Assembly (NCBI RefSeq): GCF_010468615.1
Contig: NZ_WUEH01000015.1
Span: 1-64,000, forward strand
Reading direction: 5' to 3'
DNA from: Pseudodesulfovibrio sp. JC047
GTDB lineage: Bacteria; Desulfobacterota; Desulfovibrionia; Desulfovibrionales; Desulfovibrionaceae
Length of the DNA stretch: 64,000 bases
Below are positions 1 to 64,000 of the stretch, piece after piece; the first letter of the stretch is position 1, and each line of letters opens with the position of its first letter. Made by a program: the position numbers and the translations under genes. Below the pieces are notes generated by a model. The model was not told the origin of the DNA and did not search any database. It saw nothing but the letters and a program-made list of their open reading frames with translations.

Positions 1-78
1 TTATTCTTACTCGTAATTAAACGGGCTGTGATTATCGTGATCTTATTTGCTCAACTCGCTATTTAATTGTCAAAGACC
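1..78 (-). promoter_or_regulatory. Probable rRNA operon leader with boxA, running off the left edge
   Basis: Read on the minus strand, positions 76-65 give TCTTTGACAATT followed by AAATAGCGAG, which closely resembles the boxA antitermination element and leader found just upstream of 16S rRNA genes in Desulfovibrio-type bacteria. No 16S sequence is present, so the gene would begin left of position 1. Two strong promoters with identical -10 and discriminator sequences lie just upstream (127-155 and 220-248), as expected for a stringently controlled rrn operon. The assignment rests on motif resemblance only; a leader of another stable RNA operon is the alternative. Confidence 0.6.
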
Positions 79-126
79 ATTCTGTCTTTTTCTCAAAGAA
101 CGTTCCCGCCGTCAGGCAGGAAGGGG

Positions 127-155
127 AAACTAGACTTTCGAGAAGCTCCCGTCAA
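127..155 (-). promoter_or_regulatory. rrn-type promoter, proximal (P2)
   Basis: On the minus strand the -35 is TTGACG (155-150), the spacer is exactly 17 bp and the -10 is TAGTTT (132-127), followed by the GC-rich discriminator CCCCTTCCTGCCTG. The -10 and discriminator are repeated exactly in the distal promoter at 220-248. Confidence 0.6.
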
Positions 156-219
156 CCCTTTTTTTCAACTTTTTCAAAGTCTTTTCAAAACGCTGACCCC
201 ACTCACAGGCAGGAAGGGG

Positions 220-248
220 AAACTAGGGTTTTCCCCCTTCCACGTCAA
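220..248 (-). promoter_or_regulatory. rrn-type promoter, distal (P1)
   Basis: Second copy of the promoter: -35 TTGACG (248-243), 17-bp spacer, -10 TAGTTT (225-220), same discriminator. Tandem promoters 93 bp apart with a conserved C-rich discriminator are typical of rRNA operons. A further TATAAT on the minus strand at 352-347 has no convincing -35. Confidence 0.6.
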
Positions 249-576
249 CACCTTTTTATACTTTTTTTACCTTTTCATTCATTTCGTTTCTCTCAATTTT
301 CAATCACCTGAATTTATTCACTTTATTTTCAGCGCCCTATTCCTTTATTATAGACCGACAGGGGAACATGACTTGAAAGTCGCACGCAAAAAAACAGCTC
401 CCCCTCTGAAATGGGCTCTCCCTTCCCTTTTGCCTCGGTTTCTATACAGCTCTTTTCCTGAACTTTATTCGATCTTCCCGTCAAAACCCTCATCATCGGC
501 TGGAGGATCATAATCAATCAAAGAAGGAAGCCTCCCTTAACAGAGACGGTCTTCTGTCAGAAGATGTCTCCGACGG
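249..576. other. Intergenic stretch, no gene seen
   Basis: This pyrimidine-rich stretch lies upstream of the twin promoters. Reading frames are open across parts of it on both strands, but the translations are low-complexity, lack ribosome-binding sites and match no family I know. It may hold upstream promoter elements for the rRNA operon. Nothing else is visible. Confidence 0.4.
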
Positions 577-876
577 CCAGAGGGGAACCTCTTGAAAGAG
601 GTTCCCCTCTGGACTCCCCTCCAGAACTTTTTGGCGCGCCTTCGGCGAGGTCCCACGATATCCGTTGAGTGGGATTGAAGAAGAAGGAGAGAGGGAATAG
701 GGTATGGGGAAAGAAAGAAGAAGCCCTTGTAAAATTTCTCCATACAGTCTGTAAAAAATACAATTTTTTACAACGACCTCCCAAGAGCCGCACGGACAAA
801 CGCTGCCGACAGCCCTCGCGAAGCGACCCAAAAAGTTTAGGAGAGTCCAGAGAACCCTTTTCAAAGGGTTCTCTGG
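577..876. repeat. Composite intergenic element, copy 1 (B...A)
   Basis: This is the shortest (300 bp) of five copies of a composite repeat. Its left end is a perfect palindrome of type B (577-612, CCAGAGGGGAACCTC and its complement). Then come a GTTGAGTGGGATT motif near 664, an AT-rich inverted repeat near 749-774 (GTAAAAAA...TTTTTTAC), a CTGCCGACAG motif and the type-A palindrome (847-876, CCAGAGAACCC and its complement). Other copies are at 21706-22011, 40890-41206, 41244-41560 and 55810-56126. No protein is encoded; the short ORFs inside are by-products. Confidence 0.85.
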
Positions 877-894
877 CAGGTCCAGGACAGCGTC

Positions 895-987
895 CTGGTC
901 TCACCGAAGGTGACCCCCGGTAGGGCTGGTCTCACCAAAGGTGACCCCCGGTAGGGCTGGTCTCGCTGAAGGTGACCTCCGGTAGGG
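895..987. repeat. 31-bp tandem repeat, three copies
   Basis: Three 31-bp units occupy 895-925, 926-956 and 957-987, each starting CTGGTCTC and ending CGGTAGGG, with a few substitutions in the third. A related array in the opposite orientation lies at 21629-21705, also directly beside a type-A palindrome, so the array appears to be an optional extension of the composite element. Confidence 0.8.
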
Positions 988-1049
988 GTTTCCTCGCGTT
1001 TTGCTTGGTGGTACATAATTGAAGTCACATTGAACATAAGGATGGAACG

Positions 1050-2162
1050 ATGGCATCAAAGGTATTTTTCTGGAATTTACGGGCAACGGTCAAAATGCCC
1101 TTTGGCAAACGGATGCGGAGTTTGCTGAAAGCGGTTAAGGGTGGCCAACATATCAAGGATGGCGACCTGACGGCAATTAAACTACATTTTGGCGAACAGG
1201 GAACCACGGGATTTCTCCGGCCATTGTGGATCAAACCGATTCTGGATTTTGTTCGGGAATCAGGCGGCAAACCGTTTTTGACCGACGCATCCACACTGTA
1301 CGTGGGCCAGCGAGGCGAAGCGGTTTCTCATGCCATGTGCGCGGCGCACCATGGATGGGACCCGCTGATGCTCGACGCTCCCGTCATTATCGCAGACGGA
1401 CTGCGTGGCGAATATGAAGTACCTGTCCCGATTGGCGGCAAACATATCGAAGACGCCTATATTGCGGGCAGCATCGCAGAGGCTGACTTCATGGTGACGT
1501 TGAATCACTTCAAGGGCCATGAAATGGCCGGGTATGGCGGTGCGCTCAAGAATATTGGCATGGGCGCTGCCAGCAAAAAAGGCAAGATGCAGCAACATTT
1601 CTCCACAGGACCGATCATCAATCAGGACGCGTGTACCGCGTGTGGATCGTGCCTGAAGGCGTGTAAAACCGGCGCATTATACCTTGAAGAATCCACAGGA
1701 AAAATCGCCCTTGACGCTGAAAAATGTGTCGGTTGCGGCGGCTGCTTCGTGGCTTGCCGCCATGGTGGACTGGAAGTGGATTGGAAAATGGGCGTACAGG
1801 AATTCCTGGAACGAATGATGGAATATGCCAAAGGCGTTCTGGCGACCAAAGAGACCCCGAGTCTGCATGTCAATTTCGTGATGGATGTGGTGCCGGACTG
1901 TGACTGTGTCGGGTTTACCGATGCGCCCATCTGTCCTGATATCGGCGTGTTGGTAAGCTTTGACCCCGTCGCTGTGGACCAGGCGTCCATGGATCTGGTC
2001 AACGCCGCCCAGCCGTTGTATCCCAGCCAACTTCCCTTTGGCGTCACGCCGGGACAAAACAAGTTCCTGGCCATCCACCAGCATGTTCCGCAGGCGTTTG
2101 GCCTGGATTATGCGGAAGAAATCGGCCTTGGGTCGAGAGAATATGAACTGGTAAATCTTTAG
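1050..2162 (+). CDS. DUF362 domain protein with two [4Fe-4S] clusters
   Basis: A 370-residue cytoplasmic protein. The N-terminal two thirds match the DUF362 family; around residues 195-240 there are two ferredoxin-type motifs, CTACGSCLKAC and CVGCGGCFVAC, each able to bind a [4Fe-4S] cluster. DUF362 ferredoxins are common in strict anaerobes but their substrate is not established; electron transfer is inferred. The ATG at 1050 is preceded by an AAGGA ribosome-binding site. The gene is monocistronic: it follows a repeat region and ends at a bidirectional terminator. Confidence 0.85.
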   Translation: MASKVFFWNLRATVKMPFGKRMRSLLKAVKGGQHIKDGDLTAIKLHFGEQGTTGFLRPLWIKPILDFVRESGGKPFLTDASTLYVGQRGEAVSHAMCAAHHGWDPLMLDAPVIIADGLRGEYEVPVPIGGKHIEDAYIAGSIAEADFMVTLNHFKGHEMAGYGGALKNIGMGAASKKGKMQQHFSTGPIINQDACTACGSCLKACKTGALYLEESTGKIALDAEKCVGCGGCFVACRHGGLEVDWKMGVQEFLERMMEYAKGVLATKETPSLHVNFVMDVVPDCDCVGFTDAPICPDIGVLVSFDPVAVDQASMDLVNAAQPLYPSQLPFGVTPGQNKFLAIHQHVPQAFGLDYAEEIGLGSREYELVNL

Positions 2163-2180
2163 AAGAGACGAAATTCATGA

Positions 2181-2218
2181 AAGGCGGGAGCGAAAAAAAC
2201 GCTCCCGCCTTTTTTGTT
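2181..2218. terminator. Bidirectional Rho-independent terminator
   Basis: A 12-bp perfect stem (AAGGCGGGAGCG at 2181-2192 pairing with 2200-2211) with an A-rich loop and T-runs on both strands lies between the convergent DUF362 and chemoreceptor genes. Confidence 0.9.
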
Positions 2219-2222
2219 TGCG

Positions 2223-4241
2223 TTAAAACCGCTCGAACTCGTTGCTGTCTCCCATGTCGAGTTCCATGCCCGTGGACGTCGGCTTGGAAGAAGCGGCTTC
2301 GAGCCGAAGGGATGTTGGCCGTTTGACCACCGACTGCTGTGTGATGTGTCGGCTCTCTGATCCAAGCTTGAAGAAACTAATCGCCTGTTGCAGATGCGCA
2401 CCTTCACTAGCAAGACTTTCCGATGTGGATGCGACTTCCTCTGAAGACGAAGCGTTTTGTTGAATAATCTGATCCAGTTGCTGAATCGCGGCATTGATCT
2501 GTTCGACGCCGGCACTCTGCTCATTGGACGCTGTCGTAATTTCCTGAATCAATTTGGCTGTTTCCTGAATTTCCGGCACCAGTTGATCGAGTTTACCACC
2601 CGCATCTTCAGCCACCTGGACCGTGGACGTGGATAATTCACTGATCTCGGATGCGGCCACTCCACTCCGTTCAGCGAGCTTCCGCACTTCAGCGGCGACC
2701 ACGGCAAATCCCTTCCCATGTTCCCCGGCTCGGGCGGCCTCGATAGCCGCATTGAGCGCCAACAGATTTGTCTGACGAGCGATGTCTTCGATGACCGATA
2801 TCTTTTCGGCAATGTCCGTCATGGCGTGCATGGCCTGCGAAACCGCGACACCACTTTCTTCGGCCCTTTGCGCTGCCGTGCGAGCAATTATTTCCGTCTT
2901 GCCCGCATTCTCCGCATTTGCCTGAATATTGGACGCCATTTCCTCCATGGACGCGGAAACTTCCTCGACATTGGCGGCCTGCTCTGACGCACCCTCCGCC
3001 ATGCTCTGCGAGGACGCCGCAAGCTCTTCGCTGCCTGAGGCCACATTCTCCGTGGATGAACTCACCGAACCAATTACATTTTTCAGTTGCGACGTCATGG
3101 TCCGCAAGGCAGTGGCAAGAGCACCTATTTCGTCTTTTTGATCGACATCGATATCCTTGGTCAAATCACCTTCGGACAGGCTCTGTGCCAACGAAATGCC
3201 CTTGAGAATCGGTGTCGTAATAATTTTGGCAATCACGAGAAGGACCACGAAAAGAATGGCGATGGCAATGACGGCCATGATGCCGGACATGTACGCAAAG
3301 GAATCAGCCTGTTCACGCACCGTGTCCATTGGCACAGCAACAGCGAGACTCCATGGCTCTCCAGTCCGACCGATGGAAATGGGAGCCAGAGAAATATACC
3401 AATCTCCAGTGGAGGTCACGGTTTCATGAGAATAATACGTCCCGGCCTTGACAGCGCGCCCCACGTGACTGGCTTCCTCATTCCCCATGAAATCACTGAT
3501 ATTCTTCCCTGTCTTATCCGCATCAGGATGCGCGACAACCGTCCCCTTGTTCGTCATGAGAAAGGCATAGCCCGTCTCAAACGGCTTGATCTCGTTAACA
3601 ATTTTCTGAAGATCATTGAGGTAAAAATCAACACCGACAATACCGATATTCTTTCCATCCTTTTTGACAGGGTGCCCGGTGGACGCGAGCCAGAATCGTT
3701 TGCCATCAACGTCCCATGGATAGGGTTCCGCAATGGTTTCAACCGAGCCGGCCATGGGCTTTACAAACCATTCTTCATTTTCAAATCCACTGATTCCGGC
3801 AAAGCTCGAAGCGATTTTCCCCCCATCACGGTGATACCAGGTGCGGTACGTCCCCTTGTACGTATCCCGATACTCTTCCTCTCGATCATCAAATTTGCCG
3901 GGAAGAAAAGTACACCATGCACCCGCCAATTCCTCATGCCGTTCCAGCACATCGATGACAAAGGCATCCAGATATTCCCGATCGGGAATGGTGGTGTAAT
4001 TGACGGCCTGCTCATAGGCTGCCGCCATGGTGCGTGTGGCTGTCATGGCCAGATCCATTGACTCCCCGACCTCCAAACTATGCCCATAAGCCAAGCGATT
4101 CGCGTTTTCCTCGGCCTGCTCAACGGCCATATTTTGCGCTTTCAGCGTGAGAATAACGGTACTTGCTGTCATGACAACGAAGATGACAAAAAACGTTGGC
4201 AACAAAATCTTGTACTTGAGATTCCAATCCTTGAAACGCAT
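2223..4241 (-). CDS. Methyl-accepting chemotaxis protein with dCache sensor
   Basis: Transmembrane chemoreceptor of 672 residues. TM1 lies at about residues 13-33, then a periplasmic double-Cache sensor to about residue 290 (contains the [16 protein letters not shown] region typical of dCache_1), TM2, a HAMP segment and a full signalling domain with the hairpin tip [18 protein letters not shown]. The start at 4241 (MRFKDW) is chosen over an ATG eight codons upstream because AAGGAGAAGTG directly precedes it. The ligand is probably a small organic molecule such as an amino or carboxylic acid, but this cannot be read from sequence. The C-terminus ends in FERF, as in the second chemoreceptor at 32.4 kb. 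Confidence 0.93.
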
Positions 4242-4379
4242 CACTTCTCCTTGGACTTCTGTCATTTCCTACATGGTTTTCAGGGGGACGTTGGGAGTTC
4301 ACCATTACATCCCTAGTGCAAAGTGATATCTGGTGATATTATATTTCGGAGTGGAATCGTCGGCTTTGCCGAAAAAAAA

Positions 4380-5048
4380 TCAGATGAGATTGACTGAGGC
4401 GAGTTCTTCCATGAGTGCCGCAACATCGGCGCAGATGAAATCAGGCTCATGCCCGACAAAAGCCGTGGCACGAGAGCTGCCGCTGGTCACAGCGGCGGAC
4501 AGGGTTCCAGCCCGGTGGCCGGTTTCCACATCCATGGGATGATCGCCGACCATGAGCGCACTCCGAGTGTCGGCATTGATGGCCGAAAGGGCCTGATGCA
4601 AATGGGCGGGATTCGGTTTGACCTGTGAAGCATCTTCACGCGGGATGAAGACTCGCGTGTGCTGTTCGATATCCGGAAAAACCGTTTTGACGGCTGCCGA
4701 AATATTTCGAGAAATAACGCCAACAGCGATTCCCCGGCGTTCCAGGTCAGCAAGCACGGGGCGGGTGAAATCAAAAAGCGCACCATCCCGGGCCGCGTCC
4801 AGCTCCATGGCCGTGATGACCAGCCGGCCGCGAGAGAGAAACTCCAGCCCTTCGGCTCGATCGCGTTCCATGACGCTCCCGGCAAGCTCTTCCAGCCACT
4901 CAAGCGCGGGCTTGGCATTGGGAACCGGCCGTTCGTCCATGAAAACCTCGCCCAGTGCCGCAATCTTGATCTTCATGCGATCAAAATCCAGAGACACGTC
5001 GGCCAATGTGCCGTCAAAATCAAAGATAATGGCATCGAGTTTGGACAT
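4380..5048 (-). CDS. HAD-superfamily phosphatase (HAD-IA type)
   Basis: A 222-residue haloacid-dehalogenase hydrolase. Motif I is DFDGTLAD with nucleophile Asp10 and acid Asp12, motif II lies in the GVISRN region, motif III is VKPNP and motif IV is VGDHPMDVETG. A helical cap between motifs I and II matches phosphoglycolate-phosphatase-like members. The substrate is unknown. It is the last gene of a three-gene minus-strand unit, starting 8 bp after the nfo stop codon. Clearing 2-phosphoglycolate from DNA 3' ends processed by endonuclease IV would fit this context, but that is inference. Confidence 0.85.
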   Translation of the reverse strand: MSKLDAIIFDFDGTLADVSLDFDRMKIKIAALGEVFMDERPVPNAKPALEWLEELAGSVMERDRAEGLEFLSRGRLVITAMELDAARDGALFDFTRPVLADLERRGIAVGVISRNISAAVKTVFPDIEQHTRVFIPREDASQVKPNPAHLHQALSAINADTRSALMVGDHPMDVETGHRAGTLSAAVTSGSSRATAFVGHEPDFICADVAALMEELASVNLI

Positions 5049-5056
5049 GGGACAGT

Positions 5057-5908
5057 CTATGCTTTTTCAGCGAGTTCGCGCAAGGTTCGCAGATTTTGGA
5101 CATCGTCCTGCAAGTCTGCATCCTTGGGCGTTTCGAGTGTCTTGGGAACAGCGGCAAACTGTTGATCCTGCATGAGCAACCGGAAACCGTCCAATCCGAT
5201 AGTCCCTTTTCCGATGTGTTCGTGCCGGTCCTTATGCGAATCGAATTCGTTTTTGGTATCGTTCACATGAAAAAATTGCAGCCGATCCAGCCCGATGATC
5301 CGATCAAACGCGTCAAACGTCGCACCATACGTCTCCGGCGTGCGAATATCGTAGCCAGCGGCAAAGGTATGACAGGTGTCATAACACACGCCCAATCGAT
5401 CAGGATATTTTGACAGTCGGATGATCTCGGCCAATTCCTCGAAGGTAGCCCCGAGGTTGGTCCCCTGCCCTGCCGTGGTTTCGAGCAGGACGGTGGCCGA
5501 CGCGGTCCCGGATTGCTCGATGGCTCTATCCAGATTGGCTGCGTACCGTTCAATCCCGGCCTCGACACCAGTGCCGAGATGTGATCCCGGATGTGTCACC
5601 AGCCAGGGGATGGACAGGGCTTCGATGCGACGAAGTTCTTCGGAAAAAGCCAGAATGGATCGTTCGACCTGTTCCGATTTGTTGGACGCAAGATTGATGA
5701 GATAAGAATCATGCGCCGAGATCGGATAGTCGCCCCAACGGCTCCACGCTTCAGCAAAAAGATCGATGTCATACCCGGACAGCGGCGGAATCTTCCACTG
5801 CCGCTGATTCCGGGTAAATATCTGCAATGCGGTGCCGCCGACAGCCCCAATGCGGTCAAAGGCCATGTACAGCCCACCGGCAATGGACATATGGGCACCC
5901 AAATACAT
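5057..5908 (-). CDS. nfo: Endonuclease IV (AP endonuclease)
   Basis: A 283-residue TIM-barrel enzyme of the EndoIV/AP-endonuclease-2 family that cleaves DNA 5' to abasic sites in base-excision repair. The trinuclear-zinc ligand motifs are present: GAHMSIAGG at the N-terminus, SAHDSYLINLAS, VTHPGSHLG, LLETTAGQG, CYDTCHTFAAGYD, FHVNDTKN and DRHEHIGKG. Length matches the family (about 280). It follows the 93-residue gene by 4 bp and precedes the HAD phosphatase by 8 bp, so the three are probably co-transcribed. Confidence 0.96.
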   Translation of the reverse strand: MYLGAHMSIAGGLYMAFDRIGAVGGTALQIFTRNQRQWKIPPLSGYDIDLFAEAWSRWGDYPISAHDSYLINLASNKSEQVERSILAFSEELRRIEALSIPWLVTHPGSHLGTGVEAGIERYAANLDRAIEQSGTASATVLLETTAGQGTNLGATFEELAEIIRLSKYPDRLGVCYDTCHTFAAGYDIRTPETYGATFDAFDRIIGLDRLQFFHVNDTKNEFDSHKDRHEHIGKGTIGLDGFRLLMQDQQFAAVPKTLETPKDADLQDDVQNLRTLRELAEKA

Positions 5909-5912
5909 GATC

Positions 5913-6194
5913 TTAGGAAATCCAGCCGCTCAGTGCGTCCACGATCTTCTGGGCCTGCGCCTGGCTGGAAATGTTGAATTTTGATTTGGGACGGTAGGTG
6001 CCATCGACTTTCTGATAGCGGCGGATAGTGTATTTTTCCGGACCGTATTCGCCTTTGGCACGATTGAGTTCCTGATACCGAAAAACAATCGTCGTCCATG
6101 CGCCCTTGGACAGAATGACCTTATCCAGCTCTTTCACGATGAGCTGGTTGTCCTCGGAATAATTGATGGTAATTTCGTCTACGTTGGATGCCAT
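5913..6194 (-). CDS. Conserved small protein of unknown function
   Basis: A 93-residue soluble protein, rich in charged residues, beginning MASNVDEITINYSED. I recognise no domain. Good coding character, a start codon preceded by AAGGAG, and tight spacing (4 bp) to nfo support it as a real gene. Predicted mostly beta in the first 70 residues and helical at the end (SSQAQAQKIVDALS). A role linked to DNA repair is only suggested by position. Confidence 0.7.
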   Translation of the reverse strand: MASNVDEITINYSEDNQLIVKELDKVILSKGAWTTIVFRYQELNRAKGEYGPEKYTIRRYQKVDGTYRPKSKFNISSQAQAQKIVDALSGWIS

Positions 6195-6533
6195 GATGCA
6201 CTCCTTACTATATGTCGTCTATCCGATTTGGATAGCAGGGGCTTACCCATACATATGTCGATGGCAGATGGCAACCCCCGGGCCACAAGGGCTTCCGGCT
6301 GGTTTCAGTCCAATATCTTGCCGATCAGATTGCCGGGAGAACACAACAGTCTGTAAAATGGTGAATGATAACTGGCTTCAGTCAAGCCGTAAAAGCACGA
6401 TGTATCCGGCACCCAATGAACCTGCCGAGACACCCTGAATACCCGTCAAAGAACAGAATGCCATCTCATCAAACGGCACCTTCACGGACACACACAGTTT
6501 TTTATGCAAAGGCAGGCTCGTTCCCGGCTCTTT
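6195..6533. other. Intergenic region without a recognisable gene
   Basis: This 339-bp stretch separates the nfo unit from zupT, both on the minus strand. It should contain the promoter of the nfo unit and the 3' end of the zupT transcript. I see no clear terminator, promoter pair or RNA gene. A minus-strand frame continues open past the zupT TAG for about 56 codons, which I consider chance. Confidence 0.4.
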
Positions 6534-7364
6534 CTACAGGAAAAGAAGGAGCGAGAGCGCCATGACCGCCATACCGGCAATCAGGCCGTACACGGAAAGG
6601 TGGTGTTCACCGAATTCCTCGGCTGCGGGAAGCAATTCGTCAAAGGAAATAAACACCATGATTCCGGCGACCCCGGCAAAAAGCACGCCGAAAAGCGTAG
6701 GCGAAAAAAAGGGCATCAGGATAAGGTACCCGATGAGTGCGCCGACAGGTTCGGACAAACCCGACAGGAAAGAATAGAAAAAGGCCTTTTTCCGATCACC
6801 TGTGGCGTAAAAGAGCGGAATGGACACCGCGATTCCTTCGGGGATGTTGTGGATGGCGATGGCCACGGCAATGGCGATGCCCAACGCCGGGTCAGTCAAC
6901 GCGGCCGAAAAGGTGGCCAGTCCTTCCGGAAAATTATGAATGGCAATGGCAATGGCCGCGAAAATACCCGTCCGCCTGAGCTTGTCAAAATTGTGGGTTT
7001 CGTCCTTGGGCAAATTTTCCTTTCCCTGCTCCATTTCTTCAATGAAATGCATTTCATGCGGATTCTCATAACTGGGAACGCATTTGTCGATGATGGCAAT
7101 CAAAGCGATGCCACCAAAAAAGGAAAGGACCGTCACCCATGAGGCCGTGACCTCACCGAGCTCCGAGGTCAAAGCGTCTTTGGCCTTGACCAATATTTCC
7201 ACAAAGGAAACATAAATCATCACCCCGGCGGAAAAACCAAGGGCCAGGGACAAAAATTTGGTATTGGTCTGCCGGGCAAAAAAAGCGATGGCAGAGCCGA
7301 TGCCGGTCGACAAACCGGCAAACACGGTCAGGCCGAATGCGAAAAGGACTGTTTGGGTATCCAT
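6534..7364 (-). CDS. zupT: ZIP-family divalent metal transporter
   Basis: A 276-residue inner-membrane protein with about eight transmembrane helices. The metal-binding signatures of the family are clear: [10 protein letters not shown] in TM4 and [12 protein letters not shown] in TM5. ZupT proteins import Zn2+ and also Fe2+, Mn2+ or Co2+. A cytoplasmic loop between TM3 and TM4 (residues about 95-120) carries several His, Glu and Asp residues. It is transcribed divergently from the znuA-like gene with 178 bp between the start codons, so one Zn-responsive control region could serve both; I could not identify a clear Zur box. Confidence 0.93.
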
Positions 7365-7542
7365 CGTTCCACCCTACCCAAAAAAAAGGAACAATGCACC
7401 CCGGAAATTTCATCTGACGGACAGTCAACACCAAAAATCGGATGTATGCGAAACAGGAGTTGAACTCAAAGGCGGGAATACGTATCCTTTTTCAATGGAT
7501 GTGTTTGTCCTGCCACCTCAAACCCGAAAGAGGTCCGATTCC

Positions 7543-8439
7543 ATGACACCTTTGAAAATCCTTGCGGGAATGTTTGCATTGATACTGCTGACGACTCCGG
7601 CCCAGGCTGAACCGCTGTCCGTCACGGTCTCCATTGCCCCACTCAAATATTTTACGGAATCCATCGGCGGAGACCGGATCTCGGTCGAAGTCATGGTGCA
7701 ACCAGGAGCCAGTCCGGCCACTTATGAGCCGAAACCTCGGCAGATGGTTGCCTTGAGTGCCGCCCGGCTCTATCTGGCTATCGGCGTTCCCTTTGAACGA
7801 ACCTGGCTGCCTCGCATTCAGAGTGCCAATCCCGACATGCCCGTGGTCAACGTCGCATCAGGGCTGGATTTGATGCCCATGGCAACACATCGGCACGATG
7901 CTGACCATGAAAAAAGCCATGGGCACACTCACGGTGATGCCCATGACGGCCGTATCATGGACCCGCATGTCTGGAATTCTCCAGCCATGGTCCGCCAGAT
8001 GGCACAGGCCATCCTGACTGCCCTGACACACGTCGATCCCGAGGGCCAAGCCATTTATCAAAAAGGATATACTGATTTTCTCGCCACGGTGCAGAATGTT
8101 GACACCCAAATCAAGGGATTGCTGGGCACTGCCAAGGGCGGACATTTCCTGACCTATCACCCATCATGGGGCTACTTTGCCCGGGACTACGGATTGATTC
8201 AGGTGCCGGTTGAAATGGAAGGGAAAAACCCGGGTCCCAAGGAATTGGCCGCTGTGATCAATCTGGCCACCGAAGAATCCATCACGGCAATCTTCGTGCA
8301 GCCGCAATTTTCGGCAAAATCCGCACGGATCATTGCCGAGGCCATTCACGGTCAGGTGGTCGAAGCCGACCCGCTGGCGGAAGAGTGGGCGGACAACATG
8401 GTCATGATCGCCAGACAGTTCAGCGAAGCACTTCGCTGA
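7543..8439 (+). CDS. ZnuA-like metal-binding ABC transporter protein, orphan
   Basis: A 298-residue periplasmic cluster A-I solute-binding protein. The start at 7543 gives a proper signal peptide (MTPLKILAGMFALILL...AQA, cleavage near residue 22) and has AGAGG upstream; frames open further upstream are not coding. A His-rich loop at residues 116-137 (HRHDADHEKSHGHTHGDAH) is typical of zinc-specific members. Ligand motifs DPHVW and TYHPSWGYFARDYG are present, but the usual first ligand His in the PHxYEP motif is replaced by Ala59 (SPATYEP). No ABC ATPase or permease genes are adjacent. Confidence 0.9.
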   Translation: MTPLKILAGMFALILLTTPAQAEPLSVTVSIAPLKYFTESIGGDRISVEVMVQPGASPATYEPKPRQMVALSAARLYLAIGVPFERTWLPRIQSANPDMPVVNVASGLDLMPMATHRHDADHEKSHGHTHGDAHDGRIMDPHVWNSPAMVRQMAQAILTALTHVDPEGQAIYQKGYTDFLATVQNVDTQIKGLLGTAKGGHFLTYHPSWGYFARDYGLIQVPVEMEGKNPGPKELAAVINLATEESITAIFVQPQFSAKSARIIAEAIHGQVVEADPLAEEWADNMVMIARQFSEALR

Positions 8440-8460
8440 ACCTGTTGTCTGTACGAAAGA

Positions 8461-9492
8461 TCAGATACTGTCAGCCTTGAGCTGGCCGCAGGCGGCCTTG
8501 ATGTCCGATCCCATGGAACGGCGGATGAACGCGGTCATTCCGTGATCCCACAGCCGTTTTTCAAAGGCTTCGACCTGTGCCCGATCCGGCGCGTCATAGG
8601 GCATTCCCTCTGTCGCATTGTAGGCGATCAGGTTGATCTTGCCTTTTCTCCGGTCAATGAGTCTGGCCAGTTGGTCGGCGTGTTCCATTGAATCGTTGAC
8701 GCCCTTGAGAAGCAGATACTCAAAGGTAATCCGTTCGCGAGAGCGCATGGGGTACACTTTGAGGCTCGCCATGAGATCGTCCAGATGGACCTTGGCGGCC
8801 TTGGGCATGATCTTGGCACGCAGCTCCTGGGTGGGGGCGTGCAGAGAAATGGCTGGCAGAGCGATTTCGAGGTCGCCCAGAATCTTGAGCTTGTCGGGGA
8901 AACCGACCGTGGACACCATGGACCGACGCCACGACAGAGACAGGCCCCGTTCGCACGGCAAATCAGTCAATACCTTAATAAGCGTATCGAGATTGAGCAG
9001 CGGCTCTCCCATGCCCATGAACACCAGGTTCTTGAGCGGGTTCAGTCCCTGATCTTCCAGATATTGGCGGCCCACCAGAATCTGTCCCATGATTTCACCA
9101 TAGGTCAGATTGCGCTCGAATCCGAGCTTGCCGGTGTTGCAGAAGGTACACGCCATGGCGCAGCCCACTTGTGTGGACAGGCACTGGGAGTAGCGGTCAT
9201 TCATGGGAATGAGCACGGTCTCGATGAGCGCGCCGTCTCCCATACGCAACAGCAATTTGATGGTGCCATCCTTGCTGGTGGCAACCCTGGCGATTTCCGG
9301 CCAGGCAATGGTCGCCATGGTCGCGACCTTTTCCCGGAGTGATTTCGACAGGTTGGTCATAGCGTCGATGGAACGGACGCGTTTCTGCCACAGCCATTGC
9401 CAAATCTGCTCCGTCCGAAAACGGGGTTCCTTCAGATCTTCGGCAACGAACGCCTCAAGGTCATTTTTTGTCAATTCAATAAGATTTTGCAT
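8461..9492 (-). CDS. rlmN: Dual-specificity RNA methyltransferase RlmN
   Basis: A 343-residue radical-SAM enzyme that methylates C2 of A2503 in 23S rRNA and A37 of some tRNAs. The [4Fe-4S] motif CAMACTFC supplies Cys111, Cys115 and Cys118. The methyl-carrying cysteine near the C-terminus is Cys335 (KAACGQ). GMGEPLLN and SLHAPTQELR are family signatures. Convergent with the znuA-like gene and 22 bp from it. Confidence 0.96.
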   Translation of the reverse strand: MQNLIELTKNDLEAFVAEDLKEPRFRTEQIWQWLWQKRVRSIDAMTNLSKSLREKVATMATIAWPEIARVATSKDGTIKLLLRMGDGALIETVLIPMNDRYSQCLSTQVGCAMACTFCNTGKLGFERNLTYGEIMGQILVGRQYLEDQGLNPLKNLVFMGMGEPLLNLDTLIKVLTDLPCERGLSLSWRRSMVSTVGFPDKLKILGDLEIALPAISLHAPTQELRAKIMPKAAKVHLDDLMASLKVYPMRSRERITFEYLLLKGVNDSMEHADQLARLIDRRKGKINLIAYNATEGMPYDAPDRAQVEAFEKRLWDHGMTAFIRRSMGSDIKAACGQLKADSI

Positions 9493-9580
9493 GCGCGTCC
9501 GTTGTGTCCGGCATGACCGCCCGTGTCAAGTCGCGAAACACTGTCACCAATGAAGACTCGTTTCACCCTTCACGCGAATC

Positions 9581-9608
9581 GGCCGGGGAACAACGTTGTT
9601 CCCCGGCC
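9581..9608. terminator. Perfect 28-bp palindrome after the phage-head operon
   Basis: GGCCGGGGAACAAC (9581-9594) pairs fully with 9595-9608. It lies just 3' of the scaffold gene on the minus strand, but the T-rich tract follows it on the plus strand, so it is not a textbook terminator for the phage operon. It could instead block transcription from the plus side or stabilise the operon's 3' end. Confidence 0.5.
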
Positions 9609-9621
9609 TGTTTTCTTTAAA

Positions 9622-10458
9622 TTACAGCCTGCTCCCCGGGATATATTCACCGGGATACAGCAGTTCAAACCCTTCGTTGACCTTTTTCACGAAAGAAGGA
9701 TCTTTCTTGGAAGGATCATTGAAACGAGGGTCTTTCATCATCTCCCGCAGCCGCTCGATGGACAGATCCTCACCCCAGCCCTTGCCGGAACCGCGCAATC
9801 CGCCTTCAAGGACCAGCGGAGCCATCTTGGCAAAAGCATTGACGACCGCAGCCCGATTTCCTGCTCCAGTGGCATCAAGTGCGGCCAGAAGATCGTCGCC
9901 ACCAATGACTTCGGCGGCGCGCAAGGCGTTGTCGAGCATGGTCGGCGTGTCGCCACGATGGATCGACCGCAAGGATTCCAACTCAGAGTCCCGCAAAGTT
10001 TGTGCCTCATTTTCCAATCCGTAATGAGCATCCATCACCTGCGGCATGAACCATTCATACAACCCTGAGACCTGTTTCGGAGTCAGCCCAAGTTCATAGG
10101 CCTTCTGGCGGAGTCCTTCGATCAAATCCTGTCGGACCTCGAATCCTTCAGGCACCTCCACCTCCGGCAACTCGTAGCCGTCTGCCGCTTCGGGACGGCC
10201 CAGCGCAGCATAAAACGCGGCCAATTCTTCCGGCCCATCAGCTTCACCGGGGAGACGAACATAGCCCTCCGGATTCTTGCCAATCATGCGCTGAGCATGA
10301 ACCAGGGCCTTCACTGCCTCGTCCTTGGAGCCGTACTTGGCAAGCACGGGGTGATCTCGCAACGGCATCTCGGTTTCAACGCCGTTTTCATCCGCCTGCC
10401 TGACGGTCCACTCTTCGGGAAGGGTTTTCTGCCACTGTCTGTTTGTCGTCATTTTCAT
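9622..10458 (-). CDS. Phage head scaffold-like protein
   Basis: A 278-residue acidic, highly helical protein (MKMTTNRQWQKTLPEEW...). Composition, length and its place after portal and Bbp19-like genes match capsid-assembly scaffold proteins of T7/BPP-1-like podoviruses, which template procapsid formation and then leave. The C-terminal region (residues about 235-278) is rich in Lys, Arg and aromatic residues, as scaffold capsid-binding ends often are. It overlaps the upstream gene by 4 bp. In related phages the capsid gene follows immediately; here it does not, and the only capsid gene in the window is at 56.8 kb. Confidence 0.7.
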   Translation of the reverse strand: MKMTTNRQWQKTLPEEWTVRQADENGVETEMPLRDHPVLAKYGSKDEAVKALVHAQRMIGKNPEGYVRLPGEADGPEELAAFYAALGRPEAADGYELPEVEVPEGFEVRQDLIEGLRQKAYELGLTPKQVSGLYEWFMPQVMDAHYGLENEAQTLRDSELESLRSIHRGDTPTMLDNALRAAEVIGGDDLLAALDATGAGNRAAVVNAFAKMAPLVLEGGLRGSGKGWGEDLSIERLREMMKDPRFNDPSKKDPSFVKKVNEGFELLYPGEYIPGSRL

Positions 10459-10685
10459 CGATTCTCTTCCTTGTTGATAAAGTTTTGCTCGTTGAGCATA
10501 TGCTGCACATGCAGGACCAGCGATCGGCGGCCCTCGTTGAACTGCGTTCGCCCCGGATCAGTGGAAAACGAGGAACAGTGCATATTCCCTCGCCGCTCCA
10601 AATCCTGCATGACGGTTTCTCCATCGACCGACTCGAACAGCCGTTTATAAGCTCGATGCAATTCCAATGCGGTATGATCAGCCAT
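10455..10685 (-). CDS. Bbp19-like phage protein
   Basis: A 76-residue protein resembling the small Bbp19 family of Bordetella phage BPP-1, typically encoded between portal and scaffold genes. Features include an N-terminal helix (ALELHRAYKRLFES) and the segment GRRSLVLHVQHML. Function in the virion is unknown. It overlaps the portal gene by 8 bp and the scaffold gene by 4 bp, implying translational coupling. Confidence 0.7.
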   Translation of the reverse strand: MADHTALELHRAYKRLFESVDGETVMQDLERRGNMHCSSFSTDPGRTQFNEGRRSLVLHVQHMLNEQNFINKEENR

Positions 10686-12462
10686 GGTGATCCTCCATGG
10701 TCATCGGTTTCTGCCCCGGCTGCATGGCCTGCCCGGGCGACATGATCGAGGACGAATCGACATTCGGGTCCGGGACCATATGTTCCGGCGGCGGCCCGTT
10801 GATTCCCAGCACTCCGGTGAGCAATCCCCAAAGTTCTGTCAGGACATTGGGCCGATCCGTGTAGGACTCGGACAAGGTCTTGGCGATGGTGGCCATGCTG
10901 GTCACCAACGCCGTTGTCTGGGCACCGCTGGCCGTTTTGCTCTTGCCTTCACGTACAGCGGCAACGTCTTCCTGCGGCTTCAAATAGTCCGACGGCGTGT
11001 CAAAGAGTTCAGCCACATGCCGGGCCACCCGGTCCGTATCGAAGTTGTCCATGATGCCAAAAGCATCGGCTCCGCCCACCAGCGGGCTGAGGTATTCCAT
11101 GGTCTGGGAGAGTCCCTGCGCCTCATATTGCTTCTGGGCACGAGCGACCGGCGAGGTGTAGTGCACATCCAAGTCCTCGGGGGATAGCCCTTCCGGGAAC
11201 GGCGGCAATCCACCACAACGAAGCATGATACGGAAAACCCGCTTGATCAGCGGACTGAGGAATTCAGTTTGCAATCTGCCCAGTACGGGACCAAGCACCC
11301 GCATCTTCTCGGACTGACGGATGACCGCTTCGGTGGCGGTGACAGCCGGGCCTTCCGGAGCGATCTGATCGCTGAGAAAGATACGCCGGATGGATTCGCG
11401 ACGTTGATTCATCATCTCTTCGGTCGCTCCGAGATCCACATGCACCGGCAGGGCCTCGATCCGATCGGATGATCCTGCCCGATAATACGACAACCCGCCT
11501 GGACCGGATCGGACCGGCCCAAGGAATCCATCGTCCGGTACCATGAGCAGCGGGTCGGACATCTTTTCCGCAGCCATGAGCGCAGTTCGCGCCATGGCAT
11601 TGAGCACCCGGGTATCGGACAAGGCAGTCTGCCCCGGGCCGCGACCATAGGTTTCTCCGGTGGCCTTGGCCCATCGGGGGACCATGTACGGCATTTCCAG
11701 ATACCCGCTCTCCTCCACGATATGATTGTTTTTTGTTTCCATATACACGCTGGCATAGGGAAAGTTCGCCACCCCAAATCCCGTCGGATTTCGATCGGAA
11801 CGAGGATAGACCGCATGGAGAATTTCCACGGGTTCATCCGGCTTGTCCTCGGCCTTGCGCTTGGTTTCGTCCGAACAGCGGCTCCCCCACTCCTGAATCG
11901 CCTGCCGAGTCGATATCTCGTACTTGCGATACACGGTGTCCACCTGTCCTCGAATGGATTCGGCCACATAGACTTCACCCAATGGACGAGTGGAAAACCG
12001 GACAAAGGTGGTGGTGTCCGCCTCCACATACATGACCGCTGTTCCAAGCAGTGCCACGTCCAGATACAATTCGTGGACATGGGTCTGAAACCCGGAATCC
12101 TCGGCATTGAACACCGACACCATCCGTTCACGCGCCTCCTGAAGGAAGGCCCGCACTTCGCTGCTGTCAGCCAACTGTCGATCCTTGACCGAGATATCGA
12201 ACCACGGCAGCGACGGATTGGTCAGCAACCCGCCCAATGATGACGCCAAAAGCTCCAGCGCATACATGGGAGTGGAATCGAAAATGCGTTCATCGCCCGT
12301 CTGACCGCGAAATGAGGAGACCCCACCGAGTGCGGTGAAACTGTTCTTGCGAGGCAGCATGTACTCGGTCAGCTCCTGCCAGGAACTGACCCATGGCTGT
12401 CGAAGCTCTTCCAATCCGCTGAATCGTGTCAGCAGGGAACGAGCACGTTCTGTTGCGTCCAT
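10678..12462 (-). CDS. Phage portal (head-tail connector) protein
   Basis: A 594-residue protein of the T7-type head-to-tail connecting family (PF12236). It opens with MDATERARSLLTRFSGLEELRQ, contains LPRKNSF and an intact core including LLASSLGGLLTNPSLPWF, and ends in a Gly/Pro/Gln-rich tail with several Met residues. The family forms a dodecameric ring at one capsid vertex through which DNA is packaged. Length is normal and there are no frameshifts, so the gene appears under purifying selection. It is the central gene of the four-gene minus-strand operon; no terminase gene lies upstream, which is where it would normally be. Confidence 0.88.
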   Translation of the reverse strand: MDATERARSLLTRFSGLEELRQPWVSSWQELTEYMLPRKNSFTALGGVSSFRGQTGDERIFDSTPMYALELLASSLGGLLTNPSLPWFDISVKDRQLADSSEVRAFLQEARERMVSVFNAEDSGFQTHVHELYLDVALLGTAVMYVEADTTTFVRFSTRPLGEVYVAESIRGQVDTVYRKYEISTRQAIQEWGSRCSDETKRKAEDKPDEPVEILHAVYPRSDRNPTGFGVANFPYASVYMETKNNHIVEESGYLEMPYMVPRWAKATGETYGRGPGQTALSDTRVLNAMARTALMAAEKMSDPLLMVPDDGFLGPVRSGPGGLSYYRAGSSDRIEALPVHVDLGATEEMMNQRRESIRRIFLSDQIAPEGPAVTATEAVIRQSEKMRVLGPVLGRLQTEFLSPLIKRVFRIMLRCGGLPPFPEGLSPEDLDVHYTSPVARAQKQYEAQGLSQTMEYLSPLVGGADAFGIMDNFDTDRVARHVAELFDTPSDYLKPQEDVAAVREGKSKTASGAQTTALVTSMATIAKTLSESYTDRPNVLTELWGLLTGVLGINGPPPEHMVPDPNVDSSSIMSPGQAMQPGQKPMTMEDHHG

Positions 12463-12463
12463 G

Positions 12464-12757
12464 CTATTCCCCCAGCTTGGTTTTCAGCCGTGTCGGGCTG
12501 GCTTTTTCCTCTTCGACAAGCGATGCCGAACCGCCCGAAAGGGCCTTTGACGTGCGCTTGTCTTCCAACTGCCGGGCTTCAAGAACCTTTTCCCGCTCTC
12601 TTCGACGCGCATCGGCTTCCCGCTTTTGCTGTTCCGCTTCCCGAGCCTTGCGCTCGTCTTCCATGCCAGATGAACCAGTGTCCTTTTGCATCATGGTCGT
12701 GGCTGTCGTGGCGACAGAACTGATGATGGCTGCGGCTACCATTGCTGATCCTCCCAT
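12464..12757 (-). CDS. Small phage-module protein, first gene of the operon
   Basis: A 97-residue protein with a hydrophobic N-terminus (MGGSAMVAAAIISSVATTATTMM) followed by a strongly charged helix (residues about 35-75, rich in Glu, Arg and Lys), probably coiled coil. Small proteins of this kind commonly precede portal genes in podoviruses, but I cannot name a function. The start at 12757 has AGGAGG nine bases upstream; a second ATG at 12742 also has GGAGG. One base separates its stop from the portal start region. Confidence 0.65.
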   Translation of the reverse strand: MGGSAMVAAAIISSVATTATTMMQKDTGSSGMEDERKAREAEQQKREADARRREREKVLEARQLEDKRTSKALSGGSASLVEEEKASPTRLKTKLGE

Positions 12758-12800
12758 ACGAAAAATCCTCCTGTGAAAGTGTTTTCCAGAAGGATAGACC

Positions 12801-12881
12801 CGGTTTTTCGCAAAACCGGCAAATGTCATTGAATGTATACTCGAATCAGCCGACAGGTATAAAAAAACACCTTGACAGGGG
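12801..12881 (-). promoter_or_regulatory. Shared phage-locus control block, copy 1
   Basis: This 81-bp block matches 57753-57833, upstream of the capsid gene, at about 60 of 81 positions without gaps. Conserved elements are AATGTCATTGAATGTA (12822-12837), AATCA (12844-12848), GTATAA (12857-12862) and CTTGACAGGGG (12871-12881), with the same offsets of 0, 22, 35 and 49 bp in both copies. Read toward the phage genes this gives CCCCTGTCAAG, 8 bp, a -10-like TTATAC, then the downstream box. Similarity stops sharply after CTTGACAGGGG. I infer a promoter plus activator or repressor sites. Confidence 0.7.
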
Positions 12882-12913
12882 CACGGATCGGTCCCTGAAA
12901 AAGGCCTGAAAAG

Positions 12914-13798
12914 CTACTTGCTCACCCACAGGGCCGTGTCAGGAAGCTGTCGCAAAAGATTGATGGACACCGAGGTTGGAAACAGGTTTTCCTTCGTGCC
13001 CTGTCTGGTGGTACCATGACGACCAACGCCCACCGCCGCATATGGGTGCTGAGCCGTTTCCTGTACAATGGCCTTGACCACGTTCCTTTCCACCACGGGC
13101 TTGAAGACAATCCGTTCGCGGGTGACACCGTTGCGTTCCATGACCTCCACCGCCGCATTGAAAATCGGATCGGACACTGCGATTTCAGCCTCTTTCGGCA
13201 CGGTATGGAACAGCGTGAAGGCGTGTTTTGTCTCGTCAGCCAACATGTATGAGGCGTGATCCGCCATGCGCAGGCTGGCATCGGAACCATCCAGACAGAG
13301 CAATACATCGTGACGCGGTTCGCCAGTGGGCCGCTTGCACACCCAGATGGGAAAATCAATGTCCTGCCAGATCAATTCGTGACACACGGAATTTTCGAAC
13401 ACCGCTTCGAACCACGAAAAAGCCTTCCGGCCAAGGAGCATGGCATCATACAGCCCGCTTCGACACTCCTCGATCAATTCTCGAACCGTGCCTTTTCTGG
13501 AATGAATGACTTTGATCCGAACATTGTCATCAGGGCACCCGGTCATATCCTTGAGCCACTGCCGGGACTCGACAAGGGCTTTTTTCCCCTTGTCCTTCTT
13601 GTGAGCCATGAATTCCACAAGATCATCACCGGCCGGCACCAGATTTTCCTCGTGCATGGCCCAGGAAGCGGACTTGGGAGCGACATAAAAAAGCGTCAAC
13701 TTGATGTCACAAAAATTATCAAAAAGTTCTTTGAGAAAACGCAAATTAAACGAGGCGGCGCGGTCATCGCCGATGGCGAGCAAGAGTTCCTTTTGCAT
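12914..13798 (-). CDS. Tandem universal stress protein (UspA domain)
   Basis: A 294-residue cytoplasmic protein with two UspA-type alpha/beta domains (residues about 1-145 and 150-294). The start at 13798 (MQKELLLAIGD) has GGAG upstream; the frame is open much further but that part opposes the DUF4390 gene. The second domain opens DVLLCLDGSDASLRMADHA and ends with VGRHG plus a phosphate-loop-like segment, suggesting nucleotide binding. USPs help survival under stress and growth arrest. It points toward the phage-head operon and ends 33 bp before the shared control block, so read-through into that operon is possible. Confidence 0.88.
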   Translation of the reverse strand: MQKELLLAIGDDRAASFNLRFLKELFDNFCDIKLTLFYVAPKSASWAMHEENLVPAGDDLVEFMAHKKDKGKKALVESRQWLKDMTGCPDDNVRIKVIHSRKGTVRELIEECRSGLYDAMLLGRKAFSWFEAVFENSVCHELIWQDIDFPIWVCKRPTGEPRHDVLLCLDGSDASLRMADHASYMLADETKHAFTLFHTVPKEAEIAVSDPIFNAAVEVMERNGVTRERIVFKPVVERNVVKAIVQETAQHPYAAVGVGRHGTTRQGTKENLFPTSVSINLLRQLPDTALWVSK

Positions 13799-13931
13799 AT
13801 GACTGACTCCGTTGTGAGCGGTTGAGCATGAAATTCTGAAAATGCTGACACAGGATATGTCAATCCACAAGGAAAACACAACCCCGGAGGACTTGTTCTT
13901 TGTATCAGCGACTGATATGGCCTTGAAGATA

Positions 13932-14504
13932 ATGACAGACATTGCCCCCCAGCGAATCGGGATTGTTTTCGGAGCCATCCTGATCGCACTCATACTTGCC
14001 ACAAACGCCTCCGCCCAGAGCCTGAGCCTCATGGCCCCGTCCCTTGCCAATGTGGATGGTCGCCTGACCGCCCGATTCGGTGTGACTGTGGAAGAAAAAC
14101 CCGTGCTCAAGGGAGAGCTTGAAGACGGGGCTGTCCTGGTGTTGAAATGCTCGGTGAAACTCTTTGAAGAAAGCACATATTGGCTCGACAGCGAGATCTC
14201 TTCCGAACTGTTTGAAAGCCAATTGGAATTCGATCCACTGACACAGGAATTCGTCATGACACTTCCGGGTCGGGAAACACCGTTGCGCAACAAGAATCTG
14301 GGCCATCTGCTGGATCAGGGGTGGAGCGTGATCGAAGCGGGACTGGGGTCGTGGGCACTGTTGGACAGGGGCACGAAATACAGTCTGCGGCTACACACCT
14401 CCATGACCGAAAAAGACGCGCCTGAAGGATTCATGCGATACGTTTATTTCTGGTCCTGGGATGCCGGAGCCAACAACTCGTTTCAGCTCGACTTTACCTA
14501 CTAG
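13932..14504 (+). CDS. DUF4390 exported protein
   Basis: A protein of about 190 residues with an N-terminal hydrophobic segment (GIVFGAILIALILATNASA) that looks like a signal peptide or anchor; the rest is predicted beta-rich and extracytoplasmic. DUF4390 genes are habitually found directly upstream of NtrY-like sensor kinases, as here (15-bp gap), so it probably works with the kinase as an envelope sensor or partner. The start is uncertain: 13932 gives the best signal peptide, but ATGs at 13920 and 13857 are in frame and none has a strong ribosome-binding site. Confidence 0.8.
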   Translation: MTDIAPQRIGIVFGAILIALILATNASAQSLSLMAPSLANVDGRLTARFGVTVEEKPVLKGELEDGAVLVLKCSVKLFEESTYWLDSEISSELFESQLEFDPLTQEFVMTLPGRETPLRNKNLGHLLDQGWSVIEAGLGSWALLDRGTKYSLRLHTSMTEKDAPEGFMRYVYFWSWDAGANNSFQLDFTY

Positions 14505-14519
14505 CAAAGGTCACGCCCG

Positions 14520-16712
14520 ATGACGCCCGATCCAATTCGCATAAGCTCTTCCACCCACAGGGAAAAAAAGCGGCGCAAACGGGAATACATTTTCGCTGTC
14601 GTCTTTCTGGTGCTCATTCTCGGCCTGACCTGGGCTGAGTTGAAATACTTGAGCGGCGACTATTACCTTATATTAAATCTCCTCATCCTGAACGTAGTGC
14701 TCTTGTTGGCCATGGTCTTTTACGTGGCGAGAAATGCGGTCCGCCTCATTCTGGATCGACGCCGAAAAGTCCTTGGTTCCAAGCTCAGAACCCGGTTGGT
14801 ACTGGCCTTTATTTCTTTGTCCCTCATTCCGACGGCCCTCATTTATCTGGTCTCGGTCAAATTCGTCCAGACCTCGGTGGATTACTGGTTCAAGGGACAA
14901 GTGGAAGAATCCATGGAACAGGCCCTTGAGCTGGGCCGCGCCTTTTATGGCTCGGCACAAGACCGGCTCGAACGGCGTGGATCGGTCATGATCGGCGAGA
15001 TCATTTCCTCCCAATTCGCCTGGGGCGGCAAGGCCATGGATCGATATCTGGAAAAAAAATTCGGCGAATATGACCTCAGTCTGGTCGGTGTCATCACCCC
15101 GGAAGGCAATGAGCAGAACACCCACTCCTCAGCCCAATGGCGTGGCTCATGGCCGGAAATCAAGAAAAAAATCGACTGGCAGTCGCTCAAGGCCGATCCT
15201 CGATCCTGGACAACCATCATCCCCAAACCCGGCAGCGATCTCGTGCTTGGAGTCACGCCCGTAGATGAAGGACGATCAGGATATCTCGTCATCGGAGAAA
15301 CCGTCGGACAGGGACTTTTGCACCGACTCGATCAGATCGTGCGCGGTCTGGATGAATATAAAAAACTCAAGTCACGGAAATATCCGTGGAAAATGAATCT
15401 TTATCTGACGCTTGGTGTCATGGCCCTGCTCATCATCCTCGGGGCCATCTGGTTTGGCTTCCGGCTTGCCAAGGAGCTGTCCGCGCCGGTTCAGGCCCTG
15501 GCCATGGGAACCGAACGCATCGGGCGAGGCGACTTGTCCGTCCGACTCGAAGACCGATCCGATGACGAACTGGGTTTTCTGGTCCAATCCTTCAACCGAA
15601 TGGCCGAAGACCTGGAACAAAGTCAGGAATCCGTCCAACAGGCCAACATCAGGCTGGCCCAGCAGAATCAGGAACTGGAACGGCGCGGTCAATACATCGA
15701 AGCCGTACTCAACAACATCACCTCCGGGGTCATTTCCATGGATTCCGCCGGGCGTATAGGCACGGTCAACACTGCCGCCGAAAGCATCCTCGGCATCCCC
15801 GGTGCGATTCTCATCGGACGAAAACCACACCACTTCCTGTCCGGGGATTTTGCCCGGATGATGGAAGACGCCTTGAAACAACTGTCGGCAAAATCGGGTG
15901 GCGTCTGGCAGCGACAACTGGATTTACCTGTGCGCGGCAAGACCATCAAGGTACTGGTCAATGTGGTGTCGCTCAAGAATGTGGGTGGTCGTGACGCCGG
16001 ACATGTCGCGGTTTTTGAAGACATCACCGAGCTGGAAAAGATTCAGCGGCTGGCGGCATGGCGGGAAGTCGCACGACGCATCGCCCACGAAATCAAGAAC
16101 CCGCTGACCCCCATCAAACTGTCGGCCCAACGGCTGCAACGCAAATATGGCGAGACCATCAGCGAACCGACCTTCGATCAATGTACCGGCCTGATCGTCA
16201 ATCAAGTTGAACGATTACAGAACATGGTCACCGAATTTTCCGCGTATGCCAAATTGCCGGACGTTCAGCCCAAACCCGATTCACTGGCACCGCTGCTTGA
16301 AGAAGTCTCGGCCATGTTCGAAAACACCCACCGGGAAATCAGTTGGACGCTTTCCCCGGAGCCGCCCCTGCCCGACTTCCCGTTTGATCGCGAAGCCATT
16401 CGCAAAGTGCTTATCAACCTGCTCACCAACGCGGCCGAAGCCTTGAAGGACAGATACGACGCCCAGGTGGAGATCTCCGCCACCCACGACACTGAAAAAG
16501 GACATATCATCGTGACCGTCGCGGACAATGGACCGGGGCTGCCAGACAATTCATCCCGATTATTCGAGCCGTACTATACCGAAAAGAAAGGTGGAACCGG
16601 CCTGGGACTGACCATTGTCAGAACCATTGTTTCCGATCACGGCGGGCAGGTCCGTGCCCAGGCAAACGACCCCATCGGCACTGTTTTCATTTTCGAATTG
16701 CCGGACGCCTGA
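14520..16712 (+). CDS. NtrY-like membrane sensor histidine kinase
   Basis: A 730-residue inner-membrane kinase. Three or four transmembrane helices (residues about 22-95 and 300-320) enclose a periplasmic region, then HAMP (about 320-372), a coiled region, PAS (about 385-500), HisKA with the phospho-acceptor His in ARRIAHEIKNPLTPIKLSAQR, and HATPase_c with LINLLTNAAEAL, DNGPGLP and GGTGLGLTIV. NtrY-type kinases respond to nitrogen or redox state through NtrX-like sigma54 activators. No response regulator gene is adjacent, so its partner must be encoded elsewhere. Confidence 0.92.
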   Translation: MTPDPIRISSSTHREKKRRKREYIFAVVFLVLILGLTWAELKYLSGDYYLILNLLILNVVLLLAMVFYVARNAVRLILDRRRKVLGSKLRTRLVLAFISLSLIPTALIYLVSVKFVQTSVDYWFKGQVEESMEQALELGRAFYGSAQDRLERRGSVMIGEIISSQFAWGGKAMDRYLEKKFGEYDLSLVGVITPEGNEQNTHSSAQWRGSWPEIKKKIDWQSLKADPRSWTTIIPKPGSDLVLGVTPVDEGRSGYLVIGETVGQGLLHRLDQIVRGLDEYKKLKSRKYPWKMNLYLTLGVMALLIILGAIWFGFRLAKELSAPVQALAMGTERIGRGDLSVRLEDRSDDELGFLVQSFNRMAEDLEQSQESVQQANIRLAQQNQELERRGQYIEAVLNNITSGVISMDSAGRIGTVNTAAESILGIPGAILIGRKPHHFLSGDFARMMEDALKQLSAKSGGVWQRQLDLPVRGKTIKVLVNVVSLKNVGGRDAGHVAVFEDITELEKIQRLAAWREVARRIAHEIKNPLTPIKLSAQRLQRKYGETISEPTFDQCTGLIVNQVERLQNMVTEFSAYAKLPDVQPKPDSLAPLLEEVSAMFENTHREISWTLSPEPPLPDFPFDREAIRKVLINLLTNAAEALKDRYDAQVEISATHDTEKGHIIVTVADNGPGLPDNSSRLFEPYYTEKKGGTGLGLTIVRTIVSDHGGQVRAQANDPIGTVFIFELPDA

Positions 16713-16878
16713 TCCTTTCCCTTCCTCCCTTTTTCTCCCCGTCGTCCCGAAATCTCCCTCCGAAATCAACGCTCGTGAACCTTCCCTTTGTCATTGAATT
16801 GGAATTATACTGTGTCCCGTGCTCCTTTTACGATATGCCATTTACGTATAAGCGACAGAAAACAGGAAGGAGCGTCAA

Positions 16879-17781
16879 TTGCGTGCACTCATTGCCGGAG
16901 GAACCGGCTTCATCGGTCAGGCCCTCGTTGAAGAGCTAAAGAACCACGGTTGGGAAATCGTCATTCTGTCCCGACGTCCCGCAAAGGTGGCTGACACTTT
17001 TGAAACAGGCGTCATCGGTCTGAACTGGGACAATGGCGACTGGCCCGCCCTGATCGGCCCGGAAACGGCCATCATCAATCTGGCCGGGGCCAATATCGCC
17101 GCTGGCCGCTGGACCACGGCCAGAAAACAACAAATCCTCGACAGCCGGGTCAAGACCGGTACACGGCTGGTGCAGGCCATAAAAGACTGTGGTGCCCTGC
17201 CATCGGTCATGATTCAGGCCTCGGCGGTGGGTTACTATGGTCCGTGTGACCAGACTCCTGTTGACGAAGACACCCCGTCCGGCACGGGATTTCTGGCTGA
17301 TGTCACCCGTCAGTGGGAAGCCTCAACCGCAGAACTGGAGACCATGGGGGTCCGCCGGTGCCTCCTTCGGACTGGCATGGTACTCGGCAATGGCGGCGCG
17401 CTCGAACGGATGCTGCCACCGTTCAAATTCTATATGGGAGGCCCACTGGGGTCCGGCCAGCAAGGCGTATCCTGGATTCATCTGGCCGATGAGGTCAAAG
17501 CCATCCGATTCCTGCTCGAAAACACGGCAACACACGGCCCGTACAATCTGACCGCACCGGAACCCGTCCTCTTTCGCGACTTTGCCAAGGCCCTCGGGAC
17601 CGTGCTGGGCCGACCGTCAGCCATGAAAATTCCCGGAACAATACTCCGACTCTTTCTGGGAGAAATGGCAGACGAACTGCTTCTGTCAGGCCAAATGGCC
17701 CACCCGACCCGATTGCGCAAGGCGGGATATAAATTTGCCATCCCCACCCTTGAACACGCGTTGCAGGATATCCTGTCCTGA
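16879..17781 (+). CDS. TIGR01777-family NAD(P)-binding SDR protein
   Basis: A 300-residue extended-SDR/epimerase-like protein (SDR39U1, related to E. coli YfcH). The Rossmann motif GGTGFIG lies at residues 7-13, with a conserved NLAGANIAAGRW segment and QASAVGYYG in place of the classical active site, and the C-terminal DUF1731 part. The reaction is unknown. The start is a TTG at 16879, chosen because AGGAAGGAG precedes it at good distance and translation begins directly with the nucleotide-binding strand. Confidence 0.88.
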   Translation: MRALIAGGTGFIGQALVEELKNHGWEIVILSRRPAKVADTFETGVIGLNWDNGDWPALIGPETAIINLAGANIAAGRWTTARKQQILDSRVKTGTRLVQAIKDCGALPSVMIQASAVGYYGPCDQTPVDEDTPSGTGFLADVTRQWEASTAELETMGVRRCLLRTGMVLGNGGALERMLPPFKFYMGGPLGSGQQGVSWIHLADEVKAIRFLLENTATHGPYNLTAPEPVLFRDFAKALGTVLGRPSAMKIPGTILRLFLGEMADELLLSGQMAHPTRLRKAGYKFAIPTLEHALQDILS

Positions 17782-17802
17782 CCATCACCCGCCCAAACCA
17801 TG

Positions 17803-17835
17803 AACGTCCCTGCCGGATCAACCGACAGGGACGTT
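17803..17835. terminator. Hairpin between convergent genes
   Basis: AACGTCCCTG (17803-17812) pairs with CAGGGACGTT (17826-17835) across a 13-base loop, between the SDR gene and the peroxiredoxin gene. There is no long T-run, so efficiency is uncertain. Confidence 0.6.
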
Positions 17836-17871
17836 GTATGCAACAGCAGTTACGAGAGTGTGAGATCGTAA

Positions 17872-18504
17872 CTAGTCGTTCAATGCTTCGTACACATTAC
17901 CCACCATTTTCTCGCTGGGGGTCAATGTTTTTTCGCCCGGTGTCCATTTGGCTGGGCACGCTTCGGCAGGATGGTCCTTCAAGTAGGTATTTGCTTCCAT
18001 TTTCCGAACCAGTTCGTCGGCATTTCGACCGACATTGTAATAGTTGACTTCCGACGAAACCAACATCCCTTCCGGGTTGATGACAAAGGTTCCGCGCAGA
18101 GCCAGACCGGTATCAAAATCCCAGACGTCAAAGAACCGGGAGACTTCACCCGTGGGATCAGCAGCCATCTTGAACCGGACATCCGCCAGCAACCGCTCAT
18201 CTGTTTTCCAGGCCAGATGCGTGAATTTGGTGTCCGTGGACACGGAAATCACTTCGGCTCCCTCTTTTTTCAGAACCTCATGCTTGGCGGCCAAATCAGC
18301 CAATTCCGTGGGGCAGACAAACGTGAAGTCCGCAGGATAAAAAAACAGGACAACCCATTTGCCGTCCCGGCGCAACGCCCCCAGGTCCACTTCACAAAAT
18401 CCGCCCTCGGTCGGGTCATAGGATTCCATGACAAACTCGGGAACAGGTTGGCCGACTTTGGCAAAATCAGGCATGGTCTCTTCGTTGGTATGTTCAGTGC
18501 TCAT
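17872..18504 (-). CDS. Typical 2-Cys peroxiredoxin (AhpC/Prx1 type)
   Basis: A 210-residue cytoplasmic thiol peroxidase reducing H2O2 and organic hydroperoxides. The peroxidatic cysteine is Cys64 in FTFVCPTEL, and the resolving cysteine Cys183 lies in AEACPAKW. Start 18504 (MSTEHTNEE) is preferred because AAGGAT sits six bases upstream; ATGs at 18510 and 18519 are also in frame. Divergent from the M16C peptidase gene. The electron donor (a thioredoxin- or AhpF-like reductase) is not in the window. Oxygen defence of this kind is expected in an aerotolerant anaerobe. Confidence 0.93.
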   Translation of the reverse strand: MSTEHTNEETMPDFAKVGQPVPEFVMESYDPTEGGFCEVDLGALRRDGKWVVLFFYPADFTFVCPTELADLAAKHEVLKKEGAEVISVSTDTKFTHLAWKTDERLLADVRFKMAADPTGEVSRFFDVWDFDTGLALRGTFVINPEGMLVSSEVNYYNVGRNADELVRKMEANTYLKDHPAEACPAKWTPGEKTLTPSEKMVGNVYEALND

Positions 18505-18713
18505 ATACATATCCTTCATCTTTGCTTGGTTATTTTAATAGTAACGATTCGCGTTATCAAGTAACTACGGTGAAGACGAAATATCGTCAAGTCTTTTTTG
18601 CGGTTTTCCGAGCTTTTCCCCCGGAGCGAGGTCGTGTATACTGAAGTTTCGTGCCGGAACGAAAAAGGTGTGAACACTCCGGCAGCACCACGACATCAAC
18701 AAAGAGAGTATAT

Positions 18714-21620
18714 ATGAGCCACGGTTTCACCAAAGTCAGGGAAATGGACATCGCGGAAATGGACACCAAAGCCATTGTGTACCGGCATGACAAGACCGGC
18801 GCACGGGTTGTGTCCATGATAAACAACGACGAGAACAAGGTCTTCGGCATCTCCTTTCGGACGCCGCCCGAGGATTCCACGGGCATCGCACACATTCTGG
18901 AACACTCGGTCCTGTGCGGATCTGACAAGTTCCCGGTCAAGGAGCCGTTCGTCGAACTGCTCAAGGGATCGCTCCAGACCTTTCTCAATGCCCTGACCTT
19001 TCCCGACAAGACCTGTTATCCCGTGGCATCGGCCAATGTGCAGGATTTCTACAATCTCATCGATGTCTATCTGGACGCGGTTTTCTACCCCCGTCTCACG
19101 GAAAACACCCTCAAACAGGAGGGATGGCATTACGAATTGGAAGCAAAGGACCGTGACCTCACGTACAAAGGCGTGGTGTTCAACGAGATGAAAGGCGCGT
19201 ATTCCTCGCCCGATTCCCTGCTGTACGAACATTCCCAGCAATCCCTGTTCCCGGATATCACCTATGGATTGGATTCCGGTGGAGACCCGGCGGTCATCCC
19301 GGATATCACCTTTGAACAATTCATGAAATTTCATAAGGATCACTACCATCCGTCCAACGGTTACGCCTTTTTCTACGGCGACGACGACCCGGAAAAACGG
19401 CTCGAAATTCTGGACGCGGTCTTCTCCCGATTCGATGCCATAGACGTGACTTCAACCCGCATTCCTGTTCAGGAACGGTTCACCGAGGCCAAGGCCATCC
19501 GCAAGGGTTATCCTGCCTCCGACCGTCTGGCCAAGGGCATGTTCACGGTCAACTGGTTGCTGGCCGAGACTGCGGACCCGAACCTGAATCTGGCCCTACA
19601 TGTGCTCGAACACATCCTTGTCGGGTTGCCAAGTTCCCCGCTCAAAAAAGCACTCATGGATTCCAATCTCGGTGACGATCTCGCCGGTGTCGGTCTCGAA
19701 GCGGACATTCGCCAGATGTTTTTCTCCATCGGACTCAAGGGAATGCACCCGTCCAACGCCATCAAGGTCGAATCCATCATTTTCCACACCATCAAGGATC
19801 TCGTGGAAAACGGCATTGACGCCCGCGACATCGAAGCCGCGATCAATTCCGTGGAATTCTCCCTGCGGGAAAACAACACCGGCTCCTATCCGCGCGGTCT
19901 GTCACTCATGTTCCAGGCCCTGTCTTCCTGGCTCTACGACGACGAAAACGACGGTGATCCCCTGCTGCTCCTGCCGTTTGAAAAGCCCCTCAACAACATC
20001 AAAAGCTGGGTTGCCAACGGCGACAAGATCTTCGAGGAACTTCTGGCCCGCCTCTTCCTGCACAACACGCATCGCACCACGGTGTTGCTCGAACCGGATC
20101 ACAAAATGGCCCGGAAACAGGCCAAAACCGAATCCGATCGACTGGCTGCCGCCAAAAGAGCCATGTCCGACGAACAAATCGAAGCGGTCATGGCCGAGGC
20201 CAAGGAATTGAACCGTTTGCAGGCCGCGCCGGACAGCCCGGAAGCACTGGCCTCCATTCCCCGTTTGGCCGTCACGGATCTTCCCTTGAAAAATCGCATC
20301 ATTCCCACCGACATCCGCGACATCGAAGGCCGCACGCTCGTCTCGCACGATCTGCCCACCAACGGTATCGGCTATCTCGATTTCGGATTCGATCTCTCCT
20401 GCGTGCCGGAAAATCTCGTGCCCTACGCCGGTATTTTCGGTCGCATTCTGCTCGAATCAGGCACCGCCAAGCGGGACTACATCGACTTGTCCCAGCGCAT
20501 TGCCCGCACATCCGGCGGCATCTCCGCCCAGCCATTTTCCTCGCCCATTCGCGATTCGAAACTCGCGGCGGCTCGCTTGTTCATTCGCACCAAGGCCACC
20601 AGTGACAAGCTCTCCCCAACCTTGGACATCCTCACGGAAATCCTGACATCCGCCACCCTCGACAACAAGGAACGCGTCGCTCGCATCGTTGCCGAAGCCC
20701 GCGCCCGCGCCGAACAACGACTTGTTCCCTCCGGTCACATGGTCGTTGCCACCCGGCTCCGCGCTCGGACGCACGTCGGGCATGCCATGGAAGAAGCCAT
20801 GTCGGGACTGACCAATCTCAACTTCCTGCGCCATCTCGAACAGCGGGTTGAGCAGGATTTCCAATCCGTGGCCGACGATCTCGAACGTTTCCGTTCACTC
20901 GTCATCGCCAAGAACACCCTCATCATCAACGCGACCATGGATGCTGCGACCTTCACCCCCATCGAAGCCGATCTTCGCACGCTCATCACTGCATTGCCCG
21001 AATCCGACGCCGAAACCGTAACGCGCGCCATCCCTGATCTGCCCGCCCGAGAAGGACTCGCCATCCCCGCACAGGTCAACTATGTCGGCAAAGGCTGCTC
21101 TGTCTCTGACCACGGCTTCTCCTTCACCGGCTCGGCACAGGTCATCAACAAACTCATCCGAACCGGCTACCTCTGGGAAAAAGTCCGCGTCCAAGGCGGA
21201 GCCTACGGTGCTTTCTGCCTCATGGACCGACTCAGCGGTGCGCTCGCCTTCGTCTCCTATCGCGATCCCAACGTCGCCAAAACCGTCGTCGCCTTTGACA
21301 ACGTTGCCAACTATCTCGAAACATTCGATGTCTCTACCGACGAACTCGAAAAAGCCGTCATCGGTGCCATCGGCGAAATGGACTCCTACCAGTTGCCAGA
21401 TGCCAAAGGCTTCACCGCCCTCATTCGACATCTCACCCACCAGGATGACGACGCCCTCCAACAACTCAGAGACCAGGCCCTCGCAACAACCAAGGATGAT
21501 TTCAAAGCACTCGCCAAAGCCATGCAAATCAACGCTCAACACGGCGCCATCTGCGTGCTCGGTGAAACCGCCGCCATGGAAAACGCCAAACTCGATCTCG
21601 ATATCAAAACCGTTTTGTAA
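18714..21620 (+). CDS. M16C family zinc metallopeptidase (PreP-like)
   Basis: A 968-residue peptidase of the PreP/Cym1 group. The inverted zinc motif HILEH is at residues 60-64 (His60, Glu63, His64), with the distal ligand region NEMKGAYSS near residue 160. Four homologous alpha/beta domains around a central linker, as in PreP, fit the length (about 970-1000). Such enzymes degrade free oligopeptides of roughly 10-65 residues in a closed chamber. No signal peptide, so probably cytoplasmic. The start at 18714 has AGAG upstream. Codon use toward the 3' end is noticeably C-rich (TCATCC, CTC). Confidence 0.94.
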   Translation: MSHGFTKVREMDIAEMDTKAIVYRHDKTGARVVSMINNDENKVFGISFRTPPEDSTGIAHILEHSVLCGSDKFPVKEPFVELLKGSLQTFLNALTFPDKTCYPVASANVQDFYNLIDVYLDAVFYPRLTENTLKQEGWHYELEAKDRDLTYKGVVFNEMKGAYSSPDSLLYEHSQQSLFPDITYGLDSGGDPAVIPDITFEQFMKFHKDHYHPSNGYAFFYGDDDPEKRLEILDAVFSRFDAIDVTSTRIPVQERFTEAKAIRKGYPASDRLAKGMFTVNWLLAETADPNLNLALHVLEHILVGLPSSPLKKALMDSNLGDDLAGVGLEADIRQMFFSIGLKGMHPSNAIKVESIIFHTIKDLVENGIDARDIEAAINSVEFSLRENNTGSYPRGLSLMFQALSSWLYDDENDGDPLLLLPFEKPLNNIKSWVANGDKIFEELLARLFLHNTHRTTVLLEPDHKMARKQAKTESDRLAAAKRAMSDEQIEAVMAEAKELNRLQAAPDSPEALASIPRLAVTDLPLKNRIIPTDIRDIEGRTLVSHDLPTNGIGYLDFGFDLSCVPENLVPYAGIFGRILLESGTAKRDYIDLSQRIARTSGGISAQPFSSPIRDSKLAAARLFIRTKATSDKLSPTLDILTEILTSATLDNKERVARIVAEARARAEQRLVPSGHMVVATRLRARTHVGHAMEEAMSGLTNLNFLRHLEQRVEQDFQSVADDLERFRSLVIAKNTLIINATMDAATFTPIEADLRTLITALPESDAETVTRAIPDLPAREGLAIPAQVNYVGKGCSVSDHGFSFTGSAQVINKLIRTGYLWEKVRVQGGAYGAFCLMDRLSGALAFVSYRDPNVAKTVVAFDNVANYLETFDVSTDELEKAVIGAIGEMDSYQLPDAKGFTALIRHLTHQDDDALQQLRDQALATTKDDFKALAKAMQINAQHGAICVLGETAAMENAKLDLDIKTVL

Positions 21621-21628
21621 TAAAGACT

Positions 21629-21705
21629 ACCGGCAGTCGCCTTCAGCGTGGCCCTACCGGGGGTCGCCTTCAGCGGGAGCCTACCGGCAGTCGCCTTCGG
21701 CGGGA
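21629..21705. repeat. Tandem array related to the 895-987 repeat, inverted
   Basis: Three imperfect units of about 28 bp each contain CTACCGG...GTCGCCTTC, the reverse complement of the GAAGGnGAC...CCGGTAGG core seen at 895-987. The array abuts the type-A palindrome of composite copy 2. Confidence 0.75.
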
Positions 21706-22011
21706 CCAGAGAACCCTTTGAAAAGGGTTCTCTGGACTCTCCGAAACTTTTTGTCGCTCGCTTCGCTCGAAGCTGTCGGCAGCGTGAGTTCGTGCGGTTT
21801 TTGGGAAGGCGTCATAAAAAATATTTTTTTTTACAGGCTCTATTAAAAAAAACTCAAAACACGTCTTTTCTGCACAGCTCTCTTACTTCTTAACCCATCC
21901 CCTCCTTCTTCAATCCCACTCAACGGATGTCGTAGGGCCTCGCCAAAAGCGCGCCAAAAAGTTCTGGAAGGGAGTCCAGAGGGGAACCTCTTGAAAGAGG
22001 TTCCCCTCTGG
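21706..22011. repeat. Composite intergenic element, copy 2 (A...B)
   Basis: A 306-bp copy in the orientation opposite to copy 1. The A palindrome spans 21706-21735, then GCTCGCTTCGCTCGA, an AT-rich segment near 21815-21835, CAATCCCACTCAACGG near 21915 and the B palindrome at 21976-22011. It sits between the convergent M16C peptidase and LysE-type genes, 86 bp after the peptidase stop. Confidence 0.85.
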
Positions 22012-22123
22012 CCGTCGGAGACATTCCACAGCACACACCCCACACGACAGCCGTCCCCTCACGCGGACGCGCGCACCTGCCGAAGGCACATAAAAAGTTT
22101 AGGAAAAGAGAGAGATAGGGGGT

Positions 22124-22182
22124 CTGGGGGAAAGGGAGAGAAAAAGCCCTTTTCAAAAGGTTTTTCTCTCCCTTTCCCCCAG
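22124..22182. repeat. Long hairpin, type C
   Basis: CTGGGGGAAAGGGAGAGAAA (from 22124) is nearly complementary to the segment ending at 22182, giving a stem of roughly 27 bp. Related hairpins lie at 41664-41721 and 55632-55690, always close to a composite element and preceded by AAAAAGTTTAGG. At RNA level it could act as a terminator for the converging genes. Confidence 0.8.
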
Positions 22183-22209
22183 CCGCCGGAGGCAATTCTT
22201 CATACTAGG

Positions 22210-22842
22210 CTATGAGGCTGAGTCAGTGAGGGCGAGGCGGAGACCGAATCCGATAAAGAGGGTACCGGCGGCACGTTTGATCCAGTGCTGGTATTTGCCA
22301 CCGTTGCCCAAGGCATTTGAAGCCTTGGCGGCAGTCCATGCCCAGCCGAAATTGACGAGTGTGCCATTCAGGGTGAACAAAATACCGAGAAAGAGAAAGG
22401 CCAGGGGCTTTGATTGGGCGTTGGCGGACACGAATTGGGGGAGAAAGGCGAGAAAGAAAAGGGCGACTTTGGGATTAAGGGCGTTGGTCCAAAAACCTTG
22501 GGCAAAAACCTTTCGCTTGGAAAGGGATTGATGGGATACGGAGGGCGCATCTTTTTTCCCGGCACACCACATGGTGACACCGATCCAGACGAGATAGGCG
22601 GCACCAGCATACTTGACGATCATGAAGGCGGTGGCGGATGTCGCGAGAATGGCGGAGAGCCCAAGGGCTGCGGCGAAAACGTGAACGAAACAGCCGGAGC
22701 CGACCCCGAGCGCAGCCAGGGCACCGCCTTTCCAACCGAGGGAGGCTCCCCTGCTCACAATATAAAAAACATCCTGTCCGGGAGTGATATTCAAAAGCAG
22801 CCCAGAAAGTATGAACAATACGAGATCATGGGTGCCGAACAT
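22210..22842 (-). CDS. LysE/RhtB-family exporter
   Basis: A 210-residue inner-membrane protein with six predicted helices. It has the family signature ITPGQDVFYIVSRGASLGW near residues 19-37 and a central TNALNPKVALFFLAFLPQF. Family members export amino acids such as lysine, threonine or homoserine lactone; the substrate here is unknown. GGAGG precedes the start, which is 15 bp downstream of the PACE-family gene, so the two form an efflux operon. Confidence 0.9.
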   Translation of the reverse strand: MFGTHDLVLFILSGLLLNITPGQDVFYIVSRGASLGWKGGALAALGVGSGCFVHVFAAALGLSAILATSATAFMIVKYAGAAYLVWIGVTMWCAGKKDAPSVSHQSLSKRKVFAQGFWTNALNPKVALFFLAFLPQFVSANAQSKPLAFLFLGILFTLNGTLVNFGWAWTAAKASNALGNGGKYQHWIKRAAGTLFIGFGLRLALTDSAS

Positions 22843-22857
22843 GGATGTTCCTCCGAT

Positions 22858-23298
22858 TTAGTGGCCGGTCGGTTGTGGTTGATCCGAGGGCATGGGGAAT
22901 ATGGCATCATACGCCCAATTGTAGAGATAGGCATAGACCAGAAAGAACAGGGCGAAGCCAATATCCGTGACAAAGGCGGCCCAGAGAGAAAGCTCCAACC
23001 ACCATGCGACAAAGGGAACAGTAAGAACCAGCAGGCTGGCCTCGAAACTCACGGCATGAACGGCTCTGAGCCACGGCGGCCGGTCATTGACCTTTCGCCC
23101 CAACTTCACGAGCAGATGGTCGAAAGCGAGATTAAATATGTAATTGCAGCCCATGGCTGTCAGGGAAATGATCATGGACATGGTCCCCACTTTGAGCAAT
23201 TCCCGATCAAGAATCCAGGAAGCAAGCGGGGTACAGGTGAGAAGTCCGATGACTTCAAACATAATTGTGTGGCGGAGCCTATCTGCTTGAGTACGCAT
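22858..23298 (-). CDS. PACE-family multidrug efflux protein
   Basis: A 146-residue inner-membrane protein with four helices arranged as two bacterial transmembrane pair (BTP) repeats, as in the AceI chlorhexidine exporter family: repeat 1 RHTIMFEVIGLL...CNYIFNLAFD, repeat 2 RAVHAVSFEASLLV...YLYNWAYD. A conserved Glu in helix 1 (FEVIG, residue 15) matches the essential acidic residue. Small biocides or polyamines are likely substrates. First gene of the operon with the LysE-type exporter. Confidence 0.92.
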   Translation of the reverse strand: MRTQADRLRHTIMFEVIGLLTCTPLASWILDRELLKVGTMSMIISLTAMGCNYIFNLAFDHLLVKLGRKVNDRPPWLRAVHAVSFEASLLVLTVPFVAWWLELSLWAAFVTDIGFALFFLVYAYLYNWAYDAIFPMPSDQPQPTGH

Positions 23299-23353
23299 GG
23301 GAGAGGTCTTTACACGGAGTTAAATCAGTTGTCCATGAAGGAAAACTCACGAA

Positions 23354-24103
23354 TTAAAAGCGGTCAAAGTCCGGGTATTGATGTCCCCACTTTTCATAGA
23401 TAGCGGCCAATTTCCCGGCCTTGTGCAGGGCCATGATTCCTTCGTCAAACAAACGCATGACCTGGTCAGCCCGCTGCGTGTTGCCCAGAACTGGATGATA
23501 AGATCTGGTCCCCACGACCTGACAATCATACTCGTCACGATTGAATGGAAGGCCGGAGACTTCAATGGAATGTTCGATGAAAAGCCGGTCATCCACGTAG
23601 AAATCTGACCGCCCCATCAGGATCATTTGCAAACATTTGATACCGGACGACATGTCCCTGATGTGGACCGGCACGGAAAAATCCCATTCATGGTAATAGC
23701 CAAGCTGACAGACAACTTCCCTGTTCCTGAGCGTGTCCACCCCCTGCCACTGGCCAACCGTCTCCTTGTTATAAAAGACATGGTAGTCGTTCACGTACAA
23801 AGGATACCGGGATAAATGCAAATTGGAACTCGTGGCCCTGTCATCACAAATCATCATATCCGCTTGACCCGAGAGCACTAACTCATCCCCCCGATTGGTT
23901 GGAACATATTCATGCTTCACCGTGATTCCATACAGGGCGAACACCGCGTCAAGCACCTCATGATACAACCCAGTCCCGTCCTCATGCGTAAAGGTCTCCC
24001 ATGCCGGACCAGTGGTATAGACTTCCGTCACCGTTTCTCCATAGGCGGGAGATACAAACGAATTGAAAAAAATAATGAAAAAAAACAGCCATTTTTTGTT
24101 CAC
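23354..24103 (-). CDS. Periplasmic solute-binding protein (SBP_bac_3 type)
   Basis: A 249-residue exported protein of the amino-acid-binding (family 3) fold. A GTG start at 24103 is preferred: it has an AGGGTGG box upstream and begins a clean signal peptide (VNKKWLFFFIIFFNSFVSPAYG). Mature regions include EVYTTGPAWETFT, GLYHEVLDAVFALYGI and the closing DEGIMALHKAGKLAAIYEKWG typical of this family. No permease or ATPase is nearby; such orphan proteins in Desulfovibrionaceae may feed a sensor or a transporter elsewhere. It lies 55 bp upstream of the PACE gene and is divergent from the ORP cluster. Confidence 0.87.
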   Translation of the reverse strand: MNKKWLFFFIIFFNSFVSPAYGETVTEVYTTGPAWETFTHEDGTGLYHEVLDAVFALYGITVKHEYVPTNRGDELVLSGQADMMICDDRATSSNLHLSRYPLYVNDYHVFYNKETVGQWQGVDTLRNREVVCQLGYYHEWDFSVPVHIRDMSSGIKCLQMILMGRSDFYVDDRLFIEHSIEVSGLPFNRDEYDCQVVGTRSYHPVLGNTQRADQVMRLFDEGIMALHKAGKLAAIYEKWGHQYPDFDRF

Positions 24104-24210
24104 ACGCCCACCCTGTACGGTTGAATATTCGATGACAATATATTTTATTATCGAAAAAAATGATAGGGGCCGATACCCTATTGACTTATCACTGTTTATA
24201 AAATTTTTTT

Positions 24211-24274
24211 TGAGCATATGCTCATTTCGCTTGACGATAAGGATTATCAGCGTATGGTCATTTCAACACGTGTT
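24211..24274. promoter_or_regulatory. Candidate operators between divergent genes
   Basis: A perfect 14-bp palindrome TGAGCATATGCTCA spans 24211-24224 and a 10-bp palindrome AACACGTGTT spans 24265-24274. The half-motif ATATGCTCATTTC (from 24217) recurs as GTATGGTCATTTC (from 24252) about 35 bp downstream. The region separates the solute-binding gene (minus) from the DUF134-NifX fusion (plus), whose N-terminal domain is a DNA-binding HTH, so autoregulation is plausible. No sigma54 -24/-12 promoter is seen. Confidence 0.5.
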
Positions 24275-24293
24275 CATATGAGAAGAGGGAACC

Positions 24294-25391
24294 ATGGGAC
24301 GACAGAAAAAACGGCGGATGGTGCAACAGGAACCCGATACGACTTTTTACAAGCCGCAAGGAATTCCCATGCAGAAACTGAAGAGTGCCACGATGACCTT
24401 CGAAGACCTCGAAGCAATACGCCTTGCGGATGCGGAAGGGCTTTCCCAGATGGACGGGGCAAAGGCAATGGGAGTATCCCGTGCCACTTTCGGACGAATT
24501 CTCGGTGCGGCCCGGTCAATCGTTGCACACGCATTGACCAAGGGACACGCCATTCGCATTGAAGGCGGACATTACACCCTTGCTTGTAAAGGGGCACCCT
24601 GCCCCAAAATGCAATCGGACAACTCGTCTTTAAAAGATGAGGAGGAAGCTATGCCAGGTATGAACGGTAATGGATCAGGCGGTGGTCGCGGAATGGGTCA
24701 AGGTCGTGGAATGGGCCAAGGCCAGGGTCAAGGACAAGGCCGCGGAATGGGTCAGGGCCAAGGTCAGGGACAAGGTCAAGGTCAGGGACAAGGCCGTCAA
24801 TCGGGTCAGGGTCGCTGCGTTGGTGGCCAGGGTCGCGGAATGGGCCCGGGCAAAGGTCAAGGTCGCGGCATGGGCGGCGGCGGTCGAGGCATGGGCGGCC
24901 AGGGCCGTGGCATGGGTGGTCAAGGCATGAGCGGCGGCAACCAAGGAATGGCTCGTTCCATGGGCACAGGAAATACATCACAACAATTCAATTCAACCCA
25001 ACAAGTTAAGGATAATACGATGAAAAAAATTGCAGTAACCAGTGAAGGACCGACCCTCGACGACAAAGTAGATCCCCGTTTTGGCAGAGCCGGTGGCTTT
25101 GTCGTCGTCGATCTCGACACCATGAACGCCGAATACCTGGACAACGGGTCTTCTCAGGCCATGGCTCAGGGTGCCGGAATCCAGGCTGCTGAAAACGTGG
25201 CAAACGCTGGTGCCGAAGTGCTCCTGACCGGATTTGTCGGTCCCAAGGCCTTCACCGCCTTGCAGGCCGCCGGTGTCAAAATCGGCCAGGATGTGGCCGG
25301 AATGACCGTGCGTGAAGCAATTGAAAAATTCAAGAAAGGCGAAGTGCCAATGGCCGACAACGCCAACGCACAAGCAGGGGGCAACAAGTGA
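24294..25391 (+). CDS. DUF134 HTH - GQG-rich linker - NifX-like fusion protein
   Basis: A 365-residue fusion. Residues 1-100 are a DUF134 helix-turn-helix domain (LEAIRLADAEGLSQMDGAKAMGVSRATFGRIL). Residues 119-235 are a low-complexity Gly/Gln/Arg/Met linker (GRGMGQGQGQ repeats). Residues 242-365 are a NifX/NifB-type cluster-binding domain (ITVTSEGP-like start, VDPRFGRAGGFVVVD). Two internal in-frame ATGs keep excellent ribosome-binding sites: 24651 (GAGGAGG, 24639-24645) and 25020 (AAGGA, 25008-25012). Three separate genes may therefore have fused, and shorter products may still be made. It heads the ORP-type operon and ends in a 4-bp overlap with the next gene. Confidence 0.88.
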   Translation: MGRQKKRRMVQQEPDTTFYKPQGIPMQKLKSATMTFEDLEAIRLADAEGLSQMDGAKAMGVSRATFGRILGAARSIVAHALTKGHAIRIEGGHYTLACKGAPCPKMQSDNSSLKDEEEAMPGMNGNGSGGGRGMGQGRGMGQGQGQGQGRGMGQGQGQGQGQGQGQGRQSGQGRCVGGQGRGMGPGKGQGRGMGGGGRGMGGQGRGMGGQGMSGGNQGMARSMGTGNTSQQFNSTQQVKDNTMKKIAVTSEGPTLDDKVDPRFGRAGGFVVVDLDTMNAEYLDNGSSQAMAQGAGIQAAENVANAGAEVLLTGFVGPKAFTALQAAGVKIGQDVAGMTVREAIEKFKKGEVPMADNANAQAGGNK

Positions 25392-26257
25392 TCTACGCCG
25401 TAGCCAGCGGCAAGGGCGGTACGGGCAAGACAACCATGTCTTCGTCCCTGGCCGCCCTCTGGGATACCCCCATCACTCTGGTGGATTTGGATGTTGAAGA
25501 GCCGAATCTGCACCTCTTTCTCAAGCCGGAACTGAACGACATTCAGAAGGCGTATATCGAGGTGCCAGAGGCTGACGAAGACAAATGCACCAAGTGCCGG
25601 GCCTGTTCCGACATATGCCAATTCAAGGCAATTACGATTATGGCTGATACCCTGCTGACCTTTCCGGAGATGTGTCACGGATGCGGCGGGTGTTTCGAAG
25701 TCTGTCCCGAAGGCGCACTCACTCCCGGCAAACGGGAGCTGGGTGAAATCTGCCGGGGCACAGCGGACGGCAATGACTTCATCATGGGCCGTCTGCGTAT
25801 CGGCGAAGCAATGAGCCCTCCGCTCATGCGCCAAATTCGGGAAGAGTTCCCCGCGCTCAAGGCCAAAGGCGATGTCCTTATCGACGCGCCTCCCGGTGTG
25901 AGTTGTCCTGCCATGGCCGCGGTCATGGACGCGGACTGCATCGTGCTGGTCACGGAACCCACACCATTTGGATTCCACGACTTCAAGCTGGCGTGGGAGG
26001 CATTCAAACCCATGGGCAAACCCATGGGCGCCATCATCAATCGCGCCGGAATCGGTGACAACACCGTACAGAACTTCTGTGCGGACAACGATATCCCCAT
26101 CTGGGCGGAAATCCCCTACTCCCGCGAAGTCGCCGAAGCGTATTCCAAAGGTGATGTGATCGCCAAGGCACTCAAGCCACTGGAACCCACCTTTACGGCT
26201 TTGCGTGAGAACATGCGGGCTGCTGCCAAAAAAGCCAAGGAGGTCAGCCATGCATGA
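25388..26257 (+). CDS. MinD-family P-loop ATPase with ferredoxin insert (ORP cluster)
   Basis: A 289-residue cytoplasmic ATPase with a deviant Walker A (SGKGGTGKTT, residues 8-17) and an inserted two-[4Fe-4S] ferredoxin domain (CTKCRACSDIC and CHGCGGCFEVC, residues about 63-105). This architecture matches the paired ATPases of the orange-protein operon of Desulfovibrio vulgaris (DVU2103/2104). It starts with GTG at 25388, overlapping the preceding stop by 4 bp. Proposed role: ATP-driven assembly or delivery of a metal-sulfur cluster to NifX-like ORP proteins. Confidence 0.92.
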   Translation: MIYAVASGKGGTGKTTMSSSLAALWDTPITLVDLDVEEPNLHLFLKPELNDIQKAYIEVPEADEDKCTKCRACSDICQFKAITIMADTLLTFPEMCHGCGGCFEVCPEGALTPGKRELGEICRGTADGNDFIMGRLRIGEAMSPPLMRQIREEFPALKAKGDVLIDAPPGVSCPAMAAVMDADCIVLVTEPTPFGFHDFKLAWEAFKPMGKPMGAIINRAGIGDNTVQNFCADNDIPIWAEIPYSREVAEAYSKGDVIAKALKPLEPTFTALRENMRAAAKKAKEVSHA

Positions 26258-27131
26258 GATCGTCATTATCAGCGGTAAAGGCGGTGCAGGCAAAACCTCG
26301 ATCACCGGCGCATTTTCGCACCTCGCGGACAAAGCCATTCTCTGTGATCTGGATGTGGATGCCCCGGATTTGCACCTCTTGCTCGATCCCAAAATCGAAT
26401 TCGAGGAATCCTTCAGGTCCGGCAATGAGGCAGTTATCGATAACGATCTTTGTACAGGCTGCGGCCGATGCGAGGAACTCTGTCGATTCAATGCCATCAG
26501 CCACAAAGACGACCTGTTCACCATCGATCCGATGCAGTGTGAAGGCTGCAAGGTCTGCGTAACTCTGTGCCCGGCCGAGGCCATTGAATTCCCGGAAAGG
26601 CATTGCGGTCAATGGTATGTCTCCAAAACCCGATTCGGCGAGATGGTTCACGCCCAACTCTTTCCCGGTGAGGAAAACTCCGGGCGACTGGTCACACTGC
26701 TGAAACAGCGGGCACGGGAAATGGCTGAAGAGCAAGGGCTGGATATCGTCCTGTGTGACGGTGCCCCTGGTATCGGGTGCCCGGTCATCAGCTCCATGGC
26801 CGGAACGGATCTGGCTGTGGCGGTGACGGAACCGACACTCTCCGGTCTGCACGACCTCAAACGTGTGGCCGAATTGTGTGACGGATTCCGGACCAAGGTC
26901 GCCGTCCTGATCAACAAGTGGGATATCAATCCGGATTTGTCCGATAAAATAGAGACATACTGTACCGAAAAAGGCTATACTGTCGTTGGCCGTTTTCCGC
27001 ATGACAAAAAAGTGGTGGATTCGATGTTACACCGCCAAGTCATTACAGAATATGAAGATGGACCGCTTTCAGCGACACTGAAACAGGCATGGTCGGACAT
27101 TCTGGACATGCTCAAGGATATCAAGAAATAA
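26250..27131 (+). CDS. Second MinD-family ferredoxin-ATPase (ORP cluster)
   Basis: A 293-residue paralogue of the preceding gene: SGKGGAGKTS Walker A, ferredoxin motifs CTGCGRCEELC and CEGCKVCVTLC, and CDGAPGIGCPV around the nucleotide site. The ATG at 26250 has AAGGAGG upstream and overlaps the preceding stop by 8 bp. The two ATPases probably form a heterodimer as proposed for the ORP complex; in D. vulgaris the complex has been connected to cell division and positioning, though that is not established here. Confidence 0.92.
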   Translation: MHEIVIISGKGGAGKTSITGAFSHLADKAILCDLDVDAPDLHLLLDPKIEFEESFRSGNEAVIDNDLCTGCGRCEELCRFNAISHKDDLFTIDPMQCEGCKVCVTLCPAEAIEFPERHCGQWYVSKTRFGEMVHAQLFPGEENSGRLVTLLKQRAREMAEEQGLDIVLCDGAPGIGCPVISSMAGTDLAVAVTEPTLSGLHDLKRVAELCDGFRTKVAVLINKWDINPDLSDKIETYCTEKGYTVVGRFPHDKKVVDSMLHRQVITEYEDGPLSATLKQAWSDILDMLKDIKK

Positions 27132-27157
27132 CCAAACCTTCAGAAGGAGATAGGAAT

Positions 27158-27532
27158 ATGGAAACTCTCGTAGCTGTTCCCACTGCGGAACCAGGTGGCA
27201 TGGACGCCTCTGTTGACGCCCACTTCGGCCACTGCGGCATGTACACACTGGTAGCGATCGCCGATGGTGCCGTCAAAGAAGTCACCACGGTCCCGAGCTG
27301 CCCCCACGAACAGGGTGGCTGCATGGCTCCTGTTCAATACCTGGCTGACCACAAGGTCAAGGCCCTGATTTCCGGCGGCATGGGAATGCGTCCGCTCATG
27401 GGATTCAACCAGGTCGGCATCCAGGTTTTCCACGGCAACGGTGCCCCCACAGTCAAGACTGCCATTGAAGCATTTCTGCATGACAGCCTGCCTGTTTTCA
27501 CCGCTGAACAAACGTGTGGCGGAGGCCGGTAA
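27158..27532 (+). CDS. NifX-like cluster-binding protein, orange-protein homologue
   Basis: A 124-residue NifX/MTH1175-type protein. Desulfovibrio orange protein (ORP) of this fold binds an unusual Mo-Cu-sulfide cluster non-covalently. Features: VDAHFGHCGMYTLVAI, SCPHEQGGCMAPVQYL, ISGGMGMRPLMGF and a C-terminal CGGG. Cysteines at HCGM, SCPH, GCMA and TCGG are available for a metal cluster. AGAAGGAG precedes the start. It is the second NifX domain in the operon, so two cluster-binding proteins are served by two ATPases. Confidence 0.9.
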   Translation: METLVAVPTAEPGGMDASVDAHFGHCGMYTLVAIADGAVKEVTTVPSCPHEQGGCMAPVQYLADHKVKALISGGMGMRPLMGFNQVGIQVFHGNGAPTVKTAIEAFLHDSLPVFTAEQTCGGGR

Positions 27533-27537
27533 ACCCC

Positions 27538-27897
27538 ATGTCTATCGTCTTTGCAACAACCCGCGCCGAATCACTTGGTGAGTTCATGGACTCGCTGACT
27601 GATTCCAGCGGACAGAAAATCGATGTGGTGTCCTCTGGTAAAGCCGCCCTTGAAGCCGTCAAGGACGGGGCCGTCAAACTCGTCGTCATCGATGAAGGGT
27701 TGCACGACTTCACTTCCTTGGATCTGGCTCTGGAAGTCATCAAGGTGAACGCCATGGTCCACACAGCCACGGTTACCTCGTTGTCTGCCAAGGATTTTCA
27801 CGATAAAAGTGAAGGTCTTGGCGTCCTCATGGGACTTCCGGTCAATCCCGGAAAAGAGGATGGGGTCAAACTGGCGGAAGCCTTCGGCAGAATGTAA
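27538..27897 (+). CDS. Small protein of the ORP cluster, receiver-like fold
   Basis: A 119-residue soluble protein (MSIVFATTRAESLGEFMDSL). Predicted alternating strand-helix order with VVSSGKAALEAVKDGAVKLVVIDEGLHD resembles a response-regulator receiver, but the phospho-acceptor region reads VVIDEGL and the other acidic and Lys positions are not clearly kept, so it is probably a non-phosphorylated pseudo-receiver. Small genes of unknown function also occur in the D. vulgaris orp operons. It starts 5 bp after the preceding stop and is the last gene before a strong terminator. Confidence 0.75.
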   Translation: MSIVFATTRAESLGEFMDSLTDSSGQKIDVVSSGKAALEAVKDGAVKLVVIDEGLHDFTSLDLALEVIKVNAMVHTATVTSLSAKDFHDKSEGLGVLMGLPVNPGKEDGVKLAEAFGRM

Positions 27898-27909
27898 TTA
27901 GACGAATTC

Positions 27910-27969
27910 CATTCTCACAAAAAAAAGAGGGGATGCTCACCGGCATCCCCTCTTTTTTTGTGAGAATGA
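27910..27969. terminator. Very long bidirectional terminator hairpin
   Basis: CATTCTCACAAAAAAA followed by GAGGGGATGC is complementary to the segment ending at 27969. The stem is about 26 bp with one extra A and a short loop around 27937-27942. It closes the ORP operon; the outer CATTCTCAC arms extend the stem well beyond a usual terminator. Confidence 0.9.
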
Positions 27970-28009
27970 TTGCCAACAACTGTTAGCATCAGGTACGCTT
28001 GGTGCCATT

Positions 28010-28924
28010 ATGAGACCCCAAAATCACCAATTCCTGATTGTGTACAGGATGTTCACCATTTTTCCCCTAATCACGGGTATATTCTTGCTGATAACGGTGC
28101 TGGATGCGGCGGCCACGGCCAAGGATATGGCATGGTACCGCGATCACGGTGTCACCGTGGTCAACCCGCCGAATTCCGCCCCGCTGTCATTTCTGGGTAT
28201 CAACGGAACACCCAAGGGTTACCTTATCGATATATGGAAAAAATGGTCTGAAAAAACTGCCATTCCCGTTCATTTCGAATTCGCCCAATGGGACAAGACA
28301 CTGACCGGCGTGGCGCAAGGGACATACGATATCCACGGAGGCCTGTTCATGAGTGAAACACGTTCAGCCTTTCTGGATTTCTGTATACCGTTTCACGAAA
28401 TTCAATCCGCCCTGCTTGTCACAAAAAATAACGATGTCGCACTCTCTCGATTATACAGCACATTCACCGTCGGTGTTCTCAAAAAGGGCTACACAGAAGA
28501 CTTCATCAGAAAAGCCCATCCCACGCTCAAGGTCAGCCAATTCACCGCAATAAGCGATATGCGACACGCACTGGCTAACGAAACCATTCAGGCTGCCGCC
28601 GGAAACCACCCCATTCTTGGATTCGAACTGCGAAAACTCGAAAAAGGGCAGGATATTCTCGTCAAACAGATTCTCTTCAAACGAAACATTCACGGGGCGG
28701 TTGCCAAAGGAAACACCCCACTTCTCACTGTGGTGGACCAGGGATTTTCCGATATCACCCCCGCCGAGTACAAAAACATCGCCAACCACTGGTTCGTGCT
28801 CCAGACCCGCAAAATCGACTGGTTTCGCTATGCCCTGACCGCCGGAGCCATTCTCTTCATCGCCACCATGATCGCGGTTCTGCTGGGCCGTGGAAGTATC
28901 TCCGAGCATCACTCGGCAGACTGA
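28010..28924 (+). CDS. SBP_bac_3 sensor-like protein with C-terminal TM, no output domain
   Basis: A 304-residue membrane protein: N-terminal hydrophobic segment (about residues 15-35), a periplasmic family-3 solute-binding domain (GYLIDIWKKWSEKTAIPV, GTYDIHGGLFMSETR, ITPAEYKNIANHWF), then one transmembrane helix (ALTAGAILFIATMIAVLLG, residues about 275-293) and only 11 cytoplasmic residues. In relatives this arrangement continues into a kinase, GGDEF or chemotaxis output domain, which is absent here, so it is either a truncated sensor or a membrane-tethered binding protein. Its 3' end overlaps comM tail-to-tail by 16 bp. Confidence 0.8.
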   Translation: MRPQNHQFLIVYRMFTIFPLITGIFLLITVLDAAATAKDMAWYRDHGVTVVNPPNSAPLSFLGINGTPKGYLIDIWKKWSEKTAIPVHFEFAQWDKTLTGVAQGTYDIHGGLFMSETRSAFLDFCIPFHEIQSALLVTKNNDVALSRLYSTFTVGVLKKGYTEDFIRKAHPTLKVSQFTAISDMRHALANETIQAAAGNHPILGFELRKLEKGQDILVKQILFKRNIHGAVAKGNTPLLTVVDQGFSDITPAEYKNIANHWFVLQTRKIDWFRYALTAGAILFIATMIAVLLGRGSISEHHSAD

Positions 28925-30462
28925 CAGGCCGTCCCGCCTTCACGGTCCATCCCCCGATAATTCACGGCCTCGGCCAGATGATCGACCCCAATGGCGGACT
29001 CGTCCGCCAAATCGGCAATGGTCCGGGCGATCCGCAGGATACGCGTATACGCTCGCGCAGACAGTCCCAACGATTCAACAGCCTGTTTCAAAAAGCCGTG
29101 CTCAACTTCTGTCAATTCGCAAAACTTCTCCAAAGCCCCGCCTTCCAACGACGCATTGAGTGAAAAATGTCGATCGGCGTACCGCTTGAGCTGAATTTCG
29201 CGCGCGGCCAAAATTCGAGCTCGCATGGTGGCCGAATCCACCGTACTCCCGGCCCGTTTCAGATCTTCATACGGCACGGCGGGCACATCCACATGCAAAT
29301 CGATACGATCGAGAAGCGGCCCGGAAATCTTGCCCCGATACCGCTGTACCGCCAGCGGGGTACACGTACAGACATGCGTGTCATCCGACATGTAGCCGCA
29401 CGGACAGGGATTCATTGCCGCAACCAACATGACATCCGCCGGGTATTTCAAAGTCATCAGCGACCGGGAAATCGAGACTTCCCCGTCTTCAAGTGGTTGC
29501 CGCAGGACTTCAAGCACGCTTTTCTTGAATTCCGGCATCTCATCCAGAAAAAGCACGCCCCGATGTGCCAAAGAGGTTTCACCCGGTTGAGGATACCGTC
29601 CACCACCGATCAATCCCACGTCCGAAATGGTGTGGTGCGGCGTCCGAAACGGACGGGTCACCAGCAACGCCCGATCCTTGGGAAGCAGTCCGGCCACGGA
29701 ATAGATCTTGGTCACTTCCAACGCCTCTTCAAAACGCAATGGCGGCAAAACCGTGGGAATCCGCTTGGCCAGCATGGTCTTTCCCGAGCCGGGAGGCCCG
29801 ATAAACAACAGGTTGTGACCGCCAGCCGCCGCTATTTCGATGGCGCGTTTGGCGTGCTCCTGCCCTTTGACCTCATTGAAATCAATTTGATGGGATTGCC
29901 GTTCATTCCATAATGTTTTGATATCTATAGCGATCGGCTCAACGGTTTCTTCCCCCAACAACAGACGAACCACCTGTCCGAGATCCGTGGCACCGACAAC
30001 GGCAATATCTTTGACCACCGCCCCTTCCCGTCCATTGGCCGCCGGAACAATGATCCCCGTGCCCGATTGTTCGTTCGCGGTGAGTGCCAGCGGCAACACG
30101 CCGGGAACGGATTTAAGATCGCCGGTCAGGGACAATTCTCCAGCCAAAAACCATGGATCGATGGCCTCCTGACTGAGCACCCCCATTCCCACAAGAATAC
30201 CGATGGCCAACGGCAGATCATAGGCACTGCCTGCCTTGCGGACATCAGCAGGAGCGAGATTCACCGTAATCCGGGCGGGAGGCACTTTATAGCCACAATT
30301 CTTGAGCGCGGAAAAGACCCGTTCCTTGGATTCCTTGACCGCCCCTTCAGCAAGACCCACCATGGTGAAACACGGCATCCCGGACCGGGAAAAATCAACT
30401 TCGAGTTCGACTTTGAAGGCGTCAATGCCCATGAGGGCGGCGCAAGAGACTTTGGCTATCAT
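28909..30462 (-). CDS. comM: YifB/ComM-family AAA+ ATPase
   Basis: A 517-residue Mg-chelatase-like AAA+ protein: N-terminal ChlI-type domain, Walker A GPPGSGKTMLAKR, Walker B LFLDEMPEF, a cysteine cluster in NPCPCGYMSDDTHVCTCTP and a C-terminal Mg-chelatase domain (SARAYTRILRIARTIADL). ComM drives branch migration of D-loops during natural transformation in Vibrio and Haemophilus. Start 30462 (MIAKVSCAALMG) fits the family N-terminus; the frame is open 22 codons further. Most Desulfovibrio carry it without known competence. Confidence 0.94.
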   Translation of the reverse strand: MIAKVSCAALMGIDAFKVELEVDFSRSGMPCFTMVGLAEGAVKESKERVFSALKNCGYKVPPARITVNLAPADVRKAGSAYDLPLAIGILVGMGVLSQEAIDPWFLAGELSLTGDLKSVPGVLPLALTANEQSGTGIIVPAANGREGAVVKDIAVVGATDLGQVVRLLLGEETVEPIAIDIKTLWNERQSHQIDFNEVKGQEHAKRAIEIAAAGGHNLLFIGPPGSGKTMLAKRIPTVLPPLRFEEALEVTKIYSVAGLLPKDRALLVTRPFRTPHHTISDVGLIGGGRYPQPGETSLAHRGVLFLDEMPEFKKSVLEVLRQPLEDGEVSISRSLMTLKYPADVMLVAAMNPCPCGYMSDDTHVCTCTPLAVQRYRGKISGPLLDRIDLHVDVPAVPYEDLKRAGSTVDSATMRARILAAREIQLKRYADRHFSLNASLEGGALEKFCELTEVEHGFLKQAVESLGLSARAYTRILRIARTIADLADESAIGVDHLAEAVNYRGMDREGGTACQSAE

Positions 30463-30696
30463 ATGAAATATCCATCTGAGGTTGGCAACAGCACTGAAAG
30501 TCTTACCCAAACCCTCGTGATTCCGCAAACAAATATACCTTTAACGAACCAACACTGTCAGCTATACTCTTAAGGAAGCTCCTCCTCATCGCTCTTTTGG
30601 GCAATCTCTCCGCCGGACAAGCCTTTCTTCTGCTTTTTTCCTGATGACGCTCCTCCCATGCCCGCATGTGAAAAAGCCCTGTATCTATATAACCCG

Positions 30697-30725
30697 TTGC
30701 ATGAATTGAAGATATCAGCTATAGA
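30697..30725 (+). promoter_or_regulatory. Candidate sigma70 promoter
   Basis: TTGCAT (30697-30702), a 17-bp spacer and TATAGA (30720-30725), 50 bp upstream of the RsbW-GNAT gene start. The rest of the 312-bp divergent region 30463-30774 holds no other recognisable feature. Confidence 0.45.
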
Positions 30726-30774
30726 CCCGCGCAAATATACCCTTTATCAAGGGAAAGACTGTAACGAGAGGATT

Positions 30775-32289
30775 ATGAAGCAGCAGACAGAATTTTCAAA
30801 AACCATTTTCCTGGCCAAACTCACACTTCCGGTTCGCACACTGATGACCAGGTCTGCGGTAGACTGTGCAGCGCATGTTGCCAAAATACTTTCTTTTGAT
30901 GAAAAAGGAATTTTTGGCATCAAGCTCGCCGTTGATGAAGCATTTTGTAATGCTGTCGAGCATTTTTCAGGAGTAATCACTCCTGATGAACGAATCCATA
31001 TCGAATTTTTCATAGAAGATGACATGCTGGTCATCTCCATTCGGGAGAAAGGGATTCCCTTTGATCGCCGACAAGCTGAACGTTACACGCCTGAGAGTCT
31101 GGACACCATGAACAAACCTGGGCTGGGCACACTGCTCATGCACCAATCAATGGATTCCGTCGAACTGTTTGTCCATGGCCGAGACGGCAAGGAAACCCGG
31201 CTGAAGAAACGACTCGCATACGGAGCGTTGCCCCCGGAACTGGTCGAATCGACAGCAGACAGACAGGGGAAAAAACGGATAACGGTCAAAAACCCGGACA
31301 TTCGATTGACCAGTCCCGATGAATTGGCTGAAGTCTGTCGGCTGGCCTGGCGATGTTACGGATTCACTCAGGAAGATTTTCTCTATGATCTCGATGCACT
31401 GACCCAAAAAATAAAACGCCATGAGTTCACCTCTGTCACGGCATTCGACCCGGAAAGCGGGGCCATGATCGGCCATGCCGGTTTCAAATATCACGATCCG
31501 GCCGTCAAGGTTCCCGAACTTGGGCTGGCCTTTGTTGACCCGACATACCGTTCGCCGGGACTGCCAAAAAAATTGGCACGACTGCTTTTCGATATTGCCG
31601 AACAGGAAGGCGACCGGGGTATTTTCGATTGTTCAGTGACTACGCACACCTTTTCCCAAAAAGGGATGCAGGAAATGGGATCTCGCCCCTGTTCTCTGCT
31701 CATGGGAATCGCAGCCTCGGGAATGCAAGCAAAGGAACTCGCCACCTCGCGGCAGGAAAAAGGCTCAGTCATGAGCCATTATTACGCCTTTGACCGGACA
31801 CCAAAGACGCTCTTTATCCCCACCCGCCATCGGGATATGATCGCCGAGATCTACACCTGGCTTGATCTCCCGAGGACGTTTGAAGCAGGTTCCTCACAGC
31901 CATTGATTGAAAAATCATCTGTCACGGTCTTTCCGCTCCCTGACGAATTGAATGTCGCCTTCATCACCGTTCACACCATCGGCTCCACCACACGACAGGA
32001 AATTGTCGAAGGATTTCGGCAGTGTGAAAACGCCCGTCACGATGCTGTGTATATTCTCCTTCCACTGGGAGTTCCCGCATCCCCTGACGTGGTTGCAGAC
32101 TGCGAAGACCTCGGATTTTCTTTCGCCGGAATCATGCCACACGTCCACGATGGTGATGACAGAATATTGATGCAACGTGTTCATATCGAATTGGATATGG
32201 ATGCAATCAAAGTCTATGGCGATATGTCCAAAACACTTTTTTCATATATCAGAAAGGAACGAGAACGAGTCTCTGCTACTGTGACATAA
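30775..32289 (+). CDS. RsbW-like ATPase fused to a GNAT-type domain
   Basis: A 504-residue cytoplasmic protein. Residues 1-150 are a GHKL ATPase of the anti-sigma/RsbW type ([14 protein letters not shown] as N-box, EKGIPFD as G1, [14 protein letters not shown] as G2). Residues about 170-330 look like a GNAT acyltransferase ([39 protein letters not shown]). The last 130 residues look like a second, degenerate acyltransferase-like part. The start at 30775 has GAGAGG upstream. Anti-sigma kinase or serine-kinase signalling coupled to protein acetylation is inferred; no sigma factor or anti-anti-sigma (STAS) gene is adjacent. Confidence 0.8.
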
Positions 32290-32399
32290 ATTTTTCAGAA
32301 CACATCCACGCGAAAGAGTGGAAACATTATATAATGAAGGCCCTCCATTGGGTCACGAACAGTTTCATATCATCCATAAAAGAATGCAGGGAGATTCCC

Positions 32400-34373
32400 A
32401 TGGGTATCAGAACCAAAATTTTCACCCCTCTATTAATCGTCACATTGATAATGATTACAGGCGGAATATTCTGCCTCACATCACAATTCGAGACGCTCAA
32501 AGGGTCTTTCGTTTCCCTTATCATTAAAGGAAAAGTGGAAGACACCCAACAATCCATCACGAAGATGTCCAGAAATGCCCTTGAACAGGCCGCACTGTTC
32601 AGCAGAATGCCGGCAGTGGTGGAGGCCTTTACCATTGCCAGCCAAGGAAACATGAATGATCCGAAAGACTCGCGAGCACAGGAAGCAAGGGAACGCCTGA
32701 GAACCACCCTTTCACCAGTGCTTCGGGGGTACAAGGAAGCGACCGGAACCAACTTCAAGGCACATTTTCATCTGCCCACAGCACGGAGCCTCGTTCGGGT
32801 CTGGCGAGAAAAACAGGCCAAGAAAAACGGCAAATGGGTCGACATTTCAGACGATCTCTCCTCGTTTCGCAATACAGTCATTGACGTCAACCAGAACCAT
32901 CGTCCAGTCCAGGGCATCGAGCCTGGCCGAGGCGGATTCACCATCCGGGGACTGGCTCCCGTCACCGGGACCGATGGAACACACCTCGGGTCTGTCGAAG
33001 TGCTCATCGGTTTTGACGGTATTCTCAAAACCATGGAGTCGTCCGGGGGCATGAAAACCCTGCTGTACATGGACTCCGGGTTACTCCCCATCACCACCAA
33101 ATTGCAGGACCAAAAAAAGAACCCGATCAAAAACAGTCGATACGTCCTTGTCTACGGACAAAAAAACACCGTCACACGGGAAGCGGCGACCGAGGAACTG
33201 CTTCGAAACGGCATGAACGACACCTCGATTTTCATTGACGGAGATCAGGCGCTAGGCGCGTTCCCAGTCATGGATTATCGAGGAAAAACCATCGGCGTAA
33301 TTGTTCTTTCCATGGATATTTCACCGCAGGAAGCCATGATTTCCACGGTAATGTGGATCATCATGGGCATCATGCTCGCCATGGTCATTGCACCGGTGCT
33401 CATTATCCTCTGGGTGCTGCACCAGTCCGTCATGACTCCCATCACTGATTGCAGTCAGCAGGTTGCCCGTATTTCCCAAGGAGATCTTGGCCGAATCAAG
33501 ACCAATGACCGCACCGATGAAATGGGCGTCATGCTCACGGCCATCGGGACAATGAGTGACCGGCTCAATGAGACATTGCTCAATGTCCGGCAGGTCTCCA
33601 CGGATGTCTCCACCGAATGCAGCGGACTGACCGAGGCGAGTGAAGCCTTGTCTCTGGGGGCCACCAAACAGGCTGCGGGGCTTGAAGAGGTCTCCGCCAG
33701 CATGGATGAGATGTCCGGCAGCATTCGACTGGCCGCAGAGACCGCCAACAAAACGGAAAAGGTGGCCTCCAAGGCCGCTGACGATGCTGAACTGGGTGGC
33801 GAGGCCGTGAACAGGACCCTGAATGCCATGAAGAAAATCGCGGAAGAAATCAGCATCATCGAAGACATCGCCCGGCAGACAAACCTGCTGGCCCTCAATG
33901 CAGCCATTGAAGCGGCCCGGGCCGGTGAAGCCGGAAAGGGATTCGCCGTTGTCGCGGCAGAAGTCCGCAAGCTCGCGGAACGCAGTGGAAACGCGGCCGC
34001 CGGGATCAGTGAATTGTCGTCCAGCAGTGTCGCGGTCGCCGAAGAAGCCGAAAAACTCTTGGAACAAATTGTCCCGGACATTCAGTCCACCGCCCAGCTA
34101 ATTCAGGAAATCTCGACCGCCACAGCGGAACAGAACACCGGTGTCTCACAGATCACCACGGCCTTGCAGGAATCAGACAGAGTGGTCCAGCACAACGCCG
34201 CAGCCGCATCACAAGTTGCCGACGCCGCTGTCAGTCTGTCGGACAAAGTCCGACAGCTGGATGCCTCCATCAGTTTCTTCAAACTCAATGAAAACCGTGG
34301 CACGCGCGCTGTTTCCCACGGCACACCAACACAACAACTGCCATCCTCTGAAGACGGCTTTGAACGATTCTAA
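32400..34373 (+). CDS. Methyl-accepting chemotaxis protein with dCache_3-like sensor
   Basis: A 657-residue chemoreceptor: TM1 at residues about 8-28, periplasmic double-Cache sensor ([39 protein letters not shown]) typical of the dCache_3 group, TM2 near residues 318-340, HAMP, and a full signalling domain with [18 protein letters not shown]. Start 32400 ([10 protein letters not shown]) has AGGGAG upstream; an ATG at 32334 is also in frame. The C-terminus is DGFERF. It follows the RsbW-GNAT gene on the same strand. Confidence 0.93.
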
Positions 34374-34378
34374 ACAAC

Positions 34379-34411
34379 CGGGTCCCCGACCACACCGTGA
34401 TCGGGGACCCG
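34379..34411 (+). terminator. Hairpin after the chemoreceptor gene
   Basis: CGGGTCCCCGA (34379-34389) pairs with TCGGGGACCCG (34401-34411). There is no long T-run, so it may be a weak or Rho-assisted terminator. Confidence 0.6.
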
Positions 34412-34519
34412 ACTTCCTGCCCACACCCGATTCGAAAAGCATCTGGATAAAACGGCTCTGGATTCTCCTCCGGTTCCCTGCTAAAACAGGCTTTCAAATG
34501 ACAACTCCATGGAGGACCC

Positions 34520-35041
34520 ATGCGGACCATATTCATTGCCCTGATGCTTGCATTGACCCTCGCAGCCTGCGGCACCAAAGACGAAACACCGGAATCACCC
34601 GTCACACCGCCAGATGCCGCCGCGACCCAGGATCAATCACCGACACAGGCCGCCGACCCCACCGCCGTGGCCGACCCGATACCGGAAGGCCCGGTCGGTA
34701 CCATGCAACTCGCCGACGGCTCGACACTGGTCATCACCGAACTGGTCAAGCTGGACAAGTTCTATCTCTACCTGTCCGGCAAACTCAACGGACGGTCATC
34801 AACCATTGTCAGTTTCACCCGATTCTCGGACCTGCGAGGATTCAATGCGTTCGTGTTCAAGGATCAAAACAATTTCATCATCACCACCAAACGAGGCAAG
34901 GAACTGGTCTTCACAGACGCGCATGTCTACATCGGTAATGACAGCCCGGACACCTACAGTTTCTATATCATGGATGAGAATCTCGATAAAAAACTCGTCA
35001 CCGTCCCCAAAAAGGATGTGGCCACCATCAAAATCAACTAG
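34520..35041 (+). CDS. Lipoprotein of unknown function
   Basis: A 173-residue lipoprotein: signal peptide MRTIFIALMLALTLAAC with lipobox LAAC (lipidated Cys17), then a Pro/Ala/Thr-rich tether (residues 18-60) and a compact beta-rich domain (MQLADGSTLVITELVKLDKFYLYLSG). Ser/Gly or Asp at +2 decides sorting; Gly18 suggests the outer membrane. I recognise no family. GGAGG lies just upstream of the ATG. Single gene. Confidence 0.82.
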   Translation: MRTIFIALMLALTLAACGTKDETPESPVTPPDAAATQDQSPTQAADPTAVADPIPEGPVGTMQLADGSTLVITELVKLDKFYLYLSGKLNGRSSTIVSFTRFSDLRGFNAFVFKDQNNFIITTKRGKELVFTDAHVYIGNDSPDTYSFYIMDENLDKKLVTVPKKDVATIKIN

Positions 35042-35371
35042 CCAGATAATTCCATGCGGAAAAACCCGGTCGAACGCTTGACCACCACCCTCTTTCGCTA
35101 TACGATATCGATAAGTTTTGTTTTTCGTTTTCTCCATATTTTTCAGGGGTGACGATTGGTGACGATGGGTATACGTCATGCGAATCAAAAAACACGCCGG
35201 TCACGGATTTTCATCAGGGACAATCGACATTGAAACCGCACTGAAACCAGCATTTGTTGACAGGCCAGGAACTGCGGATCACACTGAGATATTCAGGATA
35301 TATATTCCTTACCAGACAGGGATTTATACCCCCTGTGCGACTGTTTTCATATAACCAAATGAGTAGACATC
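35042..35371. other. Intergenic region, 330 bp
   Basis: AT-richer than its surroundings; a TTGACA at 35259-35264 and TATACGAT near 35100 could belong to promoters for the downstream HTH gene, but no well-spaced -35/-10 pair is evident. No gene or RNA is recognised. Confidence 0.35.
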
Positions 35372-36343
35372 ATGGCAGATACCTATACGCATAAAGATCT
35401 CGCTTCCCTGTGTGGCGTGTCCGAAACCACCATCAAGAGTTACCGCCGCAAATTTCCCGGCTTCATTCCGGTTTTGACCCGGGGAAAACCCATTCGCTTC
35501 AAAGAGGAAGCCGGAAGTATCTGTCTCATGATCCGCGATTGCTTTGCCAAAGGCATGTCCGTGAACGAGACGCTCAAGGTGCTCAAGGAGAATTTCAAGG
35601 AGGAGCCGGTTTCCCGTCCTCGACGTACACCAGGGTCCGCGCACAAAGTCGCCGCTCCTGCGGGAATTTCTCAGGAATACATGGAAAAGTTTTTCGCCAC
35701 CGCCGGACAGATGATGCAGGGTATGGCAGGCTTGGCGACTGCACAGGCCAAGGCCGAACAGCGATTGCGCAAGGTCGAATCCACACTGGAACAACTGCTT
35801 GAGCACGAGTCCCGCAATAGCGAAGTCATGCAACAACTCATGGGCCAACAGAAGATTGTCCCCGAAAAGTCGGCTTCAGCCCCAGAATCATCGCCCAAAA
35901 CGGATTCTGAATCGCCGGTTCGTGCCCGAAAAATCGTCAATGTCCGGACCCCGGAAGGCGCAGTGAATTCCTATTCTCTTGAAAAGGACACCGAATCCCA
36001 GCGGCCATCTGACGCATTTTTGAACACCCCCATTGTCATCAAGAACGATGTGGATGAGTTTCTCGGAGTGCCAGGTCGATTGCCCCTGTCCGGATTTGTG
36101 GAGATTTTGACCCGAGAGGCCGAAGAAGCCGGTGTTTCCCAGACCCAATGGTACAAGCACGGCGATGTCTGGGTTTTCATTATACACGCGCCCAACGGGG
36201 AATCACAGGCCCTGTATTTTTCGTCAACAACCACTCCAAGAGGAAACCTGGTGGTGTTGCTCGAACGACTCGATGTCAATGAAAAGGAAGTTTCCTCACA
36301 ATTTCTTCAGGAGTATTTCCGGCAGGTCAAAGATAAAATCTAG
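35372..36343 (+). CDS. MerR-like HTH protein with coiled coil
   Basis: A 323-residue soluble protein. Residues 1-75 form a MerR-type winged helix (YTHKDLASLCGVSETTIKSY...GKPIRFKEEAGSICLMI). Residues about 100-165 are helical and Gln/Ala-rich, probably coiled coil (AKAEQRLRKVESTLEQLLEH). A disordered Pro/Ser segment follows, then a C-terminal alpha/beta domain (residues about 185-323). No metal-binding cysteine pattern is present, so it is not a classical metal MerR. DNA binding is likely; target unknown. Confidence 0.75.
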   Translation: MADTYTHKDLASLCGVSETTIKSYRRKFPGFIPVLTRGKPIRFKEEAGSICLMIRDCFAKGMSVNETLKVLKENFKEEPVSRPRRTPGSAHKVAAPAGISQEYMEKFFATAGQMMQGMAGLATAQAKAEQRLRKVESTLEQLLEHESRNSEVMQQLMGQQKIVPEKSASAPESSPKTDSESPVRARKIVNVRTPEGAVNSYSLEKDTESQRPSDAFLNTPIVIKNDVDEFLGVPGRLPLSGFVEILTREAEEAGVSQTQWYKHGDVWVFIIHAPNGESQALYFSSTTTPRGNLVVLLERLDVNEKEVSSQFLQEYFRQVKDKI

Positions 36344-36418
36344 CGAAGATATCGCCACCTGAAGCCGCTGTTTCTCCACAGCGGTGCGAACACCGAATGA
36401 CGCACGGCACCAACATCA

Positions 36419-36445
36419 TGTCACACGGGAAATGCCCGTGTGACA
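36419..36445 (+). terminator. Perfect 11-bp stem hairpin downstream of the HTH gene
   Basis: TGTCACACGGG (36419-36429) pairs with CCCGTGTGACA (36435-36445) across AAATG. A shorter stem (CCGCTGT/ACAGCGG) lies at about 36366-36384. No strong T-run follows either. Confidence 0.55.
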
Positions 36446-36562
36446 CCGATCGTTTTAAACCACTGGATGTCGTTAATTTTTCATCCGGGCACGCCTTTTC
36501 CGTTTTTTGTCTCCTCCTTCCTGAAAAGCAGCATCAATTGCCCAAATGAAGGTGTCCAATCC

Positions 36563-37102
36563 ATGCATATCCTACTGATTGATAACAACGACAGTTTCAC
36601 CCGGAATCTCGAGCATCTCCTGATATCGGCCGTGAAAGACTGTAGCGTTGTCATCACACCGTATTCGCAACTGCAACAGTTTGATTTCTCACCATATGAT
36701 CTGATCGTCATTTCACCCGGTCCCGGTGAACCGGCTGAATATCCTGGCTATGAAACCGTCTTTCGTCTCAACAAACCAGTGCTCGGAATCTGCCTTGGGA
36801 TGCAAATCATGAACGCCCTGCACGGCGGGACAATCGGTCGGCTCGACGACTGTGTTCACGGCAAGACCGACGTCATCGAAATGGATGGTGAAACACGGGT
36901 CATCGCCCGCTATCATTCGCTCAAGGTCAATCACAAGGCTCCGGAATTAAACGTGTTTGCCACCAATGCGGACGGCACCATCATGTGTCTCGGCAACGCG
37001 GACAAACGGATTTTGGGCTACCAATTCCATCCCGAATCATTCCTGACCCCAAATGGAGGTTGGTACATTGCCTATGCACTGCGCTTTCTCGGCATCAATT
37101 AG
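36563..37102 (+). CDS. pabA: Aminodeoxychorismate/anthranilate synthase glutamine amidotransferase subunit
   Basis: A 179-residue class I glutamine amidotransferase supplying ammonia to the chorismate-aminating subunit. Nucleophile Cys77 lies in GICLGMQ, the oxyanion strand is SPGPGEP, and the His/Glu pair is in YQFHPES. Start 36563 (MHILLIDNNDSFT) has AAGGTG upstream. It overlaps pabB, and with pabB and pabC forms a p-aminobenzoate (folate) operon rather than a tryptophan one. Confidence 0.9.
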   Translation: MHILLIDNNDSFTRNLEHLLISAVKDCSVVITPYSQLQQFDFSPYDLIVISPGPGEPAEYPGYETVFRLNKPVLGICLGMQIMNALHGGTIGRLDDCVHGKTDVIEMDGETRVIARYHSLKVNHKAPELNVFATNADGTIMCLGNADKRILGYQFHPESFLTPNGGWYIAYALRFLGIN

Positions 37103-38339
37103 TCTGGACCGTTTCACCCGGTATGCCGAACATCTGGCCCGGACCATGGACGGAGAACTGCTCCTGTCCGCTGACGGCTACCCCACTCGAAACCGTTCGA
37201 TCATCGGTGTGCAGCGGACCAGCGAGCTGCACGTCACTGCCGCCACCACTCCTGCCGATATCAAGGCGTTCTGTTTTGGATCACCCGGCCCGGCCATCGG
37301 ATTTCTGAGCTACACCTACGGAATGCTGTTACGCGGAATTCCTTCTGAAAAACCGCTGGATTTTCCCTTGGGCCATCTCAAGAAATACGCCGCGATCATC
37401 ACCTATGAAAACGAACAGCTCGCCATCACCACAGACAATCAGTCCCTCGAAAAACGCCTGATTGCCGAGCTGGATCAATCCCGAAACTGTCACACACCCG
37501 CCATTCCTTCGGACATGTTTTCGGCAATGACCGCTTCCCTTGGCGAACTCGAATATGAAGACGGCGTGCGTCGAACACTTGAATACATCAAGTCCGGTCA
37601 TACCTATCAATTGAACCTGACCACACGCCTGTCCTGGCACTGCCCGAATCTCGATCCCCTGGCCATGTTCATAACCTTGTATCGGTCCAATCCAGCCCCG
37701 TTTTACGCCTGGTTCACCAGCGGCGATCAACGGATTCTCTCCACCTCGCCCGAACGATTTCTCACGGTCCGGGAAGGGCATGTCCTGTCCCAGCCGATCA
37801 AGGGCACCCTTCGATTCGAGACGCTGACACCGGACTTATACGCCGAATTGACAGATTCACCCAAGGAATCAGCGGAACTCTCCATGATCGTGGATCTGGT
37901 CCGCAACGATATTTCCGCCAATTGCGAATACGGGTCCGTGCATGTCGAAAACCACAAATCCATTTTTGCGGTGGACAATCTGCTCCAGATGTATGCCGAT
38001 GTGCACGGAACGCTCAAGGCGGACCGAGATTGCCTTGATCTCTTTCTGGACGCCTTTCCGGGTGGTTCCATCACCGGCTGTCCGAAAAGAAGCTCCATGG
38101 AGATCATCGAGCGACTGGAACCCCATAGCCGTGGTATCTATTGCGGGTCCATCTTCATCATCGAGGACGAACGGACCATGGAATCCTCCATCGCCATTCG
38201 GACCGCCACCTATGACATCCAGACACAACAGCTCAACTCGTATGCCGGCAGTGGAATCGTGGTGGACTCCGATCCGGTCAGCGAATATCATGAAACCATG
38301 GCAAAAGCCGAAAAATTCACCGACTTGGGGGCATTATGA
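37068..38339 (+). CDS. pabB: Aminodeoxychorismate synthase component I
   Basis: A chorismate-binding enzyme of about 423 residues converting chorismate and ammonia to 4-amino-4-deoxychorismate. The C-terminal catalytic part shows IKSGHTYQLNLT, STSPERFL, QPIKGTLRF, ELSMIVDLVRNDI, FPGGSITGCPKRSSMEII and RGIYCGS. The start is ambiguous: GGAGGT at 37055-37060 is best spaced for a TTG at 37068; ATGs at 37053 (overlapping the box) and 37074 are in frame. All overlap pabA, so translation is coupled. Confidence 0.92.
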   Translation: MPMHCAFSASISLDRFTRYAEHLARTMDGELLLSADGYPTRNRSIIGVQRTSELHVTAATTPADIKAFCFGSPGPAIGFLSYTYGMLLRGIPSEKPLDFPLGHLKKYAAIITYENEQLAITTDNQSLEKRLIAELDQSRNCHTPAIPSDMFSAMTASLGELEYEDGVRRTLEYIKSGHTYQLNLTTRLSWHCPNLDPLAMFITLYRSNPAPFYAWFTSGDQRILSTSPERFLTVREGHVLSQPIKGTLRFETLTPDLYAELTDSPKESAELSMIVDLVRNDISANCEYGSVHVENHKSIFAVDNLLQMYADVHGTLKADRDCLDLFLDAFPGGSITGCPKRSSMEIIERLEPHSRGIYCGSIFIIEDERTMESSIAIRTATYDIQTQQLNSYAGSGIVVDSDPVSEYHETMAKAEKFTDLGAL

Positions 38340-39103
38340 TCCACTTTTACAAAAACGAATACACCCTCGGTCCGGTCAAGCTCGATCCCACCATGCCCGC
38401 CTTCCGCTATGGTGCGGGGTTTTTCGAAACCCTCTATTACAACGGACAGAACGTCTGTCATCTCGATCTGCATCTCGATCGGGTGTTCCACTCTCTCCGT
38501 TCTTTTGACATCCCGTATGAAACCGTGGATTTCAAGACCATCATCGAACAGGTCATCAACAGAAACGGACTGACCGGCCAGACCGCACGCATCAACATCT
38601 TCTATCCCATGGGCACAGACAGTGCCTCGCCAGTCATCACCGCGGCTCCGCATACCCCGAAACCGTACAAGGCCTATCGGCTTTGCGTCTGCAACGATCA
38701 CCATATTTCCACCCTCAACAACCACAAAACAACCAACTACATGTTCTTTCACTTGGCCATGCGACAGGCCAAGGCCCGGGGATTCGACGATGCCGCGCTT
38801 TTCGATTTTCGCGAAAACCTGCTTGAAGCGACCACCGGGGCATTGATATTCAAAAAAGACACATCGTTCGTCACCACGAAATCCCCGCACAAGCTGCAAT
38901 CCACTGCCCTGTCCATCGCGATGAATACCCTGGATATTCTCCCGGAAAGAATATCCATGGAATCCCTGGATTCCTACCGCAGCGCCTACATTCTCAACTC
39001 CATAGTCGGAATGCGCCCGGTCGTGGCCATCGGAGAAACCGCCTTTGTCCCCGACGACGACACCTGCCAGACCGTCATGAAGGCCGTTATCGGAACACCA
39101 TGA
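38336..39103 (+). CDS. pabC: Aminodeoxychorismate lyase (class IV aminotransferase fold)
   Basis: A 255-residue PLP enzyme that releases p-aminobenzoate and pyruvate from aminodeoxychorismate, completing the pathway begun by PabA/PabB. RYGAGFFETLYYNG is the N-terminal signature. In the catalytic-lysine region the segment NHKTTNYMFFHLAMRQAKARGFDDAALFD fits the family, with the PLP Lys in NNHKTTNY. It overlaps pabB by 4 bp (ATGA). The enzyme could also act as a branched-chain or D-amino-acid aminotransferase, but operon context favours PabC. Confidence 0.87.
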   Translation: MIHFYKNEYTLGPVKLDPTMPAFRYGAGFFETLYYNGQNVCHLDLHLDRVFHSLRSFDIPYETVDFKTIIEQVINRNGLTGQTARINIFYPMGTDSASPVITAAPHTPKPYKAYRLCVCNDHHISTLNNHKTTNYMFFHLAMRQAKARGFDDAALFDFRENLLEATTGALIFKKDTSFVTTKSPHKLQSTALSIAMNTLDILPERISMESLDSYRSAYILNSIVGMRPVVAIGETAFVPDDDTCQTVMKAVIGTP

Positions 39104-39173
39104 CACACGCTCTCCTGAAAAAAAATGCACAGGCTGTACAAAAACTGTCAGGACAGGTACATAGAGACGCATT

Positions 39174-39881
39174 ATGGTCAATGTCGAACACCTCTCATAT
39201 AATTTCGGTGCGTACTGGGCGCTCAAGGACATCTCCTTTTCATTGGACAAAGGTGAATTCCTTTTCCTGACCGGCCACTCCGGCGCAGGAAAAACCACCT
39301 TACTCCGGTTGCTCTACGGTGCGCTGCCCATGACCCGGGGACGCGCTTCCGTTGCCGGATTCCAACTCAACGCCCTCAAGAAACGTCACATCCCCCAACT
39401 GCGTCGCAAGGTCGGAGTCGTCTTTCAGGATTTCAAAATTCTTCTCGACCGAACCGTTTTCGACAACGTGGCCATGGCCCTCGAAGTCCGAGGAATGCCA
39501 CGCACTCATCTCGAACGCCGCGTCCGGGCCATCATTCGGGCCATGGGCTTGGAAACCAAGAGCTATTCCATTTGCGAACGGCTCTCTGGCGGCGAACAGC
39601 AGCGGGTGGCCATCGCCCGATCCATGGTCGCCAACCCGGAACTCATCCTCGCTGACGAACCTACCGGCAATCTCGACATCGAACTCACCATGCATTTGAT
39701 GGAAATTTTCAAGCAATTCAACACATACGGAACATCTGTCATCATGGCGACCCACAGTCACAAGGTCTTGGAATGTGTGCCAAACGCGCGGATACTCCAT
39801 CTTCATGACGGACATCTCATGGACGTCAGCAAGCCAATGACCGAAAACGAAGAACCCATTTTGGGCGAGGTGCAGTCATGA
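39174..39881 (+). CDS. ftsE: Cell-division ABC-type ATPase FtsE
   Basis: A 235-residue ATPase with Walker [12 protein letters not shown], signature [15 protein letters not shown] and Walker [13 protein letters not shown]. With FtsX it forms an ABC-type complex at the division septum that activates periplasmic peptidoglycan hydrolases through FtsX's extracellular loop. Length is close to the family's usual 220-230 with a short C-terminal extension. It overlaps ftsX by 4 bp. Confidence 0.93.
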
Positions 39882-40753
39882 TCGCCCAATTTCTTCGCCT
39901 TACCAGGCGCGGCATTGCGGATTTGCGGCTCCATCCCTTTGCCCAACTCCTCACCCTCGTCGCCGTGGCCATGGTCACGCTCCTCACCGGGCTTATTCTC
40001 ATAGGATTGCACAACGTCAATCTCGAACTGCTCAAGTCCCGTGGCCAAGTGGATTTTCAAATTTATTGGCAGACTCGGGCCGACGTACAAACCGTTCTCG
40101 ACGACTGGACATCCATCAAATCCATGGATCATCTGACCAAATTCAAGACCTTCACCCCACAAACCGCACTCAATGAACTCGCCTCCACGCTCGGAGAAAC
40201 CGGCGACTTCTCCTGGTTGGCCGACAACAACCCGCTTCCCTACACCGCACTGGCATCTTTCGCCGTTCCACCACAGGCACAACATTCCGGCTGGGCCGAC
40301 CAACTCCTCACTGCCATCAACGAGTTGCCCGCCGTGGATGCCGTCAAATACACCCCGTTTCAGGCCGATCTCGCCCAAAGCTGGCACACCATGGCACAGG
40401 CCGTCATCTGGCCCGTCATCGCCTTTCTCGGATTGATTATCTCGCTCGTTGTGCACAACACCATCAAGCTCTCGCTCCTCACTCGCATGGATGAAGTCGA
40501 AATACTCTCCCTCGTCGGAGCAAAACCCGCCTACATTCGCTGGCCATTACTCACCGGCGGCTGCATCCAAGGTCTCATCGGCTCCGGACTCGGCATCCTC
40601 CTGCTCGCAATCGTTCATTCCTTCATCGCCGATGCACTCAATTTCCCCCCCTTCCTCTTCGAAATATCATTCCTGCCAGCACAACAACTCCTCACTCTCG
40701 CCGCTGCCGTGACCCTCGTTTCCATCAGCTCCAGTTGGGTCGCTGTTAAATAA
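39878..40753 (+). CDS. ftsX: Cell-division protein FtsX
   Basis: A 291-residue inner-membrane protein with four helices: TM1 near residues 22-44 (LLTLVAVAMVTLLTGLILI), a periplasmic domain of about 120 residues that would contact a hydrolase activator, then three helices (IWPVIAFLGLIISLVVH onward). The MEVEILSLVGA-like segment (MDEVEILSLVGAKPAYIRW) is the FtsX coupling motif. The partner hydrolase or EnvC-like activator is not in the window. The stop codon is followed after 16 bp by a type-A palindrome, which may serve as transcript end. Confidence 0.93.
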   Translation: MIAQFLRLTRRGIADLRLHPFAQLLTLVAVAMVTLLTGLILIGLHNVNLELLKSRGQVDFQIYWQTRADVQTVLDDWTSIKSMDHLTKFKTFTPQTALNELASTLGETGDFSWLADNNPLPYTALASFAVPPQAQHSGWADQLLTAINELPAVDAVKYTPFQADLAQSWHTMAQAVIWPVIAFLGLIISLVVHNTIKLSLLTRMDEVEILSLVGAKPAYIRWPLLTGGCIQGLIGSGLGILLLAIVHSFIADALNFPPFLFEISFLPAQQLLTLAAAVTLVSISSSWVAVK

Positions 40754-40769
40754 AGAATGCCTTCGGCGA

Positions 40770-40799
40770 CCAGAGAACCTTTTGAAAAAGGTTCTCTGG
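40770..40799. repeat. Solo type-A palindrome
   Basis: CCAGAGAACC...GGTTCTCTGG, 30 bp, 17 bp after the ftsX stop. It is followed by the usual A-flank (CTCGCTTCGCTCGAGGCTGTCGGC) but without a B end; the next A palindrome begins 120 bp later at 40890, so this is a partial tandem copy. Confidence 0.8.
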
Positions 40800-40889
40800 A
40801 CTCTCCAAAACTTTTTATCGCTCGCTTCGCTCGAGGCTGTCGGCAGCACAGGGCGGACGAAAGCGTGAAGAAAAAAATGCCTTCGGCGA

Positions 40890-41206
40890 CCAAAGAACCC
40901 TTTAAAAAGGGTTCTCTGGACTCTCCTAAACTTCTTGTCGCTCGCTTCGCTCGAGGCTGTCGGCGGCATAGGGCGGTGCTCTTTTAAAAAATCGTTGTAA
41001 AAAATGATATTTTTTACAGACTCCATGGAATAATTTTAAACATATCTTTTCTACGAAATTCTCTTACTTCATTTACCCTTTTCTCTTTGAACTCTCTCAT
41101 TTTTTCAATCCCACTCAACGGATAACGGATGGCCTCGCCGGAGGCGCGACAAAAAGTTCTGGAAGGGAGTCCAGAGGGGAACCTCTTCCAAGAGGTTCCC
41201 CTCTGG
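40890..41206. repeat. Composite intergenic element, copy 3 (A...B)
   Basis: A full 317-bp element: A palindrome 40890-40919, CTCGCTTCGCTCGAGGC, the AT-rich inverted repeat GTAAAAAATGATATTTTTTA near 40996-41016, CAATCCCACTCAACGGAT near 41107 and B palindrome 41171-41206. Copy 4 follows directly, offset by 354 bp. Confidence 0.88.
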
Positions 41207-41243
41207 CCGCCGGAGGCATTCCACGCGGTCGCTTTCAGCGGGA

Positions 41244-41560
41244 CCAGAGAACCCTTTGGAAAGGGTTCTCTGGACTCTCCTAAACTTCTTGTCGCTCGCT
41301 TCGCTCGAGGCTGTCGGCGGCATAGGGCGGTGCTCTTTTAAAAAATCGTTGTAAAAAATGATATTTTTTACAGACTCTATGGAATAATTTTAAACATATC
41401 TTTTCTACGAAACCCTCTTACTTCTTTTACCCTTTCCTCTTTCATATCTCTCACTTCTTCAATCTCACTCAACGGATGTCATGGGACCTCGCCAAAGGCG
41501 CGATAAAAAGTTCTGGAAGGGAGTCCAGAGGGGAACCTCTTCCAAGAGGTTCCCCTCTGG
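41244..41560. repeat. Composite intergenic element, copy 4 (A...B), tandem to copy 3
   Basis: Another 317-bp copy: A palindrome 41244-41273, B palindrome 41525-41560. It is highly similar to copy 3 over the whole length, including non-palindromic sequence, so it reflects a recent tandem duplication or gene conversion. The spacer between copies 3 and 4 is 37 bp. Confidence 0.88.
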
Positions 41561-41663
41561 CCGCCGGAGGCATTCTCCTCCCACACGATAGCTTCCCCGC
41601 ACGCGAACGCGCACACCTGCCGAAGGCACATAAAAAGTTTAGGGAAAAAGAAGAGATGGGGGT

Positions 41664-41721
41664 CTGGGGGAAGAGGAGAAAAAAAACCTTTTCAAAGGGT
41701 TTTTCTCTCCTCTTCCCCCAG
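41664..41721. repeat. Long hairpin, type C
   Basis: CTGGGGGAAGAGGAGAAAAA from 41664 pairs with the segment ending CTCCTCTTCCCCCAG at 41721, the second member of the type-C family. The arms differ from the 22124-22182 copy (GAGGAG for GGGAGAG) but change on both sides of the stem, which preserves pairing. Confidence 0.8.
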
Positions 41722-41744
41722 CCGCCGGAGGCATATCAAAAAAA

Positions 41745-41772
41745 AAGCTACCGACATGAGCCGGCAGCTTTT
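41745..41772 (-). terminator. Rho-independent terminator of the DUF39 gene
   Basis: On the minus strand AGCTGCCG (41769-41762) pairs with CGGTAGCT (41754-41747; one G-T pair), followed by a run of eight or more T. Confidence 0.8.
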
Positions 41773-41792
41773 GAATTCTCTTTTTTTATTGC

Positions 41793-42962
41793 TTAGAAAC
41801 TAGGGATATCATCGACTTTTTCGGTCAAGAGGAACTCGCCTTTTTCGATCCAGTCCTTGAGCTTGTCAGCAACTTCCAGAGACATGGAATAACTTGTGAC
41901 GGGCACCGTCGGGGTGGTTTTACCATTGACTTCCACTTCGCCGCTGCGAAGCTGTTCAAAAGTCACCCGACCGAGTTCGCGGGGAATGCCGTTGGGGTAA
42001 TCGTAGCCGTAATCCTTGATGGGCATGGTGATATCCGCATCGGACACACCAGTGAACCAGGCCATTTCCTCGTTGAGAATCGGAATCGGAATACCGACAC
42101 CAATGGCGAGAGAGACACCGTATCCAATCAGCGATTGAGCGCGGACATAACGAACATCCATCTGCTTGAAATCACCCTTGAGCATAAGTGTCCCGGACGG
42201 ATTTTCAGGCAGACCGCGTTCATTGCGAGTCGGCTTTTGCACATGCTGGGTGCCTTCGCCGATCACGTAGCCAATACCGCCACCGAGGAAGATGCGAGTT
42301 CCCATGCCGATGGTCCGATAATAGGGATCATTGAACAAGGGCGAGAGATGGCCTGCCGTGGCAAAGTTCACATTGGAACAATTGGATTTGAGCGGTCCCA
42401 TGTAGGTATAGATGGTGCGACTGGTCAGATTCACGGCAGCATTATAATTTTGATAACAATTACGAGGATTTAACATCACCGCATTGGGCAGATCAGCCAA
42501 AGTTACGTCCTTGTCCAACTCACGGCGTGGATAGCAATCCGTCCCATAGGCCTCGGCGCGCAGATGCACGGCCTTGCCACGGAGCAAATCTTCCATCACA
42601 TGCGCTCCACCGTATGCAAACCGTCCTGGGTGGACCTTGTTCAAGGGATCATCCTCGGACGGCTCTGTGGCCCCAAGATACGCGTCTACGGCGGCAATGC
42701 CTGAGTAACAGGGGACGTTATTCAGCCACAGCTTTGAAACCTTCATGACTGGCGGTTGTTGACCGATGTTGAAAAGAAGCCCCGATGAACACATCGGGGA
42801 AAAGGTGCCGGTGGTGACGATATCCACTTCCTGGGCCGCCTTGACCTTCCCTTCTTTCTTGACGATCGCGATCATTTCGGCGGCATTGACCACCACGGCC
42901 TTGCCCTTGCGAATCCGTTCATTAATTTCTTTGACCGTCTTATTCACCGCATATTGTGCCAT
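41793..42962 (-). CDS. DUF39 homocysteine biosynthesis protein
   Basis: A 389-residue protein of the DUF39 family. In Methanosarcina the family member MA1821, together with a ferredoxin-NIL protein, makes homocysteine from aspartate semialdehyde and sulfide, which suits a sulfide-producing anaerobe. Candidate catalytic cysteines Cys58 (FSPMCSSG) and Cys143 (YGTDCYPR) correspond to the two reported as essential. Start 42962 (MAQYAVNKTVKEI) has GGAGG upstream; the frame is open a further 58 codons into the origin region but without coding character. The ferredoxin partner is not in the window. Confidence 0.9.
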   Translation of the reverse strand: MAQYAVNKTVKEINERIRKGKAVVVNAAEMIAIVKKEGKVKAAQEVDIVTTGTFSPMCSSGLLFNIGQQPPVMKVSKLWLNNVPCYSGIAAVDAYLGATEPSEDDPLNKVHPGRFAYGGAHVMEDLLRGKAVHLRAEAYGTDCYPRRELDKDVTLADLPNAVMLNPRNCYQNYNAAVNLTSRTIYTYMGPLKSNCSNVNFATAGHLSPLFNDPYYRTIGMGTRIFLGGGIGYVIGEGTQHVQKPTRNERGLPENPSGTLMLKGDFKQMDVRYVRAQSLIGYGVSLAIGVGIPIPILNEEMAWFTGVSDADITMPIKDYGYDYPNGIPRELGRVTFEQLRSGEVEVNGKTTPTVPVTSYSMSLEVADKLKDWIEKGEFLLTEKVDDIPSF

Positions 42963-43128
42963 ACAAAAACGCCTCCGGTAATCAGGAACCTTGCTGTTCA
43001 AAAAGAATCCTCGGCTCCATGCCTGAACTCCATACCCCACAGTGTATACTGAAAAGCATCCCGTTTGTCGCTCGAATAGGTGTAATCGAATTTTGAACGA
43101 AGGAAAACCGTGTTGTTTTCCAAAAATT

Positions 43129-43306
43129 TTCTCCACAATGCATCACGGCCCACCATGTGAAAAAATCATGTTTTCAACAGGTAACATATATCAGGTTGTT
43201 CAAGAGTAAATTTCGAATGGATTTTCCCATGAATACAGGCTGAAAAGCTTGGCTTTAGGTATATTATAAGGTATAGATCCTAAGAAATTTCGAGGTATTT
43301 TTGAGA
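43129..43306. other. Probable chromosomal replication origin (oriC)
   Basis: The 415-bp gap between the DUF39 gene and dnaA holds three DnaA-box-like 9-mers within 51 bp: TTCTCCACA (43129-43137, one mismatch to TTATCCACA), TGTGAAAAA (43156-43164, reverse complement of TTTTTCACA, matching TTWTNCACA) and TTTTCAACA (43171-43179, one mismatch). An AT-rich stretch (about 43255-43306, GGTATATTATAAGGTATAG) could be the unwinding element. The adjacent dnaA-dnaN-gyrBA order supports the call. Promoters for dnaA and the DUF39 gene must also lie here. Confidence 0.6.
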
Positions 43307-43377
43307 CATTCATTTCGAGTCCTTCCGACACCGGGAAAAAACCTCGTGAAAATGACATTTAACCAAAAGATCACACC

Positions 43378-44676
43378 GTGAAAGAGCCACTTCGTCAACA
43401 CCTTCTACAAACATGCTCGGATGAAGATCTCAAGCGTTGGTTTGACCCTTTGAAATTGGACTATTCCGAGGAGAACAAACGCCTGACTGTCGGGTTTCCC
43501 CATTCATTTTTCGCGAAATGGTTTGAAACGGACATTCAGGACAAGTTTGAAGCACAGCTGAACCTGTTCTTCGGGAACGGCTATCTCGTCAGTTACAAGG
43601 ACAGTGAGGCACCAGACAAGGCCAAAGGCGTCCAAGTTGCCGACGTCGTCAAACGCATCGACTTCCCTTTCGGGCAGGAGTTCACATTTGAGACGTTTCT
43701 CATCAACAAGAAAAACTACTTCCCCATTGCTTCGGCAAAGGAAGTCTCAAAACAGATCGGATCGTTGTTCAATCCGTTCATCATCTGCGGCCCGGGCGGG
43801 TCCGGAAAGACCCACCTGTTGAAATCCGTGGGCAATGAAATCAGCAAAAAAAATGATTATTCAACCGTATTCATGGGGTCCATGGACGAGCTGAACTCCC
43901 TGTATACCATCCGGTTCAAGGGCGACCCGTTCAAGGCTCGAAACTACCTGTTCGAATACGATTTCATTTTTATTGACGATTTTCAGAAGATCAAGGAGTA
44001 CCCACACTTTCAGCAAGAAATTGTGAACATCTTCAACCATTTCTACGACAACAAGAAACAGATGGTTCTGGCATGTCGAGAAAAGGTGACCAGTTACGAC
44101 TTTCTTGATGACAGTCTCCAATCCCGGCTTGGGTGGGGCCTGATCGTGACGCTGAAAGAACCTGATCTCGAAATCAGAGTGGGGTATATTCAACGTCAGG
44201 CGAAGGCAAAACGATTGACCCTGACCAAGGACCAAATCCTCACGCTGGCGCAACGCTTCACGGATTTTCGCTACCTCCAGGGTATCCTCCTGAAGCTGTT
44301 CGCCTTCAAGGAACTGGTCAAGCAGGACCTGTCTCAAAAAGACTTTGAACATATCCTGGCAAATACCGAGGAAAAGACCACTGATGATTTGACGCCAAAG
44401 AAAATCCTCACTGTGGTTTCCGAACATTTCAACATCCACGTCAAAGACCTCATCGGCACAAAACGGCACCAGCACATCGCTCAGGCCCGACAAATTGCCA
44501 TGTTCCTTTGTCGTCAGATGCTCAAAACATCCTATCCGGCCCTTGGCAGGGCGTTTGGAGGAAAAGACCATTCAACAGTCCTGTATTCGGTTAAAAAAAT
44601 CCAACAATTACAAGAGGATGATTTCGAATTGAAACAACTGTTGAAAACGTTGAAGAATAAATGTCGCTTAGAGTGA
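43378..44676 (+). CDS. dnaA: Chromosomal replication initiator DnaA (divergent)
   Basis: A 432-residue AAA+ initiator that binds DnaA boxes and opens oriC. Domain I is short (residues 1-80), the linker is reduced, and the AAA+ core has Walker A GPGGSGKTHLL and Walker B FIFIDDFQKI, which differ from the usual GGVGLGKTHLL and DDIQF. The C-terminal domain IV keeps the DNA-binding signature GKDHSTVLYSVKKI. Lysine-rich and shorter than the about 450-470 residues common elsewhere; such divergence is seen in Desulfovibrio. GTG start at 43378. Confidence 0.93.
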   Translation: MKEPLRQHLLQTCSDEDLKRWFDPLKLDYSEENKRLTVGFPHSFFAKWFETDIQDKFEAQLNLFFGNGYLVSYKDSEAPDKAKGVQVADVVKRIDFPFGQEFTFETFLINKKNYFPIASAKEVSKQIGSLFNPFIICGPGGSGKTHLLKSVGNEISKKNDYSTVFMGSMDELNSLYTIRFKGDPFKARNYLFEYDFIFIDDFQKIKEYPHFQQEIVNIFNHFYDNKKQMVLACREKVTSYDFLDDSLQSRLGWGLIVTLKEPDLEIRVGYIQRQAKAKRLTLTKDQILTLAQRFTDFRYLQGILLKLFAFKELVKQDLSQKDFEHILANTEEKTTDDLTPKKILTVVSEHFNIHVKDLIGTKRHQHIAQARQIAMFLCRQMLKTSYPALGRAFGGKDHSTVLYSVKKIQQLQEDDFELKQLLKTLKNKCRLE

Positions 44677-44823
44677 CAAACGTGGAAAGTGACCGTTTTA
44701 CGAAAGTAAGGTTCCTAATGACACACATTGAATGTGCGAAAAAAAGTCAGCCATTCAAGTTAGTTAATTGGTTTACGCACAAAGGAACCGCCCTAATAAA
44801 TCACAATAAAGGAGATATTATTT

Positions 44824-45993
44824 ATGTTTCTGAAAGTGAACAGAGATGAAATCATTGAAGGACTCCAGAAATCGGCCAACATCATCCCGGCCAAAACCGG
44901 AGCCGCATTCCTTCGCACCATCTGGTTGCAATGCGAAGAAGGCAATCTGAATATCATGAGTACGGACTCCAATCTTGAATTCATGGGATCATATCCAGCC
45001 GCTCTTGAAGGAGACGGTCTGGCCGGAGTTCAGGGACGTGCCTTTTATGATCTGGTCAAGCAGCTCAAGAGTGGTCAGGGAGAGCTGACCATCAGAACGG
45101 ATGAAGACAATAAGAATGTCCTGGTGGAACAGAAAGCCAGGAAATACAAATTCCCCGTGAATGATCCTGAATGGTTTCAGAAATTTTCCACCTTCCCGGA
45201 GAATGGAACGGTTTTCTGGTCGGGTGATTTCCTGCATGAGATCATCGACAAGATTTCCTTTTGCATTTCTGATGAAGACTCCATGGAAGCAATCGCGTGC
45301 ATCTACATGGTTCCCAGAGATGTTTTGGGAGAAAAGACCGTTGAGGTGTGTGGATTGAATGGCCATCAGTTCGCCATGCTCAATTTCGTGAACGATGACA
45401 TTTACGCCATGCTTCCCGAAGAAGGCGTGCTCATTCAGAAGAAATATCTCACCGAGTTGAAGAAGTGGTTGACCGCCGATGAAATCGAGCTGGCCATTTC
45501 CGACAAGCGGCTGTTCTTCAGAACTGGCGACAAGCGGGAAACCTTCACCCTGCCGCTGTCGTATTATCAATATCCAAATTACAACAACTTCCTGGCCAAG
45601 TTGGGTGATGATTCCGTGTCAACGCTGGAAGTGAACCGGCTTGACCTGGTGGATGCCTTGTCCCGCGTGGCCCTGTTCAATACAGACTCCAATCGGTGCG
45701 CCTATTTCGCATTTGACGGATCCGAGGTCACGATCTCGGCACAGGGACAGGAAACCGGCACGGCCCGGGAATCCATTGACGCCACTTTTAATGGTGACAT
45801 GCAACGGATTGCCTTCCCGACCAGAAACCTCATTGAGATTCTGAATCATTTCAATTCTGATACAGTGAAGTTCACCCTGACCGGAACCGAAGCTCCCTGC
45901 GGGCTGACCGGCGAGGATGACAAGGACTATCAGGTGATTGTCATGCCGATGATGATCCAGGAAGAGACTTACTACACCGAGGAAAACGCATAA
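44824..45993 (+). CDS. dnaN: DNA polymerase III beta subunit (sliding clamp)
   Basis: A 389-residue clamp protein with three topologically similar domains that dimerises around DNA and tethers polymerase III. The N-terminus MFLKVNRDEIIEGLQKSANIIPAK and the C-terminal VIVMPMMIQ region are typical. AAGGAG sits eight bases before the ATG. It is separated from dnaA by 147 bp containing its own promoter region, and its stop codon directly abuts the gyrB ATG. No recF lies between, as is usual in this family. Confidence 0.95.
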   Translation: MFLKVNRDEIIEGLQKSANIIPAKTGAAFLRTIWLQCEEGNLNIMSTDSNLEFMGSYPAALEGDGLAGVQGRAFYDLVKQLKSGQGELTIRTDEDNKNVLVEQKARKYKFPVNDPEWFQKFSTFPENGTVFWSGDFLHEIIDKISFCISDEDSMEAIACIYMVPRDVLGEKTVEVCGLNGHQFAMLNFVNDDIYAMLPEEGVLIQKKYLTELKKWLTADEIELAISDKRLFFRTGDKRETFTLPLSYYQYPNYNNFLAKLGDDSVSTLEVNRLDLVDALSRVALFNTDSNRCAYFAFDGSEVTISAQGQETGTARESIDATFNGDMQRIAFPTRNLIEILNHFNSDTVKFTLTGTEAPCGLTGEDDKDYQVIVMPMMIQEETYYTEENA

Positions 45994-48390
<2,397 letters not shown>

Positions 48391-48405
48391 GGTTGAGGCA
48401 AACGA

Positions 48406-50850
48406 ATGAATGATACGATTACTATCGAAAGTGAACTCAAGAAAAGTTATCTTGAGTATTCTCTCTCTGTCATCATAGGACGCGCCATCCCGGATGTACG
48501 TGACGGGTTGAAACCCGTTCACCGGCGTATTTTGTACGCTATGCACGATCTCGGGAACTACCACAATCGGGCGTACAAGAAGTCCGCTCGTGTGGTTGGT
48601 GACGTCATCGGTAAATACCATCCTCATGGCGACTCAGCCGTGTATGATGCCCTGGTGCGTATGGCTCAGGACTTCTCCATGCGCGACATGCTGGTGGATG
48701 GTCAGGGTAACTTTGGTTCCATTGACGGCGACTCCGCGGCGGCCATGAGGTACACCGAAGTCCGTATGGCCAAATTGTGCGGTGAATTTCTCGGTGATAT
48801 CGAGAAACAGACTGTTGATTTCAATCCCAACTACGACAACACCTTGCAAGAGCCGTCCGTGCTGCCGACCAAGGTGCCGAACCTGCTCCTGAATGGAACA
48901 ACGGGTATCGCGGTTGGTATGGCCACGAACATCCCGCCCCACAACTTGGGCGAGCTGATTGATGGGACCATCCATCTTTTGGATAATCCCGAGTGTTCCA
49001 TCGAGTCCATGATGGGCTTTATCAAAGGCCCGGACTTCCCCACAGGGGGCACCGTCTTCGGTGGGCAGGGATTGATCGACGCCTATACCACGGGACGCGG
49101 GTCCATCAAGATGCGTGGTGTTGTTGAAAGAGAAGAAGCCGATAAGGGCAAGAAAGAACGGATCGTCATCAGGGAAATTCCTTTTGCGGTCAACAAATCC
49201 ACGCTGGTCGAAAAAATAGCCCAGTTGGTCCACGAGAAAAAGGTCGAAGGCATTTCCGACCTGCGTGATGAATCCGACCGGAACGGCATCCGTATCGTCA
49301 TGGATCTCAAACGCGGTGCCATTGCTGATATCATCATCAATTCACTGTATAAATTCACGCCTTTGGAAAGCAGCTTCGGTATCAACATGATGGCGGTCGT
49401 TGGCAAACGTCCCATGCTGTTGAATCTGAAAGAGGTGTTGAAATACTTCCTGGATCATCGTCGTGAAGTGATTATCCGCCGGACCAAATTCGATTTGGAT
49501 AAGTGCGAAAAACGCGTCCACATTTTGGAAGGATTGCACATCGCGCTCGACAATATTGACGAAGTGGTCAAACTCATTCGCGCATCCGGTTCTCCCGAAG
49601 AAGCCCGGACTGCATTGATGGACCGTTTCGAGTTATCCGAAATTCAGGCCAAGGCCATTTTGGATATGCGGCTCCAGAAACTCACTGGTCTCGAGCGGGA
49701 CAAACTGCTCGAAGAATTGGCTGAGTTGATGAAAAAGATTGAATACTTCCGGTCTATTCTTGACAATCCCGATGTGCTCAAGGGCGTTATTCGCGACGAG
49801 CTGATCGAGATCAAGGAAAATTACTCGACCCCGCGGAAATCCGAACTGCTCATGGCGGATCTCGACTCTATCGACATCGAGGATCTCATTCCCGATGAAG
49901 AGACAGTCATCACCCTGTCCAGACGCGGCTATATCAAGCGGACCCCGTTGTCGAACTACACGGCTCAACGTCGTGGCGGCAAGGGAATTGCCGGTGTTCA
50001 GACGGGTGATGGCGACTTTATTCACACCTTCATGCTGACCACCAATCATCAGCATCTGGTCCTGTTCACGAACTTCGGCAAGATGTTCAAGATCAAGGTC
50101 CATCAGGTGCCGGAAGGCAGCCGATACGCCAAAGGCGGCCATGTGAACAATCTGTTGCCGCTGGATAAGGATGAGCATATCGCGACCTGTCTGTCCCTGC
50201 GGGAATTCGATGATGATCGGTTCTTCCTGTTCGTGACCAAGAAAGGCATGATCAAGCGGTCTTCCATTGGTTTGTACGCGAATTGTCGGACCACCGGAAT
50301 CAGAGCCGTGAATCTGCGTGACAACGATGAGCTGATGACCGTGCGGGAACTGGATCGGGATGTGGATTGCATTCTCGCCAGCCGAGACGGTTCAGCCATC
50401 CGGTTCAATATCAATGACGCCCGGCCCATGGGACGCGCTACCGCCGGAGTCAAGGGCATGGCCCTCAGACTCAATGACGAAGTGGTGGCCTGTGAAGTCA
50501 CGGGTGATGACGAACGGGATCAGTTGCTCACGGTTTCGGAAGGTGGATTCGGAAAACGGACATCCATTGACCAGTACCGACGCCAGACTCGTGGCGGCAA
50601 GGGCATTTTGAACATGCGCCTCACCAACAAGACCGGTAAGGTCATTGGTGCCCGGATGGTCAATGAATCCGACGACGTTATCCTGCTGACCACACAGAAC
50701 AAGGTCATTCGCATGTCGGTTGGCGAAGTCAGCCAGACCCGAGGTCGTGCGACACAGGGTGTGCGTCTGGTGCGGATGGATGCTGATAACAAGGTGGCCG
50801 GATTTGATCTGGTCATGGATGATGAAGACGAGTTCAACGAAACAAAATAA
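48406..50850 (+). CDS. gyrA: DNA gyrase subunit A
   Basis: An 814-residue breakage-reunion subunit. The catalytic Tyr lies in [11 protein letters not shown] (about residue 120), the quinolone-region motif [20 protein letters not shown] keeps the standard Ser and Asp, and the C-terminal pinwheel carries the GyrA box [10 protein letters not shown] (needed for DNA wrapping and negative supercoiling) plus a second [10 protein letters not shown]. It starts 15 bp after gyrB and ends at a strong terminator. Confidence 0.97.
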
Positions 50851-50871
50851 GGTAGTATAATAGCCTTTGAG

Positions 50872-50945
50872 TGGTCGGGAAAAAGGGAAGAATGTGTCCT
50901 GTGGACAAAAATCTCTTGTCCTTTTTCCCGACCATCTGTTGTTTT
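50872..50945 (+). terminator. Terminator of the gyrBA operon
   Basis: TGGTCGGGAAAAAGG (50872-50886) pairs perfectly with CCTTTTTCCCGACCA (50920-50934) across a 33-base loop, followed by a T-rich tract. Confidence 0.75.
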
Positions 50946-51015
50946 TTGAACGTGATGCTTTTCGGGATGATCCCGTGATATATACATTTCGATTTTTGCT
51001 ATCTGTGAGGGTTGG

Positions 51016-51840
51016 ATGCGTGGTTTTGTTCAGATAAGTCTATTGTGCCTGCTCCTTTTTTGCTGTGTCGGTTGCTCGACCGAAAAGACACCGGGAGCGA
51101 ATGACCTTGAGCAAGCCCGTTCATCGTATTCCAAAGGATTCTATCTTGAAGCCGAAAAGGAATATGAACGGTATCTTCAGGCTGCACCTCAAGGTGTCTT
51201 TCGAAAGGAGGCCTGGGAGCGGCTGGTTGAAATTGCCGTGTCCGTGAAAGGCGAATATGATCGGGCTGTGGTGTTGCTGGAAGCCATGTATCTGGAACTT
51301 GGTGATGATCCTGAATCCGGCTGGAAGGCCATGTATCAGCTCGGAGATGTCTATTCCGTGCTTGGTAAAAAGGAAAAGGCCATCGAGTCGTTTGAAAAAT
51401 GTTTGCTTCATGCCGCAGAATTCCCTGAAAAAACGGCACGAACTCAATTGCGTATGGCTCGTTTGTATCGGGATATGGGCAATTATGGTGAAGTGGCTGA
51501 TACCCTGCAACTCTGTGCCGAGACAGCTCCCAATGTCGAAGACAAGGCGAATTGCCTCTATGAATTGGCGCAGAGCTACAGTTTTATTTCCAGTTGGTCC
51601 CAGGCAAAAAACGCGCTTGAAAAGGTGCTCGAATTATCCGGCACTTCCGATGAAATACGCGCCCTTTCCATTTTTTTGCTGGCTGATATCTATGAGAATG
51701 ATCGGCACTATGCCAAGGCGAAATCCTTGCTGGAATCCATTGTCGATACCTATCCCAATCGACGGGTTGTGGAATCCCGGTTGGCGAATCTGCCGGACAT
51801 TCCCAAAAAGCCGATTCCATTGGTTCCTCCGAAGAATTGA
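51016..51840 (+). CDS. TPR-repeat lipoprotein
   Basis: A 274-residue lipoprotein: signal peptide with lipobox CVGC (lipidated Cys20), then about six tetratricopeptide-like helical hairpins (for example YSKGFYLEAEKEYERYLQAAP and AMYQLGDVYSVLGKKEKAIESFEKCL), as in BamD/YbgF-type envelope scaffolds. The spacing is consistent with a BamD-like outer-membrane protein, but BamD-specific signatures are not certain. GAGGG lies upstream of the ATG at 51016. It precedes the glycosyltransferase genes on the same strand by 74 bp. Confidence 0.82.
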   Translation: MRGFVQISLLCLLLFCCVGCSTEKTPGANDLEQARSSYSKGFYLEAEKEYERYLQAAPQGVFRKEAWERLVEIAVSVKGEYDRAVVLLEAMYLELGDDPESGWKAMYQLGDVYSVLGKKEKAIESFEKCLLHAAEFPEKTARTQLRMARLYRDMGNYGEVADTLQLCAETAPNVEDKANCLYELAQSYSFISSWSQAKNALEKVLELSGTSDEIRALSIFLLADIYENDRHYAKAKSLLESIVDTYPNRRVVESRLANLPDIPKKPIPLVPPKN

Positions 51841-51914
51841 GGAATGATTGGTTGGTCTGTGGATATGGTGACAGAGGTGTCTTTTATGTATCGTTCATCC
51901 CCTGAGAGGTGTCA

Positions 51915-53030
51915 GTGAAAATAGCCCTCTGCACCCCATTCAAGCCATTGGATAATCCGTCTGTCTCGGGTGACGTGACAATTGCGCAGGATTTGTCGAA
52001 TACCTTGACGGATCTGGGGCATGACGTTGTTGAACTCCCCTTTTTTCCTGCCAAGAAAATTTATGAAAAGCCCTCCCGCTGGCTTGGTGCCGTGGGGGCG
52101 ATCAATCGCATGACTGATGCGGCCCGTGGAGCGGATTGCTGGCTGACGTTCGGGTCCTACTACAAGGTGCCGGATGTCTTCGGTCCGACCGCTTCTCGTC
52201 GGTTGCAGATACCCTACTTCATCATTCAGGCGAGTTACGCCGAAAACCGGGGCAAGAAATTGGCCACCTGGCCGGGCTATGTCTTGAATAAACGGGCCAT
52301 GCTTCGGGCGGATCACATCTTTTGCAACCGGCGCAACGACGTGCGTGGTTGTTCAAAATTATTGCCAAAAACCGCATACTCCCCTGTTGAACCGGGAATT
52401 CCCACGGGATTGCTTGAACGCGACACAGCAGCCGGAGCCGCATTGCGAGCAACCTGGAACACGGGAACATCCGTGGTGATCGTGACCGCTGCCATGATGC
52501 GGCCCGGCGTCAAGGAACAGGGATTGCGCTGGCTGTTCGATTCCTGCGCCGAACTGGTCGCGGAAGGCCAAGATATCACGCTGGTTGTGGCCGGAGACGG
52601 ACCGTGTCGTACTGATCTCGAAACCCTGGCCCATACCCGGCTCGGCGAGCGGGTGCGTTTTCTCGGAATGATTGAACGGCGGTCGCTTGGTCCTATTTTC
52701 AGTGCCGGAAACCTATTCGCGTTTCCCGGTCTCAAGGAAAGTCTGGGCATGGTCTATCTGGAGGCCCAGATGTGTGGTTTGCCCGTGGTCGCCACGGACG
52801 ATGAAGGCGCGCCCATGGTGGTGGCGCACAACCGGACCGGTCTCATCACCCACGCCACTCAGGATGATTTTACCGCAGGCATCAGACAGTTGGTGACGCA
52901 TCCCGATTTGCGAACCGATCTGTCAGCACAGTGTTTCAACTATGTTCAAAATGAACATTGTACCCACATCAATTATCAAAAAATCGTGCGCATCATGGAA
53001 GACATTGTGCGTAATGGAGTGACACAATGA
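51915..53030 (+). CDS. Glycosyltransferase family 4-type
   Basis: A 371-residue GT-B glycosyltransferase, cytoplasmic or membrane-associated. The donor-binding half shows VVAGDGPCRTDLETL, RVRFLGMIERRSLGPIFSAGNLFAFPGLKESLGMVYLEAQMCGLPVVAT, including the E-x7-E motif. The start is taken as GTG at 51915 because AGAGG lies five to nine bases upstream; a GTG at 51909 overlaps that box. Acceptor and donor sugars are unknown. Its stop overlaps the phosphatase start by 4 bp, so the two are translationally coupled. Confidence 0.88.
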   Translation: MKIALCTPFKPLDNPSVSGDVTIAQDLSNTLTDLGHDVVELPFFPAKKIYEKPSRWLGAVGAINRMTDAARGADCWLTFGSYYKVPDVFGPTASRRLQIPYFIIQASYAENRGKKLATWPGYVLNKRAMLRADHIFCNRRNDVRGCSKLLPKTAYSPVEPGIPTGLLERDTAAGAALRATWNTGTSVVIVTAAMMRPGVKEQGLRWLFDSCAELVAEGQDITLVVAGDGPCRTDLETLAHTRLGERVRFLGMIERRSLGPIFSAGNLFAFPGLKESLGMVYLEAQMCGLPVVATDDEGAPMVVAHNRTGLITHATQDDFTAGIRQLVTHPDLRTDLSAQCFNYVQNEHCTHINYQKIVRIMEDIVRNGVTQ

Positions 53031-53620
53031 CCACGTATTTTTGTATGCGTCACGGACTGACCGACTGGAATAAGGCATCCAGAATTCAGGGGATACAGGA
53101 CACGTCCCTGAATGATGAAGGTCGTGAAATGGCTCGAAAATGGGCAAAAACACTGGCCCAAGGCAATTTTGAGTGCATTGTGACCAGTTCCCTTGATCGG
53201 GCCAAAGAAACGGCTGCAATCATCAATGAGACCCTCAAGGTGCCGATGTTCGAAGACAGCCGTCTCGGCGAACAGGACTGGGGAGATTGGACCGGACTGG
53301 ATAATACTGATCTGCAAAAAATAAAGAAACAGGTCAAAAAGCAGGAATATAAAGGGTTTGAATTTCGACCGCCACACGGTGAAAGTCGGAATGACGTGTT
53401 GATGCGGGCCTGTGACGCGTTGATCGATTTTTCCGAGGATCATCCGGACGTTGCCGTTCTGGTGGTGACCCACAGTTGTGTGCTCAAATCATTGGTTTAT
53501 GCGTTGAGCGGATTGGAATTCATGCCCAACGAACCGCTTCCCATCAAACCGTATCACTTGCATCGAATTGAATGTCTGGACAATGAGTTGGCCCCGGGTC
53601 AATTCAATATGGAGTTGTAA
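53027..53620 (+). CDS. Histidine phosphatase (phosphoglycerate-mutase-like)
   Basis: A 197-residue branch-1 histidine phosphatase: nucleophile His in MRHGLTDWN (residues 7-15), conserved Arg in SSLDRAKETA, LGEQDWGDWTG, and the second His in VVTHSCVLKSL. Members act on sugar phosphates, cobalamin precursors (CobC) or nucleotide sugars. Flanked by two glycosyltransferases with overlap on one side and direct abutment on the other, so a sugar-phosphate or lipid-phosphate step in the same glycoconjugate pathway is likely but inferred. Confidence 0.88.
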   Translation: MTTYFCMRHGLTDWNKASRIQGIQDTSLNDEGREMARKWAKTLAQGNFECIVTSSLDRAKETAAIINETLKVPMFEDSRLGEQDWGDWTGLDNTDLQKIKKQVKKQEYKGFEFRPPHGESRNDVLMRACDALIDFSEDHPDVAVLVVTHSCVLKSLVYALSGLEFMPNEPLPIKPYHLHRIECLDNELAPGQFNMEL

Positions 53621-54778
53621 ATGCGTATTGTCTTTTATTGTCAGCACGTCCTTGGTGTGGGGCACATGTTCCGTTCACTTGAAATTGTCAAAGGCCTGGC
53701 CAACCACGAGGTCATTCTCGTAACAGGCGGTGCCAAGGTCGATTTCGATCCCCCGGCCAACATGACGCAGATTCAACTTCCCGGTCTGATGATGGATTCC
53801 AAATTCACCCGTTTCATTCCGCTTGAAGAAGGGGCTGAGGTCGATGAGGTTCTGGTTCGTCGTCTGCGGCAATTCAAGGCGATCATGGCCGAATATCAGC
53901 CGGATATTTTCATGGTCGAACTTTTTCCCTTTGGCCGCAAAAAGTTCCGTTTCGAGCTGCTGCCCATTCTCAAGAAAGTTCGCAAGGGAGAATACGGCAC
54001 CTGCAAGGCCGTCTGTAGCGTGCGAGATATTCTCGTTGAAAAAAATGACATGAAACGGCAGGTCGAGCGCGTTCATGGCTATCTCAACCCGAATTTCGAC
54101 CATGTGCTGGTCCATTCCGATCCCAATCTGGTCACGCTTGACGAGACCTTCCCCGGTGTGGACGGCATTGTCCCCGAAGTGCATTATACCGGCTATGTCG
54201 CACGCCAGCCCGATCCCATCGAAACCGCTGCCCTGGCTGATGAATTGAACTTGGGTGACACCCCGCTTATCGTCGCTTCCGTTGGCGGTGGTCACATTGG
54301 GCACGACATGCTCACTGGTATCATGGGCGCGTCTCCCCTGCTTCAGGGAACCCATCCGCACAAACTTGTCATGTTCACTGGTCCCTATGCCACCGACGCG
54401 CATGTTCAGGAACTTCAAGCCCGGGCCGCTGCGCATGACCACATCACGGTGAAGCGATTCACCAAACGCTTCCTCGCCTATCTGGAATTGGCCCGATTGT
54501 CGGTCTCTCTCGGCGGTTACAACACCACCATGAACCTGTTGGCCACCAACACCTTTGGATTGATGTATCCGTTCCTCCAGAACCGTGAGCAGAATATGCG
54601 CGCCCGGCGTATTGAAGAAAAAGGCGGATTGCGTGTCATCACATCCGACGACCTCGTTCCGTCCATCCTTACCAGTCACATGGCACGGGCACTTGATCAG
54701 AAGGCCACTCCGCTTGGTTTGGACCTGAACGGTGGGCCGAATAGTGCCCGGATCTTGGAATCGATCTTTGCGCAATAA
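53621..54778 (+). CDS. Predicted glycosyltransferase (MurG-like, COG4671 type)
   Basis: A 385-residue GT-B protein. The N-terminus QHVLGVGHMFRSLEIVKGL resembles MurG-type GxGH...R..E motifs, and the C-terminal nucleotide-sugar site contains VASVGGGHIGHDML and LSVSLGGYNTTMNLLATNTFGLMYPFLQNREQNMRARRI. ATG immediately follows the phosphatase stop. A product such as a glycosylated lipid or small capsule is possible; no polysaccharide export genes are close. Confidence 0.85.
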   Translation: MRIVFYCQHVLGVGHMFRSLEIVKGLANHEVILVTGGAKVDFDPPANMTQIQLPGLMMDSKFTRFIPLEEGAEVDEVLVRRLRQFKAIMAEYQPDIFMVELFPFGRKKFRFELLPILKKVRKGEYGTCKAVCSVRDILVEKNDMKRQVERVHGYLNPNFDHVLVHSDPNLVTLDETFPGVDGIVPEVHYTGYVARQPDPIETAALADELNLGDTPLIVASVGGGHIGHDMLTGIMGASPLLQGTHPHKLVMFTGPYATDAHVQELQARAAAHDHITVKRFTKRFLAYLELARLSVSLGGYNTTMNLLATNTFGLMYPFLQNREQNMRARRIEEKGGLRVITSDDLVPSILTSHMARALDQKATPLGLDLNGGPNSARILESIFAQ

Positions 54779-54841
54779 AATATTTTTGGTCGCTACAAAT
54801 TCCAAACGCAGCTATACTCCGGGGCAACGCAAGGAGAATAT

Positions 54842-55606
54842 ATGCTTTTAAAAGGAAAAAAAGCCCTGATATTTGGTGTGGTCAACGATCGATCCATTGC
54901 CTATGGAATCGCTCGGCAATTCAAGGAACATGGTGCCCGTCTCGCCTTCAGTTACGCCGCAGAGCCGATCAAGCGTCGGCTCGAACCGATCTGTGAAGAA
55001 CTTGGCGGCGAGTTCATGTTCAAATGTGATGTGACCTCTGACGATGAAATTGCCGCAGGTGCGCAGCTCGTCAAGGAACAATGGGGCGATGTGGACATTC
55101 TTGTTCACTCCATTGCTTATGCCAATCGTGAAGATCTCAAGGGACGCTTCATCGATACCAGTCGTGAAGGCTACAAGGTCGCTTTGGATGTGTCTTCTTT
55201 TTCATTGGTCGCCCTGTGCCGTGCCTATGAAAAATTGCTCAAGCCCGGTGGGTCCGTTTTGACACTCAGTTATTACGGTGCCGGAAAAGTCGTGGCCAAC
55301 TACAATGCCATGGGTGTCGCCAAGGCCGCTCTCGAAGCCTGTGTACGCTATCTTTCCGTGGATCTCGGACAGGCTGATGTCCGCATCAACGCCATCTCTG
55401 CCGGTCCGGTCAAGACCATGGCTGCGTCCGGTATTTCCGGTTTCAAGTCCATTCTTGGTCGTATCGAGGAAAAAGCCCCTTTGCATCGAAATATCACCAT
55501 CGATGACGTTGGCAAAACCGCGCTCTATCTCGCCTCGGATCTCTCTTCTGGAACAACCGGCGATATCGTGTTTGTCGATTCCGGCTACAACATCATGGGT
55601 GTCTAA
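54842..55606 (+). CDS. fabI: Enoyl-[acyl-carrier-protein] reductase (NADH)
   Basis: A 254-residue SDR enzyme that reduces enoyl-ACP in fatty-acid elongation. The nucleotide motif GVVNDRSIAYGIA, the catalytic Tyr154 and Lys161 (NYNAMGVAK), Tyr144 in SYYGA, and INAISAGPVKTMAASGI are standard FabI. AAGGAG precedes the ATG by 6-7 bases. It is probably separate from the glycosyltransferase operon (63-bp gap). The 3' side is an intergenic repeat region. Confidence 0.95.
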   Translation: MLLKGKKALIFGVVNDRSIAYGIARQFKEHGARLAFSYAAEPIKRRLEPICEELGGEFMFKCDVTSDDEIAAGAQLVKEQWGDVDILVHSIAYANREDLKGRFIDTSREGYKVALDVSSFSLVALCRAYEKLLKPGGSVLTLSYYGAGKVVANYNAMGVAKAALEACVRYLSVDLGQADVRINAISAGPVKTMAASGISGFKSILGRIEEKAPLHRNITIDDVGKTALYLASDLSSGTTGDIVFVDSGYNIMGV

Positions 55607-55631
55607 TTTGTGGGGGTATTGCCTTCGGCAA

Positions 55632-55690
55632 CTGGGGGAAAGGGAGAGAAAAACCCTTTGAAAAGGTTTTTTTCTCTCCCTTTTCCCCAG
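55632..55690. repeat. Long hairpin, type C
   Basis: CTGGGGGAAAGGGAGAGAAA (from 55632) pairs with the segment ending CTTTTCCCCAG at 55690, 26 bp after the fabI stop. Third member of the type-C family; with the T-rich arm it may terminate fabI transcription. Confidence 0.8.
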
Positions 55691-55809
55691 ACCCCCTATT
55701 CCTCTCTTTTCCTAAACTTTTTGTGTGCCTTCGGCAGGTGTGTGCGCTCGTGTGAGGGCACGGCTGTCGTGTGGGGTGTGGGCTGTGGAATGTGGAATGT
55801 CTCCGACGG

Positions 55810-56126
55810 CCAGAGGGGAACCTCTTGGAAGAGGTTCCCCTCTGGGCTCCCTTCCAGAACTTTTTGTCGCGCCTTCGGCGAGGCCATCCGTTATCGGTTG
55901 AGTGGGATTGGAGAAGTGGGAGAAAGGAAAGAGGGGATGGGGAAAGAAGTAAGAGAGTTTTGCAAAAAGAATGCGTTTTAAGTTTTTTATTGAGTCTGTA
56001 AAAAAAGCATTTTTTTACAACACTCTCCCAAGGAGCGCACGAACTCACGCTACCGACAGCTTCGAGCGAAGCGAGCGATAAAAAGTTTCGGAGAGTCCAG
56101 AGAACCCTTTTCAAAGGGTTCTCTGG
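55810..56126. repeat. Composite intergenic element, copy 5 (B...A)
   Basis: A full 317-bp copy, opposite in orientation to copies 2-4: B palindrome 55810-55845, GGTTGAGTGGGATTGG near 55895, AT-rich GTAAAAAAAGCATTTTTTTA near 55998 and A palindrome 56097-56126. It lies between the convergent fabI and phage-capsid loci. Confidence 0.88.
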
Positions 56127-56378
56127 TCGCCGAAGGCATTCCAAAATCCGTATTTTCACTAAATCGCACGAACTCGCGCTGCCGACAGCTCTCGCGCAGC
56201 GACATAAAAAGTTTTGGAGAGTCCAGAGAACCTTTTTCAAAAGGTTCTTTGGTCGCCGAAGGCATTCCAAAATCCGTATTTCTACTAAATCGCACGAACT
56301 CGCGCTGCCGACAGCTCTCGCGCAGCGACCCAAAAAGTTTTGGAGAGTCCAGAGAACCTTTTTCAAAAGGTTCTCTGG
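56097..56378. repeat. Tandem type-A palindromes, 126-bp period
   Basis: A palindromes at 56097-56126, 56223-56252 and 56349-56378 are exactly 126 bp apart. The intervening units (for example AAAATCCGTATTT, CGCACGAACTCGCGCTGCCG, GCAGCGAC, AAAAAGTTTTGGAGAGTCC) are nearly identical, so copy 5 carries two extra tandem A-flank units. Confidence 0.85.
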
Positions 56379-56394
56379 TCGCCGAAGGCATTCC

Positions 56395-56424
56395 TAAAAA
56401 AAGGCCTTCTTTTCAGAAGGCCCT
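56395..56424 (-). terminator. Rho-independent terminator of the capsid locus
   Basis: On the minus strand GGCCTTCT (56422-56415) and AGAAGGCC (56410-56403) form a stem with loop GAAA, followed by a T-run of seven. It directly follows the 82-residue gene. Confidence 0.85.
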
Positions 56425-56452
56425 GTTGCAAGTGATGGAATGTATTGGTTGG

Positions 56453-56701
56453 CTAGGTGCCACTGACCATTGAGACGGTGCCGTTGGAATTGGTTGCGAC
56501 GAGGATATCCACGGCTTCGGCCTGATTGTTGCCCGAGCAGACGAGAATGATGTCGCCGGTGTCGAGCGTGTAATCGATGGCAGCTTTGTCGAAGTATCCG
56601 ATATGGTTGACGGTGGCGATGGGGTCTTTTGAGCGATAGAGGAACAGTTGCTGCCCCGGGACGCCGCCCATGAGCCGCATGTCTTCACTGATATATGCCA
56701 T
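56453..56701 (-). CDS. Small phage-head protein (possible decoration protein)
   Basis: An 82-residue beta-rich protein ([20 protein letters not shown]...[29 protein letters not shown]). A small all-beta protein encoded just after a capsid gene is typical of head decoration or cement proteins, but I recognise no named family. It lies 64 bp downstream of the capsid gene, on the same strand, and is followed by a strong terminator. Confidence 0.62.
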
Positions 56702-56765
56702 TGTTCAATTCTCCATAGTGAGAACGGAGGGGATTGATCCCCCCCGGTTGTGGTTGGGGGGATGG

Positions 56766-57596
56766 TTAGAGAATCACTGCGTCGTCGTCGCACTGGATTT
56801 CGATGACGCCGTCGGGGTCGATCAGACAGGCTCCGGCACTGAGCATGTGGTCAACCAGATGCGCGGCTTTTTCCGGCACCCAGTCCACGAAGGCCTTGAC
56901 CTGCTGCCCTTCTGCCAGCCCGGCGGCATTGCGATGATAGACAAAGCACTTGCGCATTCCGTCATCCAGCGGCAGGCCGGTGTGGAACATCCAGGTGATG
57001 CCGAGCCAGGTGCGGGATTCGGTGCCTTTGAGCCAGGGATATTGTTCGCCCGCATAGTCGCTGGACTTGAATTCCTGGATATTGAGCAATTCATTCCACT
57101 GATGCGGCCCGACAACCGCGAAACGGTGGCCGTCGTCCGGCACGTCGTTGGCGTTCATCGTTCCAAAGGCCTGAAGGATCTTGTCCTTGGTCAGCCCGGT
57201 ATCGGCTTGGGCGACCACGTTGGCGGCCCCGCCGAGTTTGGTGATGATGAGTTCGTCGATCTTGCGGCCCAAGGCCCAGGCTCCGGCGTTGGCGGCGACC
57301 TGTTTCTCATCGCCCTTGTCCTTGAGTTCATCGAGCTTGTCGATGTACTCGGCGGCATACCAATCAGACAGCGTGCAGGACACATTCGAGTGATTGAGAT
57401 TCATGAGCGGGACGTTGCCGTGGCGGGTTTTCTTGCCTGCCGCGCCCTTGCCGACTTTCTGAAAAACGCATTTCGACCCTTCGACTTCGGTTTGAAGCCG
57501 GACGGTCTGGCGCATCTTTGATCCCTGGGCCTGATAGGCCTGATGGACCATTTCAACATATTGGGTGACAAAACCATTACTGACAGTTGTGGACAT
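56766..57596 (-). CDS. Phage major capsid protein
   Basis: A 276-residue intact protein matching HK97-fold podoviral capsids (Phage_capsid_2-like): MSTTVSNGFVTQYVEMVHQAYQAQGSKM, RHGNVPLMNLNHSNVSCTLSDWYAAEYIDKLDE, VVGPHQWNELLNI and a C-terminal beta region. In BPP-1/T7-like phages the capsid gene follows scaffold; here the scaffold, Bbp19-like and portal genes are 44 kb away at 9.6-12.8 kb. The gene is full length with no frameshift. A 157-bp leader separates it from the control block at 57753-57833. Confidence 0.8.
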   Translation of the reverse strand: MSTTVSNGFVTQYVEMVHQAYQAQGSKMRQTVRLQTEVEGSKCVFQKVGKGAAGKKTRHGNVPLMNLNHSNVSCTLSDWYAAEYIDKLDELKDKGDEKQVAANAGAWALGRKIDELIITKLGGAANVVAQADTGLTKDKILQAFGTMNANDVPDDGHRFAVVGPHQWNELLNIQEFKSSDYAGEQYPWLKGTESRTWLGITWMFHTGLPLDDGMRKCFVYHRNAAGLAEGQQVKAFVDWVPEKAAHLVDHMLSAGACLIDPDGVIEIQCDDDAVIL

Positions 57597-57752
57597 CGTT
57601 TTCTCCTTGTCCTTTACGAGTTTTCAACGAGTCCGGGTATCCGAGCTGTGTCCTGTCAACGGGTGTCCTCACAATCGTGGGCAAAAACCGTTTTGTCGCG
57701 ATATAAAGGGCCGTCTGCCGAGACTTCCGGGCCGGTTGGACAACCGTAGCAC

Positions 57753-57833
57753 GGGTTTTTTGCAAAGGCGGAGAATGTCATTGAATGTACAGTAAAATCA
57801 TTTGATTCGTATAAGATTGCAGCTTGACAGGGG
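57753..57833 (-). promoter_or_regulatory. Shared phage-locus control block, copy 2
   Basis: This is the counterpart of 12801-12881. Positions: AATGTCATTGAATGTA 57774-57789, AATCA 57796-57800, GTATAA 57809-57814, CTTGACAGGGG 57823-57833; offsets 0, 22, 35 and 49 are identical to copy 1, and 45 of the 60 bases from 57774 match without gaps. The block lies 5' of the capsid gene on its strand. A regulator that recognises CCCCTGTCAAG and/or TACATTCAATGACATT would switch on both head loci together. Confidence 0.7.
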
Positions 57834-57942
57834 GTGTGAAATGGTTTTGTCCGCGCTGCAACAGCGGGATACCGCCATTCTTTTTGCCAATCTGTGGGGA
57901 GTTGTGTAGTCTTTGTGAAACCGTTTTTCCTTGGAGGTACGG

Positions 57943-58491
57943 ATGGCTGGTGAACGTTTTCAATTTTTTCTTCCCGAAATCAGTTCGGGCCGGTTGGAAT
58001 GTCGGCTGATAGCCGGAGATTCTCATTATGACCTGAGCGTTCACTCCACGTTTTCCGAACCGCTCAAGGATCTGTTCCGGTGTCTGTGCGATGTCCATGG
58101 CCTGTCCGCTCCAACCGATATGGGGTCGGATTATCGGCATACTGAATTCGAATGGGGTGGCGAAGGTTGGTTGTATTATTGGACAATCACTCCCCGGCCA
58201 AAGAACAGATTGGACGTCGTTGTCGAGTTCAAGGGAAAACGCGAAGTGGATGGCGACGAATTTCCTGTCTGGAAAATCGACATCACGACCACCTGGCGAT
58301 CACTGGCGGATCAGGTCTTTACCCAGGCTTCCGAGATGCTGTGGATGTATGGTTTTACCGGCTATTATGACCGCTGGAGCAAGGATTTCCCAACCGGTCC
58401 CATGATGCGTCTGGGCCATTTGCTTCACGACAAACCTGTCGATACCGACGATTTTTCCCGCGAATTGGGCTATCTGGCTGAAACGAGATAA
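57943..58491 (+). CDS. Conserved hypothetical protein
   Basis: A 182-residue soluble protein, start 57943 (MAGERFQFFLPEIS) with GGAGGT upstream. It is rich in Trp, Tyr and Asp (EFEWGGEGWLYYWTITPRP; WSKDFPTGPMMRLGHLLHDKPVD). I do not recognise a domain. Divergent from the capsid operon, with the shared control block in between; whether it is linked to the phage genes is unknown, and its coding style looks host-like. Confidence 0.7.
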   Translation: MAGERFQFFLPEISSGRLECRLIAGDSHYDLSVHSTFSEPLKDLFRCLCDVHGLSAPTDMGSDYRHTEFEWGGEGWLYYWTITPRPKNRLDVVVEFKGKREVDGDEFPVWKIDITTTWRSLADQVFTQASEMLWMYGFTGYYDRWSKDFPTGPMMRLGHLLHDKPVDTDDFSRELGYLAETR

Positions 58492-58585
58492 TACCTCGTG
58501 TGCCCTGAAATTTGACGCCCCTGCACAATTTGTGGAGGGGCTGATTTGACGTGGTTTTGTTTAAAAAAAAGAAATTGGATGTTCC

Positions 58586-59002
58586 ATGAAATCATATCGC
58601 AAGGAATTGTTTTTCGAGGTCCCGACACGCCGGGCGTTCATCAATATCACGGATGACGTGGAGGCCTGCCTGCGGGAATCCGGCATTCGTGAAGGCCTGT
58701 GCCTGGTGAATGCGATGCATATTACGGCGTCGGTGTTCATCAATGATGACGAATCCGGTCTGCACCATGACTATGAGGTCTGGCTGGAGAAACTCGCTCC
58801 ACACGAGCCGGTGAATCAGTATCGGCATAACGGATACGAGGATAATGCGGACGCCCATATGAAGCGGCAGGTCATGGGTCGGGAAGTCGTGGTGGCGATC
58901 ACGGACGGCCAACTCGACTTCGGCACCTGGGAGCGCATTTTTTACGGAGAATTCGATGGTCGCCGCCGGAAACGCGTCCTGGTTAAGATCATCGGCGAAT
59001 AA
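58586..59002 (+). CDS. yjbQ: YjbQ/UPF0047 family protein
   Basis: A 138-residue protein of the YjbQ (UPF0047) family, for which secondary thiamine-phosphate synthase activity has been reported in some members. Family motifs: [70 protein letters not shown] with the conserved His and the [13 protein letters not shown] signature. The ribosome-binding site before 58586 is weak (GGATG). Biological role is not settled. Confidence 0.92.
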
Positions 59003-59061
59003 TAGCCCGGCACGAATATTCTTGACCTTTTGCCATTTTCTCTATTATGAGAAACGCCCGT

Positions 59062-59138
59062 GCGCCAGTAGCTCAGTTGGATAGAGCATCGGCCTTCTAA
59101 GCCGACGGCCGGGGGTTCGAATCCTCCCTGGCGCACCA
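59062..59138 (+). tRNA. tRNA-Arg (anticodon TCT)
   Basis: A 77-nt gene with encoded CCA. Acceptor GCGCCAG (59062-59068) pairs with CTGGCGC (59128-59134); D-arm AGCTCAGTTGGATAGAGC; the anticodon stem TCGGC/GCCGA encloses the loop CTTCTAA with anticodon TCT, reading AGA and AGG arginine codons; T-arm GGGTTCGAATC. It lies 1.2 kb from the capsid locus, but I see no att-like duplication of its 3' end. Confidence 0.97.
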
Positions 59139-59149
59139 TGAGGAAAGAT

Positions 59150-59183
59150 AAGGGGTTAACGAGAAATCGTTCGCCCCTTTTTT
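59150..59183 (+). terminator. Terminator of tRNA-Arg
   Basis: AAGGGG...CCCCTT stem with an inner AACGA/TCGTT stem and loop GAAA, ending in TTTTTT, 12 bp after the tRNA. Confidence 0.85.
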
Positions 59184-59393
59184 CGTGTTTGTTCCTTGGA
59201 GAGTGTGGCCTTGTTTTTAAATGAGCCGACAGTCATCCTGAAAATTGTCGTTCACCAACCCTTCTTCTCTGGTTCGTTGCAAGCCATACTCGCTCTGAAA
59301 TCAAAAAGAGAAATCCTTTCAATTCGGGGTGGAATTTGGCATGGATACTTCCTGCATACGGCGTGAATTCAATTCATTCAAAGGGATTTTACT

Positions 59394-60575
59394 ATGACAC
59401 TATTGGGAACAGCCAAAACGGCATCTGCAAAGAAAATGATGCTGCTTGGTGGTGGCGAGCTTGGTAAGGAAGTTGCGATTGAAGCGCAGCGTCTTGGCGT
59501 TGAGGTCATTGTGGTTGACCGCTATGAAGACACCCCTGCCATGCAGGTGGCGCACCGCTCTTATACCATGTCCATGCTGGATGGCGATGCGCTTCGTCGA
59601 GTCATCACAGAAGAGAAACCCGACTATATTGTGCCTGAAATCGAGGCGATTGCCACGGCGACTTTGGTCGAGCTTGAAAAAGAGGGATTCAATGTTGTCC
59701 CCACTGCCAATGCCACGAAGCTGACAATGGATCGTGAAGGGATTCGGCGTCTTGCCGCTGAAGAGGTCGGTCTGACCACGTCGCCTTACCGCTTTGCCGA
59801 CACAGAAGAAGAATACCGGGCGGCCGTGGCTGAAATCGGCATCCCCTGTGTGATCAAGCCTGTCATGAGCTCTTCAGGAAAAGGCCAATCCACGGTGAAA
59901 AGTGAGGCCGATATCCAAAAGGCGTGGGAGTATTCCCAGTCTGGCGGACGCACTGGCGAAGGGCGTATCATTGTCGAAAAATTCGTTCCTTTTGATTATG
60001 AAATTACCCTTTTGACCGTGCGTCACGTCGATGGAACAACATTTTGTGAGCCGATTGGGCACCGACAGGACAATGGGGATTATCGGGAATCCTGGCAGCC
60101 GCAACCCATGAGTGAGGCCGCCCTTGCCAAAGCGCAAGACTATGCTCGCAAAATTACAGACGCTCTGGGTGGGCGCGGCCTTTTTGGGGTTGAACTTTTT
60201 GTCAAAGATGATGATATCCTCTTCAGCGAAGTCTCCCCTCGCCCGCACGACACGGGACTGGTGACTGTCATCTCTCAGGATTTGAGTGAATTTGCCCTGC
60301 ATGTACGAGCTATTTTGGGCTTGCCGATTCCGGGTATCCGTCAATACGGAGCCGCCGCTTCGAGTGTGATCTTATCCAACGGCACATCAGACAAACCCGC
60401 CTTTGATGGCGTTGATGATGCGCTTCGCGAGCCGGATACAAATATGCTGATTTTCGGTAAAGGCGAATGTGCTGGAGTCCGTCGGCTTGGCGTTGCCCTG
60501 GCCCTTGCTGATGACGTGACGAGTGCTGTGGAGAAGGCAAAAAAAGTTTCTTCTGCGGTCACTGTTTCATATTAG
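59394..60575 (+). CDS. purT: Formate-dependent phosphoribosylglycinamide formyltransferase
   Basis: A 393-residue ATP-grasp enzyme that converts GAR plus formate and ATP to formyl-GAR in purine synthesis. Motifs: [19 protein letters not shown], the ATP-grasp loop [40 protein letters not shown]. Formate use suits an anaerobe that produces or consumes formate. The ATG at 59394 has AAAGGG upstream. The codon choice (more T-ending codons) is somewhat unlike neighbours, which may indicate transfer; not conclusive. Confidence 0.96.
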
Positions 60576-60607
60576 AAACCATATGAACCGACCATGATAC
60601 GGAACAA

Positions 60608-60640
60608 AGCCGAGTGCGTATAGAACGCGCTCGGCTTTTT
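60608..60640 (+). terminator. Rho-independent terminator of purT
   Basis: AGCCGAGTGCGT (60608-60619) pairs with ACGCGCTCGGCT (60625-60636; one G-T-type mismatch), followed by TTTTT. Confidence 0.9.
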
Positions 60641-60750
60641 GCACATTGAGAGAAAGCGGACTTCGCAACAGGGTGAGCGCGTGCTTGGAGCATGGGCACG
60701 GTGTGTCGTCAGGCCGCACGATTTGGGGAATTGGTGGTCCCTGAAAAGGG

Positions 60751-61413
60751 TCAAACGTTCTTCAAGAAGAGTTCACCAGTCCACGTATACCCTTCTTCCG
60801 TGAAATCTATGAATTGCTTTGGGTCGGTGATGGCATTTTCAATAAGCCATCTGACAAATCGACCTTTGATGTGTTTTCCCTGATGACCGGCCGGCATCTT
60901 TTTTCCTGCTTTTTTCAGGACGAATTCGACTTCAATTCCATGCTCATATCTGACCGCTTTCTTGTGTGCTTGCGGCAAGACATCAATGACAAAGGTGTTT
61001 TTCAATTGCTCTGAATTGGCATTTACCCACCTTTTGGCGGCCTGGAGTTTATCAATTTTCAAACGATAGTTGGGAATCAAATCAGTCGGGGCAACAAGGC
61101 CGAACAATCCTGAGACGATGCGCACTTTGTCGTTGAAGTCGGATGTGTTTTTCAGCGTGTGATATGCAATAGCGTCGTACACAACACCCGTATAGCGTTC
61201 GATTGCTGGCAGTGTTTTTGAATTGAGGACGTTGGCGTTGACAGCCTGTGCTTTTTTGAGCGCCTTTTCCTTGAGTCCATATAATTTTTGAGGATCAGCT
61301 TTTTCAATCGCAGCAAGCAAGTCAGCCGTGATGCCCGATACAGACTTCAAGGGATTGTTCTTCCCTCCATCAGCCTTTCCCTCAGAGGGTGGAATCAAGA
61401 GACGAGTTTTCAT
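60751..61413 (-). CDS. yaaA: Peroxide stress protein YaaA
   Basis: A 220-residue DUF328 protein. In E. coli YaaA limits free iron during peroxide stress and binds DNA with a helix-hairpin-helix. Motifs: IPPSEGKADGG, RYTGVVYDAIAYHTL, VRIVSGLFGLVAPTDLIPNYRLK, and the C-terminal AVRYEHGIEVEFVLKKAGKK. Start 61413 (MKTRLLIPP) has GAGG upstream. Confidence 0.94.
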   Translation of the reverse strand: MKTRLLIPPSEGKADGGKNNPLKSVSGITADLLAAIEKADPQKLYGLKEKALKKAQAVNANVLNSKTLPAIERYTGVVYDAIAYHTLKNTSDFNDKVRIVSGLFGLVAPTDLIPNYRLKIDKLQAAKRWVNANSEQLKNTFVIDVLPQAHKKAVRYEHGIEVEFVLKKAGKKMPAGHQGKHIKGRFVRWLIENAITDPKQFIDFTEEGYTWTGELFLKNV

Positions 61414-61520
61414 AAAATCCTCAGTGGTTGAGATGGGACACATGCAATTTCGTGCATGATATTCGAGCGGTCGATGCCATCATTTGAGAGAATATCCTGA
61501 ATTCTTCACGCAGACAATAG

Positions 61521-61690
61521 GGGCAGGCTTTAGCCTTGCATTACGATCAAGTTGGTTCCCTGCGCGCTGTTGCTGGCATATTGGGCAACGTGATATAAGA
61601 CGTGCTGTTTGTTGGCGTGATTACGATCCAAACACTGGCCGGTGGACCGCACCTGATCCGCTTGGGGTGTTCCAAATATTTGACGAAGGT
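61521..61690 (+). pseudogene. Rhs repeat core remnant
   Basis: From 61521 one frame reads GQALALHYDQVGSLRAVAGILGNVI then stops; from about 61607 another frame reads RDYDPNTGRWTAPDPLG. Both are hallmark segments of the Rhs-repeat core (YDQxGSLRAV...GNVI and RDYDPxTGRWTxPDPLG) that are normally separated by about 35-45 residues. Here the middle is deleted and the frame is shifted, so this is a short fragment of an Rhs toxin-delivery gene. The DPLG end usually marks the junction to a variable toxin domain. Confidence 0.8.
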
Positions 61691-61819
61691 CCTGGCGGCA
61701 GAATCGTTGGAAGCATGATCAATGACCCCGGATGGTCCCCATGCCCTTGGTGTTGTTTTTGCCTCATGATGTCCAAATCAAGAAAAACAATGAGCGTATT
61801 GGTTTATGCGGGAGTAGGT

Positions 61820-62074
61820 ATGAATTGTGACGAATGCAACAGCAAGGTCCACAAGCTCGATAAGCGAGTTGGCGGATGTGTATGTGTCGCCTTGGGCGTG
61901 TTGACAAGCTTACGGCTCAACCCAGAACTGTCATTGAGGTTCGCTGGGTCAGTGTCTTTCTGGGTTATTCTATTCATTATTCCAGGCATGATGCTTTTGT
62001 TGTCTCAGCCCAGATACAATTATTGGTGCTCAAGCTGTCAGAAAATGGTTTCAGTGCATGAAGCCGCGAGTTGA
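61820..62074 (+). CDS. Small zinc-ribbon membrane protein beside an Rhs remnant
   Basis: An 84-residue protein: N-terminal CDEC pair (Cys3, Cys6), a cytoplasmic start, a hydrophobic core (GVLTSLRLNPELSLRFAGSVSFWVILFIIPGMMLLL) forming one or two helices, and a second CSSC pair near the C-terminus. Two CxxC pairs could form a zinc ribbon on one membrane side. GGAG lies just upstream of ATG 61820. It could be a leftover cargo or immunity gene of the Rhs locus, or an independent small protein; I do not recognise a family. Confidence 0.6.
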   Translation: MNCDECNSKVHKLDKRVGGCVCVALGVLTSLRLNPELSLRFAGSVSFWVILFIIPGMMLLLSQPRYNYWCSSCQKMVSVHEAAS

Positions 62075-62079
62075 AAAGA

Positions 62080-62113
62080 CACAGGGCCACCGCGTGCGGT
62101 GGCCCTGTGGTGT
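62080..62113. terminator. Bidirectional hairpin terminator
   Basis: CACAGGGCCACCG (62080-62092) pairs perfectly with CGGTGGCCCTGTG (62097-62109) with loop CGTG, between the zinc-ribbon gene and the converging nucleoside-permease-family gene. Confidence 0.85.
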
Positions 62114-62134
62114 TTGATGGTGACGAAAATGGAC

Positions 62135-63142
62135 TTATTTGGCGGGGACGCCGTCTTTCCATTCGGACCAGTGGCTGACAACTTCGTTCACGAAAACGGA
62201 ACCGACGTCATAGGTGTTTCGAATGCCGGTCGAAAAGCCGCCGGGGTAGTTGCCCGGAGCCGGATCGAGATGTTCCAGCGTGGTCTCATTGGGGTTCCCC
62301 TGATCGAAGTTTACTGCCGTGCGCAGGCTCAGCACCCGGTCGCCATGGCCGAACTTCTTGATGACGTACCCAACGGCAACGCCTTCCATTTCGGTGATGA
62401 TGTAGGTGCCGGCGTTGTTGACGTCACAGACGTATTGCGCTTCCTTGGACAGGGTCGGGCCGTGGAAAAACGTATCGCTTGCCACATGCGTGCCCACGCC
62501 AACGAACGGTGTCCGTTGTGCCGTTTTCTGAGGGTATTTCTGACGATATTTCTGGGACATTTCGGAGTCCTTCAACGGCGTGTCTTTGGTCAATTCAAAG
62601 GCGCGCTTCACCAGCTCGGGATTGATTGTGATCGTGCGAACAGCTTCATATCCCTTGCGAAGGGAAAACAGCGGTTGGCCTTCAGGCACTTCGCCTGCGC
62701 CCCAACGGTGCCCGAGATCGTAGTCCACCAAGTAGTCTGCCCAGAACACGGACGCCACAGTGCCAACGCTGGGCGGCGTGCCGCCGCACCCGGTGATGAT
62801 GAAATACGTGTCGGAGAAATCAAACTGGGGGTTTGCGAGAATGGCGGTCATGCTGGACGAGCTGCGCACTTTGCCCATACCCAGAACACTGCCGGCCACG
62901 CCGTCCTTGTTGACCCAGACAGGCCGCTCGGCCCCGACAACCGTATATTCCGTCGAATCTTTGAGATACCCTTCATACCAGTGCTGAAATTCACCGGCCT
63001 TGTCGCCGCTCAGTTTGCCTATTTCAAACTGGGCACCCACAAAGACCTTGATCTTGACGGGGGCCGCAGCCACTGCCGAGCTGGCCATGCCAACCAACAT
63101 GATCAGGGCAATGACCATGACCTTCAATTCTTTCATTTTCAT
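62135..63142 (-). CDS. Purine nucleoside permease family protein (NUP, PF06516)
   Basis: A 335-residue exported protein with an N-terminal signal peptide (MKMKELKVMVIALIMLVGMASSAVAA) and the NUP family fold, which is related to nucleoside phosphorylases. Motifs: IKVFVGAQFEIG, YFIITGCGGTPPSVGTVASVFWADYLVDYDLGHR and AGTYIITEMEGVAVGYVIKKFG. Described fungal and bacterial members take part in nucleoside uptake; periplasmic cleavage or binding of purine nucleosides is the most likely role. AAGGAT precedes the start. Monocistronic. Confidence 0.88.
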   Translation of the reverse strand: MKMKELKVMVIALIMLVGMASSAVAAAPVKIKVFVGAQFEIGKLSGDKAGEFQHWYEGYLKDSTEYTVVGAERPVWVNKDGVAGSVLGMGKVRSSSSMTAILANPQFDFSDTYFIITGCGGTPPSVGTVASVFWADYLVDYDLGHRWGAGEVPEGQPLFSLRKGYEAVRTITINPELVKRAFELTKDTPLKDSEMSQKYRQKYPQKTAQRTPFVGVGTHVASDTFFHGPTLSKEAQYVCDVNNAGTYIITEMEGVAVGYVIKKFGHGDRVLSLRTAVNFDQGNPNETTLEHLDPAPGNYPGGFSTGIRNTYDVGSVFVNEVVSHWSEWKDGVPAK

Positions 63143-63435
63143 TCGAAATCCTTTTTCATCTATGCCTAAACATTCAAGAACAATCGAATCGTGTATGAAA
63201 AAAGTATGGCGCAGTCAATTGGTATTCAATGGGAAATGGAGTCTGTTCAACAGCCCTTTTCTTTTCTCTGAAGCACGTGCTTTTTTTCATGGCTTTTCCT
63301 TGGGGCTTCAGTCCATATCAAACACGGTGTTCAGTCCGTTTTTTACCCGAATAGTGCTGAAAACAGCAATATTCGGGTGGCCGGGCATACCGGAAGTCGG
63401 GTACTCTCGGTTTTGCACAGCATGGAGGATGATAC
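63143..63435. other. Divergent intergenic region with palindromes
   Basis: A perfect 12-bp palindrome AAGCACGTGCTT (63271-63282) followed by TTTTT, and an imperfect hairpin CCCGAATAGTGCTG (63346-63359) pairing with CAGCAATATTCGGG (63364-63377). They lie between the divergent nucleoside-permease-family and AraC-MGMT genes and may be operators or an attenuator; no known box is recognised. Confidence 0.4.
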
Positions 63436-64000
63436 ATGGAAGACACTGCATTTGACTCGGAAGAGTATGACCGAATAGAACGCGCCATTCTATTTATTGA
63501 AGACAATTTCACGTCGCAACCGAGCCTTGAAGCGATTGCGGCCAGTGTGAATTTGAGTAAATTCCATTTCAACAGATTATTCAAACGTTGGGCCGGGGTA
63601 AGCCCCCTTCAATTTCAGCAATACATGACGCTTGAATATACGAAACACAAACTTGCCCAGGCTCGGAGCGTGTTGGAGGCTGCCCACGATGTCGGATTGT
63701 CCGGTCCCGGGCGGTTGCATGATCTGTTCGTGAATTTTGAGGCCATGACCCCCGGAGAATACAAGAAACAGGGACGTGGTCTGACGATTACCTACGGTTT
63801 TGGCCCTTCTCCTTTCGGGGAATGTCTGCTGGCAACAACGCCTCGCGGGATTTGCTCTCTTGGTTTCGTGCAGCATGGTGATCGACAGGATGTGATGCAG
63901 CAATTGTTCGACCAGTGGCCGGGTGCCATGTTCACGGAGGATGGGCAGGCCATCTCTCTGGTGCTCGATCAGGTCTTCAACCGAGACGCGCACGATGCGT
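63436..64000 (+). CDS. AraC-type regulator fused to O6-methylguanine-DNA methyltransferase (partial)
   Basis: The first 188 residues are visible; the gene runs off the right edge. Residues about 12-112 are an AraC double helix-turn-helix (LEAIAASVNLSKFHFNRLFKRWAGVSPLQF, DVGLSGPGRLHDLFVNFEAMTPGEYK). From about residue 115 an MGMT N-domain begins (GLTITYGFGPSPFGECLLATTPRGICSLGF). This is the Ada-like order without the N-terminal Ada Zn domain; the acceptor PCHR motif would lie beyond the window. Probably repairs alkylated guanine and self-regulates. GGAGG precedes the ATG. Confidence 0.87.
   Translation, partial: MEDTAFDSEEYDRIERAILFIEDNFTSQPSLEAIAASVNLSKFHFNRLFKRWAGVSPLQFQQYMTLEYTKHKLAQARSVLEAAHDVGLSGPGRLHDLFVNFEAMTPGEYKKQGRGLTITYGFGPSPFGECLLATTPRGICSLGFVQHGDRQDVMQQLFDQWPGAMFTEDGQAISLVLDQVFNRDAHDA

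Follow-up and report, generated by a model that had tools for sequence, protein, structure and literature searches.

The orange protein (ORP) carries an unusual Mo-Cu cluster, and to our knowledge it has no settled function. In Pseudodesulfovibrio sp. JC047, a stretch of 64,000 nucleotides (hereafter the window) contains an ORP domain at the end of a frame that begins with a predicted DNA-binding domain, which raises the question of whether this gene yields a single fused protein or also shorter ORP forms that start inside it, and of what the attached DNA-binding domain would control.

The fusion gene occupies positions 24294-25391 of the forward strand and was confirmed as one uninterrupted frame of 365 open codons followed by TGA. 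Pfam analysis of the 365-aa protein detected DUF134 at residues 2-95 (68.9 bits, curated cut-off 27) and Nitro_FeMo-Co at residues 256-348 (71.5 bits), and matched no family in the linker. The predicted structure of the DUF134 domain (24294-24578, residues 1-95) contains a helix-turn-helix (mean pLDDT of 83.5); its predicted fold was nearest to sigma region 4 and DeoR DNA-binding domains with no PDB match under an E-value of 0.001, and a phmmer search of the DUF134 part against PDB gave no match. The linker, delimited by composition (24651-25019, residues 120-242), is rich in Gly, Gln, Arg and Met and cationic (52 Gly, 23 Gln, 12 Met, 10 Arg and 2 Lys, against 1 Asp and no Glu; pI of about 12), with one Cys and one Phe as its only aromatic residue. 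At least one Cys was present in each of the 19 linkers of three-part genes that were examined. Judged by its composition, this segment is probably disordered and exposed. The last 123 residues (25020-25391) are homologous along their length to PDB entry 2wfb (157.8 bits, E 1e-45, 116 residues, query 1-116), which is described as the orange protein of D. gigas (PMC3069746), and the next PDB entry scored only 58.3 bits. All three parts named in the original prediction are thus real, with the corrections that the last domain, taken there as NifX-type, is ORP itself and that the linker comprises 123 residues instead of about 115. Predicted products starting at 24294, 24651 and 25020 have 365, 246 and 123 residues, as had been proposed, and masses of 37.3, 24.3 and 12.6 kDa. 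Structure prediction of the whole fusion protein alone produced no usable model (pLDDT 44.1).

DUF134 was found in 30 of 36 Pseudodesulfovibrio genomes, and at 20 of these 30 loci, ten of them in single-contig assemblies, it is the first part of the same three-part frame (L003, interrupted by a contig end, was left out of the frame counts). The comparison with relatives, which had been suggested as a search for separate genes, also found those: at seven loci (L005, L009, L010, L014, L023, L025 and L030) DUF134 is separate and linker-ORP forms one gene, in L013 DUF134 and ORP are separate genes and the linker is absent, and L007 carries a DUF134-ORP fusion without linker. A sequencing error that hides stop codons, the doubt raised together with the fusion, could appeal only to the genome being a draft in 147 contigs; it was rejected because 19 other loci of the genus share the three-part frame, and we consider its probability negligible. 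In a tree of DUF134 plus ORP (41 rows), the three-part state corresponded to three changes, at least two of them forced by well-supported branches, which may represent separate gains or gains combined with losses. The two-part DUF134-ORP genes described below formed a separate group, supported at 100/100.

Besides the three-part form, DUF134-ORP, linker-ORP, DUF134-GRG, GRG-ORP and ORP-GRG combinations were seen, the first family survey having covered 60 DUF134 loci. Among the matches listed, Halodesulfovibrio-type loci (L034, L035, L040, L046, L049, L064 and L065) have a separate DUF134 gene and the reverse order of the other two parts, with the Gly/Arg-rich segment C-terminal of the ORP-type protein. 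In L183, L197 and L206, DUF134 carries a fused Gly/Arg-rich tail that contains an internal Met (MKGQGQCGRG, MPGQGQGGRCGRG), in a frame without ORP motif, and in L068 and L075, among the matches listed, a DUF5320 gene directly follows the DUF134 gene. The linker resembles this DUF5320 family (PF17253) in a start like MPGxDGTGP, GRG repeats and a Cys; searches for DUF5320 gave no match up to E 1 for the window protein or for two other Pseudodesulfovibrio linkers. As DUF134, GRG-rich segment and ORP recur as neighbours or fused in such varied combinations, they point to one functional unit.

Downstream of the fusion and on the same strand lie a MinD/Mrp-type ATPase with ferredoxin motifs, of the Orp3/Orp4 kind by resemblance (25388-26257, GTG start, overlapping the fusion by 4 nt), a second ATPase of this type with ferredoxin motifs (26250-27131), and a second Nitro_FeMo-Co protein (27158-27532, Pfam 67 bits), whose nearest NCBIfam model, matched at 55.1 bits and thus under the cut-off, describes the MrpORP C-terminal domain. 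An ORP accompanied by two ATPases with ferredoxin motifs is what marks an ORP operon, and this set is present here (25388-26257 and 26250-27131 behind the fusion) together with another Nitro_FeMo-Co gene, so that the assignment to an ORP cluster was right in kind. Behind the second Nitro_FeMo-Co gene, a small receiver-like protein is encoded (27535-27897; weak Pfam match of 17.4 bits), and L059, among the matches listed, has a similar receiver-like neighbour after its NifX-type gene. The cluster is flanked by two genes of solute-binding-protein type, one on the other strand (23354-24217; 22.6 bits, below the Pfam cut-off) and one at 28010-28924 (71.6 bits, above it).

In D. vulgaris, DVU2106 and sigma-54 are reported to control the orp operons, and the same regulator also acts as a repressor at the sigma-70 promoter of its own gene. 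The present locus resembles that system in the clustering of an ORP-type protein with two ferredoxin-motif ATPases and, putatively, in a self-repressing regulator at a sigma-70 promoter. It differs in that D. vulgaris uses sigma-54 and a separate activator, whereas in the window DUF134 is fused to ORP and the candidate promoter is of sigma-70 type. A further difference is that no full MrpORP was found above cut-off in the JC047 genome, the only relative of its C-terminal domain in the window being 27158-27532.

The first internal start (24638-24653, forward strand, ATG at 24651) would open a linker-ORP product. Its Shine-Dalgarno (SD) sequence, GAGGAGGAAGCT-ATG, is very strong and well spaced, with a duplex energy of -12.3 kcal/mol. 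The start codon is ATG in all 20 three-part genes and GGAG precedes it in all of them, 8 nt upstream in 19 and 6 nt upstream in the gene of the window. When codon use was compared over 19 genes, the SD glycine was the sole one among 37 conserved glycine columns with an invariant codon (GGA in 18 of 18, the window's gene, the nineteenth, having Glu at this column), and it was among the 5 single-codon columns out of 107 conserved columns for amino acids with at least three codons. Local mRNA folding at this start was weaker than at 90% of the positions of the same gene in 18 of the 20 genes, and 12 of 20 genes have an SD that ranks beyond the 90th percentile for the gene concerned. Synonymous-codon shuffles gave, gene by gene, p-values of 0.045-0.58 only, and the pooled Fisher value of 61.9 on 38 df ignores kinship. 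(L027, a near-copy of L026, was left out of the shuffle, codon-column and folding-mean tests and kept in the conservation and percentile counts.) The mean folding of 40-nt segments was -3.0 at the true start, -4.5 at the first internal start, -3.2 at the second and -11.3 elsewhere, and both internal starts thus sit in weakly folded mRNA, like true starts. The first one looks like an inherited gene start, because seven relatives encode linker-ORP independently, downstream of a stand-alone DUF134 gene. On these sequence features, ribosomes probably use it in this gene.

The second internal start (25005-25022, forward strand, ATG at 25020) would give ORP by itself. Its SD, TTAAGGATAATACG-ATG, is moderate (duplex energy of -5.9 kcal/mol), and the codon at this place is ATG in 10, GTG in 8 and ATT in 2 of the 20 three-part genes, both ATT genes also lacking an SD. 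Three of the relatives with a separate linker-ORP gene (L009, L010 and L014) have ATC at the corresponding position and no good SD. Folding was weaker than at 90% of own-gene positions in 17 of 20 genes, whereas the SD exceeded the 90th percentile of its own gene in 1 of 20 (median, 77th percentile); shuffles gave p-values of 0.038-1.0, with a pooled Fisher value of 47.4 on 38 df that ignores kinship. The original prediction had credited both internal ATGs with a strong, well-spaced ribosome-binding site and with retention, a description that fits 24651 in full and 25020 in part, this site being moderate and kept as ATG or GTG in 18 of 20 genes but lost in two. We lean, by a little, towards the use of 25020 by ribosomes. 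Over many fused genes, the conservation of start signals favours internal initiation.

We also analyzed 28 two-part DUF134-ORP genes in which the Gly-rich linker is absent: L007 and 27 genes that belong to other genera of the family. They were hand-picked, by an ORP-type motif in frame, from 81 DUF134 rows, to which L007 was added; fusions to another NifX class (such as L037, L048, L056 and L152) as well as L067 and L074 are outside this set. ATG was present at the ORP start in 27 of the 28 genes, L176 having lost it. In 25 of 27 genes the SD at this start exceeded the gene's own 90th percentile, and folding there was weaker than at 90% of own-gene positions in 19 of 27. Shuffle and folding-mean tests used 13 of the 28 genes, with a pooled Fisher value of 48.4 on 26 df that ignores kinship. 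One two-part gene, L036 from genome G049, encodes a 242-aa fused protein whose last 117 residues are identical (117/117) to residues 4-120 of 2wfb, a match on which we assign the genome to D. gigas. The sole other hit in G049 was 30% identical. The L036 junction reads CACAGGAGCAAAAT-ATG, and the 117-aa product from this ATG has a mass of 11,805 Da, while ORP was reportedly purified from D. gigas as an 11.8 kDa monomer. Since this size goes together with the identity to L036 and with the lack of another close copy in the genome, free D. gigas ORP is apparently made from the fused frame, by internal initiation or by cleavage. The D. gigas protein is accordingly itself the C-terminus of a DUF134-ORP frame, as in the window, with the difference that its link has about 30 residues and is not Gly/Arg-rich, whereas the linker in the window has 123.

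The word cleavage brings in a different account, in which only the full-length protein is translated, free ORP arises by proteolysis of the linker, in D. gigas too, and the start signals are relics of once separate genes. Cleavage would yield the same small protein, the linker, judged by composition, is probably disordered and exposed, the shuffle tests are weak gene by gene, and decay of the second start in L006 and L028, as well as its absence in L009, L010 and L014, would be explained. Relics should decay, yet the first start is kept in 20 of 20 genes and the ORP start of two-part genes in 27 of 28 while neighbouring residues vary, and the SD codon does not vary, unlike those of the other glycines. 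We consequently regard proteolysis with relic signals as improbable. A product acting solely as one bifunctional, cluster-sensing regulator, with the internal signals kept for co-translational folding or for codon or residue preference, appears less probable still: Asp/Glu-Gly residues alone can mimic an SD, and the fusion arose or was kept in separate clades (three changes for the three-part state, another clade for the two-part genes), but weak folding is found at the very codon that has the SD, and for free D. gigas ORP, reportedly of 11.8 kDa, that genome offers no second close gene. Internal initiation remains our preferred reading of these signals.

What the DUF134 part would recognize is suggested by the region upstream of the gene. 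There, an operator-like perfect dyad, O1 (TGAGCATATGCTCA, 24211-24224), a candidate sigma-70-type promoter on the forward strand (TTGACG - 16 nt - TATGGT, 24231-24258; 9 of 12 in a consensus scan) and a second, imperfect dyad, O2 (TCAACACGTGTTCA, 24263-24276; 6 of 7 arm pairs), were found, with 52 bp from O1 to O2. O1 was the window's only dyad scoring at least 11 of 12. At 29 of the 30 DUF134 loci of the genus, TGARCATATGYTCA or a near variant lies upstream of DUF134, mostly 78-91 nt from its start (about 44 in L015 and L020), and adjoins a TTGAC box and a -10 element. A similar TTGAC box lies between both dyads in relatives, and in the four loci where the distance was measured (L001, L003, L004 and L006) a weaker second dyad follows after 52-56 bp. 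The dyad of L007, TGCTCATTTGAGCA, is of the TGCTCANNTGAGCA form.

This association extends beyond the genus. Among 81 DUF134 genes found by regular expression, 29 of them from the genus and fewer in all than the DUF134 hits of the wider survey, 72 had TGNNCATATGNNCA or TGCTCANNTGAGCA within 130 nt upstream (shuffle p ≤0.01) and 9 had no dyad at p 0.01; 67 of the 81 reached 11 of 12 on one dyad form. These counts left out L060-L065, L079-L150, loci above L210, repeats and genes with less than 100 nt upstream. In a control with random windows from the wider loci, DUF134 promoters included, the two dyad forms reached this level in 74 and 100 of 4000. Dyads were present upstream of DUF134 in several phyla, and the gene set includes Bacillales, Saganbacteria, Zixiibacteriota and alphaproteobacteria. 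Taken with the predicted helix-turn-helix, this distribution makes it likely that the DUF134 part binds the dyads. Because a dyad precedes 72 of the 81 genes and O1 stands here beside a promoter, we infer that the fusion protein autoregulates.

One could instead suppose that DUF134 is functionally unrelated to ORP, that the two were joined by chance stop loss in a tight operon and that the dyad belongs to another regulator. The dyad is indeed not exclusive, as G010, which has no DUF134 match, carries an exact site between Tpx-like and permease-like genes; against this stand the dyads upstream of so many DUF134 genes in several phyla and the several combinations in which DUF134, GRG-rich segment and ORP are neighbours or fused, and we hold such a chance fusion to be very improbable. 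The exact site, TGAACATATGYTCA, lies between these genes, named from their sequence, in both G001 (L104) and G010 (L107), and since G010 lacks a DUF134 match another regulator with a similar site is likely there.

Further occurrences of the dyad were recorded as follows. Exact TGARCATATGYTCA occurs once in the JC047 genome, which also has three one-mismatch sites and four further matches to TGNNCATATGNNCA, none of the latter a full dyad. Two one-mismatch sites are inside coding frames (L112 and L113); the third (L111, near 2029, C7:70228) is the sole near-match outside an evident coding frame, an imperfect dyad, TGAGAATATGTTCA, followed after about 48 nt by a small frame that reads as Hpt-like from its sequence, and may be a second target. 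A wider regulon in this genome was rejected, two of the three sites being intragenic and the third imperfect. In G001, G002, G012 and G031 (L105, L106, L108 and L110), an exact dyad lies between hypD and a second, divergently oriented Gly/Arg-rich gene, which in G031 is itself fused to ORP; in G029 (L118), the dyad at this place has one mismatch and an ORP frame follows the Gly/Arg-rich gene. This arrangement was seen only in genomes with a separate DUF134, and the dyad beside hypD is a possible trans target of the DUF134 protein. In the stretch searched, such a dyad was absent from the 21 other hypD loci that have no DUF134 gene next to them. G024 has an extra site inside a frame (L109). Two DUF134 genes lie side by side in L032, L042, L043, L045 and L051, only one of each pair being fused to ORP; the dyad forms upstream of the two genes differ in L032, L045 and L051 (TGAACATATGCTCA type versus TGCTCANNTGAGCA type), a hint of split specificity.

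Together, these observations are best accommodated by a nested gene encoding an autoregulator and, from internal starts, linker-ORP and free ORP, with cluster feedback, a reading that we consider fairly probable as a whole. The full 365-aa protein would bind, through its DUF134 helix-turn-helix, the dyads (24211-24276) around its own sigma-70-type promoter and so set expression of the ORP operon. Ribosomes would also initiate at ATG 24651, producing linker-ORP, and with lower efficiency at ATG 25020, producing free ORP, as the related D. gigas fused gene apparently does. The short forms would hold an anionic metal-sulfur cluster with the help of the cationic linker, and the full-length form would display its ORP domain while bound to DNA, which could let cluster supply or ORP load feed back on transcription. 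That this copy binds a cluster, and that cluster loading controls DNA binding, is a tentative part of the proposal. It is rather doubtful, though conceivable, that ORP is more generally the sensor half of a transcription factor, in which the full-length DUF134-ORP would read, at the ORP promoter, the supply of metal-sulfur cluster, the nested short forms made from that message would hold this cluster or pass it on, the threshold would be set by the amount of long form relative to short forms and D. gigas ORP would be such a nested short form.

Known systems offer partial parallels. In cheA, infB and clpB, which have in-frame internal starts, one frame likewise gives nested proteins that share their C-terminus, the difference being that the predicted nested product in the window is a metal protein inside a regulator frame. 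IssA of Pyrococcus furiosus has a cationic glycine-rich tail proposed to hold thioferrate (PMC5524996). It shares with the fusion protein the domain family (IPR003731) and a cationic, Gly-rich, unstructured segment, with one Cys (PMC5524996), and the Halodesulfovibrio-type loci among the matches listed have the same order as IssA, ORP followed by a Gly-rich tail. An ORP-type domain followed by a cationic aromatic/Gly tail was not what the window showed: its segment precedes the domain, has a single Phe for aromatics and is joined to DUF134. As the order is swapped and the residues differ, the comparison with IssA is an analogy only.

Both regulator-sensor fusions and genes with internal starts are established phenomena. 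New here, with respect to the literature searched, are their combination for ORP and the DUF134 dyad: a search to which subscription papers were mostly outside found no mention of an ORP-DUF134 link or of this dyad. For DUF134, which Pfam lists as of unknown function, the dyad provides a concrete candidate site. For ORP, the fact that it is encoded within a regulator gene that has a candidate operator opens its function to direct testing, through binding to TGAGCATATGCTCA and the effect of the cluster on this binding. If the proposal is true, the long-studied ORP would be a nested product of a regulator gene.
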